Virus record (IMG/VR): IMGVR_UViG_3300032282_004692
Coordinates: 1 to 40,810 of that record
Length of the DNA: 40,810 bases
Source of the DNA: a virus
Reading direction: 5' to 3' (one strand)
In this document: one piece after another, positions 1 through 40,810 of the stretch
How the letters are laid out: each line of letters starts with the position of its first letter
How positions within the stretch are numbered: position 1 is the first letter of the stretch
Notes under the pieces: model-generated
The model's database searches: none
What the model saw: only the letters and a program-made list of their open reading frames with translations
Told to the model about the DNA's origin: nothing
Translations under genes and position numbers: made by a program

Positions 1-519
1 CTTATCAACAGGCATATTTTTATTGTCAAGAATGGGACACTTGCAACCTTGTGCATATGCTTCATCTGTGCCAGGAACTAAACCATTCCAAGGTTTATTC
101 CAAGATGTTCCATCATCTCTTGGAGCATCTTCATCAGTATATTCCTCAACATACTGCTCAGGAAGAACCCTTGCAAGTTTTTCTTTCAACTCACGAATTT
201 CTTCCTGCATAGCAAGAATATCGTCAGCATCATATCCCTGCCTATCTTGCAGTTCATATTCTTCCATCAACTTGTTCATCTGTGCTTCATCATTACCATC
301 GTTGAATGCCAAACGACATCCAGCATCCATAATGGCGTAATCATCAAATCCAACAGCACGAAGAAATCCCTTGAAAAGTTCAAAATACTGATGAACATTC
401 AAATCACTTGCAGGTGCTTCAATCGTGATGGTTTGCCTATCAACAAGTTCTGGAAAATACTTACTCGGTGTTGGTTCAGTGTCGTTGATGTAACAGAGTT
501 TGACTGTTGCGTGGTACAT
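1..519 (-). CDS. Hypothetical phage protein, C-terminus cut by window edge
   Basis: An open frame runs 173 codons from an ATG at 519 off the left edge, so the C-terminus is missing. I do not recognise the family. The visible part is acidic. A Glu/Asp-rich helical stretch (about residues 80-125) contains EEIRELKEKLARVLPEQY and may form a short coiled coil. It is followed by a Trp/Pro-containing segment and a Cys-x-Cys (CKCPILD). It is the first gene after the sigma70-type promoter at 575-603, so it is probably expressed early or middle. No clear Shine-Dalgarno precedes the start. Confidence 0.7.
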   Translation of the reverse strand, partial: MYHATVKLCYINDTEPTPSKYFPELVDRQTITIEAPASDLNVHQYFELFKGFLRAVGFDDYAIMDAGCRLAFNDGNDEAQMNKLMEEYELQDRQGYDADDILAMQEEIRELKEKLARVLPEQYVEEYTDEDAPRDDGTSWNKPWNGLVPGTDEAYAQGCKCPILDNKNMPVDK

Positions 520-574
520 AATGCGGGGTTTGTGGAGGTTTCAATGCGGGTTTTGCAGACCCTTCAATGCATAC

Positions 575-603
575 ATTATAAGAGTCCCAACTGGAAAAGT
601 CAA
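575..603 (-). promoter_or_regulatory. Sigma70-type promoter for the 1-519 gene
   Basis: On the minus strand, TTGACT (598-603) is followed after 17 nt by a perfect TATAAT (575-580). This is close to the host sigma70 consensus. The predicted start near 568 gives a leader of about 50 nt. That leader holds two copies of CCCGCATT (next to the start codon and about 25 nt upstream) and a short GGGT/ACCC stem. The 112-nt gap between 519 and 632 contains no other gene. Confidence 0.75.
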
Positions 604-631
604 GGGGCGGTAGGCGGTTTATGAATTGGTT

Positions 632-1027
632 TTATCGTCCTGTTACATCAACAAAGTCCTGTAGTATACCGTATCTAAAGTGCAAACGCAAGCGAGGCCA
701 ATCCTCCCATGCTCCATCCCAATTTGATGGATACACTTCAATATACTTGGTGATTTCATGGAGTTTGAACTTTCCATGCACACCAGTAGGAATCCATTCG
801 AAGTTTAAAAACCTTGCTTTATCATTGTATCGTTCATCATCTTTTGTAATCTCTTCAAATGTATGAGTGCCATGATATTGTGGATACCACAATCTACCTG
901 CTGGGTCTAACCAATAGTGTGTCATAGTGCCACCAATATCATCTTCGATGTCTTTGGTTTGACACTCTACATTTGTAAACTGCTCGCCCAAATTATATGA
1001 GCTTCTTAGATAATCAAACATTCCCAA
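632..1027 (-). CDS. MGMFDY-type conserved phage hypothetical protein
   Basis: 131 codons, starting MGMFDYLRSSYNLG. The first codon is TTG. GGGAGG lies about 9 nt upstream of the TTG but 15 nt from the next ATG, so the TTG start is preferred. Many small phage proteins begin MGMFDx, which also supports it. The protein is rich in Trp and Tyr with no membrane segment, and no function can be assigned. It follows the 58-aa gene by 17 nt, in line with co-transcription with the upstream minus-strand genes. Confidence 0.7.
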   Translation of the reverse strand: MGMFDYLRSSYNLGEQFTNVECQTKDIEDDIGGTMTHYWLDPAGRLWYPQYHGTHTFEEITKDDERYNDKARFLNFEWIPTGVHGKFKLHEITKYIEVYPSNWDGAWEDWPRLRLHFRYGILQDFVDVTGR

Positions 1028-1044
1028 GGTTCTTTACCTCCCGT

Positions 1045-1221
1045 TTATTTTTCATCAATGGAATAAATTTCAGAAAAATCTGTAACTACAAGTGTTACAT
1101 CTTGAAATCTGAGATCGCCCTTTTTAATCAGAATACAAATCTGATTGTCAGAACAAAAAGAAATAGTGCCGTTAATTCCTCTGTAACAAACTTGAGTTCC
1201 TTGTGAAAATTCTGGGATCAT
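1045..1221 (-). CDS. Small hypothetical protein (58 aa)
   Basis: 58 codons beginning MIPEFSQGTQVCYRG. The ATG overlaps the TGA of the upstream gene (ATGA, 1218-1221), typical of translational coupling. The sequence is a run of short beta-strand-like segments (VCYRGINGTISFC, ICILI, VTLVVTD), suggesting a small beta-barrel, perhaps SH3/KOW-like. That fold is inference from pattern only. Confidence 0.65.
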   Translation of the reverse strand: MIPEFSQGTQVCYRGINGTISFCSDNQICILIKKGDLRFQDVTLVVTDFSEIYSIDEK

Positions 1222-1493
1222 TCTATTCCAATAATGACTTTTCTTGCATAACTATCTAGTTCATCAGCAATTTCGTGTAACGTTTCCAGGACACAGTGAT
1301 AGCCGTTTTCCCATTCATTAGGCTTTTCTGCTGTTCTGAAGGGAGGAAAATCATTTGCAACCATTCTTATGACATCGGCATACATGTTCGCATCCGTTGC
1401 CCACCCAATCATTCTTTTAGATTTTGCTGCCATTATGGCAGCATGAATGCGTTCTGCTCGGTCAAATTTTGGAGAATAATAATCTTCAAACAT
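1218..1493 (-). CDS. Hypothetical protein (91 aa)
   Basis: 91 codons from an ATG at 1493 (MFEDYYSPKFDRAERIH), chosen because the longer frame would run back into the upstream gene ending at 1498. Mostly helical, soluble and acidic. No family recognised. The stop overlaps the start of the next gene (ATGA), so it belongs to the same minus-strand chain. Confidence 0.6.
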   Translation of the reverse strand: MFEDYYSPKFDRAERIHAAIMAAKSKRMIGWATDANMYADVIRMVANDFPPFRTAEKPNEWENGYHCVLETLHEIADELDSYARKVIIGIE

Positions 1494-1497
1494 AAGT

Positions 1498-1686
1498 TTA
1501 CAAAGCTTCGGTGGCAACACACAGGATATTATACTCTTCACCGTTATCAGTCATGTACCATTCATGAAATTCTTGAGCGATAGCTAGACAGTTATGAATG
1601 TCATCCTTCTGTTCATGATATTTCATGCGACATTCTGCCCAGTTGAGAGTGTTTTCCACATAATCGTTGACTTCGGAAGGTTTCAT
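1498..1686 (-). CDS. Hypothetical protein (62 aa)
   Basis: 62 codons from an ATG at 1686 (MKPSEVNDYVENTLNWAE). An upstream in-frame start at 1725 would lie inside the terminator hairpin at 1711-1728 and is rejected. The protein is acidic and helical with no recognisable domain. It sits just downstream of the terminator that ends the CobS-like gene; no promoter of its own was found between the hairpin and the start. Confidence 0.6.
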   Translation of the reverse strand: MKPSEVNDYVENTLNWAECRMKYHEQKDDIHNCLAIAQEFHEWYMTDNGEEYNILCVATEAL

Positions 1687-1710
1687 AGAAAAAAAGCAAA
1701 AGACAAAAGA

Positions 1711-1728
1711 GGGGTGGTTTCCCACCCC
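1711..1728 (-). terminator. Intrinsic terminator after the CobS-like gene
   Basis: A perfect 7-bp stem (GGGGTGG / CCACCCC, 4-nt loop) on the minus strand is followed by the T-rich run TCTTTTGTCTTTTGC. It lies about 12 nt past the CobS-like stop codon. The U-tract is interrupted, so termination may be partial. Confidence 0.65.
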
Positions 1729-1739
1729 ACAGAAAGTGT

Positions 1740-2849
1740 TTAGAATGTGGTAGTTTCTTGAGCAACTTCTGGATCGCTGCCATCAATTTTACCATATAGT
1801 TCAAGAAAGCTTTCTTTGGTTGTGTCATCAAAACGATTGACACACACGTCGATAGCTTTTTTGCGGTTCTTGAAGATACCAAATGCACGAACGATGTGTA
1901 CGAGACGACGAGTGGAAATAATTTCATCCACAGCACCATCTTTGAAAGACTTGCGAATGATGTCAGCCCATTTGGTCAAATTGTCAATAAACTCAGCATC
2001 CAAACAATCCATGCTAGTTGCAAGTTTGGTGAGAATTTTGTTCTCAGTAGCAATGCTGGGATACTCTTGCTCAAACGTGATAGGGAAACGTTCGAGGAAG
2101 GCTTCGTTAAGGACATTGGTGCCAATGAAGCGACCATCGTCAGATCCTTTGCCTTTGGTGTTGGCAGTAGCAATCACGTTGAATCCTGCTTTGGGTTCAA
2201 CGAAACGTCCAATTTTTTTCATGAACACACCGTTGCCCTCAAGGATGGGCTGGAGGCAAAGAATTTTGTTACTAGCAAGGTCAATTTCATCGAGTAGCAA
2301 GATTGCCCCTCGCTCCAGTGCCTCAATGACAGGTCCGTTATGCCAAACAGTTGACCCATTGACAAGACGAAAACCACCAATAAGATCGTCCTCATCAGTT
2401 TCAATAGTAATGTTGACACGAATCAGTTCACGCTTGAGAGAAGCACAAGCTTGTTCAACCCCAAAAGTTTTGCCGTTACCACTGAGACCAGTGATGAACA
2501 CAGGATAAAACTGATTAGACGAAATAACCTTTTTAATATCAGAGAAGTTACCAAAGCTGACGAAGTTATCATCTTTAGAAGGAATCAAATCAAGAGATTC
2601 CATAGAGTCTGCAAAAGCACCGCTGTGCCAGTTGGCAGAATTCTCTACGGCGGGGGCATTAAAATTTTTTTCAAGCTGTTCGGCTACAGTCAAATTCCAT
2701 TTGCCATGACCAGTTTTGTACTGATCCAGTCGTTTGGAAATGGTGGGATAGGACACGTTGAAATGTGTTGCTGCAGCACGAATTGCGTCAGCACCAAATT
2801 CTTGTCCGTGATTCTCAGCCAAGTAAGCGGTGATTTCAGAATTTTTCAT
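1740..2849 (-). CDS. cobS: CobS-like AAA+ ATPase (MoxR/CbbQ type)
   Basis: 369 aa from ATG 2849. Residues about 1-50 form a DNA-binding-like N-terminal region (AIRAAATHFNVSYPTISKRL, helix-turn-helix pattern). The ATPase core follows, with Walker A GLSGNGKT (121-128) and Walker B LLLDEID (184-190). The pattern fits AAA_5/MoxR-type ATPases, known in cyanophages as 'CobS' after the cobaltochelatase subunit. Earlier in-frame ATGs exist at 2891 and 2867; I chose 2849 because MKNSEITAYLAENHGQEFG matches the usual N-terminus as I remember it, although no Shine-Dalgarno decides it. A lone TATACT at 2892-2897 could be a -10 box without a clear -35. MoxR ATPases normally act with a VWA protein, and one lies at 4074-6239. 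A true cobalamin role is unproven, since no CobN is seen here. Confidence 0.9.
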   Translation of the reverse strand: MKNSEITAYLAENHGQEFGADAIRAAATHFNVSYPTISKRLDQYKTGHGKWNLTVAEQLEKNFNAPAVENSANWHSGAFADSMESLDLIPSKDDNFVSFGNFSDIKKVISSNQFYPVFITGLSGNGKTFGVEQACASLKRELIRVNITIETDEDDLIGGFRLVNGSTVWHNGPVIEALERGAILLLDEIDLASNKILCLQPILEGNGVFMKKIGRFVEPKAGFNVIATANTKGKGSDDGRFIGTNVLNEAFLERFPITFEQEYPSIATENKILTKLATSMDCLDAEFIDNLTKWADIIRKSFKDGAVDEIISTRRLVHIVRAFGIFKNRKKAIDVCVNRFDDTTKESFLELYGKIDGSDPEVAQETTTF

Positions 2850-2911
2850 GGTAGAAATGCGAGGCATCGTTTTTGCGGTGAACACTCCCATAGTATACAG
2901 GAGAAGGTTGG

Positions 2912-2946
2912 GGAACGCCAGTGTTGAATGATAAGCGTTCCTTATG
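2912..2946. repeat. Repeat copy 1 with alternative hairpins
   Basis: The sequence TGATAAGCGTTCCTTATG (2929-2946) recurs with one change at 4061-4078. It folds as ATAAG/CTTAT (2931-2945). The longer GGAACGC (2912-2918) / GCGTTCC (2935-2941) stem would compete with it. It lies just past the stop codon of the 59-aa gene (2947) and upstream of the CobS-like gene. No T-run follows, so it is not a classical terminator; an RNA-processing or stability element is possible. Confidence 0.5.
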
Positions 2947-3126
2947 TTACTTAAACTTCAATCGTTTTGGTTTCTTAGATGAGGATTTGGGAATTCTACA
3001 CTTTGGATTTTTTTTATGAATCTGAATAAAAGCCTTAGCTTCGTCTTCAGTTTGAAAATCTGCAAGTTGAAATCCTTCGTGAATAATTACTACTCTTTCT
3101 CCCCAGGGAACTATAGTATAAGTCAT
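2947..3126 (-). CDS. Small basic hypothetical protein (59 aa)
   Basis: 59 codons, MTYTIVPWGERVVIIHEGF at the start and a Lys/Arg/Ser-rich tail (KSSSKKPKRLKFK) at the end. The middle reads DFQTEDEAKAFIQIHKKNP. The ATG overlaps the TGA of the upstream 41-aa gene (ATGA at 3123-3126). The basic tail suggests nucleic-acid contact, but the function is unknown. Confidence 0.6.
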   Translation of the reverse strand: MTYTIVPWGERVVIIHEGFQLADFQTEDEAKAFIQIHKKNPKCRIPKSSSKKPKRLKFK

Positions 3127-3248
3127 CCATCCAAAAAAATATAGTCAGTATTTTTTTGTTTAAACGCTGCTGCCTGTTTCTCGGTTTTGAAAAAGACAGA
3201 CAACACCGTTTTGGGATACCCTAAATGTACATATCGAAGACGAATCAT
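3123..3248 (-). CDS. Tiny hypothetical protein (41 aa)
   Basis: 41 codons, MIRLRYVHLGYPKTVLSVFF at the start. Both ends overlap neighbours through ATGA (3245-3248 and 3123-3126), which supports a real coupled gene despite its size. The middle (FFKTEKQAAAFKQKN) resembles the DFQTEDEAKAF stretch of the next gene in position and pattern, so the two may be related by duplication. Function unknown. Confidence 0.55.
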   Translation of the reverse strand: MIRLRYVHLGYPKTVLSVFFKTEKQAAAFKQKNTDYIFLDG

Positions 3249-3529
3249 ACCATCACCCATTCAATAGATTCTGGCGTTTCAACCCATTCACTACCATCGT
3301 ACTCGCATACGCGATACATTTCATTAACATATGCAATACGAAGATCGGCATGGCTTGCACAGGCTTCTTCGCCTAGGGTTTCCACCACTTCAACCAGAGC
3401 AGCATCATGGCGGCAAAAATCACCATATTCATCAATGGAATTGCCAGTCAATTCTTCATAGAGATCAAGAGCGGCTTGTGAGAGATGAAAACCGCCGTAG
3501 GAACCGTTGTAGACAACTTTCGTTTTCAT
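3245..3529 (-). CDS. Conserved phage hypothetical protein (94 aa)
   Basis: 94 codons from ATG 3529 (MKTKVVYNGSYGGFHLS). The longer start at 3553 would overlap the upstream coding end and lacks support. Acidic, soluble, with Cys-His residues around 40-60 (FCRHDAALVEVVETLGEEAC). I recall the VVYNGxYGGF opening from other phage hypotheticals but know no function. Its stop overlaps the 41-aa gene. Confidence 0.6.
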   Translation of the reverse strand: MKTKVVYNGSYGGFHLSQAALDLYEELTGNSIDEYGDFCRHDAALVEVVETLGEEACASHADLRIAYVNEMYRVCEYDGSEWVETPESIEWVMV

Positions 3530-3537
3530 GGTTTTAA

Positions 3538-3960
3538 TTAGTAAGAGGAACAAGAAGCATGGGACCAGACAGGTTGACCCTGTTCCTGGTCATCATAAAC
3601 ATACAGATATTCACAACCACAATCGCCAGCGTAATCAAACATTTCTTGATATGTATTGAAATGTTTTGGTTCAATATCTACATCACCTCGCTCATCATAA
3701 TACAGAGGTTGTTCTTCACGAGTTTTGTCGTAAATTGATACGCCCTCTGCATCTTTTCCTTGATACTCAGACTGCCAAGTGTGAGTTGTTTTCAATGAAG
3801 AGATGTCACCACCATCAATCAATTTGATGACATCATCACGATTTTGATAATCTTCTTGAAGAATCTTACCATTATGTTCAACATAGCCATCGTAGTGGCA
3901 ATAGACGCCAGTGTAGGTGTTGTCTGAATGTTTGATTGCAATGTAGGAACGAGTTGCCAT
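3538..3960 (-). CDS. Conserved phage hypothetical protein (140 aa)
   Basis: 140 codons from ATG 3960 (MATRSYIAIKHSDNTYTGVYCHYDGYVEHNG). The frame extends upstream to 4056, but that would cover the promoter and 5' hairpin, so the internal ATG is chosen. Proteins with this ATRSYIAI...YCHWDGY-type opening are widespread in phages without assigned function. The C-terminus is acidic and Cys-containing (YAGDCGCEYLYVYDD). It is the first gene after the promoter at 4024-4052. Confidence 0.65.
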   Translation of the reverse strand: MATRSYIAIKHSDNTYTGVYCHYDGYVEHNGKILQEDYQNRDDVIKLIDGGDISSLKTTHTWQSEYQGKDAEGVSIYDKTREEQPLYYDERGDVDIEPKHFNTYQEMFDYAGDCGCEYLYVYDDQEQGQPVWSHASCSSY

Positions 3961-3987
3961 AATTGAATCGCGAAGGTGGTTGGGTTG

Positions 3988-4011
3988 GATGGGGGTTGAA
4001 CCGCCCCCATC
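3988..4011 (-). promoter_or_regulatory. 5'-UTR stem-loop
   Basis: A perfect 8-bp stem (GATGGGGG / CCCCCATC, 8-nt loop) starts a few nt downstream of the predicted transcription start of the promoter at 4024-4052. It has no U-tract and so is not an intrinsic terminator. A stable hairpin at a transcript 5' end often slows RNase E decay; that role here is inference. Confidence 0.5.
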
Positions 4012-4023
4012 GCTTACTTTGTA

Positions 4024-4052
4024 AGAATACCAAGGATGCCAAGACATGTCAA
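4024..4052 (-). promoter_or_regulatory. Sigma70-type promoter
   Basis: On the minus strand a perfect TTGACA (4047-4052) is followed after 17 nt by TATTCT (4024-4029), which matches the -10 consensus at four of six positions. It should drive the chain of small genes from 3960 down to 2947. Confidence 0.6.
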
Positions 4053-4060
4053 TCATTTTT

Positions 4061-4078
4061 TGATAAGCGTTGCTTATG
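4061..4078. repeat. Repeat copy 2, perfect hairpin
   Basis: TGATAAGCGTTGCTTATG, one base different from 2929-2946. Here ATAAGC/GCTTAT (4063-4077) is a perfect 6-bp stem with a 3-nt loop. It overlaps the stop codon of the VWA gene, in the same relative place as copy 1 to the 59-aa gene's stop. Confidence 0.5.
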
Positions 4079-6239
4079 CAACTTCCTCCATGAATAAGGT
4101 GAGAAATTTTTTGTTGAAAGATTTTTTCTTTAACATTTTGGTAAAAGCACTGCGAATTTGACCGTGCGTGGCATTCTCATCAACATTGAATTCTGCCGTC
4201 GTCGTCAATGCAGCACCACCAGGAAGAACATACTGAGCATGATAGCCATTTTTGGTAATCATGTGACACTTGGTTTTGTCCCAAGCAGCCAATGCTGCAT
4301 CAATTTTTTGAGTTTCTTCAAATGTACGAATAAAATATTTGGCTTCGCTTCCTGTACAAATACGAATATTAATAAACTTAGTGGTTGGATTGAGATCTTT
4401 GACGTAATTGATAAAATTGGAAGTTACCTCAATGTTTGTTGATGCTGAGGGATACACTCTACCATTTTTGCGATTGCGAAGATGAACACGCTCAGTAAAT
4501 CCACCGTAGCCCAGATAGTCACGATGTTCGTAACGACGACGGAAAGTAATTCCACCATCTTCACCATCAGTTAAAGTAATGAAAGTAAGTTTCTGTGTAC
4601 GATATTTTTTGTGGAACATGTCAATCAAACTATCGTACAGACAAATCGATTGATTCAACGGTGTGCCACCCAAGTTCAACCCAATAGGAACATCCAAAGA
4701 ACTATTGAAATTCAGAGAAGCAGCCACGGAATATAGATTGCGAGCATGAATTTCAAATGTACTATTGTTTGTTTTACCAGAAAGAAGATGAAGAAAGCGC
4801 AAATCCGAATGAACAACGACTTGATTTTCTACAGCATGAATGGCAGATTCAAGTTTATATTTTTGAATGTTGGCACTATTGCTAAAAGCGTATACTTCAA
4901 AAGAAATATTTACTTTGCGGCAGAACCAAGTAAGATTTAAAATTTGTTTTACACAAGGCAAAATAGTATGAGTCATGCTGCCAGACCAATCAAGCATGAA
5001 AATCATGCCATGATTTTTAGAATTTGGAACCACGGCAACTTTTTTAAACAAATCTTCATTCCATTTATAAGTATGAAGTTTGTTGGTATTAAGAACGCCA
5101 GTGCGAGAAATTGAAGAGCGACTGTAAGCATCAGCCGATTTCTTCATTTCAAATTCTTTGACCAAATAATTTACTTCTTTCTGTGCTTCTTTTTTAAAAG
5201 CGTTGTAACTTTCCCTATATTCAAGAATATTTTTATATGCTTGCTCAAGACGCCAAGAGGTGAATTCATCACCATTTTTCACGTCTTTACAAATATCATC
5301 ATAATATTCGGAAATGTCATGATGAATGTCTGTAATTGGAACAATATAACTTTCTGCATCATATTTGGGAATCTCAACATATTGCAGTTGATTAAATGCA
5401 TCTAATTTTTTTGTAAGTTTCTCAAGATTTTCGGTCAAAGACTTATCAGTCTTTGCTTCCATATCAGCAGCATCTAATCCAGCCCCATCACTAGAGCTAA
5501 TATCACTTTCTTCCGAATCTTGTTGTTCTGAAAAATTTTCATCGGGTTGTTGTTCATCCGCGAAATCTCCAAAACCTTCTTCGGAATTTTGTTGTTCTGA
5601 AGAATTCAAAGAACCACTTCCAGGCTCACCATTTTCTTTTGCACCAAGATCAAGATCATTTTTAATGGTAGTTTGATGATCTTTCTGATAGTTGAAAATA
5701 GCATATGCTGCTTCAATGGCTTCTTTAAAAGTCTCAGCAACAGAAACCATTTCGACAAATTGCTTCTCTTCGTCTTTGAACGGAATTAAACTATTGATAG
5801 TATGAATTCCAATTTTAAAGTGCAAATTGATGCGATCAATTAGAGTTAGTTCTTCAATATCATCATCAGCAATTCCGAAGAAATCATCATCATTCAATTC
5901 TTGATAACCACGACAAAAATTGCGACCAAGCCCAGGAAATTTACGCTTCATGAGCTTTTCAATGCGAGCATCTTCAGTCACATTCAAAAAAGATTTGGGA
6001 AGATTCTCAACAGGAATGATGTCATTCCAATCTTCATTGGGTGTGAACAGGGCGTGACCCACTTCATGACCCACAAGAAGGTCATACACGTCTTGAGAAG
6101 CGGTTTCCCACAGTGGCAGTGTCAGAATGCGTTTGCTTACGTTAAACTGTGCTGTGCTCACCTGGCGGTGCTCTACAATCAAGTTTTCAGTTGCCAGTAG
6201 GCGAGCAAGCTGACCCTTGACTTCGATGTTGATGGTCAT
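4074..6239 (-). CDS. CobT-like VWA protein with metallopeptidase-type N-terminus
   Basis: 721 aa. Residues 54-66 contain HEVGH (58-62), the zinc-peptidase HExxH pattern, followed by TEDARIEKLM (88-97), which could supply a third ligand. Residues 200-265 are an acidic Glu/Gln/Ser linker, and 270-370 are helical. The C-terminal von Willebrand A domain has a full MIDAS: D417-x-S419-x-S421, T526 and D558. This matches the VWA partner (CobT-like, often labelled 'peptidase' in cyanophages) of MoxR-type ATPases; the CobS-like ATPase lies nearby in the same orientation. Such pairs generally remodel or insert metals into client proteins; the client here is unknown. The gene has its own TTGACA promoter (6263-6290). 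Confidence 0.85.
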   Translation of the reverse strand: MTINIEVKGQLARLLATENLIVEHRQVSTAQFNVSKRILTLPLWETASQDVYDLLVGHEVGHALFTPNEDWNDIIPVENLPKSFLNVTEDARIEKLMKRKFPGLGRNFCRGYQELNDDDFFGIADDDIEELTLIDRINLHFKIGIHTINSLIPFKDEEKQFVEMVSVAETFKEAIEAAYAIFNYQKDHQTTIKNDLDLGAKENGEPGSGSLNSSEQQNSEEGFGDFADEQQPDENFSEQQDSEESDISSSDGAGLDAADMEAKTDKSLTENLEKLTKKLDAFNQLQYVEIPKYDAESYIVPITDIHHDISEYYDDICKDVKNGDEFTSWRLEQAYKNILEYRESYNAFKKEAQKEVNYLVKEFEMKKSADAYSRSSISRTGVLNTNKLHTYKWNEDLFKKVAVVPNSKNHGMIFMLDWSGSMTHTILPCVKQILNLTWFCRKVNISFEVYAFSNSANIQKYKLESAIHAVENQVVVHSDLRFLHLLSGKTNNSTFEIHARNLYSVAASLNFNSSLDVPIGLNLGGTPLNQSICLYDSLIDMFHKKYRTQKLTFITLTDGEDGGITFRRRYEHRDYLGYGGFTERVHLRNRKNGRVYPSASTNIEVTSNFINYVKDLNPTTKFINIRICTGSEAKYFIRTFEETQKIDAALAAWDKTKCHMITKNGYHAQYVLPGGAALTTTAEFNVDENATHGQIRSAFTKMLKKKSFNKKFLTLFMEEVA

Positions 6240-6262
6240 GGACTTCTGTGTGAACTGAGACC

Positions 6263-6290
6263 ATCATACACCAAAAAGGGGGGCTGTCAA
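6263..6290 (-). promoter_or_regulatory. Sigma70-type promoter nested in a terminator
   Basis: On the minus strand a perfect TTGACA (6285-6290) is followed after 16 nt by TATGAT (6263-6268). The -35 box lies in the loop and 3' arm edge of the terminator hairpin at 6275-6299, while the predicted start (about 6256) lies beyond the hairpin. Transcripts from this promoter would not contain the hairpin. It drives the VWA gene. Confidence 0.7.
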
Positions 6291-6299
6291 CCCCCCTTT
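6275..6299 (-). terminator. Intrinsic terminator of the fibre gene
   Basis: A 9-bp perfect stem (AAAGGGGGG / CCCCCCTTT, 7-nt loop) begins 4 nt past the fibre stop codon. On the minus strand the 3' arm runs into CCCTTTTTGG. The stem is GC-rich at its top and flanked by A/T runs on both sides. Confidence 0.8.
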
Positions 6300-6303
6300 C
6301 AAA

Positions 6304-9300
6304 TTATTTTTCGAGTTTTGCCTTGAGATCGTCCACTTCAGCCTTGAGTTCCTTGATTGCTTCAATGAGCAATGGAACTAGCTTATCATACTTAACAGTT
6401 AGATAATTTTCGCTAATAGGAGCAGCTGCGACTGCTTCTGGTAGAACTTTTTGAACCTCTTGTGCAGACACACCAACATGTCTACCTGGAACATTCAATC
6501 CAAGTCTAGCTGCAGTAGAATTGAACGAATATGTGAATCCATTTAAACGAAGAAGTTTTGCTAAGGGTGTGTCAATTTTTTCAATATCAGTTTTTAATCT
6601 TTCGTCAGAAGCAAATGCTGTAACGTCACCAGTAACACTGAGAGAACCACCAGTAATTGCGCCACTGCCAGCAGCAAGAGAAGTACAAGTGATACCACCA
6701 ACGGAAATTGCACGAGAACTGCTGCTACCAGCAGCAAGAACTTGATCTAAAGTAGCAATTCCAATTTGTGTCCATGATGTGTTGGTTCCGTCAGTTCTCA
6801 AAAAGTATTGACCAGTTCCAGTTCCATTAAATCCTGATTGTGATGGAAGAAGATTATTTAAAGCAGTATTTGCTGTTGTAGCGCCAGTACCACCATTCGC
6901 AATTGCAATTGTCGTTCCGTTCCAAACCCCAGTTGTAATAGTTCCAAGAGTTTTTAAACTAGAATTTACAACTGAAGCTCCAAGAGTTGTGCTAGTAAGA
7001 ACACTTGTACTATTAATTCTGTATTCTTTTCCAGAAGCAATGTTAAAGTTTTCTGAAGAGCTCCATTGCGCTCCAGTTGAATTCCAAAGAATTGATTTAT
7101 CAGTCGTACCTTTAAGAATAATTCCACCAGAATTTGCAGTTGTATCTGTAGGTGTAACTCCAGAAGCAGTGTTAAGAGTAATAGCATTCGCTGCAATATT
7201 AACGTTGGTAGAACCAATTGTGGTATTAGTACCTTTTACAGTAAAATCCCCACCCAATATGAATGCACCGTTAGCATTAAAGGATCCTTTAACTGTAGTA
7301 GATCCCTGAATCGTGGTACTTCCAGAAATTGCGACGCTATTGTTGAATAAAACAGTACCAGAAAAACTTCCAATATTAATATTAGTAACACCAGTCAATA
7401 CTGTAACGGAACTTTGAGTTGAAGTTATCGCGCTCAAGTTTGGAAGATTTAATGTGGGGTTATTGATAGTAAGTGTACCAATACCAGAACCAATTCCAAT
7501 TGACGAAGCAGTTGTAAATGAATTTACAACTTTTGCAGAATTTGCAAAATTCAAGTTTGTTAAAGAAGTATTCAATAAGTTTACGGTGCCACTGTTTGTC
7601 GTGTTAATATTTTGAATATTAGGTAAAACTAGATTTTCATTTTTTAACGTGGTTGTACTTCCAGATCCAGCAGAACCAATATTAATAGTAGTACCAGAAG
7701 CTACAAGATTTAATGTCGTTGCAGTTTTGAAAATTTCTGTAGTTTTAGATTCTGTCGTTATAACACCACTTGCAACTACAAGATTACGTGTTCTTAAATC
7801 AGTACCAATAATCAAGTTATTATCAATCCAAACATCTCCAGATCCAACATGCAATGCTCCAGAGGGTGTTGTTTTGTTAATACCAAAACGTCCAGTAACA
7901 ACGTAATTAGAAGAACTAGTTCCAGTATAACTATCTTCAATGGAAGTTAAATGTCCAGTTCCAATTAATCCAGCTTGAACCCATCCAGGTAAAGAACCAC
8001 CAACGACAGGAATGCTATTTGAAGTTCCAGTATAAAGCCATGCTTGACTTCTCGTGTCTCCACTAATAACTGGTTTATAATACATATCACCAGGATAAAA
8101 AGCAGAAATAGTCAGAGGATTGGGAACTTCGTTATCGCTATTTAAAATAATTTCTTTGAATGTATAATTATTATAACTGGATTCAAGAGCAAGTTGTTTT
8201 GGACGAAGAACCAAATCGTGAGAAATTAAGGCTTTTTGAATTGTATCTGTTGGGCTGTCAACAAGTTGTCTGGCAACTTGAATTCCTTGGTTAAATTTAC
8301 TTTTATTATTAAATACGTTAGGAACAGAATCTGCACTGCTGCCAGTTGCAATTGCACCATCAATATTAACACTTTTTGGATCACTTCCAGAAACATAAGG
8401 AACATATTCTACGTTAGAACCAACGGTAGAAGAACCAGAAACTTTTAAAATTGGTTTATCAACCAATGTAACTTCACCAGTAATAGCATTAATTTTTTGA
8501 TTTCCAACATACAAGTCGCCGTAGGAATTTAACCCAGAATAGAATACAATACCTGCGGCACGTTTTTGTGATTGTGAGAAAAGAATTTCTTTATCGCTAA
8601 GTGTTCTGTTTTGTGATGATGGGAAAGCAGCAGAATAATTACCAGAACTAAATCCAGTATATTCAAATGTTTGGTTGCCAGCACGAATTTGTGATGGTCT
8701 GCGAAGTTCAATATTGATTTGTGCAGAAGAAGAATTAAATGGAATTAATCTATCTTCTCTGCCAGAAGTTGCTTTACCATCTAATGCAGTTAATGAAGCA
8801 GTATAACCAGTTTCGGATAAGAATGCATTAATTGATTCTCTTGTAATAGAGGTCGAATCATCGCCAGTATAAACATAACCTTGAATTAAATTATCAGCTA
8901 CAGAAACTGCTGCTGGTGCATTAGCAACTGGATTATCTTTATCTATTGCTGGATATAAACTTGCTGTATCTTGGCTATAACGTAAATATGAGAATGGATT
9001 ATCTGTTGACGAGAATTGCAAACCTTTTGGAGAAATATCCGCAAGAAGAACTGTTAGGTAGTAAATACCATCTTGTTCATTACTAATCTGTTCATTGATT
9101 GTATCAATTTTGTAGATATAATAAACTCTATTAAATTCGCTGGTTGTATTTCCATTTACAGATTCGTGTGCAAGAATTGCTCCGTTTGAATCAGTTTTTC
9201 TTTTAATTACATATCCAATTTGTGGAGGGCGAGCAACTGATACATTTTTTGAAATAACATAACGTAAACGATAAATTCTATCAGAATTTGCTCTATTATC

Positions 9301-11874
9301 ATCAACACGTTTCAAATACGCATTTTCTGTTGTGGTAATTAATGGGTTCGAATAAACAGAAGAGGGATTTTTTAATGTCGCATGAATACTATTATTTGAA
9401 TCCGAAAAAACGCTTACATACCAATTACCTTGCGCTGGATCAAATCTTAAAGGAGATTTAATGTTAGTTTTAAATACTTTGATTCCGTTTGCCGTTCCAG
9501 TGGTTGTCATATTAACGGTGACACCATTCAAAGCATTTGCTTGGCTGGTTGCAATTTTAAATCTAGTAGCATTTGATGCATCAGTTGGATCAATATAAAC
9601 ATAATATTCAGTGGTTGTTGATAAAGTTCCTGTCGATGTTTGAGGAAGTGCTACACCACTTGCTGTTACAGTTTTAAAGAAAATAGGATCCCCAGTTGTA
9701 AATCCATGTGTATATGAACCAGTTGAAAATGTTTCTAAAGTTGTATCTACAGAAGTAATTACAAAATTAGTTAAATCTGGATTGGTATCTCTTACAAATG
9801 CTTGCGCTTTTAAAGTTGTTTGTGTTCCAGTAATTGTGGGAATTGTGGAACGAATTTTTGTAATACTTGAAGTTATTCCGCCAGCACCCGCTCTTGCATC
9901 TTCTTCAGTTGGAGCAATTCTAAACTTAGTATTCGAAATTCGAATACAGTAATAAAGTGCTGATGGTTGAATACCAAGTGGAAAATAACCAGTAGAACTT
10001 GTAAATCTTAACGGAGTTCCTGTTTGATAACCATGATTTCCAAGTGTGGTAAATGTATTTGGTCCATCAGCAGAACCAGTATCTGTATTTTTAGTAATAG
10101 TAGAAATCGTTTGTGTTTCTACTCCATTCGGGCTAATTGTGGCTGAGGTTTCATTTAACGCGCCACTAGTTGGGTTGACAAGATTGACAAAAATTTGATC
10201 ATTAACTTTACCACCAAGTTTGTAAAGTTGAATTTGGAAAGCAGGACTTATTGTGGGGTCTTTTTGTCCATATATGTAAAGTCTTGTATTATCAATACTT
10301 GCTTTTGATTTTTGAATGTCAATGGCATAATATGGAACTTGATTTACTGTAGTCGAAACTGTTTGAGGGGTAACAATATGACTCAAATAACCATACTTAT
10401 CCAAATTATATGCTTCTGAACGGTAGCCATCTGCAATTAGAGATAAAGCACCGAAGTTTGAGTTTGAGTTTGTTAGCGAATAGTCACCACCAGTTTCACA
10501 AACGTGTTGTTCTCCAAATCCAACAGCAAATACAGAAACAGATTGAATAAAACTGGAGTTTGTCATTTTAATATGATAATGTCTCCAATCTTGGCGATAA
10601 TAAGTATAGCCAGAAGAATCTTGGTGCAATGCAATAGCATCTGCTTGACCATTCAATACAAATGATGGATTTGGCGATGTTGATTCTGTAAATTTAATGA
10701 ATGCATTATCATCTTTTTGTAAAGAAACCCCAGTAAACTGGGCAATAACCATCGATTTAAATCCTGTTACTTTGCTACCATCAGCAAGAACACCACACAA
10801 TCCCCAAGTAGAACGCAGAGAGATGTTAAAAATGTAAGGAGAAGAGGAGTCAACAGTATCAATTTCAGCTTTAACAATTGAGTTTTGAGTAATATATTGT
10901 GACGGAACTAACCCAGCAGGAATTGTACTAATAACAGGATCTGATACAACAAAAGATGTTGAATCAGGAATATTAATAACATAATAAGTATTTTGTAAAG
11001 CACTGTAAGGTGCTGTTGGAATACCAAGAATACTTACTTGTTGACCAACAAAATAATCATGATTTGAGGTAAGAGTAATTGTTGCAGTGGTATTCTGAAC
11101 TAAAACATTAGCAATATTTTTAATATCACTCAAAGGACCAACAATTCTATTTTCTTGTGTACGAGCAGCAATTTCACCCGCATTATCTGGAATGTCAGCA
11201 AGACCTAAAGCTATTTTTTGATAAAACAAATCTAAATTTGTTTTATCTGCATATTCAAAACAAGTTAATTTATGATGACTGAATAATGGATTGAAAAGAT
11301 TTGTTGTAGTATTTTTATATACGCCACCTTGACCAGAAGAATCAGAAAGAGGCAAACCATCAAACAATGAAAACTGCCAGAAATAACAAGCTCCTGTAAT
11401 TTTAAAAATTGAGGTTGGAGCAATTAATGCATTTTGTGGATCAGGAACATAACGAGGTCGAATTCTTGTTTTACGAAGATCCATTCCAACGATTGATGTG
11501 CCACGAGGAATAATCATACCACCATCGGTGGAATTATATTTAACTAAATCATTAGACGGATCGGTGATGTCAAAATTAGATTGATCTGAAAGAGCAGTAA
11601 TTCCAGAAACAGTAGCTAAACCTGGGCGGTTGTCAACAATATAATCGCCAGGAGAAAGGACAATTGTAAATTGATCATATCTATCATTATTCTGACCAGA
11701 AACATAACTAAATCTTGCTACTTCAATAATGGCACGTTGTAAAGTTTTAAATGGTTTTGTTGGAGAGTTTCCATTATTTGAAATCAAATCAGTAGCATTA
11801 AAATCATCAGGATTTACATATATTAATCTTCCAGTTCTATCTGAAATTAGATTATTTAATCTAGTTAATGACAT
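6304..11874 (-). CDS. Giant tail fibre-like protein with S74 self-cleaving chaperone
   Basis: 1856 aa. The N-terminal ~150 residues (SPTKPFKTLQRAIIEVARFS, then IVLSPGDYIVDNRPG) resemble the pectin-lyase-like beta-helix start common in cyanophage fibre-like structural proteins. A very long Ser/Thr/Gly/Asn-rich beta-repeat body follows. From about residue 1400 the sequence shows short degenerate repeats (SGTTINIGSAGSG, TNINIGSFSGT) typical of trimeric fibre shafts. The last ~100 residues are the intramolecular chaperone of the endosialidase type: SDERLKTDIEKI starts at S1756 (cleavage expected just before this Ser), with HVGVSAQEVQKVLPEA and a C-terminal coiled coil after it. The chaperone is known to trimerise the fibre and then cut itself off. 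It probably binds the host surface; the receptor cannot be read. It has its own late promoter and terminator. Confidence 0.88.
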   Translation of the reverse strand: MSLTRLNNLISDRTGRLIYVNPDDFNATDLISNNGNSPTKPFKTLQRAIIEVARFSYVSGQNNDRYDQFTIVLSPGDYIVDNRPGLATVSGITALSDQSNFDITDPSNDLVKYNSTDGGMIIPRGTSIVGMDLRKTRIRPRYVPDPQNALIAPTSIFKITGACYFWQFSLFDGLPLSDSSGQGGVYKNTTTNLFNPLFSHHKLTCFEYADKTNLDLFYQKIALGLADIPDNAGEIAARTQENRIVGPLSDIKNIANVLVQNTTATITLTSNHDYFVGQQVSILGIPTAPYSALQNTYYVINIPDSTSFVVSDPVISTIPAGLVPSQYITQNSIVKAEIDTVDSSSPYIFNISLRSTWGLCGVLADGSKVTGFKSMVIAQFTGVSLQKDDNAFIKFTESTSPNPSFVLNGQADAIALHQDSSGYTYYRQDWRHYHIKMTNSSFIQSVSVFAVGFGEQHVCETGGDYSLTNSNSNFGALSLIADGYRSEAYNLDKYGYLSHIVTPQTVSTTVNQVPYYAIDIQKSKASIDNTRLYIYGQKDPTISPAFQIQLYKLGGKVNDQIFVNLVNPTSGALNETSATISPNGVETQTISTITKNTDTGSADGPNTFTTLGNHGYQTGTPLRFTSSTGYFPLGIQPSALYYCIRISNTKFRIAPTEEDARAGAGGITSSITKIRSTIPTITGTQTTLKAQAFVRDTNPDLTNFVITSVDTTLETFSTGSYTHGFTTGDPIFFKTVTASGVALPQTSTGTLSTTTEYYVYIDPTDASNATRFKIATSQANALNGVTVNMTTTGTANGIKVFKTNIKSPLRFDPAQGNWYVSVFSDSNNSIHATLKNPSSVYSNPLITTTENAYLKRVDDNRANSDRIYRLRYVISKNVSVARPPQIGYVIKRKTDSNGAILAHESVNGNTTSEFNRVYYIYKIDTINEQISNEQDGIYYLTVLLADISPKGLQFSSTDNPFSYLRYSQDTASLYPAIDKDNPVANAPAAVSVADNLIQGYVYTGDDSTSITRESINAFLSETGYTASLTALDGKATSGREDRLIPFNSSSAQINIELRRPSQIRAGNQTFEYTGFSSGNYSAAFPSSQNRTLSDKEILFSQSQKRAAGIVFYSGLNSYGDLYVGNQKINAITGEVTLVDKPILKVSGSSTVGSNVEYVPYVSGSDPKSVNIDGAIATGSSADSVPNVFNNKSKFNQGIQVARQLVDSPTDTIQKALISHDLVLRPKQLALESSYNNYTFKEIILNSDNEVPNPLTISAFYPGDMYYKPVISGDTRSQAWLYTGTSNSIPVVGGSLPGWVQAGLIGTGHLTSIEDSYTGTSSSNYVVTGRFGINKTTPSGALHVGSGDVWIDNNLIIGTDLRTRNLVVASGVITTESKTTEIFKTATTLNLVASGTTINIGSAGSGSTTTLKNENLVLPNIQNINTTNSGTVNLLNTSLTNLNFANSAKVVNSFTTASSIGIGSGIGTLTINNPTLNLPNLSAITSTQSSVTVLTGVTNINIGSFSGTVLFNNSVAISGSTTIQGSTTVKGSFNANGAFILGGDFTVKGTNTTIGSTNVNIAANAITLNTASGVTPTDTTANSGGIILKGTTDKSILWNSTGAQWSSSENFNIASGKEYRINSTSVLTSTTLGASVVNSSLKTLGTITTGVWNGTTIAIANGGTGATTANTALNNLLPSQSGFNGTGTGQYFLRTDGTNTSWTQIGIATLDQVLAAGSSSSRAISVGGITCTSLAAGSGAITGGSLSVTGDVTAFASDERLKTDIEKIDTPLAKLLRLNGFTYSFNSTAARLGLNVPGRHVGVSAQEVQKVLPEAVAAAPISENYLTVKYDKLVPLLIEAIKELKAEVDDLKAKLEK

Positions 11875-11904
11875 TACTTATACAAATCGTGGAACATTTT
11901 TTTG

Positions 11905-11912
11905 TATTTATA
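11905..11912 (-). promoter_or_regulatory. T4-like late promoter for the fibre gene
   Basis: TATAAATA on the minus strand, the canonical T4-type late -10 element recognised through gp55/gp33. It lies 31 nt upstream of the fibre ATG and directly after the U-run of the upstream terminator. Confidence 0.75.
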
Positions 11913-11918
11913 ACAAAA

Positions 11919-11941
11919 AAACCCCACCAAAGGAGGGGTTT
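11919..11941 (-). terminator. Terminator of the speD-tRNA unit
   Basis: On the minus strand AAACCCC pairs with GGGGTTT (7 bp), with a second CC/GG pair inside. The 3' arm runs into a seven-T tract (11915-11921). It lies about 45 nt downstream of the tRNA and just upstream of the fibre late promoter, so it insulates the two units. Confidence 0.8.
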
Positions 11942-11984
11942 TAATGTCACACTTTTTGGGTCACTGGCGAATTAGTATCGCCAA

Positions 11985-12057
11985 AGCCCCCGCTCGGAAT
12001 CGAACCGAGAATCTTCCGCTTACAAGGCGGATGCAGTAACCGTTATGCTACAAGGGC
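11985..12057 (-). tRNA. tRNA-Thr (anticodon UGU)
   Basis: 73 nt folding as a full cloverleaf on the minus strand. The acceptor is GCCCTTG/CGGGGGC (with two G-U pairs). There is a D arm with AACGGTTA, an anticodon stem TCCGC/GCGGA with loop CTTGTAA (anticodon TGT, reads ACA), and a T arm CTCGG-TTCGATT-CCGAG. CCA is not encoded. A UGU tRNA suits an AT-rich phage genome that uses ACA. It is the last gene of the speD unit. Confidence 0.95.
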
Positions 12058-12063
12058 GAAAAA

Positions 12064-12330
12064 TTATAAAGAATCTGGCAATACACTTTCTGGATGTAAT
12101 GTAACATCACACAATAGTGGGTGCATGTTTTCTTTAATAAGATAATCTGATTTTTGAGCAATAAGCTCAAGAGTGAGAGTTGGGTTGGCGATTACTTCAT
12201 TTATCACCTTCTCATCTTTACTAATTATAGCATCAACACGATCATATGTAAAGGGTATTTCGTTTATGAAATATACTTTAATAATTTCCTCGTTGTCTGC
12301 TAAACAATATTTTGTAGTTACTTTATGCAT
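12064..12330 (-). CDS. Hypothetical protein downstream of speD (88 aa)
   Basis: 88 codons, MHKVTTKYCLADNEEIIKVY at the start. The ATG overlaps the speD stop (TAATG), so the two are likely translationally coupled. The N-terminal half looks like beta strands (IIKVYFINEIPFTYDRVD) and the rest is helical. I do not recognise the family. The coupling suggests a role near polyamine metabolism or simple co-expression. Confidence 0.7.
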   Translation of the reverse strand: MHKVTTKYCLADNEEIIKVYFINEIPFTYDRVDAIISKDEKVINEVIANPTLTLELIAQKSDYLIKENMHPLLCDVTLHPESVLPDSL

Positions 12331-12665
12331 TAGCGTTGTACAAAACTTTTGTTATATTTGGTGGGGTTGAGTTCATCAATCAAAAAATTAATTGCTAACT
12401 CTGGTTTGGCATTCCCACAGGTAAAGACATCAATTGCGGCAGAACCATTTTCAGGCCAGGTGTGAATGCTGATATGACTTTCTGACAAAAGTGCTACAAT
12501 TGTAACTCCTTGAGGTTCAAATTTATGAGAAGCAATATTTAATAACGTTGCTCCTGCTCTATTTATTGCATGTTCAATTAATAAAACTAAATTAGTTTCA
12601 TCATTTAAAATGTCCGAGTCACAACCAAAAACTTCACACAGATAATGTTTACCAAGCTCTTCCAA
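12330..12665 (-). CDS. speD: S-adenosylmethionine decarboxylase proenzyme (SpeD)
   Basis: 111 aa, the usual length of the short bacterial type. The enzyme decarboxylates S-adenosylmethionine to supply aminopropyl groups for spermidine. The motif SESHISIHTWPENG contains the self-cleavage site E62|S63, where Ser63 becomes the pyruvoyl group. DVFTCG supplies the conserved catalytic Cys, and LGKHYLCEVFGCD is the typical N-terminus. The start codon is TTG: AGGTGG lies 10 nt upstream and no in-frame ATG fits. It is a known cyanophage auxiliary metabolic gene. The promoter at 12698-12726 drives speD, the 88-aa gene and the tRNA. Confidence 0.95.
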   Translation of the reverse strand: MEELGKHYLCEVFGCDSDILNDETNLVLLIEHAINRAGATLLNIASHKFEPQGVTIVALLSESHISIHTWPENGSAAIDVFTCGNAKPELAINFLIDELNPTKYNKSFVQR

Positions 12666-12697
12666 TTTACATATACCACCTAAACGTTGAAGTATAT

Positions 12698-12726
12698 ATT
12701 ATACCACACTTAAGGCATTTTTGCAA
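12698..12726 (-). promoter_or_regulatory. Sigma70-type promoter of the speD unit
   Basis: On the minus strand TTGCAA (12721-12726) is followed after 17 nt by a perfect TATAAT (12698-12703) with the extended -10 TGG directly in front. It overlaps the gap after the spike-like gene's stop (12731). Strength and type suggest early or middle expression by the host polymerase. Confidence 0.8.
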
Positions 12727-12730
12727 AAAA

Positions 12731-13891
12731 TTAATTAAGATTAATAAGAGGAGCAAGAGCTCTAACTTCAGTTTCAGCCACCATACTGATATGTGTGCCA
12801 AGCAGTGTAACATCTCCAGCAAGTGTATCCAAACTAACATCACCAGCGGTTGTTCCCATAGCAACATTTCCAGCACCATCAACCCAAGTAACTACATCTC
12901 CCGCCGCAGCATTGAATCCAATTGCTGTTCCTGTTTCATCTGGCGCAACAACATTAACTTGAAACGCTCCAGGACCAAGAATATTAACAAAATCACCACC
13001 ACCAGGAGGTTTACCCAAACCTGGCACAATATAAGCAGCTCTGTCTCCAGAAATTTCTTGAAGATATGATTCTAGTTGAACTGATCCAACTCCATTTAAA
13101 GGACTTCCTACAATCGGCAAACCAGCAACTTGAAGTAACATTTTTCCACCAACTCTGACAATATAATCACCAGTAATATCATGTTCTAATGAGCCCACAG
13201 TAGTTGTAGATGTTAAATGTTGTTGTGGTATAGTTGGTTCTAATGGATTAATTCTTTGTTCATGCAAAACATGACCAGTATTTACTGTGTTTTTTAAACT
13301 CAATGTTTGTTCAGTAAACTCGCGAGTTGAAAGCTGTACTCTGCCAGTAGTGATACTTAGATCTCCACTTCCTACCAATGGAATATCACTAGCTACTGGT
13401 TCTTGTGATCCAGTATTGATACTCACGCTTGTTTTCCCAACAATTTTAACGTTATCGCCTTCTAGTCTTAAATCTTTTGGCGATTTAATAAAAATCCCAC
13501 CAGGACCAGTTGATTCAATATGAACGTCACCACTAGCCATTATAGTAACCGCAGCAGCATCTTGAGTTCCACCAGATCCTCCACCAGTTTTCATGCCATC
13601 TTCTGCACTAATTACCAAAGCATGTCCAGAAGAAATTTTCATTACTCCAGTTGAAGCAAGATTTAAATTTCCTAAAGTTGGCGAAAGTTCTGCATTATGT
13701 CCAGCAATTGAAAGATTTCCATCTGGATCAGCATGAACAAAAGATCCAGCAGCAAATTTTTTAAAATAAGTTTCTTTTCCAGGAGTTCCCACTTCTACTG
13801 TAAGAACTCCAGCTTTTGATAATCTTGAAATTACTTCATTTGTAATTTGTGTTACCTGAGCTTCTGATAAATTTGAATCAATATTTGCCAT
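12731..13891 (-). CDS. Beta-helix, spike-like virion structural protein
   Basis: 386 aa. A short helical N-terminus (NLSEAQVTQITNEVISRL) is followed by regular short beta repeats such as GDVHIESTGPGGIFIKSPKD, LRLEGDNVKIVGKTSVSIN and a late series GDVVTW, GNVAMG, GDVSLD, GDVTLLG. These spaced G-D-V strands are the pattern of the triple-stranded beta-helix of T4 gp5 C-terminus and VgrG spikes. It is the last gene of the hub operon, after the OB-fold gp5-like protein. Inference: it forms or extends the membrane-piercing spike. No lysozyme or PAAR tip motif is visible in it. Confidence 0.65.
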   Translation of the reverse strand: MANIDSNLSEAQVTQITNEVISRLSKAGVLTVEVGTPGKETYFKKFAAGSFVHADPDGNLSIAGHNAELSPTLGNLNLASTGVMKISSGHALVISAEDGMKTGGGSGGTQDAAAVTIMASGDVHIESTGPGGIFIKSPKDLRLEGDNVKIVGKTSVSINTGSQEPVASDIPLVGSGDLSITTGRVQLSTREFTEQTLSLKNTVNTGHVLHEQRINPLEPTIPQQHLTSTTTVGSLEHDITGDYIVRVGGKMLLQVAGLPIVGSPLNGVGSVQLESYLQEISGDRAAYIVPGLGKPPGGGDFVNILGPGAFQVNVVAPDETGTAIGFNAAAGDVVTWVDGAGNVAMGTTAGDVSLDTLAGDVTLLGTHISMVAETEVRALAPLINLN

Positions 13892-13903
13892 GAGAATTTA
13901 GTA

Positions 13904-16900
13904 TTAAGGACAATCTACAACCGAAACTGGCTGTTTATTTGTTACTGGTGTTGCATATTCATTTATAATACCAGCATAGAAGGCAGAAACTGTAGCACAA
14001 TCAATAAAAGTTAATGCTGCTGTTGCCATGGCACCAGTTCCATTTCCACCTATGATATCAATTCGAGGAGGTTTTTTATATGTTTTATTTTGTGGATTTG
14101 TAATAGTAATGCCAGTTACTATTGATGTGATAGGATCAATAGTTGCAGTTGCAATACTTGAATCTCCATCAACATATACTGTGGGTGTAGAGGTATAGTA
14201 AAATCCAGGAGAATCTAAAGCAATATTTTGCAGAACCCCACAAAGATTTGCTGTATTATTTGGAATATATCCAAATCCACCACTTTTAACAACAATAGAT
14301 TTAATTTGTCTATTTTCATTTAATATTACTTTTGCTGTAGCTCCAACTCCACGTCCAGAAAGTGAAATAATTGGATCTGAATTGTATATTGGACTTGTAC
14401 CTGAAGGAACTGGAATTGAAATAACTTGTCCTTTGTCATTTACTACTGCTGGAACAGATATTGGTCTATTTTTTGAAGGAGCAGTAATGCCAACAAGTGA
14501 TGAACCAGTTGTGTTTGATGGCGAGGGAGGATTTATAATTGTAACTCCAGAAGTAGTGATTCCAGAAGATGTTGAAGGTCGTGGAGTAATTGACGATCCA
14601 ACATAAGGAACACAATAATATCCAGATGGATTTGTAGGTGTAGGTCCAGCAACTATATTATTTGGATTGTCGATTACATTTCCAGAACCAACCGCAATCG
14701 GATACGAAAATGCTCCAGACAAGACAACACGAACAAGACAACTATTTGAAGTTGCTGTGGTTAATCCAGAAGAACTTATAATAACACGATAATATTCTTT
14801 ATCATTAACATAATAAGATACAGGATTTATTAAAAGAATAGGAGAAGTAGCTCCACTATAAACGTTAGATATTGTTCTTGTAGTAAATGATTCTGTAAAT
14901 CCAGAAATTACATAACCAGAACCAGTTGTTGTAGTTCCTGCTGCAATAACACCAAAATTTGATGTTACCGATGATACTGTAGAACTTCTACTTCCATTAG
15001 TTAAATTTACCCAACCGCTGGATGGAGAATAAGAACGTTGCCATTGGTAGTTTAATGTATAACCAGCAGTTACACTTTTAGCAACAACTCCAATAGTACC
15101 TGCAGTATTGTCTAATGCTGTAAATGTAGATTCAGGTTGAGATGTAATTATAACCCCAGGAGGACATTGAACAATATCATTATAAGTAGGTCCAGAAGCA
15201 ACAATAGTAATTCTTGGCGGTCTTGGATTTCCGCTAGTTACTTGAATTGGTGGTTGAGGAAGAGTAAAATTAATTGAGCCAATTGCGGTATTTAATGCCG
15301 AAGAAGGATTTTTTAAATTATCGCCAATATATGTGGTATCTTGAGTGACATCTAAAGCAGAACGATATACTCCAACACGGTAAGTTATAGTTCCCGTTTG
15401 ATTATTAATAGGATCTTTAGCATTTGTTTGAATGCTAATTGTTTTCGAAGATTCATTTGCTTGGAATGTTACTCGTTGATAGAAAAATATTTGATTTGTG
15501 AGCGGCAAACTAGAATCTTCTACAAAATCAGCACCAGAATAACTTCCAGAAACATTTACATCACCAACCGAACCAGCCGAACTAATTCTTATATTGTCCG
15601 AAGAAGATTTATATCCAACTACGTTAATGACACCAGGGGCAACACTATTATCTCTGCGAATTGTAAATGTTTGAGCTCCTCCAGATGAAATTGGATTGCC
15701 AGCATAAATTGAATATGTAGAATCATTAGCAGTTGATGTTGAACCTATAATGACTGCATTTGTATTATTTCCAAGACTATTACAAAAATCAGTTAAATTA
15801 GTAGGAATCAAAGATTCTGCTGTCGTAAGTAAAGAATTCAAAGCAGAATTATTTGAACCAGTATAACCTTGAACTGTCCCCAATTGCACACTAGAATTCA
15901 ATTGATTTGTCGCATCTTGAAGAGCATTTACACCAAATTGACCAGTTAAAATTTGTGAGTCTAGAGAATTTAATGCACTTAATCCACCGTCTAACGCAGT
16001 TTGTAGACCTGCAGGAATTCCATATCCATCATTCGAAAACAGTTTAACAGTAAATGAACTTGTTCCATTTGCTACACAACTTCCTCCACCTCCACAATTA
16101 ATTCCAAGAAAACTTAATACTGCCGCAATCGCTTGTCCAGCCAAGTCTCCAAATGAACCAATTAAACCAGCAATTTGAGAAATGCTTGAAAAAACAAGAT
16201 TGGCAAGTTCGGCAACTTGAGAAACTATTTGATTGAGAATACCATCAACAACTGTATTTAAACAGCTAAAAGCAGCATTAATAGCATTATCGACCAAATA
16301 AAGTAAAAATTGTTCAATCAAATTTTTTAAAGCAGTTTCAATGTCACCAAGAGTACACCCAATTTGTTTTAAAACTTGATCTAATACAGTCTTAATTGGC
16401 TTCAAAACGCCACTAAGAGGCACCATAAGCAATTTTGTAAGTTGATCAATTGCCTTTCCAGCATATTTTGTAATAATTGCTTTAATCCATGAAATTGAAT
16501 CACGAAAAATACCTAAAATTTTTGTCGTATATTTATTGACGTAATTAGTTACCTTGAATAATTTACCAGTATATTTGTCTATCAAAGATGTGCCAATTGC
16601 ACCATTTGTATTTTGAATAATTTTTAAGAAATCGCCAATATTTTCTGCAAATGCTCCATTAATTTTTGATTGTTGACCACAATTTCCATCAGCAACAGCA
16701 ACACATTTGTCTGGCAATTTTAATCCAGGAGGAACTGTATTGTCTCCACATGGATTTGCATAAGGTAATAAAAATGAATATCCACTCGCTGGAACACTCG
16801 AATATGAAAAGTTATCAACAGATTTTACATATTTTGCATTAACATTAACAGCATTTACTGGAACTGTATTTCCTGGTACGACAGATGAATATAAAAAGGG

Positions 16901-17212
16901 CGATGTTTTTACAGCATTGTCAACAATTAATGGTTGTTGACCAGGGACATCATCTCTTTCTTGATCTAAGAATACAATTTTTACAAGTTGTCCAGCATCA
17001 TATGAATGTGAATGACCAGAAACATTAGGATTTAATCCTGGTAATTCTTTAACACCAGCCCAGGGCAAATCTTCATTTGCGATATAAGTGCCAGTAAAAT
17101 TTGTAGAGTTGACAACATAATCGCCACCATGAATATCAGGGATGCGAATTTGACGCCTTCCAGCACCAAGTTTATCTTGTACATTAACAACAACACCAAT
17201 ATATTCTTTCAT
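13904..17212 (-). CDS. gp5-like OB-fold hub protein with Ig-like region
   Basis: 1102 aa. Residues 1-105 (MKEYIGVVVNVQDKLGAGRR, then VFLDQERDDVPGQQPLIVDN) look like the gp5/VgrG N-terminal OB domain. Residues about 200-375 are strikingly hydrophobic amphipathic helices (LTKLLMVPLSGVLKPIKTVL, QIAGLIGSFGDLAGQAI). An Ig-like segment carries YQWQRSYSPSSGW, and Gly/Ser/Thr-rich beta sequence continues to the end. The lysozyme domain that sits inside T4 gp5 is absent; lysozymes are in the two genes at 18607-23861. Its start overlaps the stop of the gp27-like gene (ATGA), matching a gp27-gp5 hub partnership. The symbol is withheld because only the N-terminus resembles gp5. Confidence 0.65.
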   Translation of the reverse strand: MKEYIGVVVNVQDKLGAGRRQIRIPDIHGGDYVVNSTNFTGTYIANEDLPWAGVKELPGLNPNVSGHSHSYDAGQLVKIVFLDQERDDVPGQQPLIVDNAVKTSPFLYSSVVPGNTVPVNAVNVNAKYVKSVDNFSYSSVPASGYSFLLPYANPCGDNTVPPGLKLPDKCVAVADGNCGQQSKINGAFAENIGDFLKIIQNTNGAIGTSLIDKYTGKLFKVTNYVNKYTTKILGIFRDSISWIKAIITKYAGKAIDQLTKLLMVPLSGVLKPIKTVLDQVLKQIGCTLGDIETALKNLIEQFLLYLVDNAINAAFSCLNTVVDGILNQIVSQVAELANLVFSSISQIAGLIGSFGDLAGQAIAAVLSFLGINCGGGGSCVANGTSSFTVKLFSNDGYGIPAGLQTALDGGLSALNSLDSQILTGQFGVNALQDATNQLNSSVQLGTVQGYTGSNNSALNSLLTTAESLIPTNLTDFCNSLGNNTNAVIIGSTSTANDSTYSIYAGNPISSGGAQTFTIRRDNSVAPGVINVVGYKSSSDNIRISSAGSVGDVNVSGSYSGADFVEDSSLPLTNQIFFYQRVTFQANESSKTISIQTNAKDPINNQTGTITYRVGVYRSALDVTQDTTYIGDNLKNPSSALNTAIGSINFTLPQPPIQVTSGNPRPPRITIVASGPTYNDIVQCPPGVIITSQPESTFTALDNTAGTIGVVAKSVTAGYTLNYQWQRSYSPSSGWVNLTNGSRSSTVSSVTSNFGVIAAGTTTTGSGYVISGFTESFTTRTISNVYSGATSPILLINPVSYYVNDKEYYRVIISSSGLTTATSNSCLVRVVLSGAFSYPIAVGSGNVIDNPNNIVAGPTPTNPSGYYCVPYVGSSITPRPSTSSGITTSGVTIINPPSPSNTTGSSLVGITAPSKNRPISVPAVVNDKGQVISIPVPSGTSPIYNSDPIISLSGRGVGATAKVILNENRQIKSIVVKSGGFGYIPNNTANLCGVLQNIALDSPGFYYTSTPTVYVDGDSSIATATIDPITSIVTGITITNPQNKTYKKPPRIDIIGGNGTGAMATAALTFIDCATVSAFYAGIINEYATPVTNKQPVSVVDCP

Positions 17213-18603
17213 TGTAGAGTTCGAATTCCGTATAATTCTAGGTCAGTATAAACTTTATTTACATTTTCAATAGAATGACATAATGAAGTAATCAAAAATG
17301 CTTGAAATTTTTGATTACCATTTTCATCATATTCAAATTCACTTCTGCCGATATTTATGCTAATATAATCACCAGCCCTAAGTGATAAATTACCAGGAAT
17401 TCTGGCATGGGCAGTGTTATTTCGAATATATTCTAAAAGAGCAGTATAATTTTTCTTTACGCTAGGACTTTCAATTTTTTGTCCGTCTCCGCTATCGGGG
17501 CAATCATTTGTATATTGAAAATCATACATTTGAATTTCTTGACTTACATATTGAACAGAATTCGCATCACCTTCAAACGAATATTTATCACAAGGATTTT
17601 TATTTGCCAATGTAGAAATACGAGTGGTTGGTGTTCCCGTAATAGGATCTCTCATTTTATTAGTTACATTTCCCACAGAACCAGTACATGCTTCTGTAAA
17701 TGCATCTCCAGTTCTGTCTCCACGGTTGAAAGAAATTTGTATAATTTTTTGAGCACCAAGTTCTCCTGGTTTTAAAGTAGAATATTCGTATTGTTGATAC
17801 GTTTTAAAATTATCGGCGGTAAGTGATGGGGTTATCATTCTATAAATTGAAGAAAAACGAAAAGTTTCGTAATTCTCAAAAAACGTATAGCCAACACTTT
17901 TTGTTTCAGATTGATTTGTTTTTGCTGTTGCTGATTGTGATGTATTTCCAGGTTCACTAGTTGCTTGTGATTTTTTACAAGCATAATCAATAACGTCAGA
18001 AATTAAAATATTTTGTGCAAGATATTTTCTAACTGGTTGAGTTGTTTCATTGCTCGCAACAGTTACCTGCTTTGAACTTTTCAATTGTTCAGAAACAACC
18101 GTGGATACAATACCATTCATAGTACCAGAATAAGATTTTATAATTCGTCTCAAACTATTCACAATGGCATCTTTAGTGAACAATTGAAGTTTATAAAAAT
18201 CTTTCGTCCCTCTGCGTGTTTGTTCTACAATTTTAGACACATAAAATGATTTTGTCCCAGTAAAAGTTAAATTATCATCTAATCTTCCATAACCATCAAA
18301 TGACGATGTTCCCGAAATTGGATCTGGAAAGGTAACTTGAACAACACAATATTTTCGAATGCCACAAGTATCACCATCTTTCGAAAAAATTTGATTTATT
18401 CTACCACTACCATCAAGAATGTCAATTTCTGCTTGAACAAATAACTGAGTAATTGATTCCCAATATTTAAATCCAATTACCAACGCAGAAATATCTTTAA
18501 AATTTCCGCTAGCAGAAATTCCATCCAACGTAGAAGAAGTTGGAGGAGGAGCAATAGAAACAACTAAATTATTACCTTTATCTAAAGTAATTGCATCTGA
18601 CAT
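17209..18603 (-). CDS. gp27-like baseplate hub protein
   Basis: 464 aa. It has the layout of gp27/gpD-type hub proteins: beta-rich domains near the N-terminus (VIGFKYWESITQLFVQAEID), a middle segment YLAQNILISDVIDYACKKS, and a C-terminal tube-like part (GNLSLRAGDYISINIGRSEF, then FLITSLCHSIENVNKVYTDL). It overlaps the gp5-like gene by 4 nt and follows the lysozyme gene by 3 nt. In T4, gp27 forms the hub ring that holds gp5. The assignment rests on fold-like pattern and position and is moderately sure. Confidence 0.6.
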   Translation of the reverse strand: MSDAITLDKGNNLVVSIAPPPTSSTLDGISASGNFKDISALVIGFKYWESITQLFVQAEIDILDGSGRINQIFSKDGDTCGIRKYCVVQVTFPDPISGTSSFDGYGRLDDNLTFTGTKSFYVSKIVEQTRRGTKDFYKLQLFTKDAIVNSLRRIIKSYSGTMNGIVSTVVSEQLKSSKQVTVASNETTQPVRKYLAQNILISDVIDYACKKSQATSEPGNTSQSATAKTNQSETKSVGYTFFENYETFRFSSIYRMITPSLTADNFKTYQQYEYSTLKPGELGAQKIIQISFNRGDRTGDAFTEACTGSVGNVTNKMRDPITGTPTTRISTLANKNPCDKYSFEGDANSVQYVSQEIQMYDFQYTNDCPDSGDGQKIESPSVKKNYTALLEYIRNNTAHARIPGNLSLRAGDYISINIGRSEFEYDENGNQKFQAFLITSLCHSIENVNKVYTDLELYGIRTLQ

Positions 18604-18606
18604 AGT

Positions 18607-20328
18607 TTACACAAAAATATCTCTGGTGTAAATGACAACGTTTTGCATTGATTGCACAAAGTCGTCAGTTTGTGTGGAAAGTTTTTCTGTACTATCTATA
18701 CGAGAAATTGTTTTATTTGATTCAATATTTTTAGAGTTAATATTATTTTCTCCTGTTTTTAATGTAGAGTTTAGATTAGTTTGTGTCGATTGATTTACAT
18801 TGAACAATTTATTTTTTATAACATTTGGAATATTTTGAATCAAATAATTAATAAAATTAGATTTTTCTATATTTTCCTTCGTGTTAGTATTTGTATAAGT
18901 TTTTGGTTGTACTTCTGGTTGTGTTGTTTGATCTATTGTAAGATTTAAAGCATTATTTTGCATCAAATCAAACATAACTTTCTTTGACATTTTGCTTTGT
19001 ACTGACAGCTGTTCAATTAAACCTTTATAAATTTGAGTTGTTTCTTGTTTAAAATCATCTTCTATTTTTTGAAATTTTTTCTCGAATAAAATTTTCAAAA
19101 TTGTTTGTCCCATTGGTCTTCCCAACGGAATAATGATAAGAGGTTCATTAATACTTTCAACATCAATTAATGTTGGTCTATCAACAACATATTGAGATAA
19201 TTCATTTTGCGAAGATTGAAAATCAATTTGATAATCTTTATCAAATAGTTTTGGCATAATAAGTCCACCAGAAGCTTTACGCATTTCTTTTAAAATTCCT
19301 TTTGTTCTTTGAACTCTTTCTGCAAATCTATTTCCTGGAACTCCTTCATACAAAGAAAGAAAACTATTAACTGCAGATTCTATTGTTGTTTGTTTTTTCA
19401 AATCTGCAATAACTCTACCTTTGTATGGAGCACGATTATCTAATTCCCAAGTTAAGTAATTGAAGTTATCTTGGTCTGTAGCTGCTCTTCCTCTTTTTCC
19501 AGGTCCACCACCAAGAAACTTTGTAATAAACACATTCAATCTATCGCCAGGAGTATTGCTAATATTAGTCCACTGAGGCCAACCATAGCCAACATAAGTT
19601 GCGCCGTATGGTGGGGGAAGTGGCTCTTGTCTATTATATGGACTGCTGTTTTCTACATTATATGGAATCAAAGATGATTCCCAAGACATAGTACCAAAAA
19701 TGGCAGCAGCTTGAACGTCAGTCAATCCATACTTAGTCATCATTTGTTTTGCTAATACAGCACCTTTTTTATCTACAGATCCTGTTTGAATTCCTGTTAA
19801 ATCTTCAGTAATCGATGATGCTATTGTACCACCAGCAATAGCAGTTAAAGTTTTTTTCAATTTTTCAATTTTTTCACTATCAGTCATTTCGGTAGTTGCT
19901 ACAATCTTATCTTCTTTATCAGCATCTTCTACTCGTTTTGAAAGATAATTTTGTAATTTTGTGTGCTGCTTTTCTAATATAATATCTTCAATTTTTATTG
20001 TTTGAATTTTATAATAAGTTGTATATGTAAGAGTAGATAAAAACTTAATTAAATTATCAAGAGTTTTTGTCAGACGAAGTAAAAATCCTGGTTCTAATTC
20101 GAATTCTAATCTATTTTTCTTTGCAAGAATTTTTGGTGTTAATGTTTTTTGAGAAACATTTTCTTCTGCACCAAGTATTAAAGAATCAATAGATAAGTCT
20201 TTTCTTTTAAGGTAATTAATATAAGCGTTAAAATCTAAGTTTTTACTAGATCCACCAGCAAAAAACCTTTTAATTATGGGAGATAAAGGTTTAACTCTAT
20301 TTAAAAGTTGTGGATTTTTGCCGAACAT
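18607..20328 (-). CDS. Virion protein with tail lysozyme domain
   Basis: 573 aa. The N-terminal ~190 residues are helical. Residues about 195-350 form a phage tail lysozyme (Phage_lysozyme2-like) domain: GLTDVQAAAIFGTMSWESSL with probable catalytic E217, GYGWPQWTNI, and a helical end with FLSLYEGVPGNRFAERVQRT. The C-terminal ~200 residues are Asn/Thr/Gln-rich and low in complexity. The ATG overlaps the stop of the 1177-aa gene (TAATG). It probably helps digest peptidoglycan during DNA entry, alongside the second lysozyme domain in the upstream gene. Confidence 0.75.
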   Translation of the reverse strand: MFGKNPQLLNRVKPLSPIIKRFFAGGSSKNLDFNAYINYLKRKDLSIDSLILGAEENVSQKTLTPKILAKKNRLEFELEPGFLLRLTKTLDNLIKFLSTLTYTTYYKIQTIKIEDIILEKQHTKLQNYLSKRVEDADKEDKIVATTEMTDSEKIEKLKKTLTAIAGGTIASSITEDLTGIQTGSVDKKGAVLAKQMMTKYGLTDVQAAAIFGTMSWESSLIPYNVENSSPYNRQEPLPPPYGATYVGYGWPQWTNISNTPGDRLNVFITKFLGGGPGKRGRAATDQDNFNYLTWELDNRAPYKGRVIADLKKQTTIESAVNSFLSLYEGVPGNRFAERVQRTKGILKEMRKASGGLIMPKLFDKDYQIDFQSSQNELSQYVVDRPTLIDVESINEPLIIIPLGRPMGQTILKILFEKKFQKIEDDFKQETTQIYKGLIEQLSVQSKMSKKVMFDLMQNNALNLTIDQTTQPEVQPKTYTNTNTKENIEKSNFINYLIQNIPNVIKNKLFNVNQSTQTNLNSTLKTGENNINSKNIESNKTISRIDSTEKLSTQTDDFVQSMQNVVIYTRDIFV

Positions 20329-23300
20329 TATTCAATAACTCCCCTTATTGTGTCTTGAATATAATAAAGAGTTTCGTCCGATTCTTGTTTCCTAATATCA
20401 AAACTATATTGTTTTGATGATTGTCTAACTATGTCGTGTGATTCCAAATCAACTGTATTTAATTTATTTAATGTATTTTTTGGTTGTGTAATGGTGTTAT
20501 CGAAAGATATGATATTATTATGCTTTACATTTTCAGTAGATTTTTCAAAATAATTCTGAATTAAAATTAAATTTTTGTTGTGAATTTCTTTTAATGATTT
20601 ATATTTTTCAATAGTCATGGTGTTTATAAAATTACTCATGCGACTAATTGGAATTAAAAATTCTATTCCAGCTTCTCCAACTAAAATTTGTTTTGTAGAA
20701 ACAATTCCTCCTTTTGCAAATCCTTCACCCAATTTAACTTTTTTTGCTGGAGATGGCACAATATTTTCATGTGCGTCAAATAACTTCTGGAACCAATTTC
20801 TATTTTTCCATGCGGCTAATCTATTTTCATAATCTTTTTGATTTTTGTTTTGAGCTGCCTTCTGTTTTGATACAATAAACTCATACACACGTCTTGCTTG
20901 TTCTTTGCGTTTTTCCATTTGTACATATAATGGATTTGCTCCTTCCATGATTTTTTCAAAATTTTCTGTTGCCGTTATATAATTTTCTGCATCACGTCCA
21001 GAAAGTTTTGTACCTTTATAATATGGTGTTGATGCTTCTTCTACCAACCAACCAAGTTGACCTTCTAAACTTGAATCAAATGATTCTCCTCTGCCGTTTG
21101 TTTTTTTATTCCACCATTTTCTACCAGCTTCAAATCTAACTGAGCTCCATTGTGCGATTCCCAATCCACCGCCACCACCATGTTGAAGTTTTTTGGGATC
21201 CATTCCTTCAGATTCGTGTAACAAATTTCCAATCCAACCAGAAGCTTCGGCGGCAGTTAATTTTAATTTAGAATTCATCAAATATTTAATTGCAAATTGA
21301 ACATTCTTGTTACTTGAAACGTGATAATCTGGAGTATCAATTTTTGGTCCACCCTTGCCGCCACCAGCAGCATCTGGTTTACCGTATCCACTATCATTTT
21401 TTTTATTGCCTAACATAAGCCAATTAATGTATCCTTCTGGATTTAAATTATTTTTACTGCCCTCATAATATTTTTCGTTATGAATTTCAAAGTGTAAATG
21501 TTCTCCCGTTACTCGTCCTGTTGCACCAGTTCTACCAATAATTCCACCAGCAGGAACTTGCTGACCTTTTGAAACATTTACTTGTGATAAATGACCGAAT
21601 AAGAATTGTTTATTTGCTTGAGGGACCCACGCAACAACAAAATGTCCATATCCACTGCTTTGATTATTTAAACTAGAATCGGTAGCAATAATTTCTGATT
21701 TTGCTTTAATTCCAATATAAGTTCCAGTTGGAGTTCCAATATCAACTCCAGGGTGTCCACCAACATCTCTACTATTTGAAACACCATAATGTTGAGTAAT
21801 GGGATAGCTTCGTGGTTCTATTTCACCAGTAATACTTCCTGGCGGTGGAGGAGGAGCTTCGTCGCCACCACCTCCACCAACGGCAACAGCAAGACCACCA
21901 GCAATACCTAAAGCAGCTCCAAGTTCTATTGCAACATCTTTTAAATCTACTTGTTTTCTTTCGGAAGATGCCTCTACTTTTTCATATTCAAATTCAAATT
22001 GTTTATCTTCTTGAGATATTAAACGTTTTGTAAGTTTTTCGGTTTGAAGAATTTGAGTTTTATTTGCCGCAGCTTTAATCTTATTCTTTCTATATGAGTT
22101 TAAGAAAAGGTTAACAGCAGTAAAGAATTTATTAACTCTTTTTGCAAATCGTTTGAATAAATTTGATTCAAATCTTTTTTGATCTGAAGGACGAACAAAA
22201 GAAAGTAATTTGTGTTCTGGAACAACAAAATCAAATCCACTTTCGCCCAATATTAATTTAGTTGGTGAAGTAACTAATTGAACACCTTTTGGTCCAAAGA
22301 TATATTCTCTTTCTCCAGATTCGCCAACTAAAGAAAGAGTTGATTTCTCAATAGTTCCGCCTTTTGCAAATTTTTCTTTTGGAACAATTTCAGTTTTTGG
22401 TTGGACAAAAGAAGTAGAAGAAGTTTTTTCAGTTGGAATAATTTTTGATTTTGGCGTAACTTTTGCGAGAGGAAGTGAAAGTTGACCAGGAGTTTCATAA
22501 TCAATTTTTGGTTTTTGGATTTCATCCAAAACATAACAAAACAAACCATTGCTAGGATTAATAAATTTATCAACAATTTTAAAACTGGTATTATTGGGAA
22601 TGAGAACTTCATTTTCACCCAAATTATTGTTAGCTAATTTTCTTCCCGTCTTGCTAAAAATAATAACAAACGTACATTTTTCTAAATTTGGTTCATTTTT
22701 TTCTCCCGTTCCTATTGAAGCAAATTGAAGTGCAGTTTTAATGCTGGTACTGCAAGACATAAAACCATAATCAGTATAAGTTTGACCAACTTCGCCAAAA
22801 TTTTTAAGACTTGGAATACCGCGATAGACCGTTGTAACATGAGGAGGAAGTTTCTCAAGAGTTCTTCTTAAACGATACGCAAAATATAAAAATTTATTGC
22901 CAAATCGTGATTCTAAATCTAGAACATCGCCTGGTAAAAAATCAGCTTTTCCCTTAAGTGGTTTTATATCTTTAACTTGATTTCTTCTCAAATATTTGTT
23001 TACATCTTCATATGTTGTATCACTAAAAAGTTCCTTTTCTTCTGCTGGTAAATATTGTGCTCCATATGAAGCTGCTTGATACCAAGAAATAACAGATATA
23101 TTTCGTTTATCTATTTCATAATCATAATCTTCGGAAGGAGGTTTATTAATTTCTTCTAAACTTTTTCGTAATTTTTTTTGTACTGGGGGGAGATATGGAA
23201 GTAATCTATTTGTTTCACTAACAATATTTCGAATGTTTGGAAGTTCTAATTGACCTGAAATTTCTGCTTCTTCTGGTCTTGTTATTACTCCTTTTATTAT

Positions 23301-23861
23301 ACGAGGATCTAAACTTTGTACTTCTACTGGTCTCCATCCATTCGTAAGATATAAGTTTTTTAAATCTGGATCAACGAAATTTTCATAATCAATATAATTG
23401 CCATCTTCATCAACATAACTTAAAATTTTTATTTTTTCAAAATTTGCGAGAACAAGATATTCATCTTTACCACTGTGCGTATTTGGTCCTTTTAAAAAAA
23501 CAGCATCAGCTTCATCTCTAAGCGCATCACCAAGATTTCCAATAAATTCTCCATTTGCTTCATCATATTCTATATCATCATCATAATCAGAAGCAAATCT
23601 TTTTAATCCTTCTAATCCATCTTTATCACAACCATATTTTGACTGTACTTCATAAGAAAGACCTAAATCTTCAATGTCTAATCGCATTGGTCTGTCTTTA
23701 GGTTCATCTAGAACCAGAAGAACTGCTCCATGAATTCCATAGTTTTCTTTTGTTGCTGTTTGTTCATTAGCAAGCTGTTCGTCTAAATGACCTTGCTCCG
23801 CAAGATTATCATAATCATAATATAAAAATTTTGATAGATAAGCAATTTTTGGATAAATCAT
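20328..23861 (-). CDS. ADP-ribosyltransferase / M23 peptidase / tail lysozyme fusion protein
   Basis: 1177 aa with three enzyme-like domains. (1) An ADP-ribosyltransferase, about residues 250-440, carries the full R-S-E set: R347 in VYRGI, S371-T372-S373 in MSCSTS, and E416-N-E418 in GENEVLIP; ExE implies arginine as acceptor. Residues 1-160 (ADAVFLKG, DEYLVLANFEKIKIL) may be a second, degenerate ART-like fold. (2) An M23 endopeptidase, about 685-800, has H703-x3-D707 (HPGVD), H757 (FGHLS) and H788-x-H790 (EHLHFEI). (3) A tail lysozyme, about 855-1000, has E883 in LLHESEG and GLGIAQWSS. Tape-measure-like motifs LVGESG, LILGESGFDFVVP and LVGEAGIEFLIP lie between and after them. A Gly/Pro linker (663-675) precedes M23. 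Likely a virion protein delivered at infection. Confidence 0.85.
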   Translation of the reverse strand: MIYPKIAYLSKFLYYDYDNLAEQGHLDEQLANEQTATKENYGIHGAVLLVLDEPKDRPMRLDIEDLGLSYEVQSKYGCDKDGLEGLKRFASDYDDDIEYDEANGEFIGNLGDALRDEADAVFLKGPNTHSGKDEYLVLANFEKIKILSYVDEDGNYIDYENFVDPDLKNLYLTNGWRPVEVQSLDPRIIKGVITRPEEAEISGQLELPNIRNIVSETNRLLPYLPPVQKKLRKSLEEINKPPSEDYDYEIDKRNISVISWYQAASYGAQYLPAEEKELFSDTTYEDVNKYLRRNQVKDIKPLKGKADFLPGDVLDLESRFGNKFLYFAYRLRRTLEKLPPHVTTVYRGIPSLKNFGEVGQTYTDYGFMSCSTSIKTALQFASIGTGEKNEPNLEKCTFVIIFSKTGRKLANNNLGENEVLIPNNTSFKIVDKFINPSNGLFCYVLDEIQKPKIDYETPGQLSLPLAKVTPKSKIIPTEKTSSTSFVQPKTEIVPKEKFAKGGTIEKSTLSLVGESGEREYIFGPKGVQLVTSPTKLILGESGFDFVVPEHKLLSFVRPSDQKRFESNLFKRFAKRVNKFFTAVNLFLNSYRKNKIKAAANKTQILQTEKLTKRLISQEDKQFEFEYEKVEASSERKQVDLKDVAIELGAALGIAGGLAVAVGGGGGDEAPPPPPGSITGEIEPRSYPITQHYGVSNSRDVGGHPGVDIGTPTGTYIGIKAKSEIIATDSSLNNQSSGYGHFVVAWVPQANKQFLFGHLSQVNVSKGQQVPAGGIIGRTGATGRVTGEHLHFEIHNEKYYEGSKNNLNPEGYINWLMLGNKKNDSGYGKPDAAGGGKGGPKIDTPDYHVSSNKNVQFAIKYLMNSKLKLTAAEASGWIGNLLHESEGMDPKKLQHGGGGGLGIAQWSSVRFEAGRKWWNKKTNGRGESFDSSLEGQLGWLVEEASTPYYKGTKLSGRDAENYITATENFEKIMEGANPLYVQMEKRKEQARRVYEFIVSKQKAAQNKNQKDYENRLAAWKNRNWFQKLFDAHENIVPSPAKKVKLGEGFAKGGIVSTKQILVGEAGIEFLIPISRMSNFINTMTIEKYKSLKEIHNKNLILIQNYFEKSTENVKHNNIISFDNTITQPKNTLNKLNTVDLESHDIVRQSSKQYSFDIRKQESDETLYYIQDTIRGVIE

Positions 23862-23862
23862 A

Positions 23863-26082
23863 TTATCGATACATGTCTAGCCAGCTTGCAGCAGAAGCTT
23901 TTCTATTGATAAGAGGAACATTTGAATTTGGAATATTAACTCCTGGAGGAGGTGAAGTACTCTCGTGAACTTTGGTTGGTTTTTGTTTTGGAATTCTTAA
24001 ATCAACAGGAGGAAGAGGAATAATATTAGGTGGAGTTGTAGAAGTTTTTGAATTTCTCAACATATTTTGTTTAGTTTCTAATTGAGAATATTTACTTGTT
24101 TTTGTTGACTTATCAAATCTGGTATCATTTTTAAATGCGTTTGGTCCACTTATCTGATCATATTGTGCCGTGGACCTTGGAAATAACATATCACCCAATA
24201 AAGGTAATCTTCTTGTAAGTGGAGCAGCGGCAGTTGCCAAAGCAGCATTACCAAGGGCACGAACTGGACGTTCAAATGCTTGTCTGACTGCGGGAGTAGG
24301 TCCAGTTTTAACCATTTCTGGAGTAAATGCTTTTAATGGTCTCCAACCCTTAACTCCAGATGCACCTTCTCTAAATGCTTCGTTTGTTCTAGTAAGTTGA
24401 TTACGATCATCCGCCATCAATGTTCTCCAAGAAACATTAGATTCATTAGGAACTCTTGTATTTCTTCCCTTATTCCACCAATTTACAAGATTATTTACAA
24501 TTGAACCACCAGCATGATTAGATCTTGGCTGAAGGAATCTACCTAAGGTGTTATTATACATTTCACCACCTTTATTTTTACCTATTTGACCACCAAGCCA
24601 ACCTCCACCAGGAATTCCTGTTGATCTTCCTCTTTGTTCTCCAATTACTTCGCCACCTTTTTCAAATATAGTTTTAAACAAACCACCATCAGCAAAATTT
24701 CCTGTGCCAGACAAATAACGGAAAAAGTTTAATGATGACGAATCATGTAAATTTACATCTCCAATAGAACCACCTGCTCTTGGCTGAAGGAATTTACCTA
24801 AGGTGTTATTATACATTTCACCACCTTTATTTTTACCTATTTGACCACCAAGCCAACCTCCACCAGGAATTCCTGTTGATCTTCCTCTTTGTTCTCCAAT
24901 TACTTCCCCGCCTTTTTCAAATATAGTTTTAAACAAACCACCATCGGCAGCAGTTGCAATTGGCGAGGGTTCAGATTTATTCATCGGAATTGATGATGTA
25001 GCAATATCATTATTTGGTCTATACAACAATCCACCCGATGCTTGATTAAGAGCTCCAAGAACTTCTACTGCAGTGGCACCACCGCTTACTGCACCATTTA
25101 ATATTTGACTACCAACACTTGCAGCAGCACCAACTGCTGGCACAGCTGTCTTATATAATTGATCTGCGGATGGTAGAGTTATTGGATTTTTCTTTAAATC
25201 AAATGCATTTTTAACATCTCCAGTAAATCCCGTTAATGCTTTACCAGCAAAAGTATTTCCGACTGATGCAAACCCTGGCAATCCCCCTTCAAAATCAGGT
25301 ATTGGAGGAATTAATGGAGGAATTGGCGGAATATCAATTTTTGGCATTCGTGGCAATTGTTGCCACCATGGTTTACCCTGAGGTTTTGGAGCAGGTGCTG
25401 GCTTTGGAGCAGGTGCTGGAGCAGGTGCTGGCTTTGGAGCAGGTGCTGGAGCAGGTGCTGTCTTTGGAGCAGGTGCTGGAGCAGGTGCTGTCTTTGGAGC
25501 AGGTGCTGGAGCAGGTGCTGGAGCAGGTGCTGGAGCAGGTGGTGTTGGTGGTCCTGGTGGTGTTGGTGGTTTTTTTGGTAAATTTATGCAAACACAATCT
25601 TTTGGTTTTGCATCATTTCTAAAATCTACAGTTTTGTCAAGAAGATATTCTTGAAATGTATCTAAATATAATTCTTTTTTCTTTTCCGATAAAACTTTTT
25701 CTTGAATGGTTTGAATATTTTGAAGTTTGAGAAGATTTTTCAATAACTTCTCAGTTGTTTCCATCTTCTGTTCGATGGATTTTAAATACGCATTTAAAGT
25801 TTTATTTTTTACTTTGGTAGGAAGAATTGACTCCAGTTTAAATGGAGGAATTTGAGGTATTACAATATTCTGTTCGTAAAGTCCAGCAATTATTTCTGGT
25901 GTATCTGGAGCTTTAGGGATAACTTCAAAGTTTGTATTCTTTGAAGATAATAAAGTTGGTACGTTTGGAGCTTGGGGAGTTGTTGTGGAAGGAGTCGCAC
26001 CAGCAGGAGTTGCCGCAGGGGGAGCTGCTGCAGGAGTTGGGGAAGGAGTTGGTTGTTGATTTGGCGAATTATTATTCGGCAT
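23863..26082 (-). CDS. Large Pro/Ala-rich tail protein, tape-measure candidate
   Basis: 739 aa. Residues 1-50 are Pro/Ala/Thr-rich. A helical stretch (about 95-150: LKSIEQKMETTEKLLKNLLK) follows. Next comes a 10-residue Pro-Ala-Lys repeat (about 180-235, TonB-like rigid linker), then Ala/Gly-rich sequence. Two near-identical ~57-residue copies (GGLFKTIFEKGGEVIGEQRG ... GKNKGGEMYNNTLG) end with a C-terminal Pro-rich tail. The ATG overlaps the gp51 stop (TAATG). It is the first gene after the gp26/gp51 frameshift pair, the place where many phages encode the tape measure. I see no long uninterrupted coiled coil, so the tape-measure role is a hypothesis. Confidence 0.6.
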   Translation of the reverse strand: MPNNNSPNQQPTPSPTPAAAPPAATPAGATPSTTTPQAPNVPTLLSSKNTNFEVIPKAPDTPEIIAGLYEQNIVIPQIPPFKLESILPTKVKNKTLNAYLKSIEQKMETTEKLLKNLLKLQNIQTIQEKVLSEKKKELYLDTFQEYLLDKTVDFRNDAKPKDCVCINLPKKPPTPPGPPTPPAPAPAPAPAPAPAPKTAPAPAPAPKTAPAPAPAPKPAPAPAPAPKPAPAPKPQGKPWWQQLPRMPKIDIPPIPPLIPPIPDFEGGLPGFASVGNTFAGKALTGFTGDVKNAFDLKKNPITLPSADQLYKTAVPAVGAAASVGSQILNGAVSGGATAVEVLGALNQASGGLLYRPNNDIATSSIPMNKSEPSPIATAADGGLFKTIFEKGGEVIGEQRGRSTGIPGGGWLGGQIGKNKGGEMYNNTLGKFLQPRAGGSIGDVNLHDSSSLNFFRYLSGTGNFADGGLFKTIFEKGGEVIGEQRGRSTGIPGGGWLGGQIGKNKGGEMYNNTLGRFLQPRSNHAGGSIVNNLVNWWNKGRNTRVPNESNVSWRTLMADDRNQLTRTNEAFREGASGVKGWRPLKAFTPEMVKTGPTPAVRQAFERPVRALGNAALATAAAPLTRRLPLLGDMLFPRSTAQYDQISGPNAFKNDTRFDKSTKTSKYSQLETKQNMLRNSKTSTTPPNIIPLPPVDLRIPKQKPTKVHESTSPPPGVNIPNSNVPLINRKASAASWLDMYR
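24523..24694. repeat. 172-bp direct repeat, copy A
   Basis: Matches 24778-24949 at an offset of exactly 255 bp (85 codons) with about four mismatches. Encodes GGLFKTIFEKGGEVIGEQRG through LQPR in the 739-aa protein. The near identity points to a recent in-frame duplication or ongoing recombination. Confidence 0.9.
24778..24949. repeat. 172-bp direct repeat, copy B
   Basis: Second copy of the in-frame repeat at 24523-24694, with about four differences (for example CTTCGCCACC against CTTCCCCGCC). Both copies keep the reading frame. Confidence 0.9.
25384..25540. repeat. 30-bp minisatellite encoding Pro-Ala-Lys linker
   Basis: Tandem units built from GGAGCAGGTGCT, interrupted about every 30 bp by CTTT-containing variants. 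Read on the minus strand they encode repeated PAPAPAPK(T/P)A decapeptides. Such sequence is a stiff extended spacer in other proteins. Its length is likely to vary by slippage. Confidence 0.9.
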
Positions 26083-26207
26083 TACTGCTGTTGCGCTCTA
26101 CGTGCTTTTTCTTGTTCTATAAATGCAAGTAACAAATCAACATATACATCCCTTTCCCAGGGCATCATATTCTCAATCTCAGTCAAAGAGTATTTATGAT
26201 GCTGCAT
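26082..26207 (-). CDS. 51: gp51-like hub assembly protein, probably made by -1 frameshift from gp26
   Basis: From the only AUG (26207) it encodes 41 aa, MQHHKYSLTEIENMMPWERD and on; the MMPWERDVYVDLL core is typical of gp51-like proteins of T4-like cyanophages. The frame stays open upstream of the AUG (..ENFYKLNFNL) back to the slippery site at the end of gp26, with no AUG and no Shine-Dalgarno. A -1 shift there would give a 296-aa gp26-gp51 fusion. T4 gp51 is a catalyst of hub assembly not found in the finished virion, which agrees with a chaperone role. The stop overlaps the next gene's ATG (TAATG). Confidence 0.8.
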   Translation of the reverse strand: MQHHKYSLTEIENMMPWERDVYVDLLLAFIEQEKARRAQQQ

Positions 26208-26230
26208 CAAATTGAAATTCAATTTATAAA

Positions 26231-26276
26231 AGTTTTCCAGAGAATTTTGGAAAACTGCTATGCGAAAAAATTTCCC
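26231..26276 (-). promoter_or_regulatory. Programmed -1 frameshift signal between gp26 and gp51
   Basis: On the minus strand GGGAAATTTTTTC (26264-26276) contains three overlapping in-phase X-XXY-YYZ heptamers: GGGAAAT, AAATTTT and TTTTTTC. After a 7-nt spacer that holds the gp26 stop (TAG, 26258-26260), AGTTTTCC (26249-26256) pairs perfectly with GGAAAACT (26231-26238), an 8-bp stem with a 10-nt loop. A -1 slip enters the gp51 frame exactly. This is the textbook layout for frameshifting; efficiency is not known. Confidence 0.8.
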
Positions 26277-26971
26277 AAGCCCTCAATTGTGATATCACTT
26301 TCAACCTTTGTTTTTGGATTATAAACTTTAAATGTATGTTTCAATTTTGGCATAGTATTAAAAAATTCTTGAACCTTTTGATATTGTGTGGGATTTAAAG
26401 ATTCAACAAACTTTACCATTTCATCTCTTGTAGAATTAGAAGATTCCCAAATTTCTTCTGAGTTGTATATTTGTTCGATGCAATCCACAGCAAAATCAAA
26501 CATTATTTCTGCTTGTGGTCGCGATTCTTTAGCATCATTTTCCATAACATATTTGACATTTGGATATTTCATAATTAACCCATATCCATTTTTTAAATCA
26601 ATTTTATTCGTGTGATCTTTTGATCTTTCTACTTTAATATCTTCAATATTAACTTCAACATCAACTTGAGTTTCATTATCATCTGGACAAGTTACGGTAA
26701 ATTCCAAAACTTCACCAACAGATCTAGCACGAATGTTTAAAAACAAGTATTCAATATCAAAAGTAGAAAGAGATTCAATTTTAATTCGACCTTGAACACA
26801 TTCTTGAACAATCTGAATGATTGCATTAGTAATTTCTTTTTGATCTTCAGATTCCATAGCAAGAAGAAGAATTTTTTCTTCTTTTACTAAAAAGGGTCTG
26901 TATTTTACAGTTTTACCAGTTGAAGGAAGAGTAAGTTCATAAACTGGTGCATTAATCTGGGGAAGTGCCAT
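26258..26971 (-). CDS. 26: Baseplate hub subunit gp26 (tail assembly chaperone-like)
   Basis: 237 aa, close to the T4 gp26 length of about 208. The opening MALPQINAPVYELTLPSTGK, then KYRPFLVKEEKILLLAMES and VQECVQGRIKIESLSTFDIE, is the usual T4-like baseplate gp26 pattern. Cys in VTCPDDNE is kept. The last codons (GLGNFFA) are read from the slippery sequence. It sits between the tube-like gene and gp51 in the late hub operon. In the frameshift model it corresponds to lambda gpG and the fusion to gpGT. Confidence 0.88.
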   Translation of the reverse strand: MALPQINAPVYELTLPSTGKTVKYRPFLVKEEKILLLAMESEDQKEITNAIIQIVQECVQGRIKIESLSTFDIEYLFLNIRARSVGEVLEFTVTCPDDNETQVDVEVNIEDIKVERSKDHTNKIDLKNGYGLIMKYPNVKYVMENDAKESRPQAEIMFDFAVDCIEQIYNSEEIWESSNSTRDEMVKFVESLNPTQYQKVQEFFNTMPKLKHTFKVYNPKTKVESDITIEGLGNFFA

Positions 26972-26987
26972 TCAAATAACCTCGCGT

Positions 26988-27641
26988 TTAATAACCTGAA
27001 ACAACAAATTTTTCGTATTTAAAATTAACTCTTAATTTTGTAACTATAGCTGGTCCATATGCAAGAGGTGTTGTCTCTATGTTATATGGATATGCCTTAT
27101 ATAATTTATACACGATTGAATCTCCACCATTTGCAGCAAATGGTGTTTTATAAAATTTTCGAACTTTAATATAATCACATGTAAAATCATCATAATAATT
27201 TACAGTAGTGATGTTTGTTCTGGAAGCTTTATTATCAAAATCTTTTTCATCTAATCTAGTGCCACTGTTCAATCCTCTTTCAGGAAACATGAAAGAATAC
27301 CAAGCATCAAAAAATTTTGAAGGATCAGCTTTATTTGTCATCATAAAGCTCAAATAAAAGTCATTATACAACTTCCCATGGGGAAATTGCAAGAGACGAC
27401 CAGTATACATACCGTCTATTTCTTGTGTAGCTGCATATTGCCCAGGAAGAGAAGCTTCATCGCAAAGAAAAAGCATATTGCTTTGAGCACTTCCTTCAGC
27501 ATCAGTTGAAAATCCAGCATTGGATAAAACAGTTTTTAATTTTGAACTGGAAATGCTAAAAGAAACCTCATACTCATTAGAGTATGACATTCCCGCATCA
27601 GTTTCAACTATTGAACGAAGTTTGCTTATGGCATTGGTCAT
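26988..27641 (-). CDS. Tail-tube-like baseplate protein (gp54/gp19 fold)
   Basis: 217 aa. The stretch FLCDEASLPGQYAATQEIDG, then RLLQFPHGKLYNDFYLSFMM and FFDAWYSFMF, follows the gp19 tail-tube pattern (C..A.LPG, strand-rich middle, W-containing end). Size and place in the hub operon suggest the gp54-type tube initiator, which caps the hub and starts tube assembly, rather than the abundant gp19. First gene of the minus-strand late operon. Confidence 0.6.
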   Translation of the reverse strand: MTNAISKLRSIVETDAGMSYSNEYEVSFSISSSKLKTVLSNAGFSTDAEGSAQSNMLFLCDEASLPGQYAATQEIDGMYTGRLLQFPHGKLYNDFYLSFMMTNKADPSKFFDAWYSFMFPERGLNSGTRLDEKDFDNKASRTNITTVNYYDDFTCDYIKVRKFYKTPFAANGGDSIVYKLYKAYPYNIETTPLAYGPAIVTKLRVNFKYEKFVVSGY

Positions 27642-27646
27642 TAAGC

Positions 27647-27654
27647 ACTAAATA
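27647..27654 (+). promoter_or_regulatory. Late promoter-like element for the gp4 operon
   Basis: ACTAAATA, one base from the NATAAATA late consensus, 25 nt upstream of the gp4 ATG. It lies inside the leader of the divergent minus-strand operon. No other promoter-like sequence fits in the 37-nt gap. Confidence 0.5.
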
Positions 27655-27673
27655 GGTAATAGAATCCTAGATT

Positions 27674-27681
27674 TATTTATG
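27674..27681 (-). promoter_or_regulatory. Late promoter of the hub operon
   Basis: CATAAATA on the minus strand fits the T4/cyanophage late consensus NATAAATA exactly. It is 33 nt upstream of the ATG at 27641 and overlaps the start codon of the divergent gp4 gene. Confidence 0.6.
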
Positions 27682-28110
27682 GCGTATTCTGGGAAGTTTT
27701 ACCCCACAAATACTAAAAAATATAGAGGAAATCCCACAGAGGTTTATTATCGTTCTTTGTGGGAACTTAAGTTTATGAAATGGTGTGATTATAATTCAAA
27801 TATTTTAGAATGGGGAAGCGAAGAAATTGTAGTTCCATATCGTTCACCTTTAGATAATAGATATCATAGATATTTCGTTGATTTTTATATTAAAATCAAT
27901 ACGTCAAATGGAATTAAAAAATATCTCATAGAGATTAAACCAAAAAAACAAACACAAGAACCAGCAGTTCAGCAAAGAAAAACTAAAAAATATATTCAAG
28001 AAGTTACCACATATGTAAAAAATATGGCTAAATGGGAAGCAGCAAAAGAATTTTGTGCCGACAGGAATATGGAATTTAAAATTCTTACCGAGGAGCATCT
28101 TAACGTCTGA
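27679..28110 (+). CDS. 4: Head completion protein gp4
   Basis: 143 aa, close to the T4 gp4 length of about 150. MAYSGKFYPTNTKKYRGNPT, YYRSLWELKFMKWCD and YFVDFYIKI...KYLIEIKPKKQ form the typical pattern. The family has a TnsA/endonuclease-like fold with D in VDFYIK and E-x-K in IEIKPK. In T4, gp4 acts late in head completion. The stop overlaps the next start (TGATG). Confidence 0.88.
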   Translation: MAYSGKFYPTNTKKYRGNPTEVYYRSLWELKFMKWCDYNSNILEWGSEEIVVPYRSPLDNRYHRYFVDFYIKINTSNGIKKYLIEIKPKKQTQEPAVQQRKTKKYIQEVTTYVKNMAKWEAAKEFCADRNMEFKILTEEHLNV

Positions 28111-28592
28111 TGGCAAAAAAAGATTCAAAAGGATTTAAAACTGAAATCCAAACGAAAGGTGGATTGGAAAAATATATTATACAAAAAGCAGGAGCTAATA
28201 AATCTCATTCACCAACTTGGTATCGTCAACAAGTTTATGATTATTTGTCTAAAAATGAAGTTGATCAACCAGAAGAAAATAAATTATATTTTTTCCATTA
28301 TGATGCAAAATGGAAAGCTATGTTGCCGAAATGGGATGTATATCCATTAATGTATTTTTTGAAAATAACTGTGGCTAATAAATTATTGATTGGTGCAAAT
28401 TTACATTATATTAAAGGAAAAGCACGTATACAAGTAGTAAAATCTCTTCTAAATAATAGTAATCAAATACTGCCCAAAGAAACGATTCATTCGTATTTGT
28501 TTGATCAACTACAGACATTTTTCTTTGAAGTTGCCCGTGAAGATTGGGAATTCATTGCCTCCTTACCACTAGAACAGTTTATAGAAAAATAA
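28110..28592 (+). CDS. Conserved T4-like head/tail assembly protein (160 aa)
   Basis: 160 aa. GGLEKYIIQKAGANKSHSPT is followed by WYRQQVYDYLSKNE and YFFHYDAKWKAMLPKWDVYP. I recognise the last motif as conserved in T4-like marine phages (Y-D-x-K ... LP-x-(W/Y)D-x-(Y/F)PL) but cannot name the protein with certainty. Genes 2, 4 and 53 cluster in T4, so a DNA-end or neck role is possible. Coupled to gp4 by TGATG and followed by gp48 after 1 nt. Confidence 0.65.
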   Translation: MAKKDSKGFKTEIQTKGGLEKYIIQKAGANKSHSPTWYRQQVYDYLSKNEVDQPEENKLYFFHYDAKWKAMLPKWDVYPLMYFLKITVANKLLIGANLHYIKGKARIQVVKSLLNNSNQILPKETIHSYLFDQLQTFFFEVAREDWEFIASLPLEQFIEK

Positions 28593-28593
28593 C

Positions 28594-29682
28594 ATGGCAA
28601 TAGCAAGATATCCAGCGGATTTTTCGTCATCAGATAGTCAAATAGCTACTGATTTTGTCATGTTTGAACCTGTAAGAAAAAATTATAACGGTGGAACTTC
28701 AAATGGTAGTAGCACATACATTTATTCAAATAATGCAGCTACTAATGTTTTTGTAAAAGATAATAGTAGTCCATTTGCGTCAACTGATAGTGTCGCATTA
28801 TACATGCCACAAAAAATCACCGAGAATTATTCTCAGCAATGGACAAATAATACTCTTGGTCCTGAAGTTGGAAAATTAATTGCAGAGGGGTCAACAGGAC
28901 TTGCTACAAATATGTTAAGAAAATATTTAGAAAATTATGTTATGGATGCTGCTTTAAATGCGGCGGGAAAATTGGGAGCATCCTCTTTGACTGCAAATGC
29001 TGTTTTGTCGGCTACTGGAGGAATTATTTACAATCCAATGTTGGAAGTTTTATATGATGGTCCAGATTTTAGAAGATTTAATTATCAATTTATGTTGTTT
29101 GCAAAATCTGATTCAGACGCACAACAAATTTACAAAATTGTAAATTTTTTCAGATATTGTAGTGTTCCATCCACAGAATCTAATACCACAAATTCAACAA
29201 GTCTTGCTTCTTTTTTAACTACTGGAGTTTTGGATGCTGGTGGAAATGCTGCAGGACAGGCATTAAACGGTGCTCTAAACACTGCTCTAGGTCAAGCTGC
29301 AAATAACGCAAATTTAATTCCTGCAACAGCAAATGTTGCTGGATTATTGGGAGGACTTGCTACTGTTGGTACTGGTACATTTACTAATGATCAAAATTTC
29401 CGAAGATTCATCAAGCAACCACCATTTGTCAGAATCACATATAAGAGAAACGGAAGTGGAAGCGGAAATTCAAGCACCTCACATCCATATATAATTTCAC
29501 CAAACCCATGTGCTTTGACTAATTTAAATATTGATTTTACCCCAACTGGTAATTATACAGTTCTTGATAATTTTGGGACTTCAGGTGTTGCAACTGTTGT
29601 TGCTACAACAATATCATTTACATTAACCGAAGTGAACGCTTTATATCAAGAAGATATTACTAATTACCTCATTAATGCATAA
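28594..29682 (+). CDS. 48: Baseplate tail-tube cap protein gp48
   Basis: 362 aa, matching T4 gp48 (about 364). MAIARYPADFSSSDSQIATD at the start, ALYMPQKITENYSQQW, an Ala-rich middle helix, GPDFRRFNYQFMLFAKSDSD and QPPFVRITYKRNG are typical of gp48. It sits on the baseplate centre and helps start tube polymerisation. Lies between the 160-aa gene and gp53 in the plus-strand late operon. Confidence 0.85.
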   Translation: MAIARYPADFSSSDSQIATDFVMFEPVRKNYNGGTSNGSSTYIYSNNAATNVFVKDNSSPFASTDSVALYMPQKITENYSQQWTNNTLGPEVGKLIAEGSTGLATNMLRKYLENYVMDAALNAAGKLGASSLTANAVLSATGGIIYNPMLEVLYDGPDFRRFNYQFMLFAKSDSDAQQIYKIVNFFRYCSVPSTESNTTNSTSLASFLTTGVLDAGGNAAGQALNGALNTALGQAANNANLIPATANVAGLLGGLATVGTGTFTNDQNFRRFIKQPPFVRITYKRNGSGSGNSSTSHPYIISPNPCALTNLNIDFTPTGNYTVLDNFGTSGVATVVATTISFTLTEVNALYQEDITNYLINA

Positions 29683-29687
29683 AAAAT

Positions 29688-30494
29688 ATGTATTTTTCAA
29701 TTCTTCCAGATCTTCAATTTTCAGACAAAAAAGTTCAGTACAAATATACTGAACAAGATTTTATTATCGCAAAAAATATTTTTAGACAATTTGATATTGA
29801 TAATTCGGCATATTCAACTGATCTATTTGTAGAACTTTTCATTAAAGATGGTGCTCGTCCAGATCAAATTGCGGCATCTGTCTATGGAGATTCTCAATAT
29901 GATTGGGTTCTTTTAGTAACAAATAAAATTAAAAATATTTACAACGATTGGCCTCTTCCACAAAAAGAATTTGAAGATTATATTTTCAAAAAATATGAAA
30001 ATCCATACGACATTCATCATTACGAAACAATAGAAATTAAAAATAATCTGGGAGAAATTGTACAACCAGGAGGAATTATAACTTATTATGATCCAAATGA
30101 ATCAACTAATTTTTTGGTTGCTTTTAGAGATGGTTCAGTCATTACGCCAGCATTTGAAACAACATCTAGAAATCTTGTAAGTACTTCAATTTCAAATGTA
30201 TTAAAATTAAGAAATAGCAATCTAACAGTAACTTCTTCTGTTGGTCCAGTTTATAAATTAACCTATGCAGATTCATACGAACCATTAATTTATAAAGTAG
30301 TAACTGGTTCTAAAGGACTTATATCTGTAACAAATTATGATTATGAATTAACCATTAATGAAAATAAAAGAAAAATTCAAATATTAAAACCAGGATATTT
30401 AAAAAACTTTGTAGCTCTATTTACAGCAGCAGTAAAATATTCTCCAAGCGAAGATTTAGCATCACAAAGAATTAAGAAAACTGTTTCGGTATAA
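29688..30494 (+). CDS. 53: Baseplate wedge protein gp53
   Basis: 268 aa. MYFSILPDLQFSDKKVQYKY, then IFRQFDIDN and ASVYGDSQYDWVLLVTNKIK; the Y-G-x-x-x-x-DW-V-L-x-x-x-N segment is the LysM-like core of gp53. In T4 it is the last wedge subunit and joins neighbouring wedges around the hub. The C-terminal ~120 residues are longer than T4 gp53 (196 aa). Last gene of the plus-strand cluster, ending at the terminator 6 nt on. Confidence 0.88.
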   Translation: MYFSILPDLQFSDKKVQYKYTEQDFIIAKNIFRQFDIDNSAYSTDLFVELFIKDGARPDQIAASVYGDSQYDWVLLVTNKIKNIYNDWPLPQKEFEDYIFKKYENPYDIHHYETIEIKNNLGEIVQPGGIITYYDPNESTNFLVAFRDGSVITPAFETTSRNLVSTSISNVLKLRNSNLTVTSSVGPVYKLTYADSYEPLIYKVVTGSKGLISVTNYDYELTINENKRKIQILKPGYLKNFVALFTAAVKYSPSEDLASQRIKKTVSV

Positions 30495-30499
30495 AAAAA

Positions 30500-30523
30500 C
30501 CCCCAGGACAAAAAATCCTGGGG
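30500..30523. terminator. Bidirectional terminator between gp53 and gp32
   Basis: CCCCAGGA (30501-30508) pairs with TCCTGGGG (30516-30523), 8 bp, 7-nt loop. The plus strand continues AAAATTTTT, and the minus strand continues into TTTTTTT. It serves both convergent operons. Confidence 0.88.
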
Positions 30524-30566
30524 AAAATTTTTCTCGACCTTTTTTAAATCAAAAGTGAATTTTGGT

Positions 30567-31499
30567 TCAGTCTTCTTCTGCTAGACGAGCGAAGTAACCA
30601 AGACCATCATCTTCGTCATCAGTTTTACTGGTAGAAGCAGTTGCAGTTGCAAATGCAGGTCCAGAATAACTGGTACTTGTGTTCATCTCAGTAAAGCTGC
30701 TACGAGTGGGAGCAGAAAAAGTTTCTTCTTCATCCTCATAGGTTTCGCGATCAACACGAGCAGTTTTTTGACGATCCAAAGAAACATTCAAACGAGTTTG
30801 AAGTTCTTCGTAAGTTTTAAAGTTGCTTGGCGAATGATAATCTGCGAGAGAATGTTCTGAACGCCAAATAGTTTCGAGCTGTTTGTCATCAAAGTTTGCA
30901 AGAACACCAGGAGCAGCGAAAGAAGAATCATCATAGTTCCAATAGCCAGCAACTTTTTTGATCTTCAGTTTGAAGTTAGCACCTTCCCAAAAATCAAAGG
31001 GATTGATTGCCACTTCATCGGCATATTCAGGCTTCATAGCAGACATGAGTTTGTCAAAGATTTTCTTTCCATATTTGAAAAGAAATACTTTGCCTTCGTT
31101 AGAAGGATTTGCGGAATCAGTTACTACATAGATATTCGAGTAGTAGGAAAGCTTGCGCTTGCGATCTCGTGCAATATTTTCGTTTTCTTTAGTTTTAGTT
31201 GCCCACAGGCGGCGATTTTCTTCGCACACTGGGCAGTTGCCATCAATGGTAGTTGGGCAATTTTCGATAAACCAACCTCCTGGACCTTGGAAGCCGTGAG
31301 TATACGACTTAACAAAAGGAAGCTCGTCTCCTTCAGCAGCAGGAAGGAATCGAATTACAGCATACCCATTTCCACTCTTATCAAGCTCTGGCTTCCAAAG
31401 GCGGTCGTCAGAAGTGGTAGGATTTTGAAGCTTTTCAATCTCTTTGGTCAGAGTGTCAAAGCCAAACTTGGATTGTTTTTTAAGATCTGCAAAAGACAT
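30567..31499 (-). CDS. 32: Single-stranded DNA-binding protein gp32
   Basis: 310 aa from ATG 31499 (MSFADLKKQSKFGFDTLTKE), the typical cyanophage start; an upstream ATG at 31547 lies in the promoter leader and is rejected. Zinc-site residues H68, C81, C89 and C92 mirror T4 gp32. The C-terminal tail is acidic (KTDDEDDGLGYFARLAEED), the part that in T4 binds replication partners such as gp59. It coats ssDNA in replication, repair and recombination. Driven by its own TTGACA promoter. The leader holds a GTGG/CCAC stem, but I see no proven match to the T4 autoregulatory pseudoknot. Confidence 0.93.
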   Translation of the reverse strand: MSFADLKKQSKFGFDTLTKEIEKLQNPTTSDDRLWKPELDKSGNGYAVIRFLPAAEGDELPFVKSYTHGFQGPGGWFIENCPTTIDGNCPVCEENRRLWATKTKENENIARDRKRKLSYYSNIYVVTDSANPSNEGKVFLFKYGKKIFDKLMSAMKPEYADEVAINPFDFWEGANFKLKIKKVAGYWNYDDSSFAAPGVLANFDDKQLETIWRSEHSLADYHSPSNFKTYEELQTRLNVSLDRQKTARVDRETYEDEEETFSAPTRSSFTEMNTSTSYSGPAFATATASTSKTDDEDDGLGYFARLAEED

Positions 31500-31553
31500 T
31501 AGGATTTTTCGGATAAATTGGATTCGTTGTGTGGTCGTCTGGTCCACCTAAGC

Positions 31554-31582
31554 ATTCTAACAGGTGATATTTAGAATGTCAA
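31554..31582 (-). promoter_or_regulatory. Sigma70-type promoter of gp32
   Basis: On the minus strand a perfect TTGACA (31577-31582) is followed after 17 nt by TAGAAT (31554-31559). The -35 box encodes the Leu-Thr near the end of the DUF1825 gene. TCTAAATA in the spacer is one base from a late element, so dual early/late use is possible. Confidence 0.78.
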
Positions 31583-31939
31583 GGAGGAACCAAAATCAAG
31601 TGTGCCGTCTTCGGCACGTTGTCTGATTATCAACATTTTTTCTTTAATCGTATCATAAAATTCAGCCAAAGTTGTGTTTGGTTTCATTCCAAACAGAGAA
31701 GCTGATTCCATGAGTGAATTTTTAAACTCTTGAGCTTCTTCATCATCGGGAGATGCTAATCCAGCTCGAACAGCAAAAATTTTCTGTTGTTCAATTAAAC
31801 TAAGAACAGCATCAAAATATTCAAGAAGTTCACCTTTTTCCATAGTTTCAATGGTGGGAAATAGTGCAAATAATGCACTCTGCAGCTCCATAATTTGGTG
31901 AGCTTCTTTTCTTACTACGTCTGATGAGAAGAAAGACAT
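31571..31939 (-). CDS. DUF1825-family protein
   Basis: 122 aa. MSFFSSDVVRKEAHQIMELQ at the start and VLSLIEQQKIFAVRAGLASP in the middle match DUF1825, a family I know from cyanobacteria and their phages; function unknown. All-helical and acidic. It overlaps gp59 by 25 nt and its last codons carry the gp32 promoter. Position among replication genes suggests a link to replication or host takeover. Confidence 0.75.
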   Translation of the reverse strand: MSFFSSDVVRKEAHQIMELQSALFALFPTIETMEKGELLEYFDAVLSLIEQQKIFAVRAGLASPDDEEAQEFKNSLMESASLFGMKPNTTLAEFYDTIKEKMLIIRQRAEDGTLDFGSSLTF

Positions 31940-32532
31940 TTTTGTTCTAATACTTTTTCTTTAAGTGTATGTTTATATTTACACAAGTCAATATCAAGAA
32001 ATGATGAATACTTTATTAGTGTTTTCCTCACATCTTTCCAGACAAGTGGTTCGTTAATTGATTTATCAAACTGGGGAATAAAATTTAAAAGTTTGTTGAG
32101 AATTACAAATGTCTCCAATGTAATTTTACTTCCCAAATAATATTTTAACAGAGGAGGATGGGTAATGTCAACCCTAAACAGATCGTCAAATGAATCTACT
32201 TCAGATAAAAGAAAATCTACATCACACTTGAAAGTATAATGTAGACTTTCTATTCTTTTTTTCCATTCGGTGTGATTCCTATCTCCATTGACACTGACAA
32301 TTTCTCCTATCCAAGAATATTTGTCAAGAATAAAATTAGCAATGAAATATTCGAGTAAGGCTTCGGATGAAAATTTTTTACCAAGTTTTTCAAAAAAATA
32401 TTTGTCGGATCTTTTTTCAAAACTTTTTACGGTAGTTCTTGATTTGCCGTTAAACTTTACATAATCATAAGTTTCGCTAGTAAAATGTAATTTCAAAGAG
32501 ATATACATTTTATAAGCTTCAAATCCAGTCAT
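31915..32532 (-). CDS. 59: gp59 helicase loader
   Basis: 205 aa (T4 gp59 is 217). MTGFEAYKMYISLKLHFTSE and YDYVKFNGKSRTTVKSFEKR are the typical N-terminus. The C-terminal half is helical and basic (KVLEQKC). gp59 loads the gp41 helicase onto gp32-coated forks. Start coupled to gp33 by ATGA; gp32 lies two genes downstream. Confidence 0.9.
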   Translation of the reverse strand: MTGFEAYKMYISLKLHFTSETYDYVKFNGKSRTTVKSFEKRSDKYFFEKLGKKFSSEALLEYFIANFILDKYSWIGEIVSVNGDRNHTEWKKRIESLHYTFKCDVDFLLSEVDSFDDLFRVDITHPPLLKYYLGSKITLETFVILNKLLNFIPQFDKSINEPLVWKDVRKTLIKYSSFLDIDLCKYKHTLKEKVLEQKCLSSHQT

Positions 32533-32804
32533 ATAATAAGTTTTGCGTTGGAAGAACGCTTCATATAATTCAAACGTTGAGCATCATGGCGAATTTTTTC
32601 TTTCAGTGGTTTTGAAATTAACTTATTTACTGTATCCACTTCAATGTTATTTTCGGCACAAAAATGTACAACCGCTTCAATATAATTTAAAGAGCCATTA
32701 CTTCTCTTTACAACATTTTCAATTTCCAGAGAAAATTTAGAAGAAGTCATAAACTTTTCTTCTAAAACTTTATCAATATCTATTTGACTATTATCTATTT
32801 TCAT
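32529..32804 (-). CDS. 33: gp33 late-transcription co-activator
   Basis: 91 aa from ATG 32804 (MKIDNSQIDIDKVLEEKFMT); a longer frame to 32846 would lie inside the exonuclease gene. YIEAVVHFCAENNIEVDTVN and LISKPLKEKIRHDAQRLNYM match gp33, which binds the RNA polymerase flap and links it to the sliding clamp at late promoters. This agrees with the NATAAATA elements seen in the window. Overlaps the exonuclease by 14 nt and gp59 by 4 nt. Confidence 0.85.
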   Translation of the reverse strand: MKIDNSQIDIDKVLEEKFMTSSKFSLEIENVVKRSNGSLNYIEAVVHFCAENNIEVDTVNKLISKPLKEKIRHDAQRLNYMKRSSNAKLII

Positions 32805-33477
32805 TAGTACATTTTTCCTCTGAGGTATGAAATTTAACAAATTCATCGATATAATCCTTTAGTAGGTTGATATACTTCATTTTATCATAAACTTCGAACA
32901 CTTGGCAATCCCCTGTTTCACAAGAGATAATCGTTACAAGTTTATCTACTTCAATGCCAGTCATTTCATAATACATGTAGGCATAGGCAACTTCTTGAAC
33001 AAAATAATGTTCGATCCATTCCCTTCTTTTTTCTTTTGCTGATGTTTTAAAATCTACAATTGCAAGTTCTTTATTGAACTCAGCAATGCAGTCAACTCTA
33101 CCAGCAAGACCAAGATAATCACTGTAAAGAGGTGCTTCAAGTGCATGAATATTATTAATACACTTAAGTGTTGATTTAGAATCTTCAAACATCATAAAAG
33201 GTAACGACATGGGATCGCCTTTTATTTCTTTGTTATTTAAATAATCTTCAACAATAGCATGATAATCTGTACCACGTCCTGTCGCATGTTTAGTAATCTT
33301 ATCTGCTTCAGCATCGCCTACACGTTCACGCCATTCTTTAAAGAACTGACGACTTTTAAAAGAAATAACTGATGTAATTGATGGACGTTTTTTTCCACTA
33401 GGAGTTGTGTAATATCTAACTCCGTTGATTGTTTCTGCCTTCAAATCTTCAAATTTTTTATCAAGATGAACAAACAT
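32791..33477 (-). CDS. PD-(D/E)XK exonuclease (MGME1/RecB-like)
   Basis: 228 aa. GRGTDYHAIVEDYL (H73), LAGRVDCIAEF (D129) and LAIVDFKTS (D142-x-K144) form the PD-(D/E)XK nuclease site. KRPSITSVISF and the late helix YFVQEVAYAYMYYEMTG complete the RecB/Cas4-like pattern of the MGME1-type nucleases often found in cyanophages. A Cas4-type iron-sulphur cysteine set is absent. It probably processes DNA ends in recombination or host DNA breakdown. It lies between phoH and gp33. Confidence 0.82.
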   Translation of the reverse strand: MFVHLDKKFEDLKAETINGVRYYTTPSGKKRPSITSVISFKSRQFFKEWRERVGDAEADKITKHATGRGTDYHAIVEDYLNNKEIKGDPMSLPFMMFEDSKSTLKCINNIHALEAPLYSDYLGLAGRVDCIAEFNKELAIVDFKTSAKEKRREWIEHYFVQEVAYAYMYYEMTGIEVDKLVTIISCETGDCQVFEVYDKMKYINLLKDYIDEFVKFHTSEEKCTNENR

Positions 33478-33479
33478 AA

Positions 33480-34238
33480 TTATAATCCTAGATTGTGTTT
33501 TGCAATAAGATAAGATTTTACAAGTCCGCTGCGAACAATGTCTTCAATGCCAAATTCAACAGAAGTAAATTCTTTCATGCTTTGAATGATTTTTATGAAA
33601 TCAACAATTCCGTTACGTTCATGTTGTTTAATCAAGTCAGATTGAACAACATCCCCACAGAAAATAATTTTACTATCTTCACCGACACGAGTAATGATTG
33701 AATCAAGTTCATGGAAATTAAGATTCTGACACTCATCAATAATCAAAATAGCATTATCAAAAGTAGTGCCACGAATAAACGAAGTTGACCAAAAACTAAT
33801 CGTATCTTGTGATTTTAGATTGCCATAAAGCATTTCAAAAGAATTATCATCAGGCATCTTGAACATGTATTTTACCATGTTCTTGTATGGAATTTGATAA
33901 AGTGAAGACTTGTCTTCATGATCACCAGGAAGAAAACCAATTTCACGAGTTGCAACCAGAGAACGAACAATATAAATTTTTTCATATGGCGTATCTGGAT
34001 TTAGAACTTCCTTGAGAGCAAGATAAAGACTGATAAAAGTTTTGCCAGTTCCTGCCGCACCATAGGCAAAAAGATTTTGCCCCTTTGCATAAGCATCAAA
34101 CAAAAGTTCTTGATTATCTGTCAATGGTTCAATTTCAGAAAGATAATCTAAATTGATTGGTTTCTTTCGTTTCATATGTTTATTACTCATACCGAATGGA
34201 ACGGGATTGGGAGATTTACTTTTTCTAGCTCTTGGCAT
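33480..34238 (-). CDS. phoH: PhoH-like ATPase
   Basis: 252 aa. Walker A GAAGTGKT (60-67) and Walker B AILIIDECQN (163-172) are present, with YIVRSLVATREIGFLPGDHE and IIFCGDVVQSDL between and after them. All are PhoH family signatures. The N-terminus is short and basic (RKSKSPNPVPF). phoH is widespread in cyanophages; a phosphate-starvation role is assumed from E. coli, while an RNA/DNA helicase-like role is as likely. It ends 2 nt before the exonuclease start. Confidence 0.92.
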   Translation of the reverse strand: MPRARKSKSPNPVPFGMSNKHMKRKKPINLDYLSEIEPLTDNQELLFDAYAKGQNLFAYGAAGTGKTFISLYLALKEVLNPDTPYEKIYIVRSLVATREIGFLPGDHEDKSSLYQIPYKNMVKYMFKMPDDNSFEMLYGNLKSQDTISFWSTSFIRGTTFDNAILIIDECQNLNFHELDSIITRVGEDSKIIFCGDVVQSDLIKQHERNGIVDFIKIIQSMKEFTSVEFGIEDIVRSGLVKSYLIAKHNLGL

Positions 34239-34239
34239 T

Positions 34240-34470
34240 TTAAATTCTAAAGGTAGCGTTGGGGTGATGTGATTTTACTTTACGAAGAACGTCTTTAAAT
34301 CCTTCAGGAACTCGATCTCTGAGTCCAGGATCTCCAACCGCTGATAATGCTGATAAATGTATCTGTTCCAAATCTGGATTAGCTTCAAGATATGGTTCTC
34401 TCTGAGCCATATACATCCATTTTTCTGTAATCTCTCCTGTGTTTTTATCTCTGAACGTGTATGTTGGCAT
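34240..34470 (-). CDS. Conserved small hypothetical protein (76 aa)
   Basis: 76 aa, MPTYTFRDKNTGEITEKWMY at the start, which resembles the first strands of FmdB-type zinc ribbons, but the CxxC pairs are missing, so no metal site is supported. The rest is Pro/Lys/His-containing (VRKVKSHHPNATFRI). ATG overlaps the upstream stop (TAATG). Confidence 0.65.
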   Translation of the reverse strand: MPTYTFRDKNTGEITEKWMYMAQREPYLEANPDLEQIHLSALSAVGDPGLRDRVPEGFKDVLRKVKSHHPNATFRI

Positions 34471-34613
34471 TATTCTTTTGGGGTTTGAGTATTTAAATTG
34501 AATTCTTTTTTAAATGCAGAGCGAAGACGTTGTGCAAATTCAAGAATATCATGATTATTATTATAGATCAAACCGCATTCTTTTGCAAGTTTAATAATTT
34601 CTTCGTTGTTCAT
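34470..34613 (-). CDS. Tiny conserved hypothetical protein (47 aa)
   Basis: 47 codons, MNNEEIIKLAKECGLIYNNN at the start, helical, ending NLNTQTPKE. GAGG lies about 9 nt upstream of the ATG, and the stop is shared with the next start (TAATG). Both support a real gene. Function unknown. Confidence 0.7.
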   Translation of the reverse strand: MNNEEIIKLAKECGLIYNNNHDILEFAQRLRSAFKKEFNLNTQTPKE

Positions 34614-34623
34614 TGACTGATCC

Positions 34624-35187
34624 TCAAAAAAGATTTAGTTGATGTTGTGGTTCTGTATATAATTTATATGCTAATGTAACTCTTAATCCATTAAAATCTT
34701 TAGATAATGGTTGGGAAAAATGTGGAATGTTTCCACTAAAGTAAACTGCTCTTCCTGGTCTTGGATGAATTGCTTTCGTTTCATCCTCCATTTCAAACAC
34801 CGTTGCTCCAGCCCACTCAACATTCCATTCAGTATTGCAATATAATAATAGTGTTCTTCCATTATCATTTTCGAAATCTTGATGTAAATTTCCTTGCTGA
34901 CCAAAAGTTGCACCATTTAAATAAACTCTTTCTAAAGATACATTTTCATCAAAAAATATTTTGATTTTATCTTTCACTATTTTAAATATATGGTGAGTAA
35001 AATAATCATAGGAATTGAGATCTAAATGCCAAAAAAGTTTTCCATTTGATCTTGCATTAAAATTACTGAATCCGTTAAGCTTCCAACCTGGATGATCATT
35101 AGAATTTGTACATAAATCAATTATGTTAATAATATAATCATAATCTTGTTTATCAAAAAAATTTTCTATCAAAGAAAATCTCATCAA
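34624..35187 (-). CDS. 2OG-Fe(II) oxygenase
   Basis: 187 aa. H102-x-D104 (NLHQDFE) and H156 (NIPHFSQPL) are the iron ligands, and R169 (GLRVTLAYK) should hold 2-oxoglutarate. The jelly-roll strands and FGQQGNLHQDFENDNGRTLL fit the cyanophage prolyl-4-hydroxylase-like family. The substrate is unknown. The ATG overlaps the thyX stop (ATGA). A second Met follows the first and could be the true start. Confidence 0.85.
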   Translation of the reverse strand: MMRFSLIENFFDKQDYDYIINIIDLCTNSNDHPGWKLNGFSNFNARSNGKLFWHLDLNSYDYFTHHIFKIVKDKIKIFFDENVSLERVYLNGATFGQQGNLHQDFENDNGRTLLLYCNTEWNVEWAGATVFEMEDETKAIHPRPGRAVYFSGNIPHFSQPLSKDFNGLRVTLAYKLYTEPQHQLNLF

Positions 35188-35873
35188 TCAATCCTCAAAG
35201 AAGGTTGAATTAATTCTGCACAATCACAATCTTCGCAAACCCACCCAAGGGCTTCTGATACAGATGGAAAATTACAAATAAAAACTTTTTTACAAGCTGT
35301 TGCAACTTCCATATGTTCTTTTTGTGTGCCATTTTTTTCACGAAGCTGAATATAATGTAGCCACGAACGACAAGAACCTGTCATATAAAGTTTTGTCTGC
35401 GTATTCTGTGGAAGAATTTTTCGAGCACATTCTTTTGCTACACCATGTTCTAACATATCTTCATAAAGTTCTTTGATATCTGCGAACACATGTTGAATAC
35501 GACGTTCAAAACTTTTCTTTACTTCAAGATCTAAATTATCAATTGAATTTTGACGATTCTTAGTATCTTGACTACGAAGTTCTGGAATAGCAATTTCATT
35601 GGCAAGCAGAGATGCATCTGCATAACGTTGTGAAAATTGTTGAAATGTAAAACTTCTATGACGCAAGATTTGAGTTGCAATATCAAGAGTAGTTTCAATT
35701 TCTAAAGTCATTGTAGACTGTTCAAAAACAGACCAGTGTTGATGTTCAACACAATATTTTAGAAGTTTTGCATAACTACTATTATCTTGATTTTGAGGGT
35801 TGCTTACACGAGCAATATAAGCCATCGTGGCTTCAGCTTTTGGAGTAATGGAAATAAGTTTCGCAGAATTCAT
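35184..35873 (-). CDS. thyX: FAD-dependent thymidylate synthase ThyX
   Basis: 229 aa. The ThyX signature RHRSFTFQQFSQR starts at R71 (Thr76 at the position often Ser; S81 and R83 kept). It makes dTMP from dUMP using methylene-tetrahydrofolate and FAD. EHQHWSVFEQSTMTLEIET and TGSCRSWLHYIQLR are further conserved parts. Supplies dTTP for phage replication. Overlaps both neighbours by 4 nt. Confidence 0.94.
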   Translation of the reverse strand: MNSAKLISITPKAEATMAYIARVSNPQNQDNSSYAKLLKYCVEHQHWSVFEQSTMTLEIETTLDIATQILRHRSFTFQQFSQRYADASLLANEIAIPELRSQDTKNRQNSIDNLDLEVKKSFERRIQHVFADIKELYEDMLEHGVAKECARKILPQNTQTKLYMTGSCRSWLHYIQLREKNGTQKEHMEVATACKKVFICNFPSVSEALGWVCEDCDCAELIQPSLRID

Positions 35874-36166
35874 TTTCTTTTTTTATCAGATGATTTGGCA
35901 ACGTAATTGTAAACTTTAGGATTTACTCTTCCTTCAGTATATTCAATATTTTTTAAAACGCCTCTATATAAATCATAATAGGCATCAAAAATTGAGATAA
36001 GAGTTCCTTGCACAATATCATAGCATATATTTTCTCCTTCTACAAGCGTTACCACGCGGCTGTTAAGAGGCAAAGATTTATCTTTAGCATCACTCTTAGG
36101 ACAATCAGATTTAATTAAATTTAAACCATATTTTTTGAAATATTCTCGTTTTTGATTTAAATCCAT
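35870..36166 (-). CDS. Conserved hypothetical protein (98 aa)
   Basis: 98 aa, MDLNQKREYFKKYGLNLIKS at the start, basic tail (AKSSDKKRK). A strong GGAGGT Shine-Dalgarno sits 6 nt upstream in the end of the previous gene. The middle (PLNSRVVTLVEGENICYDIV) is beta-rich. The stop overlaps the thyX start. I recall similar cyanophage proteins but no function. Confidence 0.7.
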   Translation of the reverse strand: MDLNQKREYFKKYGLNLIKSDCPKSDAKDKSLPLNSRVVTLVEGENICYDIVQGTLISIFDAYYDLYRGVLKNIEYTEGRVNPKVYNYVAKSSDKKRK

Positions 36167-36604
36167 TCAACCTCCACGTCCACCCCATTGAATTTCAGGA
36201 AATGCTTCTCGCACAACATTGAAAGTAATTTTATATTTTTTATGCAATTGTCTATCTTTAACTAACGAAAGAACTTCTGCTTCTCCTTCTTGCAGTCCTT
36301 CTAAAATTCGAATGAACATTTCTTCGCGACGTGTTTGATTTAAATTGTCATTACCGCCTTTAATGAAATGATAAAATAAACGAGCTTCATGTTCAAGCAT
36401 CGTATGTTCTGTACCAGCAGGAGCTTCGTTTTTTCTGTATGGAGGAGTTCCAGGTGGAAGCATATTAACTACACTTTCATCAAAATTCCAAATTAGTAGA
36501 GAACGAAGTGCTTGACTATTGTATTGATGCAAAAGAGCAATCTTTTCATTTTTCGTTTTGGCATTAGAAACCTTTTGGAAGATTTCGGACATTAATAATT
36601 TCAT
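36167..36604 (-). CDS. DUF6433-like conserved phage protein
   Basis: 145 aa from ATG 36604 (MKLLMSEIFQKVSNAKTKNE), whose ATG overlaps the RNase H stop (ATGA); an internal ATG at 36592 is the alternative. ALRSLLIWNFDESVVNMLPP, GTPPYRKNEAPAGTEHTMLE and MFIRILEGLQEGEAEVL are, as I remember, the features of a family (DUF6433) common in T4-like phages. It usually lies near RNase H or replication genes. Function unknown. Confidence 0.75.
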   Translation of the reverse strand: MKLLMSEIFQKVSNAKTKNEKIALLHQYNSQALRSLLIWNFDESVVNMLPPGTPPYRKNEAPAGTEHTMLEHEARLFYHFIKGGNDNLNQTRREEMFIRILEGLQEGEAEVLSLVKDRQLHKKYKITFNVVREAFPEIQWGGRGG

Positions 36605-37509
36605 TTTTTTAACCAAGGTAAATTACTATTAGTGAAACAAAATTCAGGCATCAGGTCAGATAAATTATATCTGGCAAAATAAGAAGGTGGAACTGTTTTC
36701 TTAGAAATATTTAGAGATTCAAAATAATTGATGATATCTGATTGCAAATTCATAGGAATAAAACTAAAATCAATTAAAGTTTTATTTCTTACATAATTTT
36801 TCAATTGATCTTCATTGCAAATATCATCAGCGTTTCCAGTTAAGAATAACTCAATTACTTTTTTACTAAGAGGTTTTTGTCTGGTATTTGTAACAAATGT
36901 ATCATCTGAAGAGAGATAATTTGGAATACCATCGGATCTATCTCCTTTTAAAATATGTTCGTTAACAAATAGAATAACATCTTGCTTCGAAACATCAATA
37001 TATTTTCGAAGAACTGGATTATATTGTTTTACAAAAGGATGTTTGTGCAATTGAATAAAATCTTTGTCTCCAGATAAAATTAATATCTGTTCTGGTGTTT
37101 TATTATTCTTTTGTAATTCAATATTAATTTTTACTTGACGATTACATAAAACTGAAATTACGTCATCCGCCTCTGCCCCTTCTACCTCAACAACTTTATA
37201 TGGAAAAAGTTCTTTAATTTCGTCCCTAATTTTATTTAAGCATTCGAAAATAGAACCCCAATCTAATCCAGATTTTTCTCTATCTTTTTTTCTATTGTGC
37301 TTATAATAAGGAAAAAATTCCCTCCTCCAATATTTTTTTGAGTCATAACAAAGAACAAGTTCGCCAAATTTAGGAGAGAATTTTTTTTCGTATGATTTGA
37401 TACTATTCAATACAAGATGACGCATAAAGTTTTCATCTAAATCATTGTTGATTTTAATATGCGACATCAAATTTGAAATCATTGTTTGATTCATATCAAC
37501 AAGTATCAT
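36601..37509 (-). CDS. rnh: RNase H (5'-3' exonuclease, FEN family)
   Basis: 302 aa (T4 Rnh is 305). The metal-site acidic residues appear in VDMNQTM, LVLCYDSKKYWRREFFPYYK, VEVEGAEADDVISVL and LILSGDKDFIQL. It removes RNA primers and flaps on the lagging strand. GAGGAG lies 8-10 nt upstream of the ATG, a strong Shine-Dalgarno inside the previous gene's last codons. Confidence 0.92.
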   Translation of the reverse strand: MILVDMNQTMISNLMSHIKINNDLDENFMRHLVLNSIKSYEKKFSPKFGELVLCYDSKKYWRREFFPYYKHNRKKDREKSGLDWGSIFECLNKIRDEIKELFPYKVVEVEGAEADDVISVLCNRQVKINIELQKNNKTPEQILILSGDKDFIQLHKHPFVKQYNPVLRKYIDVSKQDVILFVNEHILKGDRSDGIPNYLSSDDTFVTNTRQKPLSKKVIELFLTGNADDICNEDQLKNYVRNKTLIDFSFIPMNLQSDIINYFESLNISKKTVPPSYFARYNLSDLMPEFCFTNSNLPWLKK

Positions 37510-37512
37510 AAA

Positions 37513-37740
37513 TTACTCCTCTTCATAATCTTCCTCTGGTTCAAATCTAACTGAATATAATTCTGAATGTATGGGATTTCCATTTTCATCAAACATTTCT
37601 GGATGATTGCTGGGTAATCTTCTTTCAGTCAATGAATATGAAGCTTCATTAAGAATCCAACCAAACATCACACCAACAATAGCTGTTAAAATAATAAACG
37701 CTGCCGAAAAGAAAAGCGTAATCGTAGTAAGCGTTTCCAT
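37513..37740 (-). CDS. Small membrane protein (75 aa)
   Basis: 75 aa from ATG 37740 (METLTTITLFFSAAFIILTA); AGAGGAAA 8 nt upstream fixes this start over the longer frame to 37779. One strong membrane helix (about residues 5-30), then a soluble acidic tail ending EEDYEEE. The membrane side of the tail is not clear. It precedes RNase H; a role in host membrane or replication anchoring is only a guess. Confidence 0.75.
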   Translation of the reverse strand: METLTTITLFFSAAFIILTAIVGVMFGWILNEASYSLTERRLPSNHPEMFDENGNPIHSELYSVRFEPEEDYEEE

Positions 37741-37741
37741 T

Positions 37742-37903
37742 TTAATTTCCTCTTGGGATTTTTTTGAAGATGAACTCAAAATCGAAATTAAATCCGATTA
37801 ATCTACTTCCCAACTTTATGAGTTTCCCGAAGGAAATCCTAAAGCTAGGCTCATTGGATTTCCTCCTGGTTAACATTAACTTTACACCTTTATTTAGTTT
37901 CAT
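37742..37903 (-). CDS. Possible 53-aa basic ORF (doubtful)
   Basis: 53 codons, MKLNKGVKLMLTRRKSNEPS and on, joined to the upstream stop by TAATG and ending in the Shine-Dalgarno of the next gene. It fills the 160-nt gap, but an out-of-frame 12-codon ORF with a far better ribosome site (37816-37854) lies inside it, so only one of the two may be used. The protein is basic and unlike its neighbours. Confidence 0.35.
   Translation of the reverse strand: MKLNKGVKLMLTRRKSNEPSFRISFGKLIKLGSRLIGFNFDFEFIFKKIPRGN
37816..37854 (-). CDS. 12-codon leader-type ORF with perfect Shine-Dalgarno
   Basis: MSLALGFPSGNS, preceded by AGGAGG (37862-37867) at 7-nt spacing, among the best ribosome sites in the window. 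Its last codons form a TTTCC-TTCG-GGAAA hairpin (37823-37836), a C(UUCG)G tetraloop. It could be a leader peptide or a micro-protein; it is too short to judge by composition. Confidence 0.4.
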   Translation of the reverse strand: MSLALGFPSGNS

Positions 37904-38625
37904 TACATAGCCTTAAGTAAGATGCAGTGTTGATTAATACGTCCAGTTGGAACTTTATGTTTTGTTTTGATACTGTTTTTAATTTGTTCAATTCCTTCTG
38001 GTCGAATAGGACCAGTCAATCGAGGAAGAACTACCAATGGATTGCGAATGCGTTTTGTCCAAGATTTTTCTTCATCAAAATCAATAACTGTTGTTCCTTT
38101 AACTTTGATATTTTTATTTGCATAAATGACTGTCAGCTCATTCATTTTTGTATTGTAGAAACACAAAACACGTTTGGCAACCATCAATGCAGGGTCAATA
38201 GATTTGTAAATTGTTCCTCCGATAATTTGTGCCTGATTGTATCGAATACCTTTGACTTGTTTTTCTGGAGGCGGGGAATTACGTTTACGAGTAATGCGTT
38301 TAGTATCTTTATAAGTTTTTACATCCTCCACAATTTGTTGAAGCATTTCTTGATATTCACGAAGTTCTGGTTTTTTCAGATGACCATAGGCTTCGCTCAA
38401 AACAGGATCCATACCTCTAATAGCATCTTGAACATCAGAAAGTTCAATAAAAACATTTCTCAAAGTAGAATCATCTTCACAAATTTGATTGATTGTTCGA
38501 CGATCTACTTTTTCACCCTGAAGAAATTTAAGCATATTAAATTTTGGTTTTTTCCTATAGATGATAAATTCATCAATCATAGTGTTGATGACTTCATCTA
38601 CTTGAGAAATAACTTCATTAGCCAT
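37903..38625 (-). CDS. Conserved cyanophage hypothetical protein (240 aa)
   Basis: 240 aa from ATG 38625 (MANEVISQVDEVINTMIDEF), with AGGAGA 9-10 nt upstream; the longer frame to 38661 is rejected. N-terminal half helical (QEMLQQIVEDVKTYKDTKRI), then KRNSPPPEKQVKGIRYNQAQ, then a beta-rich half (RVLCFYNTKMNELTVIYANK). Basic overall. Function unknown. Overlaps the glutaredoxin gene by 8 nt. Confidence 0.72.
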   Translation of the reverse strand: MANEVISQVDEVINTMIDEFIIYRKKPKFNMLKFLQGEKVDRRTINQICEDDSTLRNVFIELSDVQDAIRGMDPVLSEAYGHLKKPELREYQEMLQQIVEDVKTYKDTKRITRKRNSPPPEKQVKGIRYNQAQIIGGTIYKSIDPALMVAKRVLCFYNTKMNELTVIYANKNIKVKGTTVIDFDEEKSWTKRIRNPLVVLPRLTGPIRPEGIEQIKNSIKTKHKVPTGRINQHCILLKAM

Positions 38626-38890
38626 TGTTGAGTTTCTCCTGAAAATAACGAACAGTTTCAATCAAACCACCGATACAAATCCCATCAATATAAACTTGAG
38701 GGAAGATCGCAAACCCCGAATGAATTTTAGCATAATCGGAAAACGGAATGCCGTCTCCTGTTTCGCCAAGTCGCAAAACTTGATGTTCTTCGTAAGGAAC
38801 ATTTAAATTTTTTAGTAGATTCTTAAGTTTTAAACAATGTACACAGTTGTTAACTGTATACACTACTGCTGTTTGATTCACGGAGTTCAT
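38618..38890 (-). CDS. Glutaredoxin
   Basis: 90 aa from ATG 38890; a start at 38911 is also possible and no Shine-Dalgarno decides. The active site is C16-V-H-C19 (NNCVHCLKLKNLL). IFPQVYIDGICIGG gives the cis-Pro and the glutathione-binding GG. Probably reduces ribonucleotide reductase or other thiols, as T4 NrdC does. Overlaps both neighbours. Confidence 0.9.
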   Translation of the reverse strand: MNSVNQTAVVYTVNNCVHCLKLKNLLKNLNVPYEEHQVLRLGETGDGIPFSDYAKIHSGFAIFPQVYIDGICIGGLIETVRYFQEKLNNG

Positions 38891-39044
38891 GGTAATACTG
38901 GACAAGTTCATCGTCTGTCATTTTATTATAATAACCAGACGTATATAATTTTGTTAAAGAAGATAGACTTTTATCGTATTCATCGAAAAGAATAAATTGA
39001 ATCTTCTTAATGAGAGATTCTCTTTCCTGTGTTGGCAAAGACAT
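38850..39044 (-). CDS. Small hypothetical protein (64 aa)
   Basis: 64 aa, MSLPTQERESLIKKIQFILF at the start, helical, with YYNKMTDDELVQYYHELRES near the end. GGGAG lies about 9 nt upstream of the ATG. It overlaps glutaredoxin by about 40 nt. A late-promoter-like GATAAATA lies 25 nt upstream. Confidence 0.68.
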   Translation of the reverse strand: MSLPTQERESLIKKIQFILFDEYDKSLSSLTKLYTSGYYNKMTDDELVQYYHELRESNSSSVYS

Positions 39045-39067
39045 GAGTATGCTCCCTAATTTTGTTC

Positions 39068-39223
39068 CTATTTATCAGTTGTTTCAGATTTTGGTTCAAG
39101 TAAACTTGCCGTCACAATAGGACTCTTCATCATTTTTTTGAATTGTTTCATTTGTCGATCCAATTCATGCTTGACATTGAGAATTTTCCTTTCGTGTGGG
39201 ACACCAAAACCTTTGAACGACAT
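39068..39223 (-). CDS. Tiny basic hypothetical protein (51 aa)
   Basis: 51 codons, MSFKGFGVPHERKILNVKHE at the start, then LDRQMKQFKKMMKS. Helical and basic with a Ser/Thr/Glu tail. The ATG follows the U-run of the terminator at once. Its transcript should start near 39242 from the nested promoter, giving a leader of about 20 nt without a clear Shine-Dalgarno. Confidence 0.6.
   Translation of the reverse strand: MSFKGFGVPHERKILNVKHELDRQMKQFKKMMKSPIVTASLLEPKSETTDK
39069..39076 (-). promoter_or_regulatory. Possible late promoter upstream of the glutaredoxin pair
   Basis: GATAAATA (NATAAATA) on the minus strand, 25 nt before the ATG at 39044, formed by the last codons of the 51-aa gene. It could give late expression of the 64-aa gene and glutaredoxin. 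An 8-bp AT-rich match can arise by chance. Confidence 0.4.
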
Positions 39224-39227
39224 AAAA

Positions 39228-39251
39228 AATGGAAGATTTTACTCTTCCATT
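39228..39251 (-). terminator. Terminator overlapping a promoter
   Basis: AATGGAAGA pairs perfectly with TCTTCCATT (9 bp, 6-nt loop) on the minus strand, followed by TTTTTT (39224-39229). It ends transcripts from the 54-aa gene side. Its 5' arm includes the last bases of the -10 box at 39249-39254. Confidence 0.75.
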
Positions 39252-39277
39252 CTACAGACTAAGTTGGCGGTTGTCAA
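39249..39277 (-). promoter_or_regulatory. Sigma70-type promoter nested in a terminator
   Basis: On the minus strand a perfect TTGACA (39272-39277) is followed after 17 nt by TAGAAT (39249-39254), the same -10 as gp32. The predicted start (about 39242) is in the hairpin loop, so its own transcript holds only the 3' arm and escapes termination. Confidence 0.75.
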
Positions 39278-39291
39278 GGGGTGTTGAAAAT

Positions 39292-39456
39292 TTAATAATT
39301 TGATGGTGTAGTTTTCATTGTTCTAGCTCCCTTCCCTTCCAAAGATTTAACAAAAAGTTCAGTAAACCTTTCCATTTTATCAGGATGAACACTAGATGGA
39401 GAATAATTAATTGCGTCTTTTAAAGATTGCATTTCTTCCCATTCTTCGTTAGTCAT
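39292..39456 (-). CDS. Small hypothetical protein (54 aa)
   Basis: 54 codons, MTNEEWEEMQSLKDAINYSP at the start, then KMERFTELFVKSLEGKG. GGGAAAA lies about 6 nt upstream of the ATG. Helical and mixed-charge; function unknown. A TATATT with a poor TTGATT -35 (19-nt spacing) lies upstream and is not called a promoter. Ends before the nested terminator/promoter. Confidence 0.62.
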   Translation of the reverse strand: MTNEEWEEMQSLKDAINYSPSSVHPDKMERFTELFVKSLEGKGARTMKTTPSNY

Positions 39457-39524
39457 TAATTTTCCCGTTGAATATACATGTATATATTATCAGGAAATCA
39501 ACACATTTTTACTTTTCATAACAT

Positions 39525-39731
39525 TCATTTTATATTTGCTTTACATACTGTAACACAAGAAGTGCTTTGATATTGTGAATCATTCCAATGACGAATCACA
39601 CCAGATACAATAAACATATTCGTAACAAAATATGTAATGAATATTAAACTACGAATAATAGCAATTGAATCTGCTTCTTTATTATGTTTTGATGCCTTTT
39701 GTCCAAGAGCTTTTGCCCACAATCTCCACAT
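39525..39731 (-). CDS. Small membrane protein (68 aa)
   Basis: 68 aa. A basic, Trp-containing N-terminus (MWRLWAKALGQKASKHNKEA) and one membrane helix (about residues 23-46: IAIIRSLIFITYFVTNMFIV) are followed by a short tail. AAGGAAA sits 6-8 nt upstream. I recall this opening from other cyanophages without function. The positive N-terminus suggests it stays inside the cell. Confidence 0.72.
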   Translation of the reverse strand: MWRLWAKALGQKASKHNKEADSIAIIRSLIFITYFVTNMFIVSGVIRHWNDSQYQSTSCVTVCKANIK

Positions 39732-39743
39732 AAAAATTTCCTT

Positions 39744-39944
39744 TTATTTCTGTTCCAATTGTTTTTGTTGTCGTATTCTACGAATACCACGTTGAATCTG
39801 TTTCAATTGATAGTTATCGGAAGAAGAATGGGACACAGTGATTTTAATTCCTTCGTCATTTACATAGACAAGGTGTTTATTATGCCGCTCTAAAACAAAT
39901 CCTTCCGATTCCAAGTAAGCTTTAATTTGATTGTTTTTTTTCAT
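39744..39944 (-). CDS. HicA-like small protein
   Basis: 66 aa from ATG 39944, overlapping the upstream stop (ATGA). IKAYLESEGFVLERHNKHLV with H24, then YVNDEGIKITVSHSSSDN and a basic helix, resemble the dsRBD-like HicA fold, whose His is catalytic in mRNA cleavage. No HicB-like partner is next to it. It could be an RNA-binding domain without toxin activity. The assignment is by pattern only. Confidence 0.5.
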   Translation of the reverse strand: MKKNNQIKAYLESEGFVLERHNKHLVYVNDEGIKITVSHSSSDNYQLKQIQRGIRRIRQQKQLEQK

Positions 39945-40474
39945 TGTACCCAATCTGGTTTACGTTCTGGTTTACGAAGATAATTAGAGGATACCCAAGG
40001 TTTAGATGCAACATACATGCGATATGCTGTCACATCATCAATAGAAGTGTCAAGTTTATACTCATCAGGCATTGCACGAACAAAATTATTTACTTGTTTG
40101 TAATCAGAAACTGCAACTCCATTACTACAAGAATGGAATATAGCCATAGCTTCACCAATAGTTTCTTGACAGGAATGGAATTTTGAATACCGTTCGGTAT
40201 ATTCAAAACACAAACCAATTCCATGAGAAATCAACCAAGCAAGATTGTAATGATTTTCAGCAGCCCATTTTGTGCATGGATGATTTCTGAATGCTCCTTT
40301 TTCTGTTGCATAAAAAGTTCCATCTTTTTTGTGCAAGACACCCCAATTATGATACCAAGGACTATAAATGACTGAAAGCATTTGACATGTTTCTAAAATC
40401 ATTTTAACTACATGCCTATCAGGCAACATTTGTGCTGCTTTGGCGGGATCTTTGTCAACAATAAAAATGTTCAT
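39941..40474 (-). CDS. Conserved phage protein with HVVKMILE motif (177 aa)
   Basis: 177 aa. MNIFIVDKDPAKAAQMLPDR, then HVVKMILETCQMLSVIY, FRNHPCTKWAAENHYNLAWL and a late W-containing tail (ERKPDWVQ). I recognise this His/Trp-rich family from many phages of aquatic bacteria, but it has no settled function; a resemblance to pyrimidine-dimer glycosylases is sometimes given and I cannot confirm it. The several conserved His, Asp and Lys suggest an enzyme. Coupled to its neighbours by ATGA at both ends. Confidence 0.65.
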   Translation of the reverse strand: MNIFIVDKDPAKAAQMLPDRHVVKMILETCQMLSVIYSPWYHNWGVLHKKDGTFYATEKGAFRNHPCTKWAAENHYNLAWLISHGIGLCFEYTERYSKFHSCQETIGEAMAIFHSCSNGVAVSDYKQVNNFVRAMPDEYKLDTSIDDVTAYRMYVASKPWVSSNYLRKPERKPDWVQ

Positions 40475-40674
40475 TTTGTGTTTTCTGATTTGTATGTGGG
40501 TGGATGATACTTTAAATATTCACGGAAGGTAAGTTTCATTTCTTTATGAGTCATTCCACAGTGTTTTGCAGCTGCAGGAAGATTCATGGACGATGAAAAA
40601 AGACCAACGTTTGCTTCTTCCACATTTTCTGGAGTTGTCTTGATTGGTGGTTCAATCAGATTATAGTACTTCAT
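40471..40674 (-). CDS. Small HTH-like hypothetical protein (67 aa)
   Basis: 67 aa, MKYYNLIEPPIKTTPENVEE at the start. LPAAAKHCGMTHKEMKLTFR has a helix-turn-helix pattern (AAKHCGMTHKEMK), followed by EYLKYHPPTYKSENTK. It might bind DNA. Overlaps neighbours by ATGA on both sides. Confidence 0.6.
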   Translation of the reverse strand: MKYYNLIEPPIKTTPENVEEANVGLFSSSMNLPAAAKHCGMTHKEMKLTFREYLKYHPPTYKSENTK

Positions 40675-40810
40675 TGTTTATCTTGAATGTTCTCAATTGA
40701 ATCCATTAAGCTATCAACATGAATAACGCTGTCAATACTTCTGATCATATCAGAAATTACACAGTTAACCATAGGGCGTTCGTTGCGAGCTGCGAAAGCT
40801 AACGCATTAC
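40671..40810 (-). CDS. Hypothetical protein, N-terminus cut by window edge
   Basis: The last 45 codons of a gene entering from the right: NALAFAARNERPMVNCVISD and on, ending ENIQDKQ. Its TGA overlaps the next ATG (ATGA). Too little is visible to assign a family. Confidence 0.55.
   Translation of the reverse strand, partial: NALAFAARNERPMVNCVISDMIRSIDSVIHVDSLMDSIENIQDKQ

Follow-up and report, generated by a model that had tools for sequence, protein, structure and literature searches.

A conserved slip site joins gp26 and gp51 by −1 frameshifting in a marine T4-like virus

The gp26 and gp51 genes of the marine T4-like virus described here are very probably a single gene read in two ways, in which −1 frameshifting close to the end of gp26 gives a short and a long form of a tail assembly chaperone. 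On comparative sequence analysis the programmed frameshift is real and strongly conserved, and the same analysis demonstrates the slip site and the frame of the fusion, and shows that the fusion is homologous to T4 gp51 and gp26 to its namesake in T4. The window, by which we mean the whole stretch of DNA analysed, is a 40,810-base virus record with T4-type genes (gp2, gp4, gp5-like, gp26, gp32, gp48, gp53, gp59 and PhoH), and the features considered below are as follows.

26988–27641, minus strand: upstream neighbour, a tail-tube family protein of the gp54 (tube initiator) type (PF23849, phrog_45; T4 gp54 matches the same PHROG)
26082–26971, minus strand: entire gp26–gp51 frameshift unit, predicted 296-aa long form, read as TAC-NC, a gpGT analogue
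26258–26971, minus strand: gp26 short form, 237 aa (PF12322 T4_baseplate, E = 4e-69; phrog_150, E = 8e-76), read as TAC-N, a gpG analogue
26264–26270, minus strand: slippery heptamer T_TTT_TTC, in phase with gp26 (T_TTT_TTN in 103/103 relatives)
26258–26260, minus strand: gp26 stop codon TAG, within the 7-nt spacer 26257–26263
26231–26256, minus strand: stem-loop with a 9-bp stem, AGTTTTCCA/TGGAAAACT, a candidate 3′ stimulator (folding, and 47/68 relatives with compensatory changes)
26082–26264, minus strand: −1 frame extension, the probable true N-terminus of ‘gp51’ (phrog_634, pN/pS)
23863–26082, minus strand: downstream neighbour, 739 aa, Pro/Ala-rich, in the tape-measure position, its start overlapping the gp51 stop (TAATG)

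On the minus strand the 3′ end of gp26 reads TTG GGA AAT TTT TTC GCA TAG. A slip by one base into the −1 frame on T_TTT_TTC would continue the protein as ...NFF-RIAVFQNSLENFYKLNFNLMQHHKYSLTEIENMMPWERDVYVDLLLAFIEQEKARRAQQQ, and this frame contains no stop from the slip site to the TAA at 26084–26082, giving a fusion of 296 residues in total. Reading of the window sequence thus confirmed the preliminary description of this DNA, which had proposed a −1 frame open into gp51 with a product of this length, and likewise the 7-nt spacer that it had placed around the gp26 stop (GCATAGC, containing the UAG). It had also stated that a start at the gp51 ATG would remove the residues ENFYKLNFNL, and this holds, as the extension has no in-frame ATG until its codon 19 (26207); a TTG is found at 26222. 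The window gp26 scores 233 bits against PF12322, for which the curated cut-off is 24.5, and phrog_634 (‘baseplate hub assembly catalyst’, gp51) matches the C-terminal 46 residues of the extension (E = 6e-22). Two characteristics of G/GT-type genes are present in the window, namely a phased slippery heptamer close to the end of the first ORF and a second ORF in the overlapping −1 frame without a start of its own, the latter being ambiguous in those relatives with a nearby ATG.

A search of viral contigs at the protein level yielded 80 relatives, and the addition of annotated phages and further scans gave a set of 103, corresponding to 30 clusters at 70% identity. T_TTT_TTN is present in every one of the 103, lying 0–2 codons from the gp26 stop (with C as the last base in 96, T in 6 and G in 1), and the −1 frame is open into gp51 throughout the set apart from two contigs which end inside the extension. 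All 30 clusters contain the heptamer, where codon usage predicts about 0.44 per cluster, and TTT TTC is used at 96/103 slip sites compared with 3/98 of the remaining Phe-Phe pairs in the same genes. The codon ahead of the slip site is TCT, AGT, AAT, GAT or GCT; the encoded residue therefore varies whilst the third base is invariably T. The slip site was found in Schizotequatrovirus, Emmerichvirinae, Pootjesviridae, Emdodecavirus, Menderavirus and unclassified phages. Comparison of the junction across relatives, a check which had been suggested for cyanophages, recovered the slip site in all 103 relatives and a counterpart of the stem in 47 of 68 cyanophage-type ones, and the central claim that gp26 and gp51 are joined by programmed −1 frameshifting is strongly supported.

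The preliminary description had envisaged three overlapping heptamers. GGGAAAT, AAATTTT and TTTTTTC are indeed all present in the window and all in phase with gp26, but a heptamer-shaped sequence occurs at the two places other than TTTTTTC in just 5/103 and 1/103 relatives, and joint action of the three was rejected as only TTTTTTC is conserved.

If the extension is translated from the slip site, selection should be visible before any ATG. Across the relatives, extension codons 2–18, which run from the slip site to the first ATG of the window, have a pN/pS of 0.33 in the fusion frame and of 1.3 in both other frames; by this measure purifying selection on the pre-ATG extension is confined to the fusion frame, and the earlier proposal that short annotated gp51 genes are incomplete at the N-terminus is strongly supported. 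About two thirds of the relatives have an ATG two to three codons past the slip site, near the gp26 stop (in frame at extension codon 3 in 60/101 and at codon 2 in 7/101). Absence of a ribosome site had been put forward as further evidence against an independent start, but it is not diagnostic in this group, since 57 of 80 gp26 start codons also lack one.

Such nearby ATG codons are what would be seen if gp51 were a separate short gene, re-initiated at an ATG, GTG or TTG by the gp26 stop with the T run being incidental, and the gp51 of P-SSM2 has been annotated in just this way, as a separate short gene. This is nevertheless very unlikely: 16 of the 30 clusters, that of the window included, have no ATG in the first 15 extension codons, one relative (L097) has an extension devoid of start codons, the slip site is kept at the nucleotide level, and T4 has the product as a single full-length protein. 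A separately started second product is possible in many cyanophages because an ATG follows directly after the gp26 stop, and lineages with TAATG or TAAGTATG might make both the frameshifted long form and a free gp51 domain. The stop-start arrangement of many cyanophages, ValKK3, VAP7 and EniLVp02 is consistent with two such products, whereas the window has no start of this kind, and we consider the combination doubtful, although worth keeping in view for these lineages.

Slippage could instead occur during transcription, with RNA polymerase adding or dropping a U at the T run, and a homopolymer of six T's might in principle promote this. However, six T's are a short run for efficient polymerase slippage, conservation maintains both codon phase and length (NNT TTT TTC), and a covarying stem-loop 6–7 nt downstream is suited to ribosomal frameshifting, all of which makes a transcriptional origin most improbable. 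That a sequencing error or gene decay has split one gene is refuted by conservation, the identical split recurring, in frame and in position, across 103 records and 30 clusters, and can be practically dismissed.

The stem-loop of the window, as folded, has a stem of 9 bp, which begins 8 nt after the heptamer, and a loop of 8 nt; a perfect stem-loop after the 7-nt spacer had been described and is present, but its stem had been given as 8 bp. At least 7 of 8 positions pair in 47 of 68 unique cyanophage-type relatives, in the register of the window or shifted by +1 base, compared with 0–1 of 68 in slid registers. One stem pair covaries, being A-T in 10, T-A in 19 and G-C in 12 sequences, and the window and two relatives form their stem from an entirely different sequence in almost the same position. 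The folding energy is also below that of shuffled sequence (mean z −2.5, versus −0.6 elsewhere in the gene). A search of Rfam gave a sub-threshold chance match only. As the hairpin is missing in 21/68 of the unique cyanophage-type relatives and its register is not conserved outside the cyanophage-type group, it is at most a lineage-specific candidate stimulator, whose effect on slipping is predicted from these patterns.

The arrangement in T4 itself is different. Genes 26 and 51 of T4 are divergent, on opposite strands, and thus no frameshift can join the two. Residues 1–201 of T4 gp51 match PF12322 (E = 4e-52), and the entire protein aligns to positions 13–280 of phrog_150, which comprise the gp26 domain and the extension (profile comparison probability 97.4%). 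T4 gp26 terminates two residues beyond the slip position, the extension profile matches residues 207–245 of T4 gp51 and not T4 gp26, and phrog_634 is matched by both the window extension and T4 gp51. This domain content, together with the end of gp26, indicates that T4 has one short gene and one fusion-type gene; as judged by these profile matches, T4 gp51 is a full-length paralogue, with a gp26-like domain and a gp51 tail, encoded separately. The slippery heptamer is absent from both T4 genes (gp26 reads GAG TTC TTT GAG and gp51 GTG TTT AAG), and among T4-like contigs no slip site was found at the corresponding place in nine readable gp26 ends (0/9) or nine readable gp51 genes (0/9). A relative lacking the slip site, with gp51 started in the normal way, had been named beforehand as an observation that would speak against frameshifting. 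T4 is such a phage, but as its gp51 is a fusion-type paralogue it lends support to the idea instead.

Previous work has reported that cyanophage gp51 is ~20% of the usual length and that gp51 is missing in Aeh1, with the frameshift explanation being absent there (Sullivan et al., 2010, PMC3037559), and a review has described the tail frameshift as conserved ‘except T4’ (Atkins et al., 2016, PMC5009743). In Aeh1 the site reads GAT TTT TTC GAC TGA, after which the −1 frame encodes the extension. On this sequence evidence a gp26–gp51 frameshift explains both the short gp51 of cyanophages and the missing gp51 of Aeh1, and it would account for the exception made of T4.

The extension is also in the −1 frame in CBA120, SS3, VAP7, Kuja, K445 and SUMAE, of which K445 and SUMAE were grouped with the Ackermannviridae by resemblance of gp26; the site in these phages reads ATT TTC, GTT TTT, CTT TTT or CTT TTC, with or without TAATG. 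A broader scheme has, in our view, an even chance of being correct: frameshifting would be common, and probably ancestral, in the wider T4 superfamily, with the T4 branch having lost it by duplication into a short 26 and a long 51; the cyanophage site would be followed on its 3′ side by a covarying stem-loop, a feature said to be rare in the tail frameshifts of phages; and the Ackermannviridae would keep the −1 extension with non-standard sites (ATT TTC, CTT TTC, GTT TTT) at which just one Phe tRNA may slip. For the T4 branch we infer that duplication followed frameshifting, on the ground that frameshifting is the more widely distributed of the two and not on a rooted tree.

The part played by the two products has to be approached through homology and analogy. 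AlphaFold models of gp26 (pLDDT 87) and of a T4-like gp51 (pLDDT 84), the latter being a natural long form modelled to stand in for the fusion, agree in the order of their strands and helices, with gp51 having added C-terminal helices. Foldseek comparison of the models with the PDB gave no significant match; the best by probability, 3fgx (0.54, E = 2.2) and the HK97 tail assembly chaperone 2ob9 (0.47, E = 1.4), are neither of them significant and offer a hint only. Searching the gp26 and gp51 profiles against the sequences of solved structures returned nothing relevant. The pair very probably acts as a tail assembly chaperone, a role which had been proposed beforehand and is argued by analogy. 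The architecture supports it, as do a source which lists gp26 and gp51 of T4 among the hub assembly chaperones (PMC3004832) and published work identifying tail chaperones in T4-like phages. However, the accompanying claim that a tape measure gene lies next door was not demonstrated: family profile searches gave no convincing family match for the 739-aa neighbour, and comparison with T4 gp29 revealed no similarity for it or for its counterparts. Weak tape-measure matches were obtained for the protein occupying its place in phiN3 and ValKK3. Genes of the G/GT type are flanked by those for the major tail tube protein and the tape measure; in the window the upstream gene encodes a gp54-type tube initiator and the downstream product is not recognisable as a tape measure.

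In the mechanism which we propose, most ribosomes would stop at the UAG of gp26 to give the short chaperone of 237 aa, whilst some would slip by −1 on T_TTT_TTC, both Phe tRNAs re-pairing, probably aided in the window phage by the stem-loop 7 nt downstream. The slipped ribosomes would produce the 296-aa long form, whose extra ~60 residues are predicted to form a helical C-terminal domain. The efficiency of frameshifting, the ratio of the two proteins and their binding partners are drawn from the analogy with lambda gpG/gpGT; by this analogy the tape measure would carry numerous copies of the short form and a small number of the long one, whose extension would bring in subunits of the tube or hub, and both forms would leave afterwards.

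The T4-like tail chaperone genes were identified by Vladimirov, Gautam and Davidson (2022, Virology 566:9–15), as cited in PMC10885494 and PMC12846349. With tail frameshifting being classical, the core of our finding is therefore, as far as those citing papers convey, already known or very near to it, and the novelty implied at the outset was overstated. In the literature searched, where Vladimirov et al. (2022) is represented by the papers that cite it, we found no covarying stem-loop, wide taxonomic table, resolution of Aeh1 or odd Ackermannviridae sites. For annotation, gp51 in many cyanophage records would be a fragment that should be merged with gp26, and the phages together provide a natural experiment in which one lineage relies on frameshifting, and another on two genes, to produce one and the same protein pair.

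Lambda slips at G_GGA_AAG, in contrast to T_TTT_TTC in the window, and gp26–gp51 is flanked by a gp54-type protein and the 739-aa protein, unlike lambda gpG/gpGT. The two systems are alike in deriving a short and a long product from one start by −1 frameshifting; in lambda these are two overlapping products made by low-level frameshifting, neither of which is found in the virion (PMC5009743). Closer in sequence are the T-run heptamers of other tail chaperone genes, the UUUUUUC proposed for SPP1 gp17.5/17.5* being identical to that of the window (PMC6316719) and P2 E/E+E′ using TTTTTTG (PMC3091744). Structures downstream of the slip site are only rarely seen according to the latter paper, and the P2-like genes lack a downstream hairpin, whereas most cyanophage-type relatives have one. 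The chaperone locus of phage Adele (Vandenendeviridae/Andersonviridae) has a conserved −1 extension after a poly-T GTTTTT (PMC12846349), which was inferred likewise, but the motif and the phage families differ from those of the window. Vladimirov et al. (2022) are cited for poly-T frameshift signals in T4-like phages (PMC12846349) and, according to PRFect (PMC10885494), for some T4-like phages having a short and a fused long gene instead of frameshifting. As these sources present them, the chaperones belong to the same family as that of the window, with a short and a C-terminally extended long form, which T4 and its close relatives make from two genes and the window phage would make by frameshifting. 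The two T4 proteins share the PF12322 family and the gp51-type C-terminal extension is homologous in the window and T4; possession of separate genes 26 and 51 is specific to T4 rather than a criterion of the family, the window having one frameshift unit in their place.

The annotated starts of gp51 in the cyanophages S-RSM4 (L093 6380-6514) and P-SSM2 (L092 6657-6830) lie at different in-frame ATG codons, and under both of them part of the conserved extension, the -1 frame stretch past the slip site, is lost. At gp26 ends of the Ackermannviridae type (relatives L084, L088, L091, L099, L100, L104 and L114-L128) the T_TTT_TTC heptamer is absent, its place being taken by ATT TTC ATT TAA, GTT TTT CGC TAA or CTT TTC/TTT, and the gp51-like extension is still found in the -1 frame; CBA120-type phages have no ATG close to it.

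Other proteins of the window are:
18607-20328, minus strand: tail-region protein with a Phage_lysozyme2 domain
20328-23861, minus strand: tail-region protein with Phage_lysozyme2 and Peptidase_M23 domains
23863-26082, minus strand: 739-aa Pro/Ala/Lys-rich protein in the tape-measure position
27679-28110, plus strand: gp4-like head closure protein

In the 739-aa protein, for which no family match was found, a segment beginning ADGGLFKTIFEKGGEVIGEQRGRS occurs twice in nearly identical form, and there are long PAPAPAPK repeats. The two adjoining tail-region proteins have the Phage_lysozyme2 domain in common, and that at 20328-23861 also gave a weak ADP-ribosyltransferase match (E 2e-4), slightly under the curated cut-off. 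The head closure protein matched PF08722 (E 3e-23), the N-terminal domain of TnsA-like endonucleases.

In RB43 (L101 3001-4294) gene 51 precedes gene 26, the two being collinear with a short overlap, whereas the T4 pair is divergent; the RB43 order is a further arrangement of the two-gene form.
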